Shown in pieces: positions 1-64,000 of a stretch of DNA of 64,000 bases. The DNA is from Dermatophagoides farinae. Its lineage: Eukaryota; Arthropoda; Arachnida; Sarcoptiformes; Pyroglyphidae. Location of the stretch: the NCBI RefSeq assembly GCF_024713945.1, contig NC_134683.1, positions 1,416,501 to 1,480,500 on the forward strand. Direction: 5' to 3'. A program made the translations under genes and the position numbers. Under the pieces are notes generated by a model. The model ran no database searches, was not told the DNA's origin, and was given only the letters and a program-made list of their open reading frames with translations. The stretch's first letter is position 1. Each line of letters opens with the position of its first letter.

Positions 1-1
1 C

Positions 2-2662
2 TTACTCATCGGCCATTCCATTGTTTGCTAAATTCAATATCTGTGAAAGACATTCACCAAATTGATCAAGAATCAAGCTTTCGATATTTTCTTCTTTAAG
101 ATTTTCAAATTCACCTTCTTCAGCTTGTGCAAGTAAACAGCTAGCAGTGGCTTCTAAAATATCATTAGTAAGCACATTGAATGGATGGCTATGGAATTTT
201 TTTTTTTTTTTATAAATTTCAAATGTGAATAAATTAAAATCTAAAAAAATATCAATTACACATACCAATCGCTTTTGACTTTGACCGGAAGTTTTGATTT
301 AAATTCAGGTCCCCATACATGCATTTTTGATGCTACTGTTTGTTGTTGTATCGAACGAACAATAGCCGCATCGGCTAAATGCATCAATGTTTTACGTTCA
401 TCACTTTCTTCAAAATTTTTACAACCAACACATTTACATTTATCTGAGCAAAGAATTTTCGCTTCATAACATTCGCAATAATTTTTTAAACAACCACTAC
501 GTTTACAGCAACATCCTTTCGTATGACGACGTTCAATATCACCATGATTACTTTGGCCAATTTTTGGATGAAAAGCATTGGGATTTCGATCCAAACATAA
601 ACGTATAGCTTTTTGTCGTAATTCTTCATGTTCAAGATTATTACAGCAGCTAAGACAATTACAACCGCTACAAAATTCTCCGTTGGCAAAACAATCGCAA
701 TATAATTTCAAACATTGAGACCGGGTACAATTGCATGGTTTTCGTCGTGTTTCTTCGAATCCATCAATTCTGTTGTATAATGAATGGCTGTTAAAATATT
801 ATCATTCAATCAAAAAAAAAAAAAACAATCTTACAAATTCTTTGGAACAGTATTGACTGTTATTTTTGCACCATCTGTACCGATAGTATTGTTTGCTACA
901 TTTGGATTAGGTGCAATAGGTACGTATTTTAAATTACCACCACTTTTAGATGATCCATGACTGTCATTCGCTTTGATTATCTGCTTTGGTAACATCCAAA
1001 CTGATGTAGCATGATTTTTCGATTTATTTGTTGCCGATGCTGTCGTTGTTGTTGTAGTCGATGCAATAGTCGTTGTAATTGATGACTGCAATGTAGTGGC
1101 AGTACCCGAAATCTTGATCGTATTTGGATTAACTATAACCTTTTGACCATGACCAACTTGAACTAGATTCGTCGATTTGATTGCCGATGATGATTTCGAT
1201 TGTTTAATAGGTAAGTATTTGGTTGAAATTTGTCCAGCAGTTGTTGTACTACCAATTCCAGTGGCGGTAATCTGTTGTGTCGAATTGTACGGTACAAAAC
1301 TTATGTATTGAATATTTTTATTTGTTGTAGTTGCTTGAATTGGACGAACATTAGCTGGTGTTATTGATGATACTATTGTTTTTGTTATTGGGGCAGGTGC
1401 TAATGCTCGTTTTGATGATTGTGATGTTGTTACCACTGATGGTGCCATCGTAACATTTGCCGTAGTTGATGATGATGATGGAGGCAAAATTTTAAATGAT
1501 GGAATAAATTGTGTTGGTTTTGTTGTCGAATTTCCGCCCGGCTTGACTGGTGATAATATAATCAATTGTTGTTGTTGGGATTGATTAGTAATAGAAGTGT
1601 TAGGAGCAGCGGCTAATATTGTTCCTGGTTCCAGAATATTGTTGTGGTTAAGAATTATTTACCAGAAAAAAAAGTAAGCAGGATACACTGCAAAATTGAA
1701 TTTTTTTCAACCTTGCAGTGTATCCTGATTACTTTCTTCTCTGTATTAGTTTTATTACCATCGACTATTCGTTGATTGGATTTGGTACCAGCAATCGATT
1801 TTGTCATCAAAGTAGTATTACCAACAACATTTCCAATAGTCGGTTTAATCGGTGAAAATACCAAATGTCTTTGATTAGTAGATTGAATCAATTTAACATT
1901 CGCAGGATTGGTTGATGTGACCAATTTTTGTGGCTGAATCGATGTTGTATCAGATACCGGTGCATTGATTACAATTGGTGTATTGATCAATGCAGTTGTC
2001 GATACTGTTTCAGTAGATATATTTGGAGCAGCTGAAACTATTGTTGTAGTAGATTGATTATCAGATTTCTGTAATGATGATGATTTTTGTAATGAATTTT
2101 GTGTAGGCAAAATATAACTGACAAAAGTATTGGCTAAGGTTGATACATTTGTTGTACCAGTAGGTGCTGCTGCAATGATACCTTGATTTGAAACGAAAAT
2201 TGGTTGTGTTGATCCAGTTATTTTAATCGGCAGTTGAACCGATGCTGGAACTGCTGTTGTTGTTATCGATGTTGTTACTGGTGCCGCAGCGAATATAGAA
2301 GTTGAAGTTGGTGTACTATTGTTATCATTAATCATTACAGTTGATTGTTGTAGTAATTGATTATCAATGACATTAGTCTCTGTTGTAGAATGTGGTGGTG
2401 GTTGTTGTTGTTGTGGTGATTCTGTAACCATTTGTATTATATGTTGAGAATCATTTCCTACAATACCAGTTGCTGTTAATGTTGAAGATGATGAAACAAC
2501 AACCAAAGCTGGATCAACGGAAATATTCGATGTTGATGCTAATGATGTGGCTACTGATGTTGAAGAATTATTATCGGTTATGTTTACATCCAATGAAACA
2601 ATATCGGTAGCAGTTGGCTGTTGAATATTTTCCGCTATAATCATAGCATTATTTGAATCCAT
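2..2662 (-). CDS. LIN54: LIN54 homologue, DREAM/MuvB complex DNA-binding subunit
   Basis: LIN54 is the nuclear MuvB/DREAM subunit that binds CHR elements in cell-cycle gene promoters. Proposed exons, in gene order: 2662-1663, 1612-835, 787-266, 188-2; phases 1, 2, 2 agree at each join, giving about 828 aa (human LIN54 is about 750). The C-terminal third carries two cysteine-rich CXC motifs (roughly residues 608-650 and 680-725) joined by the conserved RNP-type linker. The DNA-contacting tyrosines are kept in KLYCDCF and KNYCECY. The tail has [12 protein letters not shown], as in LIN54, and ends in MADE-stop. The N-terminal 590 residues are Ser/Thr/Gln-rich and disordered-looking. The end of exon 1 is uncertain: an earlier phase-1 donor at 1758 would shorten the protein by 32 aa and make a 23-bp inverted repeat intronic. 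A GTAAG overlaps the stop, so a further exon beyond the window cannot be excluded. The start is taken at MDSNN; another in-frame Met lies 7 codons upstream. Confidence 0.9.
1671..1735. repeat. 23-bp inverted repeat (hairpin) at the LIN54 exon 1/intron 1 boundary
   Basis: The arms 1671-1693 and 1713-1735 are reverse complements except for one base (GTAAGC against GTAATC), with a 19-nt AT-rich spacer that can itself pair through TTGAA/TTCAA. The hairpin is 65 nt. Depending on which phase-1 donor is used (after 1663 or after 1759), it is either translated or lies entirely inside LIN54 intron 1. I see no flanking target duplication. Confidence 0.9.
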
Positions 2663-3079
2663 TTTTAATGAATTATTTTTCAAATATTCGAACGAAAAAA
2701 AAGAAATTTTTTTTTATTCACTGAAGCAAAGATTCCAGAGCGAGCATTTTGAAATAAATTCAAGGTATAGGAGGCAGCATTTGAATACCAATTTTATATG
2801 TTACAAGTTTCTTTTTCGATATACGACGTTTTTTTTATCTAAATTGATTTATCTAATTTTTTTTCAATTTTATCATCACCACATTTCTGTGGCCATCATC
2901 TAATCTTGTTTTCAGCAAATTTTTAACGTTTATTCTTGATTTTTTTCCGAATTCATTAGATACTATATTCTTGATACACTTGCATTCTATAAATAGAGTG
3001 ATCCATAACTAAAATCTTGTGTGCATCATCAAGACAAAATTGAATTCTTTAATTTCGAAAAATTTTTTGATTAAAAAAA
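2663..3079. promoter_or_regulatory. Shared head-to-head promoter region, LIN54 / COPS4
   Basis: 417 bp separate the two divergent start codons and must hold both core promoters and 5' UTRs. I see no convincing TATA box at a sensible distance from either start; the stretch is AT-rich with T-runs. This fits a TATA-less bidirectional promoter of two housekeeping nuclear genes. The assignment rests on position only. Confidence 0.6.
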
Positions 3080-4407
3080 ATGTCAAATTCTAATCCAATT
3101 CTCAAGCAACAAATACAGGCTTGTTCACATGGTAATCCTAAAGATTTCATCGAAAAGTAAGATTATTGATTGTCAAAGTTTTCATGATGATTTAATCAAA
3201 AAATAATTGAATTTCAGCTTTTGTAAGATTCTCGATTCGATTTTCAAAGATAGCGGCAACGATCTATTGGATAATGTCAAATGTTTTGTTGATGAAAGTA
3301 AGTTTACGATTTATGATTTTATGATGGATCATTTATTTTGTTTCAACAGTTGTCCATGAATCATTTCCATTGGTCAATTCTCGTACCGTATTGAAAGCAT
3401 TGTTCGACAAGATCACTACGTTGCCTGATGATCAAATCCTAACATTATTGCGTTATGTTTTGGACAAACTAAATTCACGTGCCCTTTCATTTGAAGATCA
3501 AGTCGTTTTCATTCGACAAACATTATCACAAATTTATGAACGTAAAAAAAGCTATTCAGAAGCGGCCGAAATTCTTGAACCAATACCATTGGTGAATGGC
3601 CAAAAAGAATATCCGACAGATTTTAAAATTGAAATCTATCTACGTATTGCTAAATTATATTTGGCCAATGGTGATAAAGAAAAAGCCGAAGGTTTCATCA
3701 ATCGTGCCAGTATGTTACAATCGGATGTAAAAAATGAACAGCTCAAAATACAATATAAACTATGTTATGCTAATTGTATGGATTATAAAGGAAAATATTT
3801 GGATGCAGCTCAACGTTATATTGAAGTATCGAATAAATTTTTCATCAGTGAAGAAGAACGTTATGAAATATTGAACAATGCTATACTATGTACAATGTTA
3901 GCCAATGCTGGTAAACATCGTTCACGATTATTGGCCATCCTATTCAAAGATGAACGTTGTCAACATTTACCATCATTTAAATTTCTAGAGAAAATGTATC
4001 TTGAAAAGATAATTAAAAAAGGTGATCTAGAATTATTTGCAACAATGATCAAACCACATCAACAAACAAGTCGATCAGATGATACATCTGTATTGGAACG
4101 TGCTATCATTGAACATAATCTATTATCGGTATCGAAACTATATAAAAGTATTACATTCAAAGAATTGGGAACATTGCTTGAAGTTGATTTGGTTAAAGTG
4201 GAAAAAATTGCCTCACAAATGATATTCGAAGATCGTATGAATGGACAGATTGATCAAATATCCAATACTATTGTATTTGAACAAACAAATAGTTTGATCA
4301 CATTTGATAAACAAATTGAAACAATCTGTTTTCAAGTCAATGATATTGTCGATTCAATACAACAAAAATATCCAGGATGGATTGAAAAAAGTATTGAAAT
4401 GTCTTAA
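3080..4407 (+). CDS. COPS4: COP9 signalosome complex subunit 4
   Basis: CSN4 is a PCI-domain scaffold subunit of the COP9 signalosome, the complex that removes NEDD8 from cullin-RING ubiquitin ligases. Exons 3080-3156, 3218-3297 and 3350-4407 join in phase through introns of 61 and 52 nt to give 404 aa, against about 406 in human. Clear family blocks include [53 protein letters not shown] and [14 protein letters not shown]. Next comes the winged-helix part of the PCI domain ([28 protein letters not shown]) and the C-terminal helix starting [13 protein letters not shown]. The first two small exons encode the N-terminal helices (starting [10 protein letters not shown]). Close to full conservation in length and motifs argues for a functional single-copy gene. 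Poly(A) signals AATAAA lie at 4499 and 4523. Confidence 0.96.
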
Positions 4408-4498
4408 ATGATAGACAAAAAAAAATTCATGTCATTTTCTTTTCTTTTCTTTTGTTTCATTCGTTTATGACAGAATAATAACAATTTTTCATAATAAT

Positions 4499-4528
4499 AA
4501 TAAATTGATTATATTAAATAATAATAAA
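4499..4528 (+). terminator. Poly(A) signals of COPS4
   Basis: Two AATAAA hexamers (4499-4504 and 4523-4528) lie 92-121 nt after the COPS4 stop and just before the convergent TACO1 stop at 4547, so the 3' UTRs of the two genes nearly touch or overlap. Confidence 0.55.
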
Positions 4529-4546
4529 ATTCTAAAATTCTAGCAT

Positions 4547-5416
4547 TTAGATATTGTTATATACACGATTAACACCTTCTAATTCACCAATTTCATTGAT
4601 TGCTTCAACAACTTGTTGAAATGATTGTTCCGATATTTCTGTCCGTACATATGGTATTAATTCGACACCATTTTCAATGACAACAAATTGATTGGCATAA
4701 TTTTTTTCAATATGCAATTTAACACGTGTATGTGAATATTGATCACCAACAAACATTAATAATGTATCATCTTCATCATTAATGCGAACCTCTTCAGCAT
4801 CGGCTTCTATAGCAATTTCTTCGGCTTTTTCCATATCAAAATTTGTATCAGCATTTACATTTTTCACACGTACAACACCTTTTTCTTCAAATGATGATAA
4901 TGCCCGTCCTTCATCGGCAAAACCGAATCCAATTTTTTTCTTCAATATTTTACGAACTTCATTACGAAAATGATTTCTATTATCAACTTCGGCATCAATC
5001 ACTAATAATGAATTTTCAGGACCAATAATCTCTAATTTCAATAAAAATGATTTCTTCTCCAATGCTCTTTTCACTGCTTTATCTATTGTAGAATTTGGCA
5101 TATTAGCCTTACGACATTCTTGAATTACATCACCAAATTCTCGATTTAGATTCTGATCAGCACCACCTTGTTTTTGTACGGCCGTTCGAATTTTCACTAT
5201 TAAACGATTGAATAATTGAGATTTTTGTTGATCTTTCGAAGCTTTTATATGTTTAATATTTTGCCATTTTGAATGGCCAGCCCAGAATGTAGGCGTCAAA
5301 TGAAAAAATCTTTGTTGTTGTTGTTGATGGCCACCGGTCTTGAATAGAATGGTCGACCTATACATTGAACAAGGACTACGACCATAAAGAAGACGAACAA
5401 TTTGGTTTAATGTCAT
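4547..5416 (-). CDS. TACO1: Mitochondrial translational activator TACO1 (YebC/PmpR family)
   Basis: TACO1 is a mitochondrial YebC-family protein needed for efficient synthesis of cytochrome c oxidase subunit I. The single exon encodes 289 aa (human about 297). It begins with a basic, Ser/Gln-rich presequence-like segment (roughly residues 1-45), followed by the family hallmark WAGHSKWQNIKHIKASKD (residues 45-62). Further motifs are LFNRLIVKIRTAVQ, GGADQNLN, ECRKANMPNSTIDKAVKRA, a central DNRNHFRNEVRKILKK stretch and a C-terminal block ending in a short hydrophobic-acidic tail (INEIGELEGVNRVYNNI). No frame break or missing block is seen. It is intronless, tail-to-tail with COPS4 and head-to-head with the RAD21-like gene. 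Nuclear-encoded, with mitochondrial matrix location inferred. Confidence 0.95.
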   Translation of the reverse strand: MTLNQIVRLLYGRSPCSMYRSTILFKTGGHQQQQQRFFHLTPTFWAGHSKWQNIKHIKASKDQQKSQLFNRLIVKIRTAVQKQGGADQNLNREFGDVIQECRKANMPNSTIDKAVKRALEKKSFLLKLEIIGPENSLLVIDAEVDNRNHFRNEVRKILKKKIGFGFADEGRALSSFEEKGVVRVKNVNADTNFDMEKAEEIAIEADAEEVRINDEDDTLLMFVGDQYSHTRVKLHIEKNYANQFVVIENGVELIPYVRTEISEQSFQQVVEAINEIGELEGVNRVYNNI

Positions 5417-5713
5417 TATTGCTTTTGGATGGAGAATAGGATTCTGTTCAGGAAATTATGGATTTTCAAGAGAAAAAAGAAAATTTTAATTTTAACATTA
5501 TAATTTCGTCAATGAAAAAAAAAATGCAAAAATAATAAATAACATGCATGCTTTTTTTATTAAATAGAATCCATTTTAGCATGAATGGCTCGAACAAGTC
5601 GAAATGGTCTCTCTATAATTTTCATTTCGAAAACCATTGTTCTCCGTTTTTTTGTCACTTGTAGATTTACAATTTTACAATAATTGATAATTCATCTTTT
5701 TTTTTGGTAAATC
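5417..5713. promoter_or_regulatory. Shared head-to-head promoter region, TACO1 / RAD21-like
   Basis: 297 bp lie between the two divergent start codons, AT-rich and without a clear TATA box. Both genes need their promoter here, so a bidirectional promoter is the simplest reading. Position is the only support. Confidence 0.55.
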
Positions 5714-7444
5714 ATGTTTTACGTTCCAGAAATTTTGACCCAAAAAGGTCCATTAGCGATTGTATGGTTGGCAGCTCATTGTGATAAAAAATTAACTAAA
5801 TATCAGATTGTATCGTCAAATGTTGATGATTTAATCTGTATAATAACATCATCAAACATGAAGATTTCTTTACGGACCACTTGTGATCTTATAATTGGCT
5901 TATCAAAATTGGTCAAATTAAAGAGTAAATTTTTTTACATTGAATCTAATCGTACAACAACGGCCATCCATATGATGGCCGGTCAAATTAGTGGCCGTGC
6001 CAAAACTAAATCCCGACAACGGGTAATTAATTTACCAGATGATCAATTTTCAATCGATTTAAATCTGCCAGAAATTTATGAATTCATAGACATGAATCTA
6101 CCAGCTCCTTCAACTTTGTTTCCACAATCATCTGTTCCTCTAGAACGTAGCGTATCAAGAGGTTCGATTACCATGCAGGAGATACCACCATTAACCGAAG
6201 ATGAGCTTCGTTTGGAACAAGAGATTCATGATCGACTTTATGGTGATGTTAATTCGGTAGATTTCAACGAATTTTTTGACGATGTTTTACCGTCGCCACG
6301 TCCTCAGCAACAATCACCGCCTATTCCTATTGCTTCACCATCATCACCAGAACTGATGCCGCCGCCATCGACAATCCCAATGGAAATAGAATCTTCTCAT
6401 GTTGATGCTCAACAAATGGCTGATGATCACACAATGACCGGAATAGTAACACCACCGTTGCCTTTTTTTCAGCCTAGTCCTCCACAAGCTATTGAAAAAA
6501 CTGCAGAGAATGGTAGAACAAAACGTCCTAAACCAGAACAGAATTTATCTTCAACCATTGAAAAACGACGCCGTACTGATACTATTCGTTCTGATCGTGA
6601 TCATCTTGGTAGTTTAGAATTGCCCGTTTTAGATGATTCGTCAATACGACATAAACCACGAGCACGTCCAATTCGAACTAGACGTTTTCGTCTCATCAAT
6701 GATTATAATAATATGATTTCTGATAATACTATTCGGCAGAATATGCTTGAATCATATAATTGTTTAAATACATTGTCAAATGTTTTCATCCCGAGAAAGA
6801 AATTGTTTGATACTTGTGCTGATCTATTCAACCGGCCAGAAAGATCATTGGCTAAAGGTTTTGCTTTTCATTTTCAAAATGCTTGTCTTAATTCACAGCC
6901 AGAACCGGAAATTCTAACAACAACAATTGAAAGAATCAATGGTGATGATCAAGTTCCTGATATCGAAATGTCATCACATTTAAATGAGGATTTTTTTCAA
7001 GAAACGTTACCTGGACCACCACTACCATCAATTGAAGAATTACCACCACAATTATCGCCATTACCATCAATTCATGGTGATGATTATGTTCCTCCACAAA
7101 TTGATTATGATCATGGTGAAATTCCATTGGCCAGAGGCGAACATACTGGTACAGATAATTATTCAATGCCAATGCCAAGCATTCCAGAATTCTCTACAAC
7201 TGATCGTACAATTATTGATGAAAAATTCAACGAAACGTTAGATGATTTGTTTGCAACATCTGCAGATAATTTACAATTTGATCAGCTTAGAATTTATGAT
7301 AATCGTAAACGTACGGCACTTTTGTATTTCTATAATCTGTTGTTGATGAAAAATCGTGAATTAATCGACATGGAACAAGAATCATCATTGGAACAATTTA
7401 ATCCTATCTACATTTATCGTATTAATCGATCAGAAGCGATTTAA
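5714..7444 (+). CDS. RAD21/SCC1-type alpha-kleisin of cohesin (intronless, divergent)
   Basis: Alpha-kleisins close the cohesin ring around DNA: the N-terminus binds SMC3, the C-terminal winged helix binds the SMC1 head, and separase cuts the middle. This 576-aa intronless gene starts MFYVPEILTQKGPLAIVWLAAHCDKK (written here only as far as the family block), matching the RAD21 N-terminal domain (residues 1-90). A middle block (about 320-365: RRFRLINDYN, SDNTIRQNM, IPRKKLF) resembles the RAD21 segment that binds the SA/SCC3 subunit. Residues 520-570 (RKRTALLYFYNLLLMKNRELIDM) fit the C-terminal winged helix. The linkers are Pro-rich and acidic, and DELR (163-166) fits the separase (D/E)xxR pattern. 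It is shorter than human RAD21 (631 aa) and divergent. It could be the sole RAD21, a RAD21L-like paralogue or a meiotic kleisin; the N-terminus favours RAD21/RAD21L over REC8. Confidence 0.88.
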   Translation: MFYVPEILTQKGPLAIVWLAAHCDKKLTKYQIVSSNVDDLICIITSSNMKISLRTTCDLIIGLSKLVKLKSKFFYIESNRTTTAIHMMAGQISGRAKTKSRQRVINLPDDQFSIDLNLPEIYEFIDMNLPAPSTLFPQSSVPLERSVSRGSITMQEIPPLTEDELRLEQEIHDRLYGDVNSVDFNEFFDDVLPSPRPQQQSPPIPIASPSSPELMPPPSTIPMEIESSHVDAQQMADDHTMTGIVTPPLPFFQPSPPQAIEKTAENGRTKRPKPEQNLSSTIEKRRRTDTIRSDRDHLGSLELPVLDDSSIRHKPRARPIRTRRFRLINDYNNMISDNTIRQNMLESYNCLNTLSNVFIPRKKLFDTCADLFNRPERSLAKGFAFHFQNACLNSQPEPEILTTTIERINGDDQVPDIEMSSHLNEDFFQETLPGPPLPSIEELPPQLSPLPSIHGDDYVPPQIDYDHGEIPLARGEHTGTDNYSMPMPSIPEFSTTDRTIIDEKFNETLDDLFATSADNLQFDQLRIYDNRKRTALLYFYNLLLMKNRELIDMEQESSLEQFNPIYIYRINRSEAI

Positions 7445-7571
7445 TTTTCATTTTTTTTTAAAGATTTTTGTATTTTGTTTAATTTTTTTTTTAATTTTAA
7501 ATTTTGTTTCAATAACTATCAATATTGAATCAATGTAAAATTCAATTTCATCATAATTTAATCAATCATTT

Positions 7572-7577
7572 AATAAA
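7572..7577 (+). terminator. Poly(A) signal of the RAD21-like gene
   Basis: An AATAAA lies 128 nt after the stop and 8 nt before the stop of the convergent potassium-channel gene, so a RAD21-like transcript cleaved after it would be antisense to the channel mRNA 3' end. Confidence 0.5.
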
Positions 7578-7584
7578 ATTTCAA

Positions 7585-8962
7585 TCAAAATGAAGATTTT
7601 GTTTTTTTCACATCATCATCAACGGGTATTATGCCCAAATTTTTTGCTATACATCGACATTTGATTAGAATTTCTTCTTGAACCAGATTGAATGACATTG
7701 CCAATAATGAAAGACCAATCATCATGTACATACAACAGATTATGAATCTAGTTGCACCACCATTTATTTGTGAATAACGTGCCGATCCAGGCACCAGATC
7801 ACCAAAACCGATTGTAGTTAATGTTGTGAAACAAAAATATGCACCTTCAATTGGTGACCAATCTTCCCATAGATAAAACATAATTGTTCCTATGATAATA
7901 TAACCAATGACAACCATAATTACTAAACAAATTGGAACACGATGTTCTTTTTTCTTCGGATATATTGATTGTATTTTATCATCATCATCATCATGATTAT
8001 TTATAGTGGTGGTAGTTGTTATCATTTCATTTTTTTGATGGCCATTGATAAACATTGTTGTTTTCATTTGTTGTGGTAATTGTTGTTTTCTTTGGATTTG
8101 TGAATGACTTTTTATTGAACCATGGCGGCAATCAGAACAGCAAAAATGTTTGTACATAAATCGAAATGCATTGGCCATCAGATTGCCTAGATTGGCTAAA
8201 CATAAAAATGTAATCGGTATGCCAATGATGGCATAGAATATGGTAACTATACGTCCAAGATCGGTTTTACAAGTTAAATTTCCATAGCCTGTTCAATATG
8301 ATCAAATGTGAATCATTCATCATTATTATAATATTCAGAAACAAAATCAAAATCTTACCAATCGTAGTGATTACAGTGACACTGTAAAGAAGTGCACTAG
8401 AAAATGACCATTGTTCAACATCAATTATTGAATATCCATCTTTTTGTACGGCTTTTATGATTGTCTCTTCGAATCTCATGATACGTTCGAATGCCATTCG
8501 TTTCCAACGATCTGGATATACAATATTATTGGTGATTGTATAATTCCAAAGATCAAAAATACATTTTTTCCGTTCAAAATCCATTTTATTACGAATTTTA
8601 TGTTCATTTCGTGATTCAATATGTACAAACATTGATGCACCGATACATGTATAGCAGATGACAAAAAAACATAGACCAGTTGTTGAGAATAGATGAGCGA
8701 AAAATATTTTTAGCAAATAAATTTTTCTTTGAAAATTCTGACATATCTGTTGTTTATTTTCATGTTTCAATCGAAAATTTTCATTAATAAATGATTGTAA
8801 TGAATAATGAATTTTTTTGAATATTGATTTTGAAACATTATCATCATTATCATTATTGGATGATTTTGGCTCATCAACACAAACGTTATCACCATCATCA
8901 TCATCATCATCATCATCGATAATATCGATATAGTTTATTGTTTGATCATACTGATGTTCCAT
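7585..8962 (-). CDS. Two-pore-domain potassium channel (K2P/KCNK family)
   Basis: K2P channels are dimeric background K+ channels of the plasma membrane, each subunit having four membrane helices and two pore loops. Exons 8962-8359 and 8288-7585 join at phase 1 exactly inside the first selectivity filter, rebuilding TTIGYGN (residues 199-205); the second filter is TTIGFGD (359-365). Total 435 aa. The order is: acidic cytoplasmic N-terminus with an eight-Asp run, M1 (about 84-106), the long extracellular cap with CIFDLWNYT, pore 1, M2 (VTIFYAIIGIPITFLCLANL), a polar His/Thr/Asp-rich loop, M3 (VPICLVIMVVIGYIIIG), WSPIEGAYFCFTTL, pore 2, M4 (FIICCMYMMIGLSLLAMSF) and a short tail. The start is taken at MEHQ; upstream in-frame Mets would add a second hydrophobic stretch and are less likely. 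The subfamily (TWK/TRESK-like or other) cannot be fixed by eye. Confidence 0.93.
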
Positions 8963-9258
8963 TCTGGTATGACGATTTTTGCAAAATGAAATGAAAAATA
9001 CAAAACTGAATGAATGAATTATCATAATCAAATGAAATGGAATGGAATCACTATGTAATAATAATAATAATAATGAAATGTTTTGATCATAAAAACAACA
9101 CAACAAATGATCCATTTTGGATGAAATGTGGTAACAACAGCAACAACAACTTCAGTTTTTTTATGATCATTTTTTTTATTATAATGGATTTCAATCAATT
9201 TTTTTTTTGTATGAATAATAAAATAAATTATTATTATCGATGAATTTGAACAAAGTGT
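8963..9258. other. Intergenic region upstream of the K2P gene
   Basis: 296 bp holding the K2P 5' flank and the 3' UTR of the helical secreted gene. It has (ATT)n/(AAT)n and CAACAA tracts. A minus-strand AATAAA (plus-strand TTTATT, 9175-9180) lies about 80 nt beyond the stop of the gene at 9259. Nothing else is recognisable. Confidence 0.6.
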
Positions 9259-10029
9259 TTACGTAAACGACAAAGTGACCGAATTAATATTCCATCGTTT
9301 TTCAGCTTCCAACACGGTATTTTGAAAAGTTGACATTTCTTGAATCAATTTTTTTACCAATTCTTGAACTTCTTTTGTATTAGAATATAAATTCAATTGT
9401 TTTAAAGTATGTAAATCTTTTCGCATCATATTGGATAGATGAGAAATATGTTGTGCATCTTTTGTTGCAGTAGCATTTTCCAATGAACTAAGATAGCCAA
9501 CATCTATACCGGATTGTTGAATTAATTGGTCAATTAAATCACTCAATTGAGGCATAGTTAAATCATTGCCTTGATCATATAGTTTAATAAGAAGCTGTAT
9601 AAAAGTATTCATTTTATCCAAATCTTTGATTGTATAATCGACCAATTTTTGCATGAATGGATGATTAAGATATTGTTTATAGGATTTAGCACGTTTAATT
9701 AATATTTTAAAATAATCCAAAGATTCTGTCATTATGTTGTTATAAGCATTCAATTGGGTTTCTTTCAACCGTTGATGTGCTTGCTCATATTTGGCCACAG
9801 CTATTGTCAAGTAACTGTCAAATGTTGAATTTTTATCTTGAATGTCTTTTTTTGTTGTTTTGAAGAAAAAAAAACGATAAATAACCAATTGTGAAGTTAG
9901 TTTTATTGTGAAATTTATTTAAGAAATCAAACCTGTTGGAATAGAAAATGGTGAAACCATGTACGCTACGATGTAGCAAATAATCACCATGAAAAACATG
10001 GTCATATTAATGTTGCTTGATTTAGTCAT
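9259..10029 (-). CDS. Secreted alpha-helical protein A of the cluster (unknown family)
   Basis: No known family recognised. Two exons (10029-9933 and 9845-9259) join at phase 1 across an 87-nt intron to give 227 aa; an alternative AG a few codons downstream is possible. Exon 1 is essentially a signal peptide (hydrophobic FFMVIICYIVAYMVS, cleavage near residue 26). Exon 2 encodes about 190 residues with no cysteine and strong helical periodicity (LDYFKILIKRAKSY, IKDLDKMNTFIQLLIKLYDQ, VKKLIQEMSTFQNTVLEAEKRW). The C-terminal pattern EM..F....L...KR...N recurs in the gene at 13016-13846, and the placing of the phase-1 intron after the signal-peptide exon is the same. Likely a secreted helical-bundle protein. 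Group 5/21 mite allergens also are small secreted helical proteins, but I see no direct motif match, so that link is not claimed. Confidence 0.72.
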
Positions 10030-10530
10030 AATTACGTCACGATCAAATCGATATAAATAATAATAAAGATAACGACGATTAGATGGTTTTGATTTATGGC
10101 CACTTTTATACTTTTTTTAAAAAAAAAAATTTCCAATTCCAATCAATAGTTTCCAAAGAAAAATCAAAACATCAATTCTATTTGAAACAAAAACACTTGA
10201 TGATAAAAAGTGATCGTTATGTAAATGTATGTAGGATGTGTATATTTAAAAAAAATCGATAATTTATCGATTCAATTCTTATGATATTGCAACCATTTTG
10301 ATAATAATAATTAACACTCAAACAAACAACAGACATCTTCTATGTCAATGAGATGATGATCACATGTGTGGAAATGAAAAAAAATTTTGTATCTTAGATT
10401 GGACCAAATGGATCGATTTCAACAATATTATATCATATTTTATTGTAAACAAGATTAAGAATAATAGAAATCATTATTAATAATATAGCCTTGGATTAAA
10501 TTAAAATAATGTCAGAGAAAAAAAAATGAT
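10030..10530. other. Intergenic region between secreted gene A and the ML-helical fusion gene
   Basis: Apart from the TATA box of gene A, this 500-bp stretch contains AT-rich sequence and a minus-strand AATAAA (plus TTTATT, 10438-10443) about 90 nt past the stop of the fusion gene. No coding potential seen. Confidence 0.6.
10103..10110 (-). promoter_or_regulatory. TATA box of secreted gene A
   Basis: The minus strand reads GTATAAAAGTGGCC, a consensus TATA box 74 nt before the ATG at 10029. With the usual 25-30 nt spacing the 5' UTR would be about 45 nt. Similar elements precede the two other genes of the cluster that have a split signal-peptide exon. Confidence 0.65.
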
Positions 10531-11977
10531 TCATTTTATCGAAGAAAAAGAAAAATATCTTGTTGTTGGTGTTGACATCGTTCTGTGTGTAGAATGATCA
10601 TGATGATAATGTCGATAATAATCATCACCATAGTATTGTTTTTCCATTTCAAATAGACGATCTTCAACAAATCGAACATAGATTAACATTCGATCCAAAT
10701 TATTTTGATCAAATCGATCGGAACGATGTTGATTAATAAAATCTATGTAGAGTTTAATAACCTGAATGAATTCATTAATTTTCGTCTGATCATTTCCTTC
10801 TTCATGATGTAGTTCAAGATAGCCATACATAGAACGTAATCGTTGTAATAGTTGTTCAAGTATTGGTGTAATTTGTTTACGTATCCATTCATTGGATTGA
10901 TCATGAAAATCCCAACCAAATTCATCCAAAATATCTAGAGTTAAACGAAGTTGTTCACCATGTTTCCATAGTGTATCCGATGATCGTTCGACAAATAGAC
11001 GAAATTCACGCATTTCATCTGAACGCATTATTCGATGCCTAATCTCTATCCAAATTCCAGTCACATCTATTCGTAATTGTATTAATTGTGTTTCTACTGT
11101 TCGCAGAATATGATTTGGATTGCTCGAATTTTGATGCGGATAATGTTGTCGTAATTTTGTTTCAGTTTTATTGGCCAATTCTTCACTTTGTCGTAATACA
11201 CTTGTTAATATTTCTAACAATTCACGATATTGATCATCTGGTCTATTCGTAGTTCGATTATCCGGACGAGCAGTTGTTGTATAACGATTATCTATTATTT
11301 CAAATAGAAAAAAAAATCATCTATTGAATGGTAGAAATGGTAGATCACTTACCATAATATCGCAAACGAATCCGAGAACAGGCCAATAATTGTGGATTTT
11401 GTCTTGAATCAGCATTGGAAAAATATTTATCTTCAAGAGTCAATTGATAGTTTAACTAAATAAAACAATTAGCCATTTATTTGATCAATTACAATGAATA
11501 ATTTATAATTACCGCAAATTGATTCATATAATTGATTGATTTATTAATTCTATATATATGATTAGCTTCAATAGGACATTTTTCGATATTATATTTACTT
11601 GGATTCTGGCATAGATCACCAACAATATTGGTAATATTTTTCGTACCGGATTGTAGAAATGTTTCATTATTGAAAAATTTACTTGAAGTGGTTGCCGATG
11701 CAAATGTAAGATAATAAGTAATAGAATTTTTATCCACTATAACACATTCATCATTGCTGGATAGTTGTTCATCACAGCCATCAACGTTTACTGAATAAAC
11801 ATTGTGAAGTCCTAGATAAATTTAAAATTTTTATCAACATTTCAATCATCAATATATTAATTTATTAAGCTTACCACAATCTTCATAATTCAAATTTATT
11901 CCCATTACCGAATGATAATTGAATATGATCAAAATGGTGACCAGAATAATGGTAAAATAAAACGTTCGAAATGCCAT
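10531..11977 (-). CDS. ML-domain (Der p 2 / NPC2-like) protein fused to a C-terminal helical domain
   Basis: Four exons, 11977-11875, 11811-11513, 11455-11353 and 11291-10531, join in phase (1, 0, 1) to 421 aa. A signal peptide (residues 1-26) is followed by an ML lipid-recognition domain (about 30-168) with all six group-2 cysteines: DC34, GC47, EC57, C102, KCP113 and LLAC160. In Der p 2 these form three disulfides around a lipid-binding beta-sandwich. The C47-C57 and C102-C113 loops are longer than in Der p 2. N-glycosylation motifs sit at N83 and N93. A Thr/Pro/Asn/Asp-rich linker (about 170-190) leads to about 215 residues of helical sequence (e.g. LTSVLRQSEELANK, IRKQITPILEQLLQRLR) with the weak look of neighbouring genes A and C. 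If intron 3 is retained, a stop falls two codons later, giving an ML-only protein of 170 aa. Lipid or sterol binding is inferred from the family. Confidence 0.82.
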
Positions 11978-12288
11978 TGTTTGTGAATACGTTATTGATT
12001 ATCGGCAAAAAAAAACGATGTCATTGGAATGATGATCAAAATATACTTTTTAAACCCGAAATAAATAAGAATCAAGATTTTTGTTTTCGTTCATATAGCT
12101 ATATTGTCTTAAGATTTCTTTTATTAGAACACTTGACTTATTGCTACAGGTGATTATCAGCAAATAAAGAAAAACAATATTAATCAATCAACATCATTGA
12201 ATTAGATTCGGAGAAAAAATAATATTGATAATACAAATGTAATCGAAAACAGTGTCATTGCCAAACAACAACATTTTTGCAACAATCA
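11978..12288. other. Intergenic region between the fusion gene and gene B
   Basis: About 310 bp, AT-rich, holding the TATA-like element of the fusion gene and the probable poly(A) signal of gene B. No further feature seen. Confidence 0.55.
12046..12054 (-). promoter_or_regulatory. TATA-like element of the ML-helical fusion gene
   Basis: The minus strand reads TTTAAAAAGTATAT; the TTTAAAAAG part lies 69 nt before the ATG at 11977. This is a weaker match than the boxes of genes A and C but sits at nearly the same distance. Confidence 0.4.
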
Positions 12289-12876
12289 CTATGAAATATT
12301 TGGTTCTTGCTTTTCATTCTGGCCTTGGCCATTATTATCGTTTGAAGTGTCATCAAAATGACGAAATTGATCGATCAATGTGAACAAGAGAAGAGATTGT
12401 TCTTTGCTAAATTTTCCCGGAAACATTAATTCAATAAATGATACATCTTTGGGCATTTCATTCAGAACCATAACGATTTCGGTGGGTGTTAACGAAAAAT
12501 TCTGCTTCAATTCATTGGCTAAACATTTGGATCGTTCGTGATTTAAATTTTTGATTGCATCAGAAGAATTCAGTTTAATGTGTTTGTCAACATCTTTAAG
12601 GGAATTTCGAAATTGTCCAAATGTCGATTCTTTGGCAATGTTGTGCAATATTCGATCACAATCCGTTGATGATAGGATTTTATCGATTTTTGATGATTGT
12701 TCTTGTAAAATTTGTAAGGCACGATAATTAGGTATCAAAGAAATATGTTTAAAATTCGATGATGAACCGGAATCTAATTGATTATCCATGAAATGAATGT
12801 GATGAAAAATATAATCTAAAAAAAAGAACTGAAATAATGAAAACAACAACAACGACGACAAACAATTAGCAATCAT
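12289..12876 (-). CDS. Secreted or membrane-anchored helical protein B (unknown)
   Basis: No family recognised. The single exon encodes 195 aa from MIANCL; an in-frame Met 16 codons upstream (12924) is possible but would bury the hydrophobic leader. Residues 1-25 are a long hydrophobic segment (LSSLLLFSLFQFFFLDYIF), either a signal peptide or an N-terminal anchor. The rest is hydrophilic and helix-rich with two cysteines (CDRILHN, SKCLANEL), a conserved-looking core LTPTEIVMVLNEMP and an Asn/Asp/Gln-rich tail ending in PNIS. It lies on the same strand between genes of the helical cluster but has no clear resemblance to them, no upstream phase-1 intron and no evident TATA box. A minus-strand AATAAA (plus TTTATT, 12119-12124) lies about 165 nt after the stop. 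Confidence 0.62.
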   Translation of the reverse strand: MIANCLSSLLLFSLFQFFFLDYIFHHIHFMDNQLDSGSSSNFKHISLIPNYRALQILQEQSSKIDKILSSTDCDRILHNIAKESTFGQFRNSLKDVDKHIKLNSSDAIKNLNHERSKCLANELKQNFSLTPTEIVMVLNEMPKDVSFIELMFPGKFSKEQSLLLFTLIDQFRHFDDTSNDNNGQGQNEKQEPNIS

Positions 12877-13015
12877 GTGGTTTCGATTTATTGTTTCAAG
12901 GTAATCATCATTAGATGGCAGCAATGATCGGAATTTTTTTTTTTTTTTTTTTTTTGATAGAAAAAATATTCAAATTTTAATCGAAAATTTTCAATTGAAT
13001 GTCAAATTCAGAAAA

Positions 13016-13846
13016 CTAATAATTATAATTAATAACATTAGCATAATTAACACTGAAACGTTTTTGAGAATCCAACATGAAATGTTCAAATTTGGCCATT
13101 TCAGTAAAAACTATTTTGATTTGATTATAAACATCTTGTGGGTTATCAGTTATTCTTTTTGATTGCAAATCTTGTAGACGATCACGTAAAAATTTGGATC
13201 TATCATAAATCTGATCAGATTCAGGTTTTCGATTTTCACGCAGTAAAAAAGTTGCTTCGATCTGGGCTACATCAACAATTTCATCGATTACATCACTTAA
13301 TCCAGAAATGCCTACATAATAGCTATCATCATCGTCTTCATCACCACCGATTAGATCACAAAGGAATGGAAAAAATTTCATCATTGATTCCATTTCATCC
13401 ATACTGAATTGAGCTGATTGTTGCAAGAACGGATTGTCCACATGTTCGGCTAAAGATTTCAATCGTTTCGTTAATGATTTTAAATATGCTCGTTCATCCG
13501 ATAAGATCATTCTCCAGAATGTTTGTTTATTATTTTCACTTTCTGGTGCCGTTTCAGCATGATGGCCACCATTACATGATGAATCGGTCAACATTTTTTC
13601 CGATCGTTCCAATACATTTTTAATTGATTCTATATTTTCCAATTATTATTGGCCAAGCATTAATTAAATTAAAAGGTAACGTACAAAATAATAATACTTG
13701 CCAGCTAACGGTGTGGCTGGTTGATTGGCCATTCGGACCCGTCGTTTGTACGAAATGATTGATGCTGATGAACTGATGATAATCATTGAATGAACAATAG
13801 AAATGATGACCAAAATGGTCATAATATTAGATAAACGTAGAGTCAT
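13016..13846 (-). CDS. Secreted alpha-helical protein C of the cluster (unknown family)
   Basis: No known family recognised. Two exons (13846-13702 and 13629-13016) join at phase 1 through a GC-AG intron (donor G|GCAAGT, acceptor ATATAG) of 72 nt, giving 252 aa; an in-frame Met at 13870 (MKHV) would add eight residues. The only GT near the donor leaves a phase that does not fit, and no other AG is available, so the GC donor is favoured. Exon 1 encodes a signal peptide (TILVIISIVHSMIIISSSAS) and a short basic stretch. Exon 2 encodes about 200 helical residues with two cysteines, an acidic loop (GGDEDDDDSYY) and a C-terminus FTEMAKFEHFMLDSQKRFSVNY that parallels gene A; its start (NVLERSEKML) parallels SVLRQSEELAN of the fusion gene. 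ATTAAA on the minus strand (plus 12976-12981) may be its poly(A) signal. Confidence 0.72.
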
Positions 13847-13925
13847 TATTGAAATGAGTACGTGTTTCATGCGAAATGATTCCAATACAATCACAAGCAA
13901 TTAGAGCTGTTAGATTTAAGTCCAA

Positions 13926-13933
13926 TTTATATA
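13926..13933 (-). promoter_or_regulatory. TATA box of secreted gene C
   Basis: The minus strand reads GTATATAAATTGG, a strong TATA box 80 nt before the ATG at 13846 and 56 nt before the alternative ATG at 13870. Usual spacing puts transcription start near 13900, compatible with either start codon. Confidence 0.65.
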
Positions 13934-16451
13934 CAATCATTGTAATCATGATCTTTACTGTACTTCAGAAATCAAAAATCACGATCCGGATGATGTACTT
14001 GAATGTAGAGAGAATTTCTTTAATCTTTTACCGTTATCTATTTATAAATCGATGTTTTGAATTGTCATTCAATCTATAAATCGCATGGAAAATTATCGAT
14101 CCATTTGATCCAATTGACTACGTCTTGGCAACAAATCATAAAAAAAATTCATTGTAATTCCATGTGATATTTTCCATTGTGATCTAAATTGTTTTTTTTT
14201 CATATCATTTCTAATGAATTCTAATTTTCAACAATCAATTTCACCACTAGATGGCGATATAAAAGTGATGATATTTGAAAAAAAAGATTGAATAAATAAA
14301 TTTTTTTTTTTTTTTTTTGATGAATTGGCGCCAGTTATTATTATTGTTCATTTTTGTCATTGTATAGAGAACAAAAAAAAATGAAAAATTTACGATATTT
14401 ATTGACACGTCATCGATCATCGATCATTGATCATCATTATGATTGTCATCAACGTTTAATCAATCAATCATCATCATCATCATAAGATTTATGTTGATTG
14501 ATTGAAAATTAAAATAAAAATTGGCGCCAAATGATAATTATTGCAAACACAATATAAATATTTTAGACAAATGAAAATATTGACAATACACACACACATA
14601 TATATATACACATATACATCGACTAGGTGATGAGAGGCTTTACAAACACGGATACCATATGGTTAATAATAATAATATTCCAGAACAAAAAAAAATTTAG
14701 GTCATCAAGTCAAGTGTCTCTGTGTGTGCATATGTAATGTAATGTAATGATCAATGTATGTGATAATCAATACTGGCGACCATCATCATCATCATCATCA
14801 AAAGTAATAATAATTTACGTCGTAAATTTTACGGAAAAATATATGACGAAAAAAAAATCAACAACAAAAAAAAACTTGTGAAAACAAATTTTGTTTACCA
14901 ATTATCATCATTATTATTATATATGATTTTATTATTTTTTGTGATGCAAACAAAGTAATACGACAGTTTTTCCCTTCTCTCTCTTCCAATACCAGGGGGA
15001 TACAACGATGATTTTATTTATTAGCCAGAATGGTCGAAAAAAAAACCAATGTAAATCATATCCAACAACAACAAGGATTTTCACTCGAAACAAATCCATT
15101 CATTCAATGAATGATCAATGATCATCAATGGCAGTCATAACAAACAGAGAAAAAAAAAGACTATGACCAGAAAAAAAACAAAACACAAATCAAACAAATC
15201 GGTACATTACATACAATATCATGATTGAAGTGAAAGTGATGTTTAGAAAAAAAATCATTCTGCTACACATTTGCTGCTACTTGAAATACGAAAATTTGTG
15301 GAAATGACCGGAAAAAAAACTAACTAACTGAGAGAAATTTGATGAAATAAAAAAAAATCCAATTATTATGCAGCATAAAATGTTGATCGTCATCATATAT
15401 TAATTAACGTTTAGTTAAGATGATGACAAATTGTAATGATGGACCTATATATTTTATTTAGGAACAACTAGCAGGGAAATAAGAAAAATTTTATGTCCAT
15501 GTTTGGATGAAAGAGATAAAAAAAGAGACAGAGAGAGAGAGAGAGTGGACGAATTAGGCCAATGACCAATTATCATAATAGATGTGTGTTTGTGTCATTA
15601 TTTTTTTTTTTGTTTCGGTCAATCTTCATTATCGTTTTCGGTTTTCAATCAATACGCATAAAAAAAACCACAGAAGAAAAAACTTGTGTGGTCGTCGTTG
15701 CCGATGATGATCAATGTCAATTATTTTGACGATAATCATAATAATAATTGTCTGCTGTCTTGTCTTTTTGATTAGTAAATAGATCAATTCGACTTGTTTT
15801 TTGGTTATTTGTTCGGACAGTCCAGGCCAATCAGTCAATCATTTTTTTCTGTTTATTATAAAAAATTTTTTTTCTTTGTTTTTTTTTTTTTTGGATGATC
15901 TTGATCGTGATTATAAATGACCATATTTGTGTGCGTGTGTGTGTGTGCATCATGTGATTGATAAGTTCATTGATTAATCAATCAATGGTATAATTTAAAG
16001 ATAAGTGAAAGTGTTAATCACAATGGGTAGTGGCTTTTGAGTGGAAAAAAAACAAAAAACAGGCACCGCCTTTACAAACATTTGATGATATTGAAATTTT
16101 TTCAATTGATCAAATTTGATTTGATTAATTATATGTCTACAATGTAGTTGATATGTGGGAAATTATTTATTTCTCTACTCTTCGATGTGAATAGATAGGA
16201 TCCATTTGGGAATTTTTTTTTCGTTGACTTTTTTTCAGAAATCAATTACTGGGACCATGAAAATTTTTTTTTTTCAATTATCATTGCAGCCTTTTTTCTG
16301 TTCGCATGAATTGAACCAATTGTATTGTGTGTGTGTGTGTATGGGCCATCATTGACTGGAATTTCAATTAAATTCATCATTCAATCATTCAATGTATGAC
16401 AAATCATTACGGAATGCATCATGTTCATTGAAATCATCAATAAGGTCAAGA

Positions 16452-16482
16452 TCAATTCAATTCAATTCAATTCAATTCAATT
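16452..16482. repeat. (ATTCA)n pentanucleotide microsatellite
   Basis: Six uninterrupted ATTCA/AATTC units directly downstream of the receptor-like gene. Confidence 0.95.
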
Positions 16483-16543
16483 TGTTTTGATTGATGAAAA
16501 AAAAGGCTTGAAATAGATTTAATTGAAAGTTTTTTGATTAATT

Positions 16544-17606
16544 TTATAGATTAGAAACATGTTTATAAAGCATTAAAATTAACGGTATATTCAAAAGAAT
16601 CATTTCAATGAATTTATATTTTGTTATGTAAAAAATATGGCCACAAGTGAAACCAAGTTTATTGTTAGTCATTGTTTGTATGAAAAAATTCCATTTCATT
16701 GATTGTCGTCCATGTATTTGTTGAATTTTATGGCTAAACCAATTAATGTGATTTGTTTTCACGAATTTCTGCGACCATTGTGAACATGCTAACCATTTAA
16801 ATATGATTTGAATACATTTTGTATTATATGTTGGAAGTGATGCTATTTGATAATACATAAGATTTATGAATAGAATGGTAGATATCATACAAAATATTCC
16901 TAATGAATTGATCATAGCCATTTTGACTTGTTTACTATAGAATACACATGCAATCATGGCCGTTGATTTGCTTATGATTTCGACGGCCAGTAAAGAAAAT
17001 TTTGTCGATTCATTTAATTTAGCAATATTTGCATATAGAATAATGTATTCACGTTGAAATAGATTCCAGAATATTTTTTTCATAAAATATGGTGATTTAT
17101 ATCGCCGTTTAATGGATAATGACAAGAAAGTGAATAATTCTTTGATTTTTTCTCGATAAAATATCAAACAGAATAGAAAAAAAGATTCCAAACTGAAAAA
17201 TTGAAATGTAATGTAAATCATGTCCATTCCATATAAAAATGAATAAGGAAAACTGGACATAAATTGAACGAAATTAATTCCAACGAGATCAAAATCAGAA
17301 TGCTAATACTTAACATCAATAAAACAATTCTTTGATTATGATAAAGAATATAATTTGAATGATCAATACAAATATATAGCTGAAAGAGTAAAATTCATTC
17401 GAAATGATCGTATAAATATGAAATGAAAATTCAATACAAATGTATTTCGTTTGATTATTCAATAATATGTCATTTTTGATGTGATTTTTTCGAATTTCAA
17501 TGATGACATTCGTATCAAATTTGTATTGTGCAGCATATATTAAACGACTTTTTTTTATAGGAAAATTATCATTACAGTAGAAAACTTTCAGAAAAATATT
17601 TTTCAT
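16544..17606 (-). CDS. Divergent multi-pass membrane protein, gustatory-receptor-like; 5' part uncertain
   Basis: The 3' exon (17302-16544, 252 aa) has several hydrophobic helices: FMSSFPYSFLYGMDMIYITF, SFFLFCLIFYREKI, AMINSLGIFCMISTILFINLMYY and a C-terminal FIEMILLNIPLILMLYKHV. The last two, with KLGFTCGHIFYITKYKF before the final helix, recall the C-terminal half of arthropod gustatory receptors, where TM7 is the best-kept part. A second open stretch upstream (17606-17316) starts MKNIFLKVF and ends in hydrophobic residues. One way to join them is exon 17606-17370, an intron of 67 nt with a weak GTATTG donor, then 17302 (phase 0), for 331 aa. But this cuts out a membrane-like segment, and a third frame across 17340-17230 is also hydrophobic, so a frameshifted pseudogene is equally possible. 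The family call is tentative: the motif is loose. Confidence 0.5.
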
Positions 17607-18895
17607 TTCGTAGAATTTAAAAACTTTTTTTCAATTAATAACTCAAATTAATGGAATTCCTTATTCACAATGAAAAAAATTGATCGTTTCATTGTCTAAG
17701 AATTATGGTTGCTTAGCATATTATGACTAGAATTGAAGCCAAAAAACAAAGTAATGATTCGGGAATTTTCGGGAAAAATTAAACTTTTAATTTTATTTTC
17801 ATTTATTTATAAAGAAAATTAATCAGTAGTGAGAGAGAGAGAAAGAGAAATAAAATGAAATGTAAATGAAAATGATAATAATAATGAATAATAATGATCA
17901 TCATGATCAATCAATAATTGATGAATGATCGATCTCTCTGTCCATTTGTGTCTGTGTGCGTGTGTGTGTGTGTATGTTTGAAATGTCAGATTAGAATGAA
18001 TGAGGAACACATGCGAAAAAAAAATTGAAATTGAAAATAAAAATTAAAGATTAAGTTCATGGATACACAGGGTTACATGACACATTGTTTTTTTTTCTCT
18101 GTTTGCTATATGTGTATGGTGAGGTTCAAATGGAAATTTAAAAAAAAAAGCAAAACAAAAAAGAAATGAAAAAGAAAAATGTACAAAATTTGTAATAAAT
18201 ACAAAAAAAAACATGAATTCCATACACACACACACGAAGAGTCAATAGAATTTTCAGATATTCTGAATTGACACAAAACATTGAACAACGAATGATGTAT
18301 CCAAACGAAACGAGGCCAATCAAATTGCAAACAATGAGAGAATAGCGATGACAAAACAAAAATCAAAAAGAAAATCAAGAGATCGTAATGAATTCGTTTT
18401 TTTTAATATTCAAATTCTGTTGGCCATTTGGGAATTATTATTTTCCACGTTGTTACGAATTTTGCGTGTCATGTATAATGATGGTGTTTGATGATGATGA
18501 GGTTGGATTAGATAAGTGAAATGAAATGTGATGAAAAAAAAAAACGAAATGAGGTGTGTGTGTGTGTGTGTATGGAGAGGAAAAATGTTATTGAAAGAAA
18601 AAAAATTGTGACTGGATTATTATCAGAATATTTATTTTAAATTCTGTTATTGGCGTTTAAAACTTTGTTGAATATTCTTACAAAAAAAAATTCTACAATC
18701 AACTGTGTGTGTGTGTACGTGTCTATGTAGTAATCAGAAAAATATTCATTTTCATATCTGTTGTTTATATCATATACAAAATATTCAAAAAAAAAAAAAG
18801 AAAAAGAAAAACAATAATAATAATATTGAATAACGCGGATAGTATAGGATAGGAAGAGAGAGAAAGAGAGAGAGAATCATGTGATAATAGTTCGA
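17607..18895. other. Non-coding stretch 17.6-18.9 kb
   Basis: AT-rich with (GT)n at 17956-17972 and 18554-18571, (GA)n at 17828-17841 and 18855-18875, and many A-runs. The minus-strand AATAAA (plus TTTATT, 18631-18636) about 260 nt past the stop of the membrane-protein gene is its likely poly(A) signal. The overlapping hydrophobic minus-strand frames at 18040-18380 read through A-rich and GT-rich DNA and are not believed. Confidence 0.6.
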
Positions 18896-20768
18896 TTATT
18901 TATCAATATTCGATGTATTCATCAATTGAACCTCTTCCGAACAATTTGATTGATCAAGGCCATTAGCATTTTTCTGTTTTTTCATTGAATTTGATGATTT
19001 TTTTGCATTCAAATACATTTTTTGATTCTTTCGAGATCGATATCCTAAGTAACAATTAAATCAATAGAAAAAAAGGATTAAAAAATAAAAAAATTGCATA
19101 AAATGAATTTTGTTGTTGTTGTTGTTGTTATAAAATTTATTCATTCATTCATCACTTACTTATAATCAATATGGGCACAAGAATAATGATGGCTAAAATG
19201 ACCAACATTGTCGTCAGGATTGCAAATGTCCATACTAATCCACTATCATGTGAATTATATGGACCACGTGCAGATGCTTCAGCCAATTCCGGTGCAATCG
19301 ATGATGACAGATGTTTATTGTTGACATAATGTTGTTGTTGTTGATGATTATGATTATGATTTGCATAAATGTTTACATTATTTGGATCATCACGTTGATG
19401 ATCAATATCATTTAAACTTGGTGGTTCATTTTCTTCAGATATTGGTATTTCTTCCTGTTCATCATCATCATCATCATTATCATTATCATCATCATCAATA
19501 CTGACATCATTCCTGTTTGGTTTGATATTATCAATTGTTTTTGGTTCATCAATATTATTCACTTTTGGTGGTAATGGTAATTTGGTTACAGTTTCTGGTT
19601 TCATTGTCGTTGTTGATGTTGTCGTAGTCGTAGTCGTCGTCGTCGTGGTGGTTGTTGTCGTTGTCGTTGTTGTTGTAGTTGGACTAGCGGTTATTGTTGA
19701 TGATTCATTTTCCAATTCGGTTGAATTGTCATAACAATTTAATAATTCACGTATAGAACCCTAGATGATAATCGGTGAAATTAGAAAAAAAAATATTAAA
19801 ATTCATAATTTCTTTTCAAAGAAAAAAAAATCAATCACCTTTGGAATGAATCGAATTTCATCATGTGGATTCTGTTCATCGAAATTTGTCCATATAAATT
19901 CCAATATTTCCATATTATCTGTTAAACCAAATGAACGATGTTTAGGAACAAAATTAAACATTCCAATTACAAATTTTCCATCAATCATTTGATCATTAAG
20001 ATTTTCCCATGATGATGATTTTTGTTGCCTATCGTTTGTAGTGACCGTTAATTGTTTACGAATTATACGTTGTGATAAACCGGTCATCGTATCATATACA
20101 GAGAAAAATAAATCCGATTTATCCGATACAAATAATCCAGAACGATAGTAAAGATTGCCAGATTGAACACCTAATGATAATGTTGAACAAAATTGATTAA
20201 TGGAAAAACATTCATCATATTCAAATGAATCAATTTACCATTTTGTGATGGCCAAAATGATCCATACATAATGGAACCTTCACGTTCTAACATATTAATA
20301 TCTAAACCGGTACGATTTAAACGTGTTAACAATGTTGAATCCAATGATTTTCGATCCAATAAACGTAATTTGCCATCACCATCATCATTAAGATCATATA
20401 ATGCAAGACCATATGAACGATCTTTATCAATAATACGGCCACCGATAACAATGTGTATACGTTCAAGATCATGATCATATTGATCACCTTGACATATGTC
20501 TGAAATTTTGCATACACCATTTAAACTGATGACAGTATCAATCCAACGGAAATTATCTATTAATTCATCACCATCATCATCAAACACGTGGCAAAATATG
20601 AAAAAGAAAAAAAATCAATTATTAGTGATATGAAGAAAATAAACATGGAAAAAATCATTAAAGCAAAACGAAATTAATTTAAAAAATCAAATCATTATTG
20701 ACTGAGAATTTTCAAACACAATATATTTCTCGATCGATCAATGATAATATAATCATTTTAAAAATCAA

Positions 20769-20803
<35 letters not shown>

Positions 20804-22905
20804 CTGGGAAAAAAACGTTGATGATGATCCAAAATGATCATGAAAATGAATGGGCGTACATGGGTCACGTATCATTTTCGAATCATCATCATCATCATGA
20901 TTATTATTATGATTATTAAGAGAAAGTTTTTTTTCTACAAAGTTAATTAACCCTGACGAAAACCGATGACTATCGCAACAAAAATATGTTTGCCGCCAAT
21001 GTGTGTGTGTGTGTGTGTGTGCGATTCGGTAATGTCAGTGGCAATATAAGTAAAGCGACCTGTCATCATCATCATCATCATCATAATGATAATTTCAAAC
21101 GATGATGATGATCATGATGCGGTTGGTTGATCATGGTTGTTCATTATTTACAAAACAAAACAAAACAGAAAAAAAAATTCGCATCATAGTCATTCACATG
21201 AAATGAACGTGGCTATAAAAACAACCACAATAAACAGGCAGACAATAATGAAATGAAATGAAATATAATTTATGACCCCAACTAACTAACTAACTCACTA
21301 TATATATATATTGCCGCCCCCGCCTGTGAACTTAAATGATGATGATGATAATAATGATGAACAATTGAAAAAATGCAACCTTTGACCCTAAGAGTTTTAG
21401 AAAAATTTTACATTCAAATGTACACATTCATCATTAGTGGATGTTTTTTTTCTTCATCATCATCATGATGATGATCATTGAATTTGAAAATATCTACTTT
21501 ATCTAATTCGATCTACCTGAATGAATGAATAAATGAATGGAATGGAATGGAATGAAATGAAAAGCTCAATGAACATTTGGTGATGGTTTATAATTGTAAT
21601 TTTATGGAAATTTGTGGAAAAAAACGACCACCATCATCATGAAATGTGTGTGTGTGTGTGTGCGAATGAAATGAAAAACCAAAAACTACAACAGCAACAA
21701 TTTCAGGCAACCGATGACAGGTAAGCAAAAATAAAAAAAAAATTCAAAATTTAAATTCAAAAAAAAAAATCCAAATTTTTTTTTTCTACAATGTCATCGT
21801 GATGATGATATCACATAGATTTTCTATGCTGGGAATCCAATGATGATGATGATGATGATGAGCAATAATTTAATTCGATGTTATATGTTTGATGATCAAT
21901 AATTTGTTTGAATAACAAATTATTTCTCCCCAAAAAAAAAAGAAAAAATATACACATCGGAACTAATAGCAAGTTATCATCGGACAAATTTCATTGGAAA
22001 AAAAATCACTAGATGTTACAAACACAGAGTTTAATTTGAATTTATTATGGTTCCTCTCTCTCTCTTGATTAATTTTTTCTGGGTTTATTTTCTTCAATAT
22101 ATACCACCATACACTAATCGTTTACGGTAAAACGATAAATCAATTGTGTGCCTCTTGATGAAAACAAATTTTTTTATTCATCGAATTCAATAAATCGCGT
22201 ATTTCATCTGGTTGGATTTGATTTTTTTTTTTTTTTTTTGATTCAGATTTTCCAACAAGAAACAAGAAAAATCCTATCAATTGATAAGCATGTTTAGTCA
22301 CGTTTTTTTTTGTTTTTTGTTTTTGTTTTTGTTTTTGTCGATCACAGAAAAAAAATTAAATTTTGAAATTTGTTGAAAACAAAAATTTATGTGTGCGTGT
22401 GGCCCATAGTGATTGTCATGTATATATGCACCAGAAAGGCTCCTGTACCCATGGTCTTTATTTGTGTGTGTGTGTGGCCTGTAGTAATGATATGGCCGGA
22501 ATTTTTGATTTTTGTAGACAAAAGAATTTTTTTTTTTTGCCAGAAAAAAAACCAAACAAAACAAAACAACGGCGTGAACAAGATTTTTGGAAAGAACAAG
22601 AAAACAAAAAATGAAAATCAATTAATCTGGAAATGCGAAAAAAAATGGTAAAGTGAAATTTTTGAATTGATTGGAAGACGACTACGACGGTCAAACAAAA
22701 CAGAAAAAAAACAATTAGGCCAAAAAATCAATTCACTAAACATTAAGTATGATGACCTTTGACCGTAGTAGTAATAGACTTAGGTCCTAAAAATGGTTAC
22801 AACATACACACAAAGATATGAGTCAAAACAAGCCAAAGAAAAAAAAGTCCATTCCATTCCATTCCATCATCATCATTATTGGATTTGGCGGTTCGTAAGT
22901 TGTGT

Positions 22906-22943
<38 letters not shown>

Positions 22944-25900
22944 ACAAACACAAAGTGTCAATTAAAAAAAAAATTGGACAGGTCAAAATTCGTTACATCA
23001 GGCCATATAAACAAACGACAAAGTCAACAACAACAACAATTCAATTAGTCAAAAAAAAAACAAATTCCAATGTCGAAATTTTTATTTTATCTTTGTTGGC
23101 ACCAATTGAACAACAACAACAACAACAACTGAAAAACAACAACATTTTTTTTCTCTGTTTTATTCAAAGAGAATTTGACCGAATTTTTTTTTTTTGTTTC
23201 ATTTTTGTTCTTAAATCTAGATCTAGATATAACTATGTGTTTGGCTAGTCGATGCATCGATGATGATGGTTAGATCGATCGATGCTGTCGGCAATGAAAT
23301 ATACAAATTGAAGAAGAAAAAGAAAAAAATTCGACGACATTGACAAGATGGTATACTGAACAATATTAATAAAGTTGTACGATTTTATATTGTGTAAAAA
23401 AAAAGAAAAAAATTTTTTTTTTTTTTTTTTTTTGATAAATCCAAGATAAATTCAAAATGTTTCAACAACAGCGGAAAGAAAGAAAAAAACGATTGTTTGG
23501 CCCAGATTTTGCATGAATTATTATGCAAGAGGAATTTTTTTTTCCCCACTGATAATGGAAATATTCTCTCAATTCATTCAATAAGAGAATATGAATTTTT
23601 TCGTTGAAATGATAAAAATGATCTGAATGTCTGGATTTTGTTGTTGTTTTTTTTTTTTTTTTTTTTTTTGATCTGTTTGTCTAATACAGTGGTGAATAAT
23701 CGATGGATCAAGTAGGAAAAAAAATAGATTCACAGTCAAGATAATTGTTTATTGATCAAAAGAAAGAAAAAATTTTTAAATTAAAAATTGATTGCCAAAA
23801 AAAAACGGAGAGAGCGAGAAGAAAGTTTTTGTTGTCATTCATCATCACCATCATCATCATCATCAATGGTGAAGAGGAAATCAAAATCTATTTATACATT
23901 AGTCACATATGAATCAAATAATAATAATTTTTCATTTCCAACACCTTGAAGAAACAAATCTTTTTTTGATTGCCTCGCGCATACACACACACATCATTTA
24001 TCATTTTTCGGGCTTTCATTCCTCATTTCAATCATGATGATCAAATTGATTGATCAGTGAAGGAGAGTGGAAAAAAAACATTCAAATTTGACATCTGATT
24101 TGTGTCACAGGGTAAATCAGCAGCACAATGTTTGTCAAATGGATGGATGGATGGAAAAATGAAAAATTCACCGAATCGATCCGAATCTATCGATTGGGCT
24201 GCTGATCAAGCAAAAAAAAAGAAAAGAAAATTTCGAATCAATCATGGACCGAAAATAGCAATTAAACCCATTTATTATATTCATCATCACCATGGAACTA
24301 TTAAATGTTCAACGAAAATAACTTGAACCCTTTTTTTGGCAAGAAAAAATAAATTCATTTCATTTCCCACTATTATCAGTTTGTTTACGATTTCCGTGTA
24401 TAAAAATTAATGAATATTCATTAAAATGTAACGAGAAATCAAAAATTTAAATGCTTGTACATGATGATAATGATGATCTGATTTCGTTTTTATTTTATTT
24501 TTATTTTTTCGTTTTCTCATCATTGGTCGGCATTTTTTTTTTGCATTTCTCAAAATAAAAACTAAATTTATGCACTGGAAATTGTGAAATACAAAAATTT
24601 TTTTTTCTGTGGATAAATTCTACATTTGAATAAAATCAATGGGTTTTTTTTGTTGGTGTTGAAAGAAGAAGAAGAAGTCGATTCGATTAATTTGTGCATT
24701 GACAAAAATCAATTGATGATTGGGCCATCATTGATTTAGGTGGAAATTATTGATAATTTTTTTTATATCGATAAATGATTTTCAAATCCTTTTCAATTAA
24801 TATCGATCGATAGATCGATCAATCGATCAATCAATCAATCAATAACGGAACCTGATAATTTGAGAAAAAGAAATGTCCGTCTGTGTTGTTAAAATGTATC
24901 AATCATAATCCTAAAAATATGTCTTTGGGTGGATTTTTTTGGAGTGGGGGGAAAAAGAATTATCGATTATCGACCACAATAAATGCAATGCATATATGAA
25001 TATGATGATGATAAAAATCAACCGTTAGTGATCGATTTCATTTCATTTCATGTCTAGATTTCAAGTGTGAAATATTCACATTGATACAAACAAGAAAGGA
25101 AAGAAGAAAACAACACCAAACCAAACCATCACCGTTTTTGATGCTCGGATGAGGTCGCACCCAAATTTATTTTCATTTTTTTGTACCGAAGAACGAAAAA
25201 AAAATCAAGAATGATCGATAAATCAAATTGATTGGGATTTTTTGATTTTTATTCCTCTCGTCAATCATGTTTGTTTGATTCAAATGATTTTACTACATTG
25301 AATTATCCGGTAGTTGAATATTCATAGTGTAAGTATCTTCGGGCTTCAGGCTACCGACGCCAAAAAGAGATACATTCATATTTTTCAATTGATGATGATG
25401 ATGATGATCATGGTTAAACGGTAATTTTTTTTCATTCAATTCATGTTTGATATCATATCATATCTCATCATCTTGCTTCATTGGCCATCGTCATCATCAT
25501 CATCACCAACAAAAAATGGTGGTGGTACGTAAATCAGAAGAACGAAACGAAAAAAAAAGTTCAACAAACCCGAATATTGTTTCATCAACGGTTTAATGGT
25601 GAAAAGAAAAAAAAATTCAAAATTTTTTTCATTTCTACAGATGTATGGATAGATCACTATCATTCTATGCTAAAGAATGCATACATCCTACAGCCATAAA
25701 TATTCACATTTTTCAAATGAAAATTCATTATAAATTGGAAAAATTTTTTTTCAATCTCGTGATATCATCATCATCATCATGGTAAAACAACGCAGTAACA
25801 GTAACATGCCGAAAACAACCTACAGGTTACAAATATGGGAAATGTGTGAAATGAATCAAATTTAAATAATGATCCAAATCTTTAAATTTTATCCAAACGG

Positions 25901-28016
25901 ACGCAATCGCTTTCTATATCAATTTTTTTTCTTTTTTTTTTTTTTTTTTTTTTTTGATAATTTTTTTGTATTTCATCACAATTTATCACCACACACACAC
26001 ACACACTCGGAAAACATCTTTTTTCATTTTTTTTTCATTTTTATTCACTTTCATCATCATCATCCCAAAATTGGAGAATGTGTCGATGGTGTGTGTGTGT
26101 GTGTGTGTGAATACAAACATCGTTCATTTTAATTTATCTTTTTTTTTATTTTCCTACTTTGCATTAAAATTTTTGTGGCTAGCAAATTATCCGTTTTTTG
26201 CCCAATAGCTAGGTTTTTGTCCACTTTTTTGGATCAACAAATAAAAAAAAAATTGATATGAAACAATCCCACTCTCGAATAGAGCAAAAAACCTACATCA
26301 TTTTTTTTTATAATTCATGTGGGGTTATCAATAAATATCGTACATAATGTGGAGAAAGAATCAAAAAAAAAATCAACCATTTACAAATATATATAAGCAT
26401 TTTATTTTTGGTCAGCAAAGATAAAAATGACAATTAAAATTGACCAATAAAAAAAACATTTGAATTCAATAGAAATAAAATTCAAATGTCCCAAAAATGA
26501 TGTGGTTATAATTCAAGATTAGTAGATACCAGGACAAGAATAGATTTCAGGTGGAAAAATTAAAAAAAAAACTACACAAATCACCCTGACCAATGACAAT
26601 GTCGGGAAAATCGAAAAATCTGTTTTTTTTTTTTTTTTTGCTTGTTGTTCATTCACAATCATTCACAGATTAACACACTGTGAAAAAAAAAACTTTTTGT
26701 GATTAAGGTCAAAAAGATGTATCGAATTGGTGAAAGATACGATGATGATGATACTGATGTGAATTTGTGGTTTTTCGTTTTTTTTTCTTTTGGAGAAAGG
26801 GGACGCCCACGCGTTAAAATTATTATCGCAAAAATTATTTTTTTTTCGTATTGTTTTTTCTCATTGTTTAAATGATAAATGCAAAAGAGATGTATGCGAT
26901 GATAATGAATATATTTCTTTCATCATCATGATCTCTGCATCATTTTTATTCATTTTTTTTTTTTGTTTTTTGAAATTAAAAATTCAAAAAAAAAACAATC
27001 TTTCTGGATCACTACCGTTGTTTGTGTGTGTGTGTGTGTGCGTGCAATAATTGTTTGCATTGTTATCCATTCATTCATTCATTCATTCCTTTATATAACC
27101 GGATCGCCTACATAAAATGATAATCAAATAAATTTTTCGCAATGCGTGTGTTTAAAATCACGTAAATACAAGAATTTTTGGATTATTTAAACAGGAGAAA
27201 CAACAACAACAAAAAAAACATTGAACTTCACGCTCACCAATCATTGGTGGATTATCATCACTTGGATTTGGACTTGAAACATTACTGTATATACAAATAT
27301 TCATAACATATGGCCAAACAGAAACAGAAAAACAAAAACAAAATAATTATCTACGATGAATGAATATTATGATCATTCCATTAATAATGTCGGTCATTCT
27401 TTTTGTTGTTGTTGTTGTTGTTTAGATTTTAATTGAAAATTTTTTTTCATTTTGAAAAAAACAACAACAACAACAACAAAGATTGATAAACGATAACAAA
27501 ACTAATTTTAAAATGAAACGACGAATATTTTTTTTTTTTTAATTTCTTTTTGGCCGTAAACAACATGACGAATTTTTTTTTTTTTTTTTTTTTTTTTTGA
27601 TATAAAAAAAGGCTGCGTATGTGAATGTGGGTGGTGTGGTTTACAACATTCAAAGAATTTCATTTCATTCCACATGAAGAAGAAGACGAAAAAAAAACCG
27701 AAACCATTATCATCATCATCAAGAAAATTAATGTCAATCATCATCATAATGTCGATGAACTTCTTTTGATTCTTCATTTATTCGTACAGTCTGTTGATGA
27801 TGAGTGTGTGTGTGTGTGTGTGGTAAAATATTCATTGAAATGACTATATGTGTCACACATACACATATTCATAGCATTCAAATTTTACCGCAACGATAAA
27901 CTAAATGTGTGTGTGTGTGTGTGTGTATGATATAATCCCGAAGAAAATTTAACACACTCTTTCATTCATTGCCGAAATGGTTATTTTGATAATTATTATC
28001 ACTAGGAACCATAAAG

Positions 28017-28049
<33 letters not shown>

Positions 28050-30328
28050 GACATTTATTTGGCATCATATCAACAGAAATTAACTAGGCAGAAATAAGAA
28101 ATCAACAATGAATTCTGGATGGATCAACAATGAATTCCATAACATCATCATCATTAGCCATTAATTTTATCATAATAAATTCTGTCAAAATTCTGCCAAC
28201 AACGACTATGATGATGATGATGATGATAATCGATGATGATTATTGTCGTCATCATCGTTGCTCATCAACATCCATTTATCATTCATTCAGCTATGTCGGA
28301 ATGATATATGCTTCATGAAAAGTTATTTTTCTTTTCATTTCAACTTTTTTTTTATTGCTTACCGGAACAAAAATGAAAAAAAGGAATATGAAAAAAAAAC
28401 TCACACATCATGATGATGATGATGGATATTTCAAACAAATAAAAATCGTATTTTTCAAACGTTAAAAAAAAATCTGCAAAATACGATTCAGGTAGTAAGA
28501 AACAATGTATACGGTGTGCAACTACGAAACAAAATTTCTAATTGATCGTAATATTGGCAGTGTGGAGCTTTTTTTCGTCTTAATGATGGGCAATTTGTCA
28601 ATCATTACTACCAAATAATGACATTTTATGATGATGATGCTGAAATCAATGAAAAAATAAAAATATTTCCCCTTCCAATGAATTCTAATAGATAGAATTT
28701 TTATGTCAAAATAAAACTAATTTTAGCAACCAAAACAAACGAAATAACAATAACCATATACTGTGTACCGTTGTTATTCGACCTGGATTTTTTTTGTAAT
28801 TTTTTTTTCATTTCATTCTACGTTTCCGGGATCTCCATGTCCAAAAAAAATAAAAACAAAAACAAAGACAAAATCGGATTATTTTACTGAATATATGAAT
28901 CGATTCGATTTGATTCGATTGAAAATTTGATTCGCCAAGCATTGCTCCCCTACAATACAAAATGTGGCATCAAAATCAGAAACGAAACGAAACGAAACGA
29001 AACGAAACGAAACGAAAAAAACAAACTAAACAAACACAACAACGCCCAACAAATTAAAATGAGATGAACAAATATTCAATGAATTAATTTTTTCTTTTCG
29101 ACAGTCGATGTGATTGTTTGTCTGTCTGTCTGGTTGGTTGGTTGGTTGGTTGGTTGGTTGGTTGGCACCCAATGATTAATCAAACCAGTGGAAAAAAAAT
29201 GCATACATTTCGTCTTAATAATAAAAAAAAAGCAATTGTAACAAATGTTTCTGTAGTTGAAATCACTCTATACTGTCAAAAAAAATTTTTTTTTAAATCT
29301 AAAACTGTGTGTTTTTGTTCCATACATATTTCATCATTGCTTGAAGCAATTTTTCATTGAATTAAATTAAAACTGACTGTGACTTTTTTTGGGTTTCAGA
29401 ATGAACAATTTGCAAACTGAATAAATTTTTTTTCATTTTCAACCATTCATATATTGAATGATCAAAGGGCAACAAACAAACGAACAAACAATAAACAGCA
29501 AAAAAAAAAGTCAAATTTGCTCGAAATATAGCATATTTGACGTGTTAATCCGGATTGGTAACAATGACTACAACGACGATGACGACGACGACGACGAACC
29601 TAAACTATTGGCTATGCATGTTCTGTTTTGTAGGTAATATCGTCTATCTAATATATATATATATATTTGGATCAATTCAAGTGAATGCCAAAAAAAAAAA
29701 CAAACAATCAAATCAAACGAGAATGGGTGACACACCCAAAATGAAAATAGATAGATGGGATATATTGTGAATTTTTCTATTTTTCTATTTTTTTTTTTCG
29801 AGAATACTGACAATATAGATGATGATGATAAATTTAGAATTTGTAATATAATTCAATTATTATCATCGTTGATGAGCTATATCTATGTGTATGATGTATA
29901 TGGATGATTTAATCGAATAAAAAAAAAATATTTTTGTTGTCGTTATTGTTATTGTTATGTAGTTGATTGATTGATTGATTGATTGATGTTATGATTATGA
30001 TTAATCATCGTCATCATCGTCATCATCATCATTGAGAATACTGCAATAGATCAATGAAGAAAATAAACAATGGCTACAATGTCAAACTATTGACATTGAA
30101 AGTGGGGGAAAAAATTTATAGAAAAATATATCGGATGACACTTACTTTTACCAAATAATTCATTAATATCATATTTATGTTTATATAATTGTTTTTGTTT
30201 CACATCAAAACGATAAATGGAACGTGAATTTAATGCCAGATAAATATCATTGCCAATATTATATACTTGATTTATATTGGCATGCGATTGACAGAATGGT
30301 GATTCTGATGGTTTTTGTTTCAATACCA

Positions 30329-30360
<32 letters not shown>

Positions 30361-30458
30361 ACGGGTAATGAACAAGTGTATGATATTAATGTTGTCGATA
30401 TTATTGTTATCAATAATAATGATGATGATGATGATTTGGATCGATAAATTTGGGCCAT
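18896..30458 (-). CDS. Unrecognised type I membrane protein with a 9.6-kb first intron
   Basis: Five exons, 30458-30146, 20556-20239, 20170-19839, 19760-19160 and 19044-18896, join with agreeing phases (1, 1, 0, 1) to 570 aa. Exon 1 carries a signal peptide (SLLLITIISTTLISYTCS) and a Ser run. Residues 60-320 are a non-repetitive extracellular domain with beta-rich segments (NQVYNIGNDIYLALNSRSIYRFD, LERIHIVIGG, SYGLALYDLNDDGDGKLRLLDR, NLYYRSGLFVSDKSDLFFSVYD). The alternating short strands suggest a propeller-like fold, but I recognise no family. Then follow a 20-plus Thr run (about 350-375), an acidic stretch, a His/Gln patch, one transmembrane helix (about 495-520) and a basic stop-transfer (RYRSRKNQK) with a 45-residue cytoplasmic tail. 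The exon 1 join crosses 9.6 kb and rests on phase, on a strong donor (A|GTAAGT), and on exon 2 lacking any start or leader. Confidence 0.72.
20773..20803. repeat. (AAC)n microsatellite
   Basis: About ten AAC units within the long first intron. Confidence 0.95.
22909..22939. repeat. (AC)n microsatellite
   Basis: About 15 uninterrupted AC units. Confidence 0.95.
28017..28049. repeat. (ATC)n microsatellite
   Basis: Eleven ATC units; the commonest trinucleotide repeat in this window, present in dozens of shorter copies on both strands. Confidence 0.95.
28983..29018. repeat. (CGAAA)n pentanucleotide microsatellite
   Basis: Seven CGAAA units in the long first intron. Confidence 0.95.
29131..29165. 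repeat. (TTGG)n tetranucleotide microsatellite
   Basis: Eight to nine TTGG units preceded by TCTG units. Confidence 0.95.
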
Positions 30459-30473
30459 TTTTATTTCTGTCAC

Positions 30474-33400
30474 TGTTGTTGTTATTGACTAATTAATTTT
30501 TTTTTTTTGGATCACGATTGTTGATTATCATAAGCTTTGTTTACACATTTGGATGAATGATGATTAAAAAAAAAAAATTCTGTTTATATCGTTGCAGTCA
30601 AGTTGATCAGAAAAGATGATATCATATTTGAATAACGTAGTAGTAGTAGCAGCAGCAACAGCAGTAGAATGTTGATTGCATCCAATAATCCTGAATATTA
30701 TTGCGTGATATTATTGTAGATAACCAATGAAATGGGTGAATGGATGAGAGAAAAAAAAATTCAAGAATTAGTTACATTCAGTTAATCATATTGCAAAGAA
30801 AGGAAAAAATGTGCGTTTTTTTTTATTGAGAAAGAATGCTGTATGCAATCTCCATGTCAGACACACAACACACACACACGCAATCCAAAGAACAAAAAAA
30901 AAAGGTCCGAAGATTCTTTCATTTTCGAATATATCAGCAGTGAATAACACCATCTTTTTTTTCGTCATCAACTCAATCTCTGACACCTCCACTTTTAGTG
31001 AGCAAAACAAAAAAAAAAAAAAAACACCAAACCTTTCGTGTTAATTTTGTCATATCATTCATGATGATGATGATGATGATAAAAATGACAGGAGCAGGAC
31101 AAAAATGAACATAACAATTACATTAGCAAATTATTCAACCCATTTTTTCACTTTTCGGTGACGTTCGTATTTTTCAAATGCAGACCAAAAAAAAAAAAAA
31201 AAAAAACAACCACGGAATTTGATCATCAAACCCGGAATTATTGAATTTGAAAATCTGTGAAATGTAAAAATCTGTCGCTTATTTTTGACAACAACAACAA
31301 CAACAACAAAAACAACAACAACGATGTAAAAAATAAACTTTTTTAAATACAAAACGATTCGCAATGATCTAAAAACGTCAATTTACCGCGTATTCACTAA
31401 GAAGAAGAATCATCAATCAATCAATCAGAAATCATTTAAAAATACACACATATAAACAAACAAACACTTATTTCCGTCAATACAAATACCAAAAACAAAA
31501 CCAGAAAAAAAACCAAAGAATTCCAATTGAACAGATGTATTTAGACACACGCACACACACACACACACACACACATCGACCGATCATAGACATAAACAAT
31601 GAAACACACACAAAAAAAAACACAGAGACATTTGTATGGCAGCAAAAAAAAAACATGTTGTAAAGTGAAGAATGAAAAAAAACAACGAATTGGTGATGTA
31701 AGCATATTATTAACACACACATACATACAAAATACTTATACACATCATACAGCTATAATCTGCATCATAATTATGGAAACGGACTCATGTACGGGGGAAT
31801 GAATGAATGTGAGAAAAAAAAATAAACGGGTTAAAAATCACTTCCGACGACGATCAACAACACTATTATCATCTTTGACACAATGTCATGTGAATTCATT
31901 CATTCATTCATTCATTAAATTCAATTAAATTCTATTTTCAAAAAGGAAAAAAAATGATAATTGGTGAATCGTAAGCGCAACGATGCATGCAAATGACAAT
32001 CATCATCATCATCATCGCTATCATAGTTATGAATAATTTTTTTTAGCTTGTTTATTATTTTGAATTATTAACCCATTAGAGACATAACAAGGCAATATAA
32101 CAAACTAAGTGTGTAGTCAGAAAATAACAACAACAACAACAAAAAAAAAATCATCCATCTGTATCTTTAGCGAGAAAGAGAATTTCTCTCCCTTTTTTAG
32201 TGAAACGGGATAAGCCAGAACACATCAGTCAATTAGACGATGACGACAAACAAACAAACGAAATGAAATGAAATGAAATGAACATAGAGAGAATAAATAA
32301 ACAAAACCCACCAATGAACACACATGAAATGACACATAGAATGAAAATAGATTGTCCAGATGGTTAATGGTAGTGGGTGAAAAAAAAATTCAGATTATGA
32401 CGACGATGATGATAAAAAACTAGATCAAATCAAATGAACCGAATGAATTGTTGAATTCTTCTTGGATAACGAGAAAAATTTTATTTTCTTTTTTTGTAAA
32501 CTTTGAACAATTTTTTTTTTCGTACACTTGATGATAATCATAAAAAATTTTACATTTTTACAATCATGATTACAATTTGTGATTATTTATGATGGTGGTG
32601 GTGGTGGTGGTGGTTTTATAAAATCACTGGCAATAATGGTATATTGGTGGCAATAATTTTTTTTTTTTTTTTTTTGGTTCGACGGACAATGATAATCAAA
32701 ATAGACAGCCAGGAAAAAAAAGATAATTCTGGATAATAATAAAAAATTCAAATGGCAACAAAAGTGTTAATTGATGAAATTGTATTAGAAATGTTAAAAA
32801 AAAAAATTTTTGTTTCTGGTTCAAACAAACACATAGACATCAGTTTTATTTTATCATTCAATTATCTTATAAAGTTAAGTTTGATCCAATTATACACATA
32901 CACACACAGAGAGCCTATATTACCATGGATATCAAGGATTTTTATCTGTTCCAACAACAACAACAACAACAACGTCAACAGCAACGTCAACATCGATTGA
33001 TGCAACAAACACACACACACACACCTAGATTCATAAAATCCGGATATTGTTATAGTAACCAAAAATTAGTGTTTTTAGACACACACACACACACACATTC
33101 AATTAATTACAATTAAAATACAACAATTTGAATTGATAAATATATTGATTTTATGTGTGTATGTGTGTCTGTGTCTGTGTGGATATTGTGCAGCAATTAA
33201 TTAATCTTAATCAAAATTGTTATTGTTATTGTTTTAATGGGAAAACATTGGCGAAATCGTATGAAGAAAAAAAAAACATCGAAACATCAATACAAAAGAC
33301 AGGCTATAATTTATTGATTAAATTATTATAAATTTGATTCAATGATGAAAGATGAAAAGTGGAAAAAACATCATCATCATCATCATCATCATCATCGTTG

Positions 33401-35926
33401 TTATTACCGGTGGCGCCAACATGGCACCATCATTTGTAATAATTAACCATAACCGGATTGTATGCACGTATGTATGTATAACATACACACGCCTTGTATT
33501 TGGATGATAATCATTGATTTAATAATTTTGGATTTTTTTTTGTGTTGAATGAAAATTGATAAAAAAAAACCAAATCAAAAATTCAATCATTCATGTATGA
33601 TGATGATGATGATTAAAATCATGGGTGTAGTACAAATGAATGAAACTGTTATTATTATTGATGGCGCCAGTGATGGCATCTTGTATGATTCTGAATGAAA
33701 AAAAATTCAATAATCAAGCACAAAAACACACACACACACACAGAGAGAGAGATAAATCATCGGTGTGTATATTGCAGCAAACTAACTGGATGGATATCTA
33801 ATATCTACCATGTGTGCACATGAATGGAACGATTCATCATCATTTTTTTGTTTTGTTATAACCAGCTAGATTTATTTTTTTTTTTTTTTTTGGTTAAATA
33901 ATTGTTTTATGAAACAGAAATGATAGATTCAATTTCGGGTCATGAACCTGCTACTGCTGCTGATCCAAAATCAATAACGTTTTTTTTAGTACTGATGTTT
34001 TAAAAAAAAAATTTGAAACAAAATCATTCGAATCAATAGGACATTGATCTTAAGATTGATCAATCAATCAATTGACCTTGGATCAAACACACACACACAT
34101 ACACACAAATCATCATTGAATCAAAATTTTTTTTTATTGTTTCTTTAAATAAAGCAAACAAATGTCAACAAACAAACAAAACTTTCACTTTCATCAAACA
34201 AATTGAAATCGAAAAACTTAACCTTGAAAATGAAAAAATTTTTTTTCTTGTTCTTTATTTGCGAAAAAAATCAAAAGATGCCAATGATCTGAAACAATTA
34301 AACAACGAAAACCGGGGGGGATAAAAAACATCCATTCGAATGATGATGATGACATCGAAAACAACAAAAGAACAAGAGAAAAAAAAACAAAACAAAACAA
34401 AAAAGGTCAAAGGCAATCGTAAAAAGAAAAAAAAATTCATTGTTCAAAGATGACATATGATTGACAAGTTGTTCATTTCAAAAGAAAAAAAACTCATTGA
34501 TGAAGATGATTATCGATACGATTTTGATCAAAAGATTTTATCGATAATCGATATTCATATATATGTGAATGATGTGTGTGTGTGTGATGTATGAGCAAGT
34601 GCTGTACATATACAAACATAATACGTATATATAATATATCATCATTGCAAACAAAGCACCGACCCAATCAAACTAGAAATAATACGATGATGATTGACGA
34701 CCTTAAACTTTGACCCGATATTGTACAAAATACTCACATGAGAAGAAGAAGAAGAAAAATTCGATATTTGAAGAAAAAAAAATGAAAAAATGAAAAAAAT
34801 CTTTCCAATTCAAATAAACCGGGATGAAGTGATGAAGAAAAATTTTATTCAAAACAACAACAACAATAATGACAGATGATGATGATGATGAAAAACTGAA
34901 ACCATTTTTTCACCATTTTTTTGTCAAAACAAGCAAAAAACTGTGGTGGCATACAAAAATGTCTAAAAATAATAAGAAGAAAAAAAAGTTTCGACCATGT
35001 ACAACGAACTAACGACGAGTTGAATTTTTTAAAATATTTCTCACACACACACACACACACATACCAGAAGAAGATATGAGCCGGGTTAATTCCAACGAAA
35101 GAATTGCAATTCTTACTAGCAACCACGTTCAGGCTTGACACATCTATAATCAACCTACCAACCAACCAAGCTCAAAGTTCATGCATACTAATTTATTTGT
35201 GTGTGTGTGTGTGTCAAGCAATGCCTCGAGGCTTCGGATATTTAGATTCTTTCATTTTATTAAAAAAAAACAAAAAATCTCCTTGACAGACCACCAACAA
35301 GTAATTCTTGGGAATTTTTTTTTCTCTTCACTCGATTCGTTTTTTTTAACAAATTTAATTTTCTACATTTCAATATTTATGTGCATAATAATTAATTGCT
35401 CATTTCATTTTTAGTGGTTATGAGGCGATTCAAACATTCAAAATAGACCCACACAAACATACACACACACCCATTACAAGTGTACACGTGTTCGCCTCAC
35501 CACGCCCATGATGATTTATCGAATGTTGTTGTTTTTTTTTTATTCATTGATCTCTAGTCAGATCATGAACGGATCAATGATCATTGATGACATGATTGTT
35601 TTCGTGATCTAGCAGCCATTTGAATTAGGAATTTTTCTTCAAATTCGATTATAAATTGTTGCTTGAATGAATAGGTGAATAAAAAAAAAAAAAAATTCCG
35701 GCCCATAAACTATACACGAACGCGTGTTTATATTTAATAAGGGGCACCCGATTCGATTTGATGAATGTATTATAGTCACGCACGAATGTATTACATACAC
35801 ACACACACACGCACATTCGAATAAATTTTTTTTTCTGGAATTGAAAAATTCGTTTTGGATTGTTATATTGTCATTGAACTGATATCATCATGAACCGATG
35901 ATTTTTTCGACGATCATTAACTTTGT
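30474..35926. other. Gene-poor stretch 30.5-35.9 kb
   Basis: The 5' flank of the membrane-protein gene, followed by repeat-rich DNA: (AC)n at 31552-31574 and 33010-33023, (ATC)n at 33370-33399, (AAC)n at 32950-32972 and poly-T runs. A short non-repetitive open stretch near 33921-33980 (plus, beginning MIDSISGHEP after an AG) is exon-like in base use but too short to call. No conserved domain seen. Confidence 0.55.
33370..33399. repeat. (ATC)n microsatellite
   Basis: Ten ATC units. Confidence 0.95.
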
Positions 35927-36211
35927 TTGATATTTGTTTCATGCTTAGTAGTAAAAATAGACATTAAGCTTAGCGATCTAAATCTGGATAGACCAGACAC
36001 ACACGCGCGCGCAAACACAGTGAGTTCCAGTTGTTACCCAAAAAAAGTCAAGTTAATCGATTTTTATGATCCAAAACAATGTGGACCAGAGCAAGAAAAA
36101 GATTTAGGATATTTGACTTTACATTCAATTATTTCATTGATTCATTCATTCATTCTGTATGATCAAATATATAGGACACAAATGTTTTTGGTGTTGCGAT
36201 TTGGGAATTAA
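35927..36211 (+). CDS. Weak candidate ORF, 94 aa, unknown
   Basis: The open stretch has mixed codons rather than a simple repeat, especially its middle (YPKKVKLIDFYDPKQCGPEQ, then KDLGYLTLHS), unlike the repeat-derived frames around it. It has one (AC)n-encoded patch (THARAN). I recognise no motif, no flanking gene and no promoter. It may be chance open sequence or an internal exon read past its ends. Confidence 0.15.
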   Translation: MIFVSCLVVKIDIKLSDLNLDRPDTHARANTVSSSCYPKKVKLIDFYDPKQCGPEQEKDLGYLTLHSIISLIHSFILYDQIYRTQMFLVLRFGN

Positions 36212-39200
36212 GTTGTCCGTTGTACGTTCACGATTGTAATCGACCCCAATAATTTTTTTTGGTATATGAAAACCATAGAATAACTTGCGTGACTCATCAT
36301 CATCATCATCAATGGTTCAATTGTTCTAACGGTGATGATGATGATGAACTTTGACCTTGGTCCTGGGTCCCGGATTGACAAAAAAAAATTCGGACCAGCT
36401 GTAACTGTGTTATTTTCATAAACATCGATAATTATATATAGACATTAACAATGAAAAAAACAGACACACACACACACACATTCACTTGGAGTTTTTTTTA
36501 TTTATCGATATTTATAAAAATAAATTCAGGTTAATCAGGTAAATAAGCAATCAAGGAAAATTTTTTCTTTTTTTCATTTCGACCAAACTAAACCAAACCA
36601 AACCAAACCAAATAAAAGCAAAGCAAAGTAGAAAAAAACACACAAAAATTGAATTAAATCCAAAAAAAAAAATCGTAAGCAAAGGGGCAAACACACAAAT
36701 ACATAATCATCATCATACATTAAAATAATCAAATCATAATATCGACATCATGATCATCATCAAAAATATCGACAGAAAAATGAAAATTTTTTCACAACAT
36801 TACACTGTGTATTGAAGTGATCCAAAATAACCAAAAAAAAAAAAAAAAAAACCAACAGCAACATGCAACATGTACAAAATCAAAACAACATATATATTCG
36901 AAACATTTCAAAATATTTATATGATGATGATAATTATGATTTTGCCGATGATGATGATGATGATGATGACAGAAATTGAACCAGTTTACATATATATAAA
37001 GATAGAGATAGTTATCATAATAAAATACCCCATGTTCAAAACTCAATTAGTAACTGGAAAAGAAGAAATTAAAAAAAAAATTACACATCATATTCAATTT
37101 TTCATCAACCATTTTTCATTTAACCATCATCATCATCATCAATATCAATATATTATTATTATTATTAGTAAGTAATTAGAAACCTGAACCTGTCGACAAG
37201 AAAAAATAAAATAATTGGAGCCAAAAAAATCAAACAAAATTTCATTCAATTGAATTTTTTTTTTTTGTGTACACACAACATTACAAGAGTTAAATTACCG
37301 TTAATTTTATTACATACACACTTACACACACACAAAAAAAAGAGGAAACTTGATACCTTTGGCCACTTTGTGTGTGTGTGTGTGTGTGTCCACTTTATAT
37401 TATGATTATCATATATGATCACAAGTGTGATGTATTATCGTACATGAATAAAAATCAGACGTAAAAAAAAGAGTTAAAATGATTTTTATAATGGTTCAAT
37501 GGTTCGTGACATACATATATATCAACAGGCCAATCAAAACCAGAAACAAGAACTTTTTATTATTGTTACAATAATCGTTAATCCCTTCTTAACGGTAAAA
37601 AATTTGATCTGAAATCAAATCGGTGGTAACATTGTCGATAATCATGATGATGATGATGAGAAGTGGTTGGTGGTCAGACAGTGGCTCCTTTTTTTGTTCA
37701 CAAGGACCCTTTTACAACAAGCTAACTGAATGAATTACTGAAATAACAAAAAAAAACAAATAGACAAGCTACAATTGGATGACAAACATGCACACACAAA
37801 CACACAACAACAACAACAACAACAACAACAATGACATGACCAATTTTCATAATTTCTAATTCATAATTGTCAAGACTTATTTTTATCATAAAATCCGCCC
37901 ATTTGCGTAATTGAACAATTGTCAAAAATGATTATTGTCACTATACTTGTATAGGATTGGTTGACATTTTTTGTTTTTGTTTTGTTTGGTTTTGTTTCAT
38001 AAATATCCGGTTATTATAAAATTGTATTCAACATTTTGTTTATTTTATCATTTTGTTCTGAAAATTTATGAAATACAACAATCATCATCATCATCATCAT
38101 CATAATGGTATCCAAATGCAATTGGACTTTGTTTCCATTCACATTCATAAACACTACATGACGCCATTTTGTTGGTATGTGTGTACATATAATATATAGA
38201 ACTGGCTCATTTGTTTCATTTTTCATTTTTTTTTCGGTTCAAGGTGGCCATTATTTTTGTTTTTGCAGCTATAGCATTTTATTGTTATTGTTATGATGAT
38301 GATCATAGTTTGTTATTGTTGCCGGTATTTTATTCGTATTGTTGTTGTTTATGATGATGATGATTATGAGAAAAAAAAACGTTCAGGTTGCTGCTGCTGC
38401 TGCTGCTGTCGATGACGATAATCGCAATGAGATTGAAAATAAGGTTAACTAAACAAATCAACACACACACACATAGAGAGAGACAGACAGAGGCAACAAC
38501 AACAACAACAACAGGAAAATCCTGAGAAAATCCTCAACAAAAAAAAAAAAAAAAAACAGAAACGAAAATTATTTGAAAAAGTGGCAAATTCAGAAAAAAA
38601 TACGGTAGCACCGAAACAAAAATTTTCAAATTTTTTTGGAAAATTCATTTCTGAATTGAGTGAAAAAAAACAACAACGGAACCAGGAAGCCGGATTCTCG
38701 GAATTATTCCGTATTTCTAAGTAAATATGAACTTTGAAGAAAAGAAAAAATGTAAACTTTTGACGAAAATGAAGAGAAGAAAAAAAAATTTCATCAAATT
38801 CAATGAAGACTGAATGAGATATGGAGACACACCTAGATGGCAAATATGTAATTCATTCATTCATTCATTCATTCATCATCATCATCATCATAATACCCAT
38901 ACGGAAAGGCCAAAGTTGATGATGAACAACAACAACGAGAAAAAAAAGTTGAAAAATGATTGACCGATCGATGAACTTGGGTCATCATCATCATTTTGGT
39001 GGTGGTCTAAGAAGAAATAAAAAATTAATTGATTTTTAAATCATCATTTTTTTTGTTGTTCGAGAAAAAATTTTGAAACAAAAAAATCAGAGTTAATTGA
39101 AAAACAAAAACTATGCCCCCAAAAGAAAAAAAAATTGAAAATTCAAAGATTGCAAAAAATTGAAAAAAAATAAAACAATAGCCTGTGTGAATGTAAACAA

Positions 39201-39548
39201 CAACAGCAAAAATTGTTTTTCCTACTAATGAAAACATCCACTGAATGGTGATGACAATAGAAAGCAGCGAAAACAATGGTAAAATTAATGAATTGAAAAC
39301 AAGATCCATTTATGGTACACCATCATCATCAAGAGAAATAGATCCAGGATCAAAACAATGGGAGAAAAGTCAGAAGTGACAACAAAGAAAAAAAGTGATA
39401 GCTCCGATAGATAATCCATCAAAATATCACCTACGAGAAAATAAATTAAACAAAACAAAAACAAAACAAAAACATAACATAACGTTCAACTGTCATGCGT
39501 GTGTGTGTGTGTGTGTGTTTTCATCCCATTATAATCGTATGTGTGACA
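36212..39548. other. Gene-poor stretch 36.2-39.5 kb
   Basis: Contains a DR1-type nuclear-receptor element on the minus strand (36345-36357), (ACCAA)n at 36585-36610, (GCT)n at 38390-38408, (AAC)n, (AC)n and long A-runs. The cysteine- and phenylalanine-rich minus-strand frame at 38445-38843 reads through (CAA)n and A-runs and is not believed. Confidence 0.6.
36345..36357 (-). promoter_or_regulatory. DR1-type nuclear receptor element
   Basis: The minus strand reads AGGTCA-A-AGTTCA, a direct repeat of receptor half-sites with one-base spacing, the form bound by HNF4- and RXR/USP-class receptors. Sequence match only; no proof of use. Confidence 0.4.
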
Positions 39549-39731
39549 ATGAAGATGAATGAACCAAAAACGTATACGGCGGATTTTTTAGGTGATTCAC
39601 CACCACCACCACCACCACCATTATCGTTGGATTCTATCACTTTTTTTCAGGCGCATTCATTTCATTTGACCAGGTGTAAATATTGGTTGCCACCATTCAC
39701 CATAAACAAACTGGGCCAGGTGTTGTATTGA
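39549..39731 (+). CDS. Weak candidate ORF or first exon, 60 aa, proline run
   Basis: An ATG opens a 60-aa frame with a seven-Pro run (GDSPPPPPPPLSLD) and otherwise mixed codons (KTYTADFLGD, CKYWLPPFTINKL). An acceptor-like TTTTTTTCAG lies inside and a GTGTAA donor-like site follows ACCAG. It could be a real first exon or a chance frame; no homologue recognised. Confidence 0.15.
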   Translation: MKMNEPKTYTADFLGDSPPPPPPPLSLDSITFFQAHSFHLTRCKYWLPPFTINKLGQVLY

Positions 39732-42700
39732 ATTTTTTTTCATTTGAACAAAAAAACAAAACAAAACAAAACAATGGTGAACAGAAAAAAAAGAGACAAA
39801 CCAGATCAAATGGTAAAAAAAATCAATGTTCATTTGTGGTTAAATCCAGAGATTAGAAATAAAGTTAGAAATAACAAAGAAGAAGCAAGACAGATGAATT
39901 AAATGTTGAAATTGGTGAACAAGAAGAAATCGATGATTATTCACAAGCAAGTTAATGATGATGATGATGATGATGATCATAATGATGTGGATGATCATCA
40001 ACAATGATTGTCTGGGCAAATCTCGATAATCATGATGATGATGATCATGATGATCATCATCATCACCATTCAATTTAAATGAAAAAAATTATGCAAAATT
40101 CAGATTGACCAACATCATCATCATGTCATGGTGATTCAAAATTTGTTTCAAATTTTTTTTTTCATTTTTGACATATTCTTTACACATTATGATATGGTCA
40201 TCAACCACACACACATATGAATAATAATTCAGAATGAAAAAAAAGTTCATTATGAATTCAAAATATGTAAAAAAAACACACAAACAAACAAATGTCACAC
40301 ATATGTCTATGAGAATGTGTCATCCAGATCATTATCATCATCATCATCACCCATACAATATATTCACTCTCATCCACCCACCCACCAAACACACCGTATT
40401 TCCATCAACAGAAAAAAAAATGACAAACCACAAGCTACAATCAAAAATATGTTTTTCGTTATCAAACACTATTAATCACAAGCCCAACATATGAAAAAAA
40501 AACTCACACACACACACACACCCGAATCTTTGGACTTATGGAATTCATATTCATAATTTAATATCACTTCATTCATAGAGTGGGAGAGATAGAAAAAAAT
40601 GAACGGAAATTCTAGCCAAAACAACAGACCAAACAAACAAACAGAATAAAAATGAGAAATTTATTCAACCATAATCATTAAGTAAAATCTAATGGTCGTG
40701 GTGGTGGTGGTGGTGGTTTGATCATAATACAGATCATAAACTGAAGCACGTATATTTCGATAGAAGATGGCTAATATTCGTATGTTTCTCATATATGACA
40801 ATTTTCATTTGTAGATGAATGAATAAAATTATGAAATGATAAATGATGATTATACGAATGAATGAATGTTTGTTGTGGTCACACCCCAAAAATTTTTCAA
40901 TTTTTTTTCAAGAATTTCTCAAGTATGTGTGTGTGTGTGTGCGCGTCAAAATGATAGATTGCCATTCAACATTAACATTGTAAATTGATTTTCATTTTTC
41001 ATTGAAAATAATTATCAAGAATCAATAAATTTTTTTTTTTGTTGCATACATTCATAATCAAAGGTCATATTTTCTCGATGCTGCTGATGATGATGATGAT
41101 ATCTATCATCAGATTTTGTTTTATTTTTTTAACTAGCATAGGTCGCCGACACTTTTAATAATAATGAATAAAAAAAAAGTTATAATCATGATTCATGATT
41201 GAATTTGGAAAAAAAACAGGTATAGTTGAAAAAAAAACAAACATTAAATCAAAAAGTTGAATATATATATCGTTGTGTATAGATGGAGATGAAAATATGT
41301 AAACACTGTAAAACCTGTAAATCCATGATGATGATGATGATGATGATGATGGATAAAGTGAGATAAGATATTGATTTTCAATTCTGGAAATGAAAATCAA
41401 CCAAGCTGTCGTGGTCATCATCGATCGATCGATTGATGATATTGATGTTAATGATCATTTTTTTTATCATCATTGAGAACACTTGTTGTTGTTAAACTCA
41501 TATGATTGATGGTGACCTTTTTGTTTCACTTTCGTCGATCAAGATATTTTGTAAACTTTTTGGTCAATAATCAACATCATTGATTGCAGAATTTCTGTTA
41601 CATTAAATATTCCTAGTTTTTTTACGACCAAATGTCAAAGTTCATCACTTAATGTCATGTAAGGATCATCATCTTTATCATCAAAATAAAATTATGAACA
41701 TAATCATCGTTATCATCCACAACAACAACAACAACAAACGTAAAATTGATCGTGATGATCAGATTATCATCATCATCATCATCATTATTAAAATCATGAT
41801 TAACAGCAACAAAAAAAAAACATCAATATCGATAGGTCATCATCATCAACAGGACAACAAGAAAAAGGCGTTAATTGAATTCTTTCAATAGAAGTATAAA
41901 GTGGGGGGGACGGAAAAGGAATTAAATTCCTATTTCCATAACAACAACAAAAAATATGAATAAAAACTATTTTTATCCAAGTGCAAAAATGCTAAAGAGA
42001 GATTAAGTCAAAATAGAAAAAAAAGATGCTAATGATGAGAAAGAGTTATATATGTTTTTAATCCTTATCATATAATCATCATGTAATATATATACACGGT
42101 GAATGACATGTTATGTTATGTTAAGCTTATGTTTTTTTTTCTTCTTCTATCAATCCATGTTCCATTTATCTATTAGGACAAGAAAAAAAAAGAAGATGAC
42201 ACATGACACATGACAAATGACATATAATGACATATGATGATGATGATGATGAGACCGCACACAAGATTAATGGCAATTTAATCCTTTTCAAATAAATAAA
42301 TTATAATATTACATCATGTGGAAGGGTTTTTTTTAAATCAAACGATAATGGACATTATGATGGAATTGATTCAGTTCTGTCTTAAAAAAAAAATTTGTCG
42401 TCGTCGTCGTCCAGAGAAAATGAACATTTTTCTGAATTCGTTCACCTCAAGTGGTCATTATGAATTTTCATCATCATCATCATCATCATAGATTTCACAT
42501 CTTGAAAAGTTTATCTCACACACAAACACACACACAGAGAGAGATTCATCAGTATATGATGATTATCCGATATGTTAATTTTCAGATTTAATTTTAAATT
42601 TTCTTTAAAAGTTTTGAAAATTTTAATGCAAAATCAAGCACAAGTTTTTTTGTTTGTTAATGTCTGATTCTGATCTGATCTGTATGAATTGATTGATAGC

Positions 42701-45644
42701 TGTCCATCATTTGTCATTTGTCGATTAAATCACCACCAAATATTGTTTGTGTAGTGGTACAAACAATAATAATGTTGTCAGTTTACAAAATCTGAAAAAG
42801 AAATTTTTTTTCTTGGTTGAGATTAAAAATAATTTAAATGCAAATTTGATTCAATCAATCCAGATTATGTAAATCCATTTTAAGCAAGAGTAAGAAAAAG
42901 GAAGAAAAAGAAGGTGAAAACAAACAAAATCTGAATCCAGCTTGTTTCAAATTGACCGTTCCTGGATCACCATCATCATCATCATCATCATCATCGAAAT
43001 CGGTATTTGACAATCAGTAATCCAACAGAAAAAGATTAAAATCAATTAAACGGAAAAGATTTTGCAAAAAACAAAAAAAAAACTATGATGATGATGATGA
43101 AATGTTTTGACAGGTTTTTTTTTCATTTCATGTTTACTCCTGAAGTATTTTTCAAATATTTAAACATTGTAGCTTTTTTTCTGTAAATTCACAGTATGGT
43201 TGACCAATAGTTTGACGTCAAACAATCATCGTTTATCAATATATATTGGATGATGATTGTTTGTTTTGTTTTGTTTTGTCTTATTATTGTTAGTTTCCGT
43301 AAAAGGGTTGTTGTTCGGAAATTTTTTTTTTTGTTGTTGTTCTTTTTATCGGATTTATCGACAATGTGTGAAAAAAACTAAAGAATTTGATTTTCTTAAA
43401 TTGAATTTTTCTTTCTTTTTTTTTTGTTTTTTCATTGATTTCGTAAATTGTGAGGGCGGATATGCGACGGAGAAGAAGAAGAACAAATAAGGTGTTTATA
43501 AAAACACGCCGAATGAATGAGAAGAAATGTTTGAATTAAATATATAAAGATGTCGATATCGATTGAAAGAAATTTTTTTTTTAAATTTTTATTGAAACAC
43601 AATATCAATCAATCAATCACTATTATAGATCGATGAAGATAATCAAAAATTGTTTGAAAGAATAATAATGACATGGTATTGGCCATTTTTAAACGTGTGG
43701 CTAAATAGAGATTCATCACCATTTCGTCAATCAATTTGTAAAAAAAAATAAAATCTCATAATATGGTTGGCCATCAATTTTGACTAGAATGCCACCAGTC
43801 GTCGTCATAATCGTGGTCATATATGACCTTCATATCTTTGACATTCGGTTTTGATATTTGTTATTTATTTATTTATTTGCATTGATTTTTTTTTTTTTTT
43901 GCCAACATATTCAACATTGTCATTCAGTTGACTATATTCGGATTTCTTTCTTTCTATTTTTTTTTCTTTTTTCTTAAAAAAAAAAATCCTAAGAAGATTA
44001 CATTACAGAAACATATATAAAAAAAAATTCATTACTGGAGGCAAACACACAGTAACAACAATAACAACAACAACGACAATCTGAAAGTAAAGTTAAAAAA
44101 CTAGATCGAATTTTTTTCACTTATCTACTGTCAATATCTTTGAACAAGAAGCGACAGAACAAAAAAAAAATTGAAAATTCCAAGAAGAATATAAAAGTGA
44201 ATTGTTTGTGATTGTACAAAACCAAGCCCAAGGAGAAAGAGAGAGAGAGAGAGATAGTGCAGTATGCTGGATGTGTGTGTGTGTGTGTGTATAGCCGCCC
44301 ATATATTATGGCTAATCTTTTGGATACACATCAAACACACACACGTGCAAGCACGTGGATTATTGGGTCATTTTTTTTCAATGTATATTGAAACAGAGAT
44401 TGAAAAATTGCAAAAAAAAACTGAAAAAGACACAGACAGACAGACAGACACACAATCTCAGCATCATAATGGTGGCCAAATAATAATAAAAAAAAATTAG
44501 CAACAGAGAGAAAAAAAATCCCATAAAATAAAGCTGTCGTATATATACACAAAATTGAATTTTTGGTCATAAAAAAAAAAATTTTGAATTCAGAAACAGC
44601 AAAAAACGAAACCTTTCAAAATTCCATCAAGCACCATACTTTTTGATTTGAGAGTGAAATACTAGGGAAAAAAAATTTCAATTCAATTTGTAATTTGTAA
44701 TCGTCATGGAAAAAAAATGTCTGGTTAATCTTATCATCATCATTTCGGGAATTAGAAAATTACAAAATGAAAAATGCAAGAATTTCACCAAAGCAAACAC
44801 CGAAAAAAAAACCATTTATCGACCCCATTACCATAAAGCAGAACATTATTCATCTAGGTAAAAAAAAATCATATTCAGTGCTAGCCAGTATAAATATCAT
44901 TGGCAATATACACCCACACTGTTTCTTATCACAAGAAGAAATATTGTAATGAAATGATTAAAAGATTGTGAATATTTCATCTTGATGAAATGAGCACCCA
45001 AAAAAAGAGAGAAAAAAATAATTCAAATTTTTTCGCCCAAATGAAACAAATTGATATGAATTCAGCCAACATTATCATCATCATCATCATCATCATCCAC
45101 AGATTTTTGATGATTACCATAATTATTATTATGATATGTTATCATCATCACTCCTCCACACATTCAATGAGAAATTAAAAAAAAAATCATTTTAATCAAT
45201 CTAAATTGAAGAGAAAAAAAAATAGGTAGATAGATAGAGAAGAAACATAAATCAAATGTAAATGAAAATTATGTGATGATGATGATGATGACGATTCGGG
45301 TTTGTTTGATGAATTTTCAAAAATGACCAGTAAAAATTTTTTTTTAAATTTTCATCAAACAAACACCAGTGGCAATAATATATGGTGGGCGTATAGCAAT
45401 GGTTTCATCATCATCATCATCATCATCGATTGATCAAATTCATGATTCAGAGGGGAAAAAAACAAAAAAAAACTTTTCGTGATGCCCACAACAAAAAAAA
45501 AACAAAACACAAATGATGAATATCATCATCATCATATCTATAATTCGTGCAATTTACAATCAATAGTGATATCACGTATGTATTTGTATCAGTTCATCTG
45601 ACATCGAATAAATCATCTTTTTTTTTGTTTTGTTTTGTTTTTAG
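39732..45644. other. Gene-poor stretch 39.7-45.6 kb
   Basis: AT-rich with many (ATC)n/(ATG)n, (AC)n and (GT)n tracts (for example 40927-40946 and 44270-44291), a (GGT)n at 40697-40716, (GA)n at 44238-44254 and a hairpin at 45300-45364. No coding sequence I can support on either strand. Confidence 0.6.
45300..45364. repeat. 65-nt inverted repeat, miRNA-precursor-sized hairpin
   Basis: The 14-bp arms 45300-45313 (GTTTGTTTGATGAA) and 45351-45364 are perfect reverse complements. Pairing can extend inward through TTT/AAA and AAAAA/TTTTT with small bulges, leaving a loop around TGACCAGT. Size and shape are compatible with a pre-miRNA, but AT-rich DNA gives such folds by chance. Confidence 0.6.
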
Positions 45645-45840
45645 ATTTCATTCTGGAAATAACAACAACAACGAAAAAAAATCACCGATTCCATCTTGAA
45701 TCTTTTTCTATACCAGCACCAGTTTGTTGTCGTTCGTTCATATATGATAATTCATCATCGTTGAAAAGAAAAAAAAAATTGTCCGTTCCAGGAAGCGTTT
45801 GCCCAGCCCGAACACAACGTATATATTTATTACCTTTTTG
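45645..45840 (+). CDS. Weak candidate internal exon, about 65 aa
   Basis: A long pyrimidine tract ending TTTTTAG precedes an open stretch with mixed codons (HRFHLESFSIPAPVCCRSF, then KKLSVPGSVCPARTQRIY). It is followed by a donor TTTTTG|GTATAAG; phase 1 in, phase 2 out. No motif recognised and no partner exon found, so this is a candidate only. Confidence 0.18.
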
Positions 45841-48705
45841 GTATAAGCTGGTTTTGTTTTGTTTTGTTTTTTTTTGTTACTTTTCTCTCTCTCTCTTTTA
45901 CCACCAAACACCACTTGGAGGCGAATGAACTTGACATTCATTCACATTTGTAACACGAAATGTATCCTTCAGTTGTTTTTTTTTCCTGCAAACACACCAG
46001 ACATACATGTGTGCGTGCTTCAACACTAATTCATTCTAATGCTGAATTCAATGCTATGAAATAAAAATGTTAAATTTGAATGAATGAATGAATGAAAAAA
46101 AAATTGCAAATTAAAATGAATGGATCCTTCATCAATTTTGATCATCATCATCATCAAAATTCAACAAATTATCGAAAAATGCACACACACACACACACAA
46201 ATATACGACAAAAAAGAGTGGATTACCCTGTCGTGTTTGTGAATAAAATGGAACAATCCAGTTGAGGGAATTTTTTTTCCAGAAAAAAAATTCCCAGAGT
46301 AAAAAAAAACATCTCGCATACCCAAACAACAACCCGTAGGGTATGAATCATAGACGGAAATCGAATCGATTTTTTTTTTGGTCATCATATCGATATTTAA
46401 CATTTTTATTCATCAGTTTTTTTTCATCCCTCAAGGCAATCGAATGTAGATCAATGTTTTTTTTTGATTATTTACAGCGGAAATCGAAAAAAAAACTTTC
46501 CATTAAATCCTCAAACACACACACACACAGATGATGATGGATGGATTAAGTTTTCAAAATGAACGACTTATAATATTAAAGAAAGAGAATTTGATGATGA
46601 TGATGATGATGATGATAAAGGAACAATCACCCAGGACGAAAAAAAAATGGTAACAATTGACAATCATTGAAATTGTCCTATTTGTGTGTGTGTGTGTTTT
46701 CATCACTTGATGAATAATGTAGAAAAAAACATAAACGAAATAGACGAAATGAAAAAAGAAAAGACAATGGCCAAATACACATCCAAACCATCATCATCAT
46801 CATCCACCTACTGAACTTATAAACCTTACTATTAAAGCCAATTCGATTTCCATTGTGCATGTATGAGATTCCATTTCTATTGGAGATTGAATTCAAAACA
46901 AAAAACAACAACAACAGCAACTGATTTGAAATATGAAATTGAAAATATTAAATGATGTTTGAAGGCAAGAAATGAAAATCCATTTTGAAGGTCATGAAAA
47001 AAAATGACGATATTTCTACTGTGTGTATGTGTGTGTCTGTGTCCAGTAATTCAGAAATGAAAATTCATAATGTTTGTTTTGACGCTTTTATAAACCACAA
47101 TATGAACAAAATGAAAAAAATAACAACAACAACCAAAGAACAATAGAATCCATTGGTTTTATTCGAAAATTTCAATCATATCAAATGTCTTTGTATGCTC
47201 AATGTTGGTGTAATAATCATTCATGCACAAAAAAAAGAAAGAGTTTTTTTTGAATGAATATAAATCATCATGATGGAATCAAAAAGAAAATTGGCTTTTT
47301 TTTGGATCTATTTTGTTGTTGTTTTGTTTGACCACATGGATGGACGGACAAATTATGTCAGTGTCTAACAAAAAAGTGAACATTTACATATCATTTTTGT
47401 GTTTGTTTGTACATAATACATGGACCATACATACACAAATTACATGATAAAAATGATGTGAAAATTTTTTTTGTTTTTTATTTTTGCACTATGAAATTTG
47501 AGCCAAAATGTAACCAAGCCACATGTGGCCTTTTTTTTAATTTGCATCCATTACCATTGTCCTTGAACAAAAATGCGTGTGTGTGTGTTGGTTTGTGTCG
47601 AAGAACAAAGAACAAAGATGAAACAGAAATGAGAAAAAAAAATTTGTGTATTGGATGGGTTTCAATGGCCAGTGGGGAAAAAAATACCATTTCAAAATGA
47701 AAATTTTTTTTTTTTTTTTTTTTTGGTTCACAATTCACGGTTAAGACTATGGAGAGCTTGTGTTCTCACATATATGCATATCAAAAAAAAAAAAAAAAAT
47801 ATTTTTTCCTTAAACAACAACCAGAAACAATTCAATTTGGATTTCCAGCGCTTTCAAACAAATAAACAAAAAAAAAAACGGAATGGAATGGAACGGGAAA
47901 AAAGGGTTTAATAAAACGAATTCACCCATTTGGTTTTTTAAAAAAAAACTCATTGATTTATAAAGGAAACGTTTCCTATTCATACATTCATTCATTCATT
48001 CACCAACAATAAAATTCAGGAAAAGATAAAAGAATCCGATTTTTTTTCTTGGAAATCTGTCTTATACAGACACACACACACACACAGAGCACACAATCTC
48101 ATAATATGGATCATTCAAAGTTCAGATATACCATTATTAGCTATATATACGGTGTATGTAGGTAGATAAAGAAAGGTTAGTTTCTGAGAAGAAACAAAAA
48201 AAAATGGGCAGGGTAAATCATTATTATCCAATGGAAATTTTACAAAAAAAAAAATCTCATTGAATGATATAATCACAATTCAACCCTTTCATTATTATAC
48301 TAATCATCATTGTAATTATCATCATCATCATCAACATCATGTCGGCGACCTTGTTATATATATAGACATTCAAGGAAATGAACACAGAAGAAAAAATGTC
48401 AAAATCATAATGATGGAAAAAAAGGGGTTAAACCTAATGACCTAAAGATGAAAATGAAAAAAAAATTGAAAAACTCGGTCGATGCATTGTGTGTGTGTGA
48501 AAGAATTTCATATGAATTTATTCATCCATGTAAGAAGATGATAAATGTTGTTGTTGTTGATGTGACAATCAAATGAAATGTGGATCAAAACAAAACAAAA
48601 AAAAATTAAATGAATCTAGGTATAATTAAAAGAGTGAATGGTTTTTTTTCAATTTTTTTTTTGAAAAAATTAAAATCCAATCAACTAATTATCGATACGG
48701 ATCAA

Positions 48706-48720
48706 TGGTCATATTGACCA
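48706..48720. promoter_or_regulatory. Inverted-repeat (IR3) nuclear receptor-type palindrome
   Basis: TGGTCA-TAT-TGACCA is a perfect palindrome of receptor half-sites with three-base spacing, the geometry of steroid-receptor elements. Match by sequence only. Confidence 0.35.
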
Positions 48721-51700
48721 TGACCTATTGTCATCATCATTTAAACTCTTTCATGACTAAAATGAAACAAAAAAAAACAAAAAATTACACCATAATTCAT
48801 CAAAACAAATTTGCTGCATTTTCAACAACAACAACAACAAAAACCATGTTTCATTTGAAAGTGGAGAAAAATCCACCACCACCACCATCATCAAATATCA
48901 CGAAAAAAAGAACTTAAATCTCATACATTCTCATCTCATCTTAACAAAGACATCTGAAAAACCAAAAAACAACAACAAAAACCTACAATTATAAGACTCA
49001 TCATCATCATCATATATTTCGCAATGTTATGCTGTGGAAAAATAATACCTTGATTTATGGTCAACAACAACATATATTTGGCCGGCATTTTTTTCTGTGT
49101 GTTTGAGTACCGGTCGTATATAATAAATAAAATATGAAAATAATACGACTATATAGGTGCCTATTATCAAATAATCAACTTTTGATATTTTTCTGTTGTA
49201 AAATAGAAAAAAAATGAATTGACTTTTAGGTGAGGTTTTTGTTTTCATTATTTGGACCTCACTCTCATTGGTATAAATATAAACAGCAAAGGTGAGATAA
49301 TTAGAGCAAAAAAATAAAAAATAAAATGAAAAACACATTCGGTATATGTATGTTTTCATTTTTCTTTGAATTGTACATTTGTGTGTATGATATACTTGTG
49401 GCATACGCACGAGACAAACAACAAGAGTCAAGACATTATCATCCAATTATCAGGTCATTTTTATTCATCATGAGGGACCATTGATACTCATTCATTGGTC
49501 CTTTGAACGTGTGTGTGTGTGCGTGTCTAGCCAGCCAAACTATATTTAAACGACCATAGAATAATAATGATAATTTCCATCATTTGACCAGGCTATGACG
49601 TTTTTTTTTTCATGAGCAAAACCCATCGAAAATCTAACTAATCGTCATCATCAAAAGTTCATCGACACTTTTACTACCACCATAATAATCATCATCATCG
49701 TAAATGAAGATGAGCAGCAAAAAATATTGATCACAAGTAAAACCAACACACATATACACACAGAGAAAAAACTAACGAGATATTTAAGTGGAAAGCTTTT
49801 GTAGAAAGAAAATAAAAAGGTAAAAGGTCGAATCAACCAACCAACATCAACAATCAACAATAATGATCAAGAGAAAAAAAAGGAAAAATTTATACCAGTA
49901 TTTAGCAGTAAATATTTGGACAACAAACCATAATATTTCATGCTACTTTTTCCAATTTCATTTCATTTCATATTTGATCATCTGATCATCATCATCATTT
50001 ATGTAAGCAACAACAAAAAAAAAGTTAAATCACACAACTTGTATGACTAGTATTTCACCGGGTTTTTTTTTGATTATATTTGTCATCAAAAAAAGTCATC
50101 ACCATTATTCCTATGATGATGATGATGATGATGATTGGTAATCATTCGTTTACATTAATTTTCAATGTCAAAGAAAATATTCATATCCATGGATCTGATT
50201 CTGCCAGTTCTGACTTTAACTTCAATCCGTTATCGGTTGATTTTCATCCAAAATTCCATGGAATGTGAAAAGAATAAAATAATTGAGAGAGAGAGAGAAA
50301 GAGAGAAAAACAAAAATTTGTTGGCTATATGTGGTATTTCGCTTGCATCACGTACACACACAGCATATATTTAATGTTGAAAAAATATTTACACTTGTCA
50401 ATCAAACATTTTTTTTATTTTATTTGTCATAAATGATTAAAGAGGCAACAACAATAAATTGGGTAAAAAAAAATTTGTCACCAAATTGTGATTGGTGGTC
50501 GGTGTTTCAAATTTTTTTTTCTTTTTTTTTTTTGCTATGGATTTTGCCAGGCAACCAAACAATGACAACCAAGTGTGTGTGTGTGTGTGTGTGCAAATGG
50601 TACTTGTAATCCAAATGATGAGATAATCTCTCTCTAGTTTTTTTTTGTGTGTGTTTGTGTTTGTGTCGAATCATCTTGAATCGCACTGTATTTGATATTT
50701 CAGGAATCAAGCAATCACCAGAAACTACAATGGAAAATTTCCCCAATAATTAATCGCTATATGGTGATAAGTAAAGTGATGTCAACCAACAAATTGTCAA
50801 GGCTCCAGTCAGTCAAACCAAAAAAAAAATTGGAATTATCGGCAATTTTCTTTCCAACTTTTTTTTGATACCAAAAGTTTCCAATCAAAGTTTAATTATC
50901 GATGAATAAAAAAAATCATTCGTACATGATGATTGGTTTTTTACCAATATAGAGAAATCATATAAAGTAAGCATCGATTTTACAAGATTTGAAAAGAGAT
51001 TTTATTATTATTGAAGGAAAAAAAAATGTCGCCACGGAAATGCAATACCAAAACCATTTTGTTTGTATAACCTGGATATTTCGCTTTCTCTAAGTGATTG
51101 GAGAATAAACAATCCAAGTGGTTTTTTTTTCTGACGGAAATTTTTTCTAATCAAATTCCAGAATAGAAACAGAAATTTTTTCCATGAAAAAAAATTGACA
51201 GAATCAGGACTTGAAAAGAAAAATCCAAAAATGTGATAATATTAGACGGTAACCAAGGTAACCAAGTAATATGATCATCAACATTTGAATGAATCCCAGT
51301 AGCAGCAATAGCTTATTGATTGTCATAAACATAGACATTAGATAACACAGGACAAAGATTACTACCGGAATTTATTCATCAACACCAAAAAAAAGAATGA
51401 TCAAAGGAAATAATAAAAAAATGACAGTTTTGATTATCAAAAGGAGTTTGAATTGCACAAACAAACAGAAACAACCAAATCCAACACAGCATTCAAATTT
51501 ATGGTTGTTGATTGTTAAAAAAAAACGATAACAAATCAGAAAAGAAAACAGTCAATTAACTTTTAATGAACTCTAGAAACAAATGAGAAATAAATTAGGT
51601 CAATTTTTTCATCATCATCATCAATTATTAATTACCCATAAAATAGGGTGGACAGGTGAAAATGTGAAAAATACGCGTGATCCGTGATGATCACGTGTTG

Positions 51701-51863
51701 TTGATTTTCAAACAACAACATGACCTTCATTATGTTTGAAAATTTTTATTCTTGATTTTTTTGATGAAAAAACACAAAAAAACCAGATTTTGTATCGGAA
51801 TTTTTTACATTTCATTATTTAGACAATAATAAACAGTAATGATGATGATAATAATAATAATAA

Positions 51864-51883
51864 CGTTGACCTCAAGGTCAACG
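51864..51883. promoter_or_regulatory. Everted receptor half-sites with a perfect FTZ-F1/ERR core
   Basis: CGTTGACCT-CA-AGGTCAACG has 9-bp perfect arms around a 2-nt spacer. The plus strand contains TCAAGGTCA, the extended monomer site of the FTZ-F1/SF-1 and ERR receptor classes. Function inferred. Confidence 0.4.
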
Positions 51884-52569
51884 AAATAAAAAGAAATTCC
51901 TGGAATCAATCTAACACAAATGAAGAAGCAAAAACCACAATGATGAATGAATGTAAACACCAAGGTCCTCAGGGTCAAAACAACGACCCAAAATAGGATA
52001 GATTTTTTTTTGTAATTAACTAACTACTACTAGCTACTGATGACCACTATCACAATCAATAGATTCTAATAAATTCCTTTTCGGTTTCAAGTTTTATGTC
52101 GATCGATTCACCTGTGGCAAGTGATAGTACGGTATTTTGTTTGGTTGGTGATATTTGTGTGTGTGTGTGAATGCATTATGGAACAAAAGCAAAAAAAAAT
52201 CGTACAAAATTTCTTTTCTCATCATAAACGTATTCGTTTGGTTTTTCCAATGAACAAAAAAAAAAAAAAAACATTACACAAAAACGAAACGAAACAAATC
52301 AGTCAATGAAATATTGTGGAAGATGGAAATATTTGGCCAAACAACAAACAAGAGAAAAGAAAAATTAGATAAGATAACAAACGAAAAAGATCGTAAATTT
52401 TCAGCAAAAAAAAAAAAAAAATCTTTTTTTTCACAAACGTGAAATGAAAAGTTTCTTGACAAACAAGGATTTATGGCAAATTGTCTGTATTGGTTTAGAA
52501 TAGATTGAAATAAATGAATCGGATGGATGGATGGTTGAATGAATGATAAACAAAAGTGTTGTGGGAGTA

Positions 52570-52601
<32 letters not shown>

Positions 52602-55600
52602 ATTCATGAAAGGTTTTCAAATGAAGTTTTTCCATTCCCATCTTTATTGTTATGCACTCCAGCAGTGAATATTCATAAATTCATAGAGCCAAAATTTACA
52701 TGGTTGAATGGTTGATATGCTATCGGTGTGATTATAAAAAACAACTCAACCAACCAAATCGACCAACCAACCAATCGAATAAACAAAAAAAAAATGGTAA
52801 ATAAAAATGGATGGTATTCACATCCATTTTCCATGTGGATAATTTAAATGTGACATAAATAATGTCTTCATCATCATTTGAAAATTAGAATAAAATAAGC
52901 TGTCCATCATTATTTCGGACATCACTGAATAAATAAATAAAAGATGAGATGAGAATTTTTTTTTTGTTTTTTATGATGTGTTAAAGAGTATCCAGAAGGT
53001 ATTCTTTGTACTTTTCAAGTTGTTTTTTTTATGAAAATATAACCGGAAAAAAATTCTCAAAAACTTCCGGTGTATATATCAAACATCAATTTAGACAAAA
53101 TTTCTTTTTTTTCATTGCTAAATATAGTCGTCATCGTCGTCGTTCATTCATTCATTTATTATCTGTTATGTAATGGATAGATAGCAAAACAACAACAACA
53201 AAAAAATCAAGAATGAAATAGAGCGAAAAACAATGCCAAATATTTTTAAACATTTTCAGTATTTACAAGATATAAACAAAACAACACGACACATTTCGAC
53301 ACTTGTTGCACATAGATATATACAACAAAACCAAACAGGTTGACAACAAGACAAGATAAAAACACTTGAAACAACAACAACAACAAGCGAAAATTATTAT
53401 TATTTTTTTTGGGAAATTGTTGTCGAACAATAACAACAACGACAACAAAAATAATCGACAAGATAAAATGAAATGAAATTGTGGAAAAAAATGAAATTTG
53501 AAATTTCACAATTGAAATTTTTCATATAAAAAATACTGTACTTTTGATTCGATTTGATTGAATCGATCATCAGATGATTGAATCATATGAAGAGAAAAAA
53601 AAATTTTTTGGGAAAATTTTTTGAAAATATACCCGCCATGTATATAATTATCAGGTTTATATATTATCATCATCATCATCATCATGATAGTATCATCAAC
53701 ATGGTTGAATATGATAGTGATGATGACCTGACACACACACAAACATATGTGGCCCATAGGTCATCATCATCATCATCATCTTTGACATATGAACTTTTAA
53801 CTTTCATAAATAATATGAAATTGATCCCTATAGGAATCTATCATATCATCTCATCTTATATTATCTTTTCCACCTGGCATTCATATACAACAACAACAAC
53901 AACAAAAAAATATTTACGAAACAGGATCTTTTTTTTCTTGCTGGGGTTATAATTTTTTTTTCTTTCTGTTTTCATATTATCTATGATGATGATGGTGGTG
54001 GTTGATCATTTTATTATCAATGAAGAAAAAAATGAGAAAGAGCTAGAGAGAGAGAGAGTGAGAATCAACCTTTGAATCAAGAATAATGGTAAAGCAAAAA
54101 AGTATGAAAAAAATCAAAATAAACAGAAAAAAAGCTATTACAATGACCACCAGTTTCGTGGAATGGAATGGAATCGTCAAAACAACAACAACGAAAAAAA
54201 AGTCAAAGTCAAACGCATGCCGAGATGAGTAAACAGACAAACAAATGAACAAATTGATGATCAGAATTTTCGGCTTTTTTATTCATTCATTCATTCTCAA
54301 GCTTCTGATTCATAAACAACAACAACGAAAAAAAAACTACCTGAAAATTATTCATCAATGATAATGTTGATTCTTACCACCTAGGGCCAATGTAAACGGT
54401 TTCCGTACATTGTTCATCATAATAGTTACAATAACACAATTTCTTTATTGTTCTATATAGATGATCATTTGGCAAAATGTAGGGCAATCAATCAAATCAA
54501 ACAAACAGCAACAACAAAATGAACAATTCTATTAAGGTAGATAAAATAATAACATTCCACATTATTATCATTCATTGACAAGAAGATATGGATAGAAATG
54601 TGTAGATTTCAAACCAATATCAACAACAACAACACCATGTGTTGACTGTCAATTATTTTTTTTTTTTTTTTTTTTTGAATTCCATTTTAAATTGACCATA
54701 AGGTCAAGGTGGCTGACTGGCTAGCTAACAATTTTAGTTTGTCGACATTAAAAAAGGGGTTGTTGATTGTCGGCGGCTAGCAAGAATGAAGAAAAAAAAC
54801 TAGCGATCCAATTGTTCGTATGAACAGTAGTAGTAAAGACAAGGTGATAACGACGAAAACAAGGTCGTCGAATGGTACCAGTGAAAAAAAATGGACAGGC
54901 CATCACATAGACAGACACAGACTAACACACATACACACACACAGATGTGGACATTCGACACGAGCCATGAAACAACTACCGTCCAGGTAGTTTGTTCCAA
55001 AAAAGAAAAAGAGAAAAAAAATCCAGGTGAACCAACAAACCTAGCTAACACAACCTAAAGCGGTAAAGACACCTTTATGACCCATACAACAACAACAACA
55101 ACAACAGATGACAGTCATGACCATCAATGAAATGAAATGAGAGAAGAAAAAAAAATATGTCAATAAAACATAACTACGAATAATGATTCGAATGAATGAA
55201 TGAATGAATGGATTGAAATGATTTGAATGAAATTGTTCAAATTTAGATAAAACACACATTTGGCTCAACAAAACATACACACACACACACATATGGCGTG
55301 GGAGTAAAGCAACAACAACAAAAAAGAAAAAAAAATAAGAAAAAGAAAGTTTCAGGAAATTCAAATACATTTCATTTCATTCATTGAAAATATTTAAATG
55401 ATCAACCTTGATATAACCATTTGAATGATATTCTTCAACTTGATCATTATGAATCATCATCATCATCAATTTATGGTAACATGACAATCATCTCGTCGTT
55501 GTCTTCGTTGTCATTTGGCTTTAAAACATGATCAAAGATAAAAATCATTTGTTTCTATAAAAAAAAACAAGATCATATTTTTGAAATTTGATCATCATGT

Positions 55601-58600
55601 CAAACTTAATGATATTTAGTTCAAAACAAGAAAAAAAGTTTTTCAACTTGAAACAAACAAAAAATGCCATGAGATTCTACAATGATCATGATGTCAGACG
55701 ATTCTATCCACCACCACCACACACACACACACACAAAACGTCCTTTTCCCATTATTTAACTATCAAATTCAAAACTTGAGAAAAAACCGGAAATATAAAC
55801 CATGTTTATTTTATTTTGTTTGTTTGTTTTTCAAGTGGGCAAAAAAAAAACAAACAAAAAACAAAATCCAATTACAGATACAACCAGCTACTGTTTTTTG
55901 TTTCCAATCTGATATTTTTGCAAAATGAAAAAATTGAAAATGATTCATGGTTTTTTTTTCTGTATCCAGGTAACCATGTAATAATCATCAAACGAACAAC
56001 ATTGAAAACATTTGATTTGATTTTTTACATTCAGAAAAAAAAATCAACCACACACACACACGAAACAAATACATACATTTTCCTAATGGCTAAAGCCATG
56101 ACATAGATTGAAATGGAAAGAAAAAAAAATTTTTTTTTCACATTTACTTGATGAATATGATGATGAAAGATGATGATGATGATGATAACGTGTCATCATC
56201 GTCGTCATCGATAATGATAATATCAACCAGTGTATATGTGGATTTGTAAGCTTAAAAACAAACAAAACAAGCAAAAAAAAAAAATCATCGAATGAGTGAA
56301 AACGAAAACAAAAACATTCAAGTTACCTCGACAACCTCGATCATGACAACCGATATTTTTTGTTCGTTCGTTCGTTTGTTCGTTGTTTTTGGTTTTTTTT
56401 TTGGATCAAAATTAAAATAAACAAGAAAAAAAAATTCTTCAGTTAATCTTATAATATGCATATAGAAACACCAATGTTCATTTCAAATTGTAAATGTGTT
56501 TGAATGTCAAAAAAATGTAAATAAAATTTTGAATAAATTATCAAACAGGCTAAACAAATAGACAACTTGTTTGCATGCATGAATTTCATCTTCATCATCA
56601 TCATCATCATTTAACTACCAATGATGAATTGTTTGGTTTGTTGAATTATCCATGAATTTTTCAATACATAAATGTTTGATGTGTAAGGATTCTCTCAGGT
56701 GAAGGGAGAAGGAAGAAAGAAAAAATATTATGGAAATCAATGTGTCAATGTTGTCTAAACAAATGAAACAAGAAAAAAACAACATCATTTTGGTTTCAAA
56801 TGAACAATGAAATGGAAGCCAATGGAATGGAATTATCAGAAAAAAAATATGAATGTATATCATTATGGCATACCATATGAATAGAGACATGAAAATCCAA
56901 ATTTCAATTCATATGCTCAAATTCGGTTATTATCAATATATTCAATGGATAATTGGCCTTATTTATTATGGCTTCATATGGATAATGATAATTTCAATGT
57001 GATATCATCATCATCAAAAGGGAAAAAAAATTTTTTGTTTGCTCATTATTGCTTATATTGCTAGAAACCACCACCATTTCATTATTACCTATAGGGGAAG
57101 AAAAATTATCATTTTCATTGTTTTGTGGATATCAACAAAATGATAATAAAATATCAATATCAATATATGTTTGACTGGTTCACGATTTGAAAATGAGAAA
57201 CCAACAGAACAAGGAAAGATTCGATGTCGACAAACAGTACCCGAAACGGCAATCAATTTGATTGTTTTTATTTTGTGTTTGTTGTTGTTGTTGTGTCATA
57301 GTTGTTTGTTTCATCATCTATTTGTTTGATGATGAATGGATTGTTGCATATATTTAAATGATGATGATGATCATTCACAATGAATGAAAGGTAATCATCA
57401 TTCAAATTGAAATAATGTCAATTTGATTCTATCGGTTTTTTTGTATCTGATCAAATAAAGAATAAATCTTTTTACCTGATCCTGTATGAATCAAATTATC
57501 TATGTGGATGTACGATACTATCGATTGTTTTGAATCGAATAATCGAACGAATGTGACCAAAAAAAAAAAAAAAAAAAAACACTAACCTTTTTTGTTGTTA
57601 AGGATTCGAAATTTCGAAATTAATATTGACGACAACAACAACAAAAAATGATGATGATGATGATGATGAATGGATTGAACACAATAATAACGACAGCAAA
57701 ATAAAAAAAAATGATGAATTTAAATTATGAATAGATTATGAATTTGATAAAAGCCAATGACAACAACGACAACAACAACAAAAAATCCACAATAAAAACA
57801 TTGATACAATGAAGAAAAATGGATTCACTTTCAATACACAACACACACATTGATTTTGTAGATAACAAATTGTTGTCGTTTAGTAGTTTGTCGATGATGA
57901 TGATGATGATGATGAAGATTATGATGATGAAGATTTGCAAGGACAAAATCAAAATTAAATGCACATACACACACACACACAGACATACACAGAAAGGTGA
58001 AATGATGAAAATTCAATAGCGAAAAAATATTCAACACAATGTAGACTGCCAACAAGAATCGAATGGCAACAGCAACAAAAAAAAAACAAACTGATTCTAT
58101 CGATTTGAAAGAAAATTTTTCAAGATTAATTGATTGCGATCAAAACAGAAATCATTTTGGCCATTCTTTTGGGTAATTGATAATCAAAAAAAAAAAAAAA
58201 CATTCAATTGTTTGATTGATGATGAATGAATGAGGATTTTTTTTCAATTAACAATTTTGACTCGTTGACATGTCACACGAAAACAGACACAAAAAGGTAA
58301 TAATTTCGAAAAGATTTCCTTTTTCGTTTTTTTGTTTACAGTGTATGAAATTCGAGAATTCGATGATTTTGAAAATTAAACCTGTCGAATATGAATGAAT
58401 GTATGAAAAATAGAATTTTCAACAGGAAAATTGATGAAGATGATGAAATTTGGTTTTTATTTTCTGTTTCAATTAAATTTTTGAAATTTGATTAATTTTT
58501 TTTTGTTGACGAATCGTTGGTTCACGGATGAACAAAAAAAAGGTGACATCACCAATGATCATCATTACATGACGGATAACAATTTGAAACTGATCATCAT

Positions 58601-60125
58601 CATCATCAATGAACGGACAATTGGAAAAAGAAGAGAAACGTTTATAAAAGAGAAAAAGAGAGAGAATGAAAAACGAAATAGAGATATATGAAGAAAAAGG
58701 CGGTAATTATTAGTTTGTAGTAGTAGCACATAATTTTTAATCATCAAATTCGACCGAACATAGAGTTCAATTCAGTATATTTACTTGCTACTACTGTGTG
58801 TGTGTGTGTGTATACTACATAACATTAGATCAGGCAATAGGTTATATGTGCTATTAGCAGTTGTTGTAGGTAGGTATTTTTAATAGGTAAAATAATAATG
58901 GCGCGCAAATTCAAAAAGAAAAGAAAAAAAAATTCGAAAATAGATCATCAACCCTCGATTTTTTTTTTTGGTTTATTTTTGTCGATCATCATCATGTCTA
59001 AATAGTTACCACTCATTGAAATCTAGTTTTTTTGATTTGACTTGATTTGATTTGATTTGATTCGATTTGACTTTACCTCACACCTGATACGATTTGATAC
59101 GAAAGCCATTCCATTATAAATAAATTTATGACGTTCAGAAGATCAGATGGCCTCCAAATATTAACACTTTTATCGCCTAAAAAAAATGATGATGAAAATT
59201 TTTCATTTAATCCGATGATGATGATGATGATGATGATGACAAATACCGGGCGTGTTTTTTTTTTGGGAAAATTTTTTTCTTTTCTCAATCAAATAAAGAT
59301 CGCACCCGAAATGTCCGAATCATTAATCGTCTAATTTAAACGTGAAAGGTAATGGTAAAGATTAAAATCCAATGATGATAATGATCAAAAAAGAGGAGAA
59401 ACAATCGTGTGTTGAGAGAGAGAAAAAAAATTAGACAATCATTTCCGCCCGTCATTTATTGAACAACATCGATTCGAATTTGATTCATCAGTCAATCGAT
59501 ATGATTTAGATTAAATTCAGCTTCATATCATATAATATAAACAAAATAAAGCCATAAAAAAAGGGTTGTCTGATGATGATTTTGGCCATATATAATAATT
59601 AATGAAGAATTGAATGAAAACTATGACTATCGATTCAAACAATCGATTATGCTGTCCATCCAATTTGGATATATGCATTCGAAAACGAATATACAGACAA
59701 GACATGGGGGGCATGACAAGTCTGAAAAAAAGTTATTAATAAACAAAACATAACAAAACAAAAAAAAATCGCAGACAAACAAGAAAAACAAACTATAAAA
59801 AAAATTAATGAAAATAAAAATAGTGCCAAAAGGATTCAACGACGACGATGACGCTTGTTTTTTTCTTTTTCTTCAAGAAAATTTCTCCACTACATATCCG
59901 GATTTCAACGATTGAAGACAACAAAAAAAACTTGCATTTTCATTTTCATTACTCAATTTGTAAAAAAATTTTCTTCATTAATTAATCAATTGATGATGAT
60001 CATTTGCAAAAATGTTTTTTTTTTCGCCGTTTTCGTCAAATTGGACAACACCCCTGTGATTTAAAATTTTGTTTTTACCACCATCACCACCAGTAACCAT
60101 TATCATTGTTCAACCAAACGAAACA

Positions 60126-60602
60126 ATGGCAGAAGATATTCATTCGAATAACACAAACAATCAATCAACGAAAGAACCGAGTGTCGAAAATGAACCGAAA
60201 TGGTTATTTTCATTTCATTTCAGTTAGTTGTTGTTCATTTTTTAATTTACCGTTTTTTTTCTAAAATTTTTCTATTTTACAACCAAAAAAAAAATCGACC
60301 ACACATTCACTAAAATGCACTCATTCAGCATTCAGATATTGTGTTGTTTTTTTTTCGGCCAAAAATAGACCGGTGATTAGCTACCGAATGCCAACCACAA
60401 CAAGCAAACAACGTAATGGTAAATATATTGCCATTGATTGATTTTTGATATTAATTTTTTTTTGTTTTTTTTTTTATTTTACAGCCAAAATTAAAAATAA
60501 AAATCGAATCAAATCCGTCAAGATTCGATCCATCAAATGTAATCAAAAAAAAAAAAATTTTGAAGTTTTTTTTTCTTTTCAGCCCATTCAATCGGTCTGT
60601 AA
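60126..60602 (+). CDS. Candidate four-exon micro-gene, 62 aa, unknown
   Basis: The ATG has a strong context (AAACAATGGC). Proposed exons 60126-60202, 60381-60418, 60485-60538 and 60583-60602 join in phase (2, 1, 1) to a 62-aa protein: an acidic/polar N-terminus (MAEDIHSNN...) and a very basic C-terminal half (SKQRNAKIKNKNRIKSVK). Two acceptors are excellent (pyrimidine tract + ACAG at 60484, TTTTCTTTTCAG at 60582). The first join needs the acceptor GATTAG, because other AGs give a stop at once. The 3' half could also start at its own Met (60388) for a 37-aa product. No family recognised. It may instead be the 5' exons of a gene continuing past the window, with other splicing. Confidence 0.28.
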
Positions 60603-61063
60603 AATTTTTTTTCTATGGGGGTTGTTTCATTTTTATCTATGAAAAGCTGTCAACCTTCTGGATATGTGTGTAACGTGTGATGCTGGTTAAAGATCATTGA
60701 TGATGGTGATGGTGATCAGATGATGAGGAGATTAGATTGCGTAGTGGATAAAAGCGAAAACGTGTTTTATTTTCATGTGTGTCTGAGTGTTAGTGAATCG
60801 ATCAAATCGATAGACCCAAAGTAAGTAGTGAAAACAACGACAACAACAACAACAACAACCGCAACAATCTATTATTGATTGAATAAGATACTTGATATGA
60901 AAAATTTCGGCTTTTGTTATTGCGTAGGACCTAGATCTAAGCTTTCGTTCATTTTTTTTTTTTTTTTTTTGCAAACATTTGTTCCAATTGATTTTGATTA
61001 CGTTTTTTTTCTCTCTCTTTTTTTCTTTCTACCCTACGATCGTGGTCAATTCAATTCAATACA

Positions 61064-61065
<2 letters not shown>

Positions 61066-61136
<71 letters not shown>
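61066..61136. repeat. (AC)n microsatellite, longest in the window
   Basis: About 35 uninterrupted AC units over 71 bp. Confidence 0.97.
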
Positions 61137-61137
<1 letters not shown>

Positions 61138-62591
61138 CCAACAAGCTTATTGAAGCGGATTGAATGGACTTTGTATGCATGTGATAAGCTGTTATGATGA
61201 TGATCATCATCATCATCTTTGATTCGAAATATTTGTGTTCGTGTAACACAACCGTAATTTGTGTGGTTTGTTATTATTATTTTAATGAAAAAACCGGAAA
61301 TGATTTGTCCCCTTCTCATTTTTTGTTTTGATCCATTTGGTTTATGGTCCAAACTGTGTGTGTGTGTGTGTCATATCGCTTTTTTTGGGACTAGCTTAGT
61401 CAAAATTTAAATTCACAATTCCAATGTAAATTGCTTAATATTGTTGGCCGAGAATGCTTTTTCACTCTTTGAGCATCAAATTTTTTTTCATCATCATCAT
61501 CATCATCAGCCTCCATTCATTCAATTTGATCATCATTCAATAATGGTTGTTGTTTGTCAAATAATCGACATATGGTTTCGTCGTCGTCGTCGTCGTCATC
61601 ATCCAAATAAACCAATGATTGTCAAAACAATCATTTTGGGCTGGTTCTTTTTTTTTTGTTATTGTTTCTGGATCATCATCATGATAAACACACAGACACA
61701 CACACAGTATGATGTTCATCAGTATCCGATCAATTATTCATCAACGAAAAACACAAATTTCACATTATACTATCTCTTATCCATTATCTAAATCAATCTA
61801 TATCTAGCCCATTGAATTAAAAACACGTTCTGTATATAAAAAAAAATGAGACAACCCACCTCCCCAAAAGCAAATGTTTACGACCTTGGGGCCACGTGTC
61901 TTATCATCATCATCACCATCAATTGTCATTAAGATGAAACATGGTTTTTTTCAGGCAACGAAAAAAAAACCCGACCAGGGAAGATTAAATGGGCTAGAAT
62001 TGGATTTAGATTTTTTTTTCTTCAAGTACATCATCATCGAATTAAATTGTGGTTAATCATTTCCGGTTTTTTTTCATCGTTTTCTTTTTCAACAACCAAC
62101 GGATAAAAACTTATTTGAGATGAAAATTTAAAATGAATGGAAATTTTTTTTTGTCATTTTCGGTATCACCACCATCACCATCATCATCATCATCATCATC
62201 ATCTCATCACTAAGCCGGTCAAACATTATCGGTGATATATATTCACAGCAGCATCATGGTGGTCATCATCGTTCATCGTTTTTTTTTTGTTGAACTTCCA
62301 CCAATCGTTTGCCGGCATGTATGAATCAAACGGTTAATTAATTGGATTCAATGCTGCAAAATTTCACAGTATCATCACCATCTTCATCAGGTTTTTCTTC
62401 CCCACTACTACCTGGCCATGAAATTTGATTGCGAATGAAAAAAAAAATGAAATTTTCAATTTGGAGTTAATCAGAAAAATTTTTTTTTTCACAAACATAC
62501 GTGATTAATGTCATACACAAAAGTGACACACATGTCAAAAGGTTGAATGTTATTTTTCACACATGTATCTCTTCTTTTCTTTGAAATCAAA

Positions 62592-62621
62592 TAACAACAA
62601 CAACAACAACAACAACAACAA
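62592..62621. repeat. (AAC)n microsatellite
   Basis: About ten AAC units. Confidence 0.95.
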
Positions 62622-63388
62622 AATATCCAATGCCAATGTTCATTTGGAAACAAAAATTCAATGATGATTCAAGTGAAAATGTCCATTTGATGAACATCAA
62701 TCTTGAGTGTGATAATGATCATCATCATCATCATTGGATTATCATCGATTAAAATGCAATAATTATCATCATTATCAATGGAAATAAAGTGTTATGTTTT
62801 GTTGAAATTTGTTGAAATCAAACATGATTGATGAATTTGTTCGAATGTTAATTTATGAATTAAAAACTTTTCGTTTTTCTCTTTTCTCTGTCATTGGCTT
62901 TATACACACACACACACACACACGCGAATGTGGTAACACAATGTTGTCAAACAAGGTATAAAAGAATTTGCAATTTGTTGTTGAAAATAATTGGAATAAA
63001 ATTGATTTAACAAGCTGTTAATTCCAAGAAATAAGTGAACAATTTGTAGGTGTGTGTGTGTGTGTGTGTGTGTAAGTGTGAAATTTGTGTTCCATTAAGT
63101 GCTCCATTTTCCAAATATGATGAAAAGATTCTATATAGATCAAATTTATTCGTTTTGTCGTTTTTTTTCATTCATTCATTCATTCATTTATCCAAAACAG
63201 AAAAAAAATGGTCATAAACAAACAAAAAATGAAAAAAAATAATGACATTTTTATTCATTGAACCAAACACAGGATATTCATTCAACGGAATCATCCCATT
63301 AAATTAACCACAATAGAAGCAGTGGTGGTGGGTGGTGGTGGTGGTGGAAAAAAGGTGACAAATTTCAAATAATAAACCTTTTTTCATC

Positions 63389-63415
63389 ATTATATTGACC
63401 CATGGTCAATATAAT
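63389..63415. repeat. 27-bp palindrome with receptor half-sites
   Basis: ATTATATTGACC-CAT-GGTCAATATAAT has perfect 12-bp arms around three bases and carries outward-facing GGTCA half-sites. Could be a protein-binding palindrome or a cruciform-prone repeat. Confidence 0.6.
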
Positions 63416-64000
63416 AATAATAATAATAATAAAACAACAACAACAACAAAAAAAGTGGCCTAAATGATGATCAATTTGAATCAAATCGACCGGATCAAAT
63501 ATAGAATCGTTGAATAGGTTTTAGAGGTGATGGTGGATTTTTTGTTTTTTTTTTCATTTGGTAATCGATATTTATCACCATTGGATAGGAAAATTTATTC
63601 ATAATAATAACCAAAAATAAACTAATCAAACACATGCATTTAATACCATATATAGTGTGTGTTTTATGACCATTGGGCCCTGGTTTTTATATCCATTTGG
63701 CCGTGTGTGTGTGTATGTCCCTGTGTGTGTACAACAGACAGATGGTCGATCGACAACAGATCAGGAAGACTATGTCCTGGTTGTGGATCGATCCAGGTTT
63801 CAATTTTTTTTCTTCTTTCTGGACCAAACAAAACATAAAAGCCTTATATATACGGTTATGTCATGTCATGTCATGTGATTATTAAGGTTAATTTATGACA
63901 ATGGATTGATTTTCAGTGGATCGATCCAAGGAAAATAAAAAAAAATAAAAATTAAACAAACAAACACATGTATTACATATCGAATATCTTCATATTAGTA

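Follow-up and report, generated by a model that had tools for sequence, protein, structure and literature searches.

The window analysed here, a 64,000-nucleotide stretch of the Dermatophagoides farinae genome (contig NC_134683.1, positions 1,416,501 to 1,480,500 of the forward strand), holds a minus-strand gene at 11977-10531 whose four exons, joined in phase, give an open frame of 421 codons closed by a stop codon and link an ML-type domain to a predicted helical module (Table 1). Two genes on the same strand, here called A and C, flank this fusion gene, and two further genes of their kind, D and E, lie outside the window. Between C and the ML gene there is an intronless minus-strand frame (12289-12789) with a weak match to the Pfam family Rpb4 (18.2 bits against a cut-off of 25.6), which we take to resemble the Pol III subunit RPC9/CRCP. 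Also on the minus strand are an ion-channel gene (7585-8980) that matches Ion_trans_2 in two stretches and has the layout of a two-pore potassium channel, and a 252-aa hydrophobic frame (16544-17302) with no Pfam match that looks by eye like a chemoreceptor-type membrane protein.

Table 1. Features of the ML-helical gene and of the related helical genes. Positions are those of the window unless a contig is named.
Feature	Position	Strand	Description
Exon 1	11875..11977	-	Putative signal peptide, then the first ML strand with Cys34; phase-1 end
Intron 1	11812..11874	-	63 nt, GTAAGC...TAG, phase 1
Exon 2	11513..11811	-	Bulk of the ML domain: Cys47, 57, 102, 113
Intron 2	11456..11512	-	57 nt, GT-AG, phase 0
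Exon 3	11353..11455	-	Final ML strands, Cys160; phase-1 end 8 residues past Cys160
Intron 3	11292..11352	-	61 nt, GTAAGT...TAG, phase 1
Exon 4, including stop codon	10531..11291	-	Thr/Pro-rich linker, predicted helices, His/Tyr/Thr-rich tail
AATAAA	10439..10444	-	Possible poly(A) signal for the fusion gene, 87 nt beyond the stop
Neighbour A	9262..10029	-	Putative signal-peptide exon, phase-1 intron (unusual donor GTTTGA, two possible acceptors), one terminal helical exon
Neighbour C	13019..13870	-	Laid out as A: putative signal-peptide exon, phase-1 intron with the weak donor GTTACC, helical part in one terminal exon
Gene D	C7:2421279-2421899 (L012 1492-2166)		Third member of the A/C family
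Gene E	C4:2571384-2571959 (L024 1303-2079)		Secreted-looking helical protein

The coding nature of exon 4 was assessed from its length and its codon usage. It runs for 253 codons without a stop. In non-coding DNA close by, 6.8% of codons are stops, so that an open run of this length has a chance probability of about 2e-8. Of the six frames, only that of exon 4 gets a positive codon score, the other five being negative. The codon score is not infallible, since exon 1 and the RPC9-like gene also come out slightly below zero. Downstream of the stop codon, the stretch 10530-10330 contains a single AATAAA, at 10444. In the fused protein, strongly hydrophobic 19-residue windows begin at the N-terminus, where a signal peptide was called by hydropathy only, and no further hydrophobic segment was found beyond it in windows of this length (maximum beyond residue 40, 0.73). 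All of its cysteines (residues 34, 47, 57, 102, 113 and 160) fall inside the ML part, exon 4 being Cys-free, and there are six N-glycosylation motifs, of which N180 lies in the linker. With four exons in phase, GT-AG introns and a hydrophobic N-terminus, these results uphold the sequence-only reading of the locus as one spliced, secreted 421-aa protein. The locus probably holds one gene, coding for a secreted protein of two modules; its exon structure and open frame were read directly from the DNA, and we infer that transcripts are spliced across all four exons.

Exon 4 might instead be part of a separate gene with its own leader, as A and C are themselves separate genes, each with its own signal exon. 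The open frame of exon 4 starts at 11316 and has its first Met at residue 88 of 253, so that exon 4 would need a leader to be a gene of its own; the gap between exons 3 and 4 is just 61 nt, and the ML gene's own exon 1 is the sole signal exon that fits exon 4 in frame. We rejected the separate-gene reading on account of the open frame that lacks a start, and regard it as highly improbable.

ML proteins hold a hydrophobic ligand in a beta-sandwich pocket, and the family includes the major allergens of dust mites as well as NPC2, a carrier of cholesterol. The ML part of the fused protein scores 19.7 bits with the Pfam profile PF02221, under the cut-off of 22.7, so that Pfam alone would not name the domain. 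A PF02221 search of the genome (62,435,336 bases, 22 contigs) returned seven other ML exons above the cut-off, the fusion locus being absent from them; one exon in the genome matches Der f 2 at 107 of 108 residues. Profile comparison by hhalign of residues 23-128 with five other D. farinae ML proteins gave an E-value of 3.8e-7. In an alignment of the ML part and its seven D. farinae paralogues, C34, C57, C102, C113 and C160 were present in each of the 8 sequences and Cys47 in 7 of them, and identity to each of the seven was 18-23%; the fusion gene is therefore an old, diverged member of the ML family.

Intron positions also bear on the family assignment. Intron 1, in phase 1, lies right behind the codon of the first ML cysteine, as it does in three of the seven other genes (L001, L002, which is Der f 2, and L006), and its position matches that of the Der f 2 intron in an excerpt of the published description (PMC6079044). 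Intron 2, in phase 0, lies within two alignment columns of a phase-0 intron of two of the seven (L003 and L005). The ML assignment thus rests on the six cysteines, the hhalign match and the positions of introns 1 and 2, beyond the sub-threshold Pfam match; the aligned cysteines support the earlier claim of a complete six-cysteine ML domain.

Eight ML genes are given for D. pteronyssinus in the part of the literature covered (PMC12105342). Seven ML genes and the fusion make eight in D. farinae, a comparison of numbers only in which genes are not paired one-to-one, and the seven others are a lower bound (at least seven) because the genome search scores best candidates only. Binding of cholesterol has been reported for Der p 2 (PMC6367342, PMC12105342), and expression of the D. 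pteronyssinus ML genes is described as ranging from high basal expression in the gut to a 50-fold male bias (PMC12105342), which makes both gut and reproductive tissue possible sites for the fusion gene.

Where the fusion gene departs from its family is at the end of the ML domain. All seven of the other ML genes found stop 8-12 residues past the cysteine equivalent to Cys160, the fusion gene continues, and neither intron 3 nor exon 4 has a counterpart in the seven. The sequence-only reading was thus right to call the layout unusual for proteins that are normally single-domain; a single-domain layout is a habit of the ML family and not a criterion that defines the domain. One paper states that the ML domain is present as one copy and that in stick-insect ML proteins it comes straight behind the signal peptide (PMC9316843). 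If intron 3 is read through, a TGA stop is met 10 residues past Cys160, within the 8-12 range, the place expected for an ML stop codon being bases 5-7 of the intron, as if the old ML stop sat just inside intron 3. This stop may be the ancestral ML stop, with the reservation that an intron entered in phase 1 through a GTAAGT donor is fairly likely to show a stop at that spot by chance.

The same read-through is what an ordinary single-domain ML protein would show, if intron 3 were retained or the transcript ended within it and exon 4 were seldom or never joined: translation into the intron ends after 10 residues, in the range of the seven other ML genes. Against this, the donor of intron 3, GTAAGT, is the commonest donor among the introns listed, and neither AATAAA nor ATTAAA was found when intron 3 was scanned for poly(A) signals. 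An exclusively single-domain product would also leave unexplained the long open coding frame of exon 4, which lacks a start of its own. We consider it improbable, and prefer the reading in which exon 4 is spliced to the ML exons.

The relatives of A and C were collected by sequence search. A search with A found C at an E-value of 1.9e-12 and D at 4.0e-27, a search with D found E at 1.4e-4, and hhalign aligned E with A, C and D at 4.9e-7. Gene D is laid out like A and C, its helical part lying in one terminal exon that a phase-1 intron separates from a putative signal-peptide exon; it adjoins a reading frame that is globin-like by eye. Gene E carries a long Pro/Thr-rich stalk (PTTKPPPH repeat units) ahead of its helical part and fits the same plan of signal exon, phase-1 intron and terminal exon, its first intron being placeable in several ways. 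The unusual donors of A and C make those two gene models less sure. By these matches A, C, D and E are one helical family, in which A and C are clearly related, and as predicted from their frames its members stand alone as secreted proteins that lack an ML domain.

Whether the helical part of exon 4 belongs to this family was assessed by comparing alignment scores with those of shuffled sequences (full, hydrophobic-pattern, 20-residue-window and class-preserving shuffles, in this order throughout the pairwise comparisons). The score against E was 81, equalled in 0, 0, 0 and 3 of 1000 shuffles; that against D was 60 (6, 22, 3 and 18 per 1000), that against A was 55 (12, 24, 13 and 91 per 1000) and that against C was 40 (184, 343, 189 and 262 per 1000). 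By BLASTP, exon 4 and E align over 201 columns at 22% identity with a single-comparison E-value of 0.031, residues 4-181 of E being matched in order to residues 26-217 of exon 4 over the full domain. With a profile of A, D and E, hhalign scored exon 4 at 24.5 over 168 columns (E 0.0055), and 0 of 300 full, 0 of 300 pattern and 3 of 300 class-preserving shuffles did as well; with C in the profile, the score was 20.9 over 59 columns, and 5, 10 and 18 of 300 shuffles did as well. HMMER gave 11.9-12.3 bits for exon 4 with profiles of A, D and E or of D and E, 7.5-9.0 bits with A and E (reversed sequences reaching up to 6.2), and 3.8-4.2 bits with C in the profile, lower than reversed exon 4. In larger shuffle sets, 156 of 5000 shuffles did as well with a profile that includes C, and 53 of 2000 with a profile of A, C and D, exon 4 scoring under its own reversed sequence in both. 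Semi-global alignment of exon 4 to the A, C, D profile was no better than that of shuffles, and genome searches with either exon 4 or its second half as query returned the self-match alone. Among the sequences compared, E thus appears to stand closest to exon 4, A and D being weakly alike and C not.

These scores leave room for a second reading of the fused protein, in which it is still one ML and helical protein and the helical domain is a different amphipathic helical sequence, added at the 3' end and unrelated to A and C. The weak direct similarity to A and D, its absence for C, and a profile including C that does no better with exon 4 than with the reversed sequence all suit such an origin, and amphipathic helices of like composition score moderately by chance: reversed exon 4 scored 66 against C, above the true exon 4 against A (55) or D (60). 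The match to E is harder to explain in this way, being full-length, in order and better than all 3000 of the full, pattern and window shuffles. Exon 4 is moreover a terminal exon entered in phase 1, as are the helical exons of A, C and D, it lies on the same strand with A and C on its flanks, and a Thr/Pro-rich stretch precedes the helical part both here and in E. We hold an unrelated domain to be the less likely case, though one of appreciable weight. Descent of the exon 4 helical module from the A/C/D/E family is likely, chiefly in that several lines, each of them weak alone, point the same way: sequence, the phase and the terminal position of the exon, the stalk and the location. The earlier claim that the C-terminal domain resembles A and C is accordingly to be narrowed: the likeness to A is weak (12 of 1000 full and 91 of 1000 class-preserving shuffles as good), and that to C fails (184 of 1000 full shuffles as good). 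Its companion claim, that a local domain was captured, agrees with the layout, the predicted helices and the Thr/Pro stalk, but the link runs through D and mainly E.

The fold of exon 4 was modelled from sequence. Its Thr/Pro-rich linker spans approximately 11291-11233, and about 215 residues of helical sequence follow. AlphaFold (single sequence) predicted six long helices at approximately residues 186-399 with a low mean pLDDT of 45.9, and for neighbour A (modelled with C) six long helices with a pLDDT of 70.0; helix order matches between the two models, and at these confidences both place a DQ-containing loop between helices 3 and 4. Foldseek searches with the exon 4 and A models returned 813 and 444 matches at E ≤ 10, respectively, and 0 at E ≤ 0.001. 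The best hits of sequence searches against the PDB (E 0.09 for the 421-aa protein, 0.0079 for the A/C/D profile and 0.21 for E) were all to unrelated proteins. Searches with exon 4 gave 1 patterned stretch in viral contigs and 21 in genome contigs, and the A/C/D alignment gave 124 in viral contigs, with 0 confirmed in each case; few sequences in these collections are eukaryotic, so that absence from them says little. No match suggested a viral or bacterial origin.

On balance we favour an origin in which splicing past the stop codon of a diverged ML gene fused it to a helical gene next door, giving a secreted two-module product. The ML gene (of the MD-2/NPC2/Der f 2 type) would have acquired a splice donor beside its stop codon; splicing would then take out the old stop and bring the ML exons, in phase 1, up to a downstream terminal exon, which probably came from a neighbouring copy of a mite helical-protein gene that had lost its signal-peptide exon. 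In the product, the ML pocket would hold a hydrophobic ligand, and the Thr/Pro-linked helical module could tether it to a surface or a partner, or else serve as a second, amphipathic lipid-contacting part; for a predicted amphipathic, Cys-free module on a glycosylatable Thr/Pro linker, oligomerisation would be another likely use. That the helical module tethers or handles lipid is a tentative proposal, against which we would lean at present.

The exon phases would also permit a modular splice unit. Exons 2 and 3 together form a 402-nt phase 1-1 cassette: when both are skipped, exon 1 joins exon 4 in frame to give 287 aa, and when either is skipped alone, the frame is broken. One gene could then give three secreted proteins, with skipping of exons 2 and 3 yielding a 287-aa protein of signal peptide and helical part that resembles A and C, retention of intron 3 yielding an ordinary ML protein, and full splicing yielding the fusion. 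Regulated splicing would decide whether lipid carrier and helical partner are made apart or tethered, for example in mite reproduction or digestion. We regard this elaboration as a long shot. If the favoured origin is right, the ML-helical fusion shows how a single-domain carrier can gain a second function and is a clean example of the fusion of neighbouring genes via splicing past a stop codon. It also points to an unannotated-looking family of mite helical proteins, candidates for tests of expression, lipid binding and IgE binding.

We found no published fusion of an ML domain to a helical domain in the literature searched, and the proposal that this architecture is new is consistent with that literature. 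Among known mite proteins, those of allergen groups 5 and 21 (the Blo t 5 family, PF11642) are likewise secreted, helical and mite-specific, and are described in an excerpt of PMC12105342 as three-helix bundles of lipophilic character. PF11642 matched none of exon 4, A, C, D and E, and a group 5/21 identity was rejected; Foldseek listed Blo t 5 for the exon 4 model only at an E-value of 0.95 and a TM-score of 0.13. A PF11642 search of the genome gave three genes above the cut-off, all of them elsewhere than exon 4, A, C, D and E. Two Blo t 5-family genes of the group 5/21 type lie close together on opposite strands (L017/L018, C4:4170433-4171937), and a diverged third is at C1:4915481.

With the ML family (mite allergens of groups 2, 22 and 35, NPC2 and MD-2), the fused protein shares six cysteines in order, an hhalign profile match (the Pfam score staying under its cut-off), predicted secretion and introns at family positions; it differs in its added linker and helical part of about 215 residues and in a longer loop ahead of the last cysteine. 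The A/C/D/E proteins differ from it in having no ML domain, and their sequence link to exon 4 is marginal; they share with it the phase-1 entry to one terminal exon and the Thr/Pro stretch (in E), and six long helices are predicted at low to moderate confidence both in exon 4 and in A (modelled with C).
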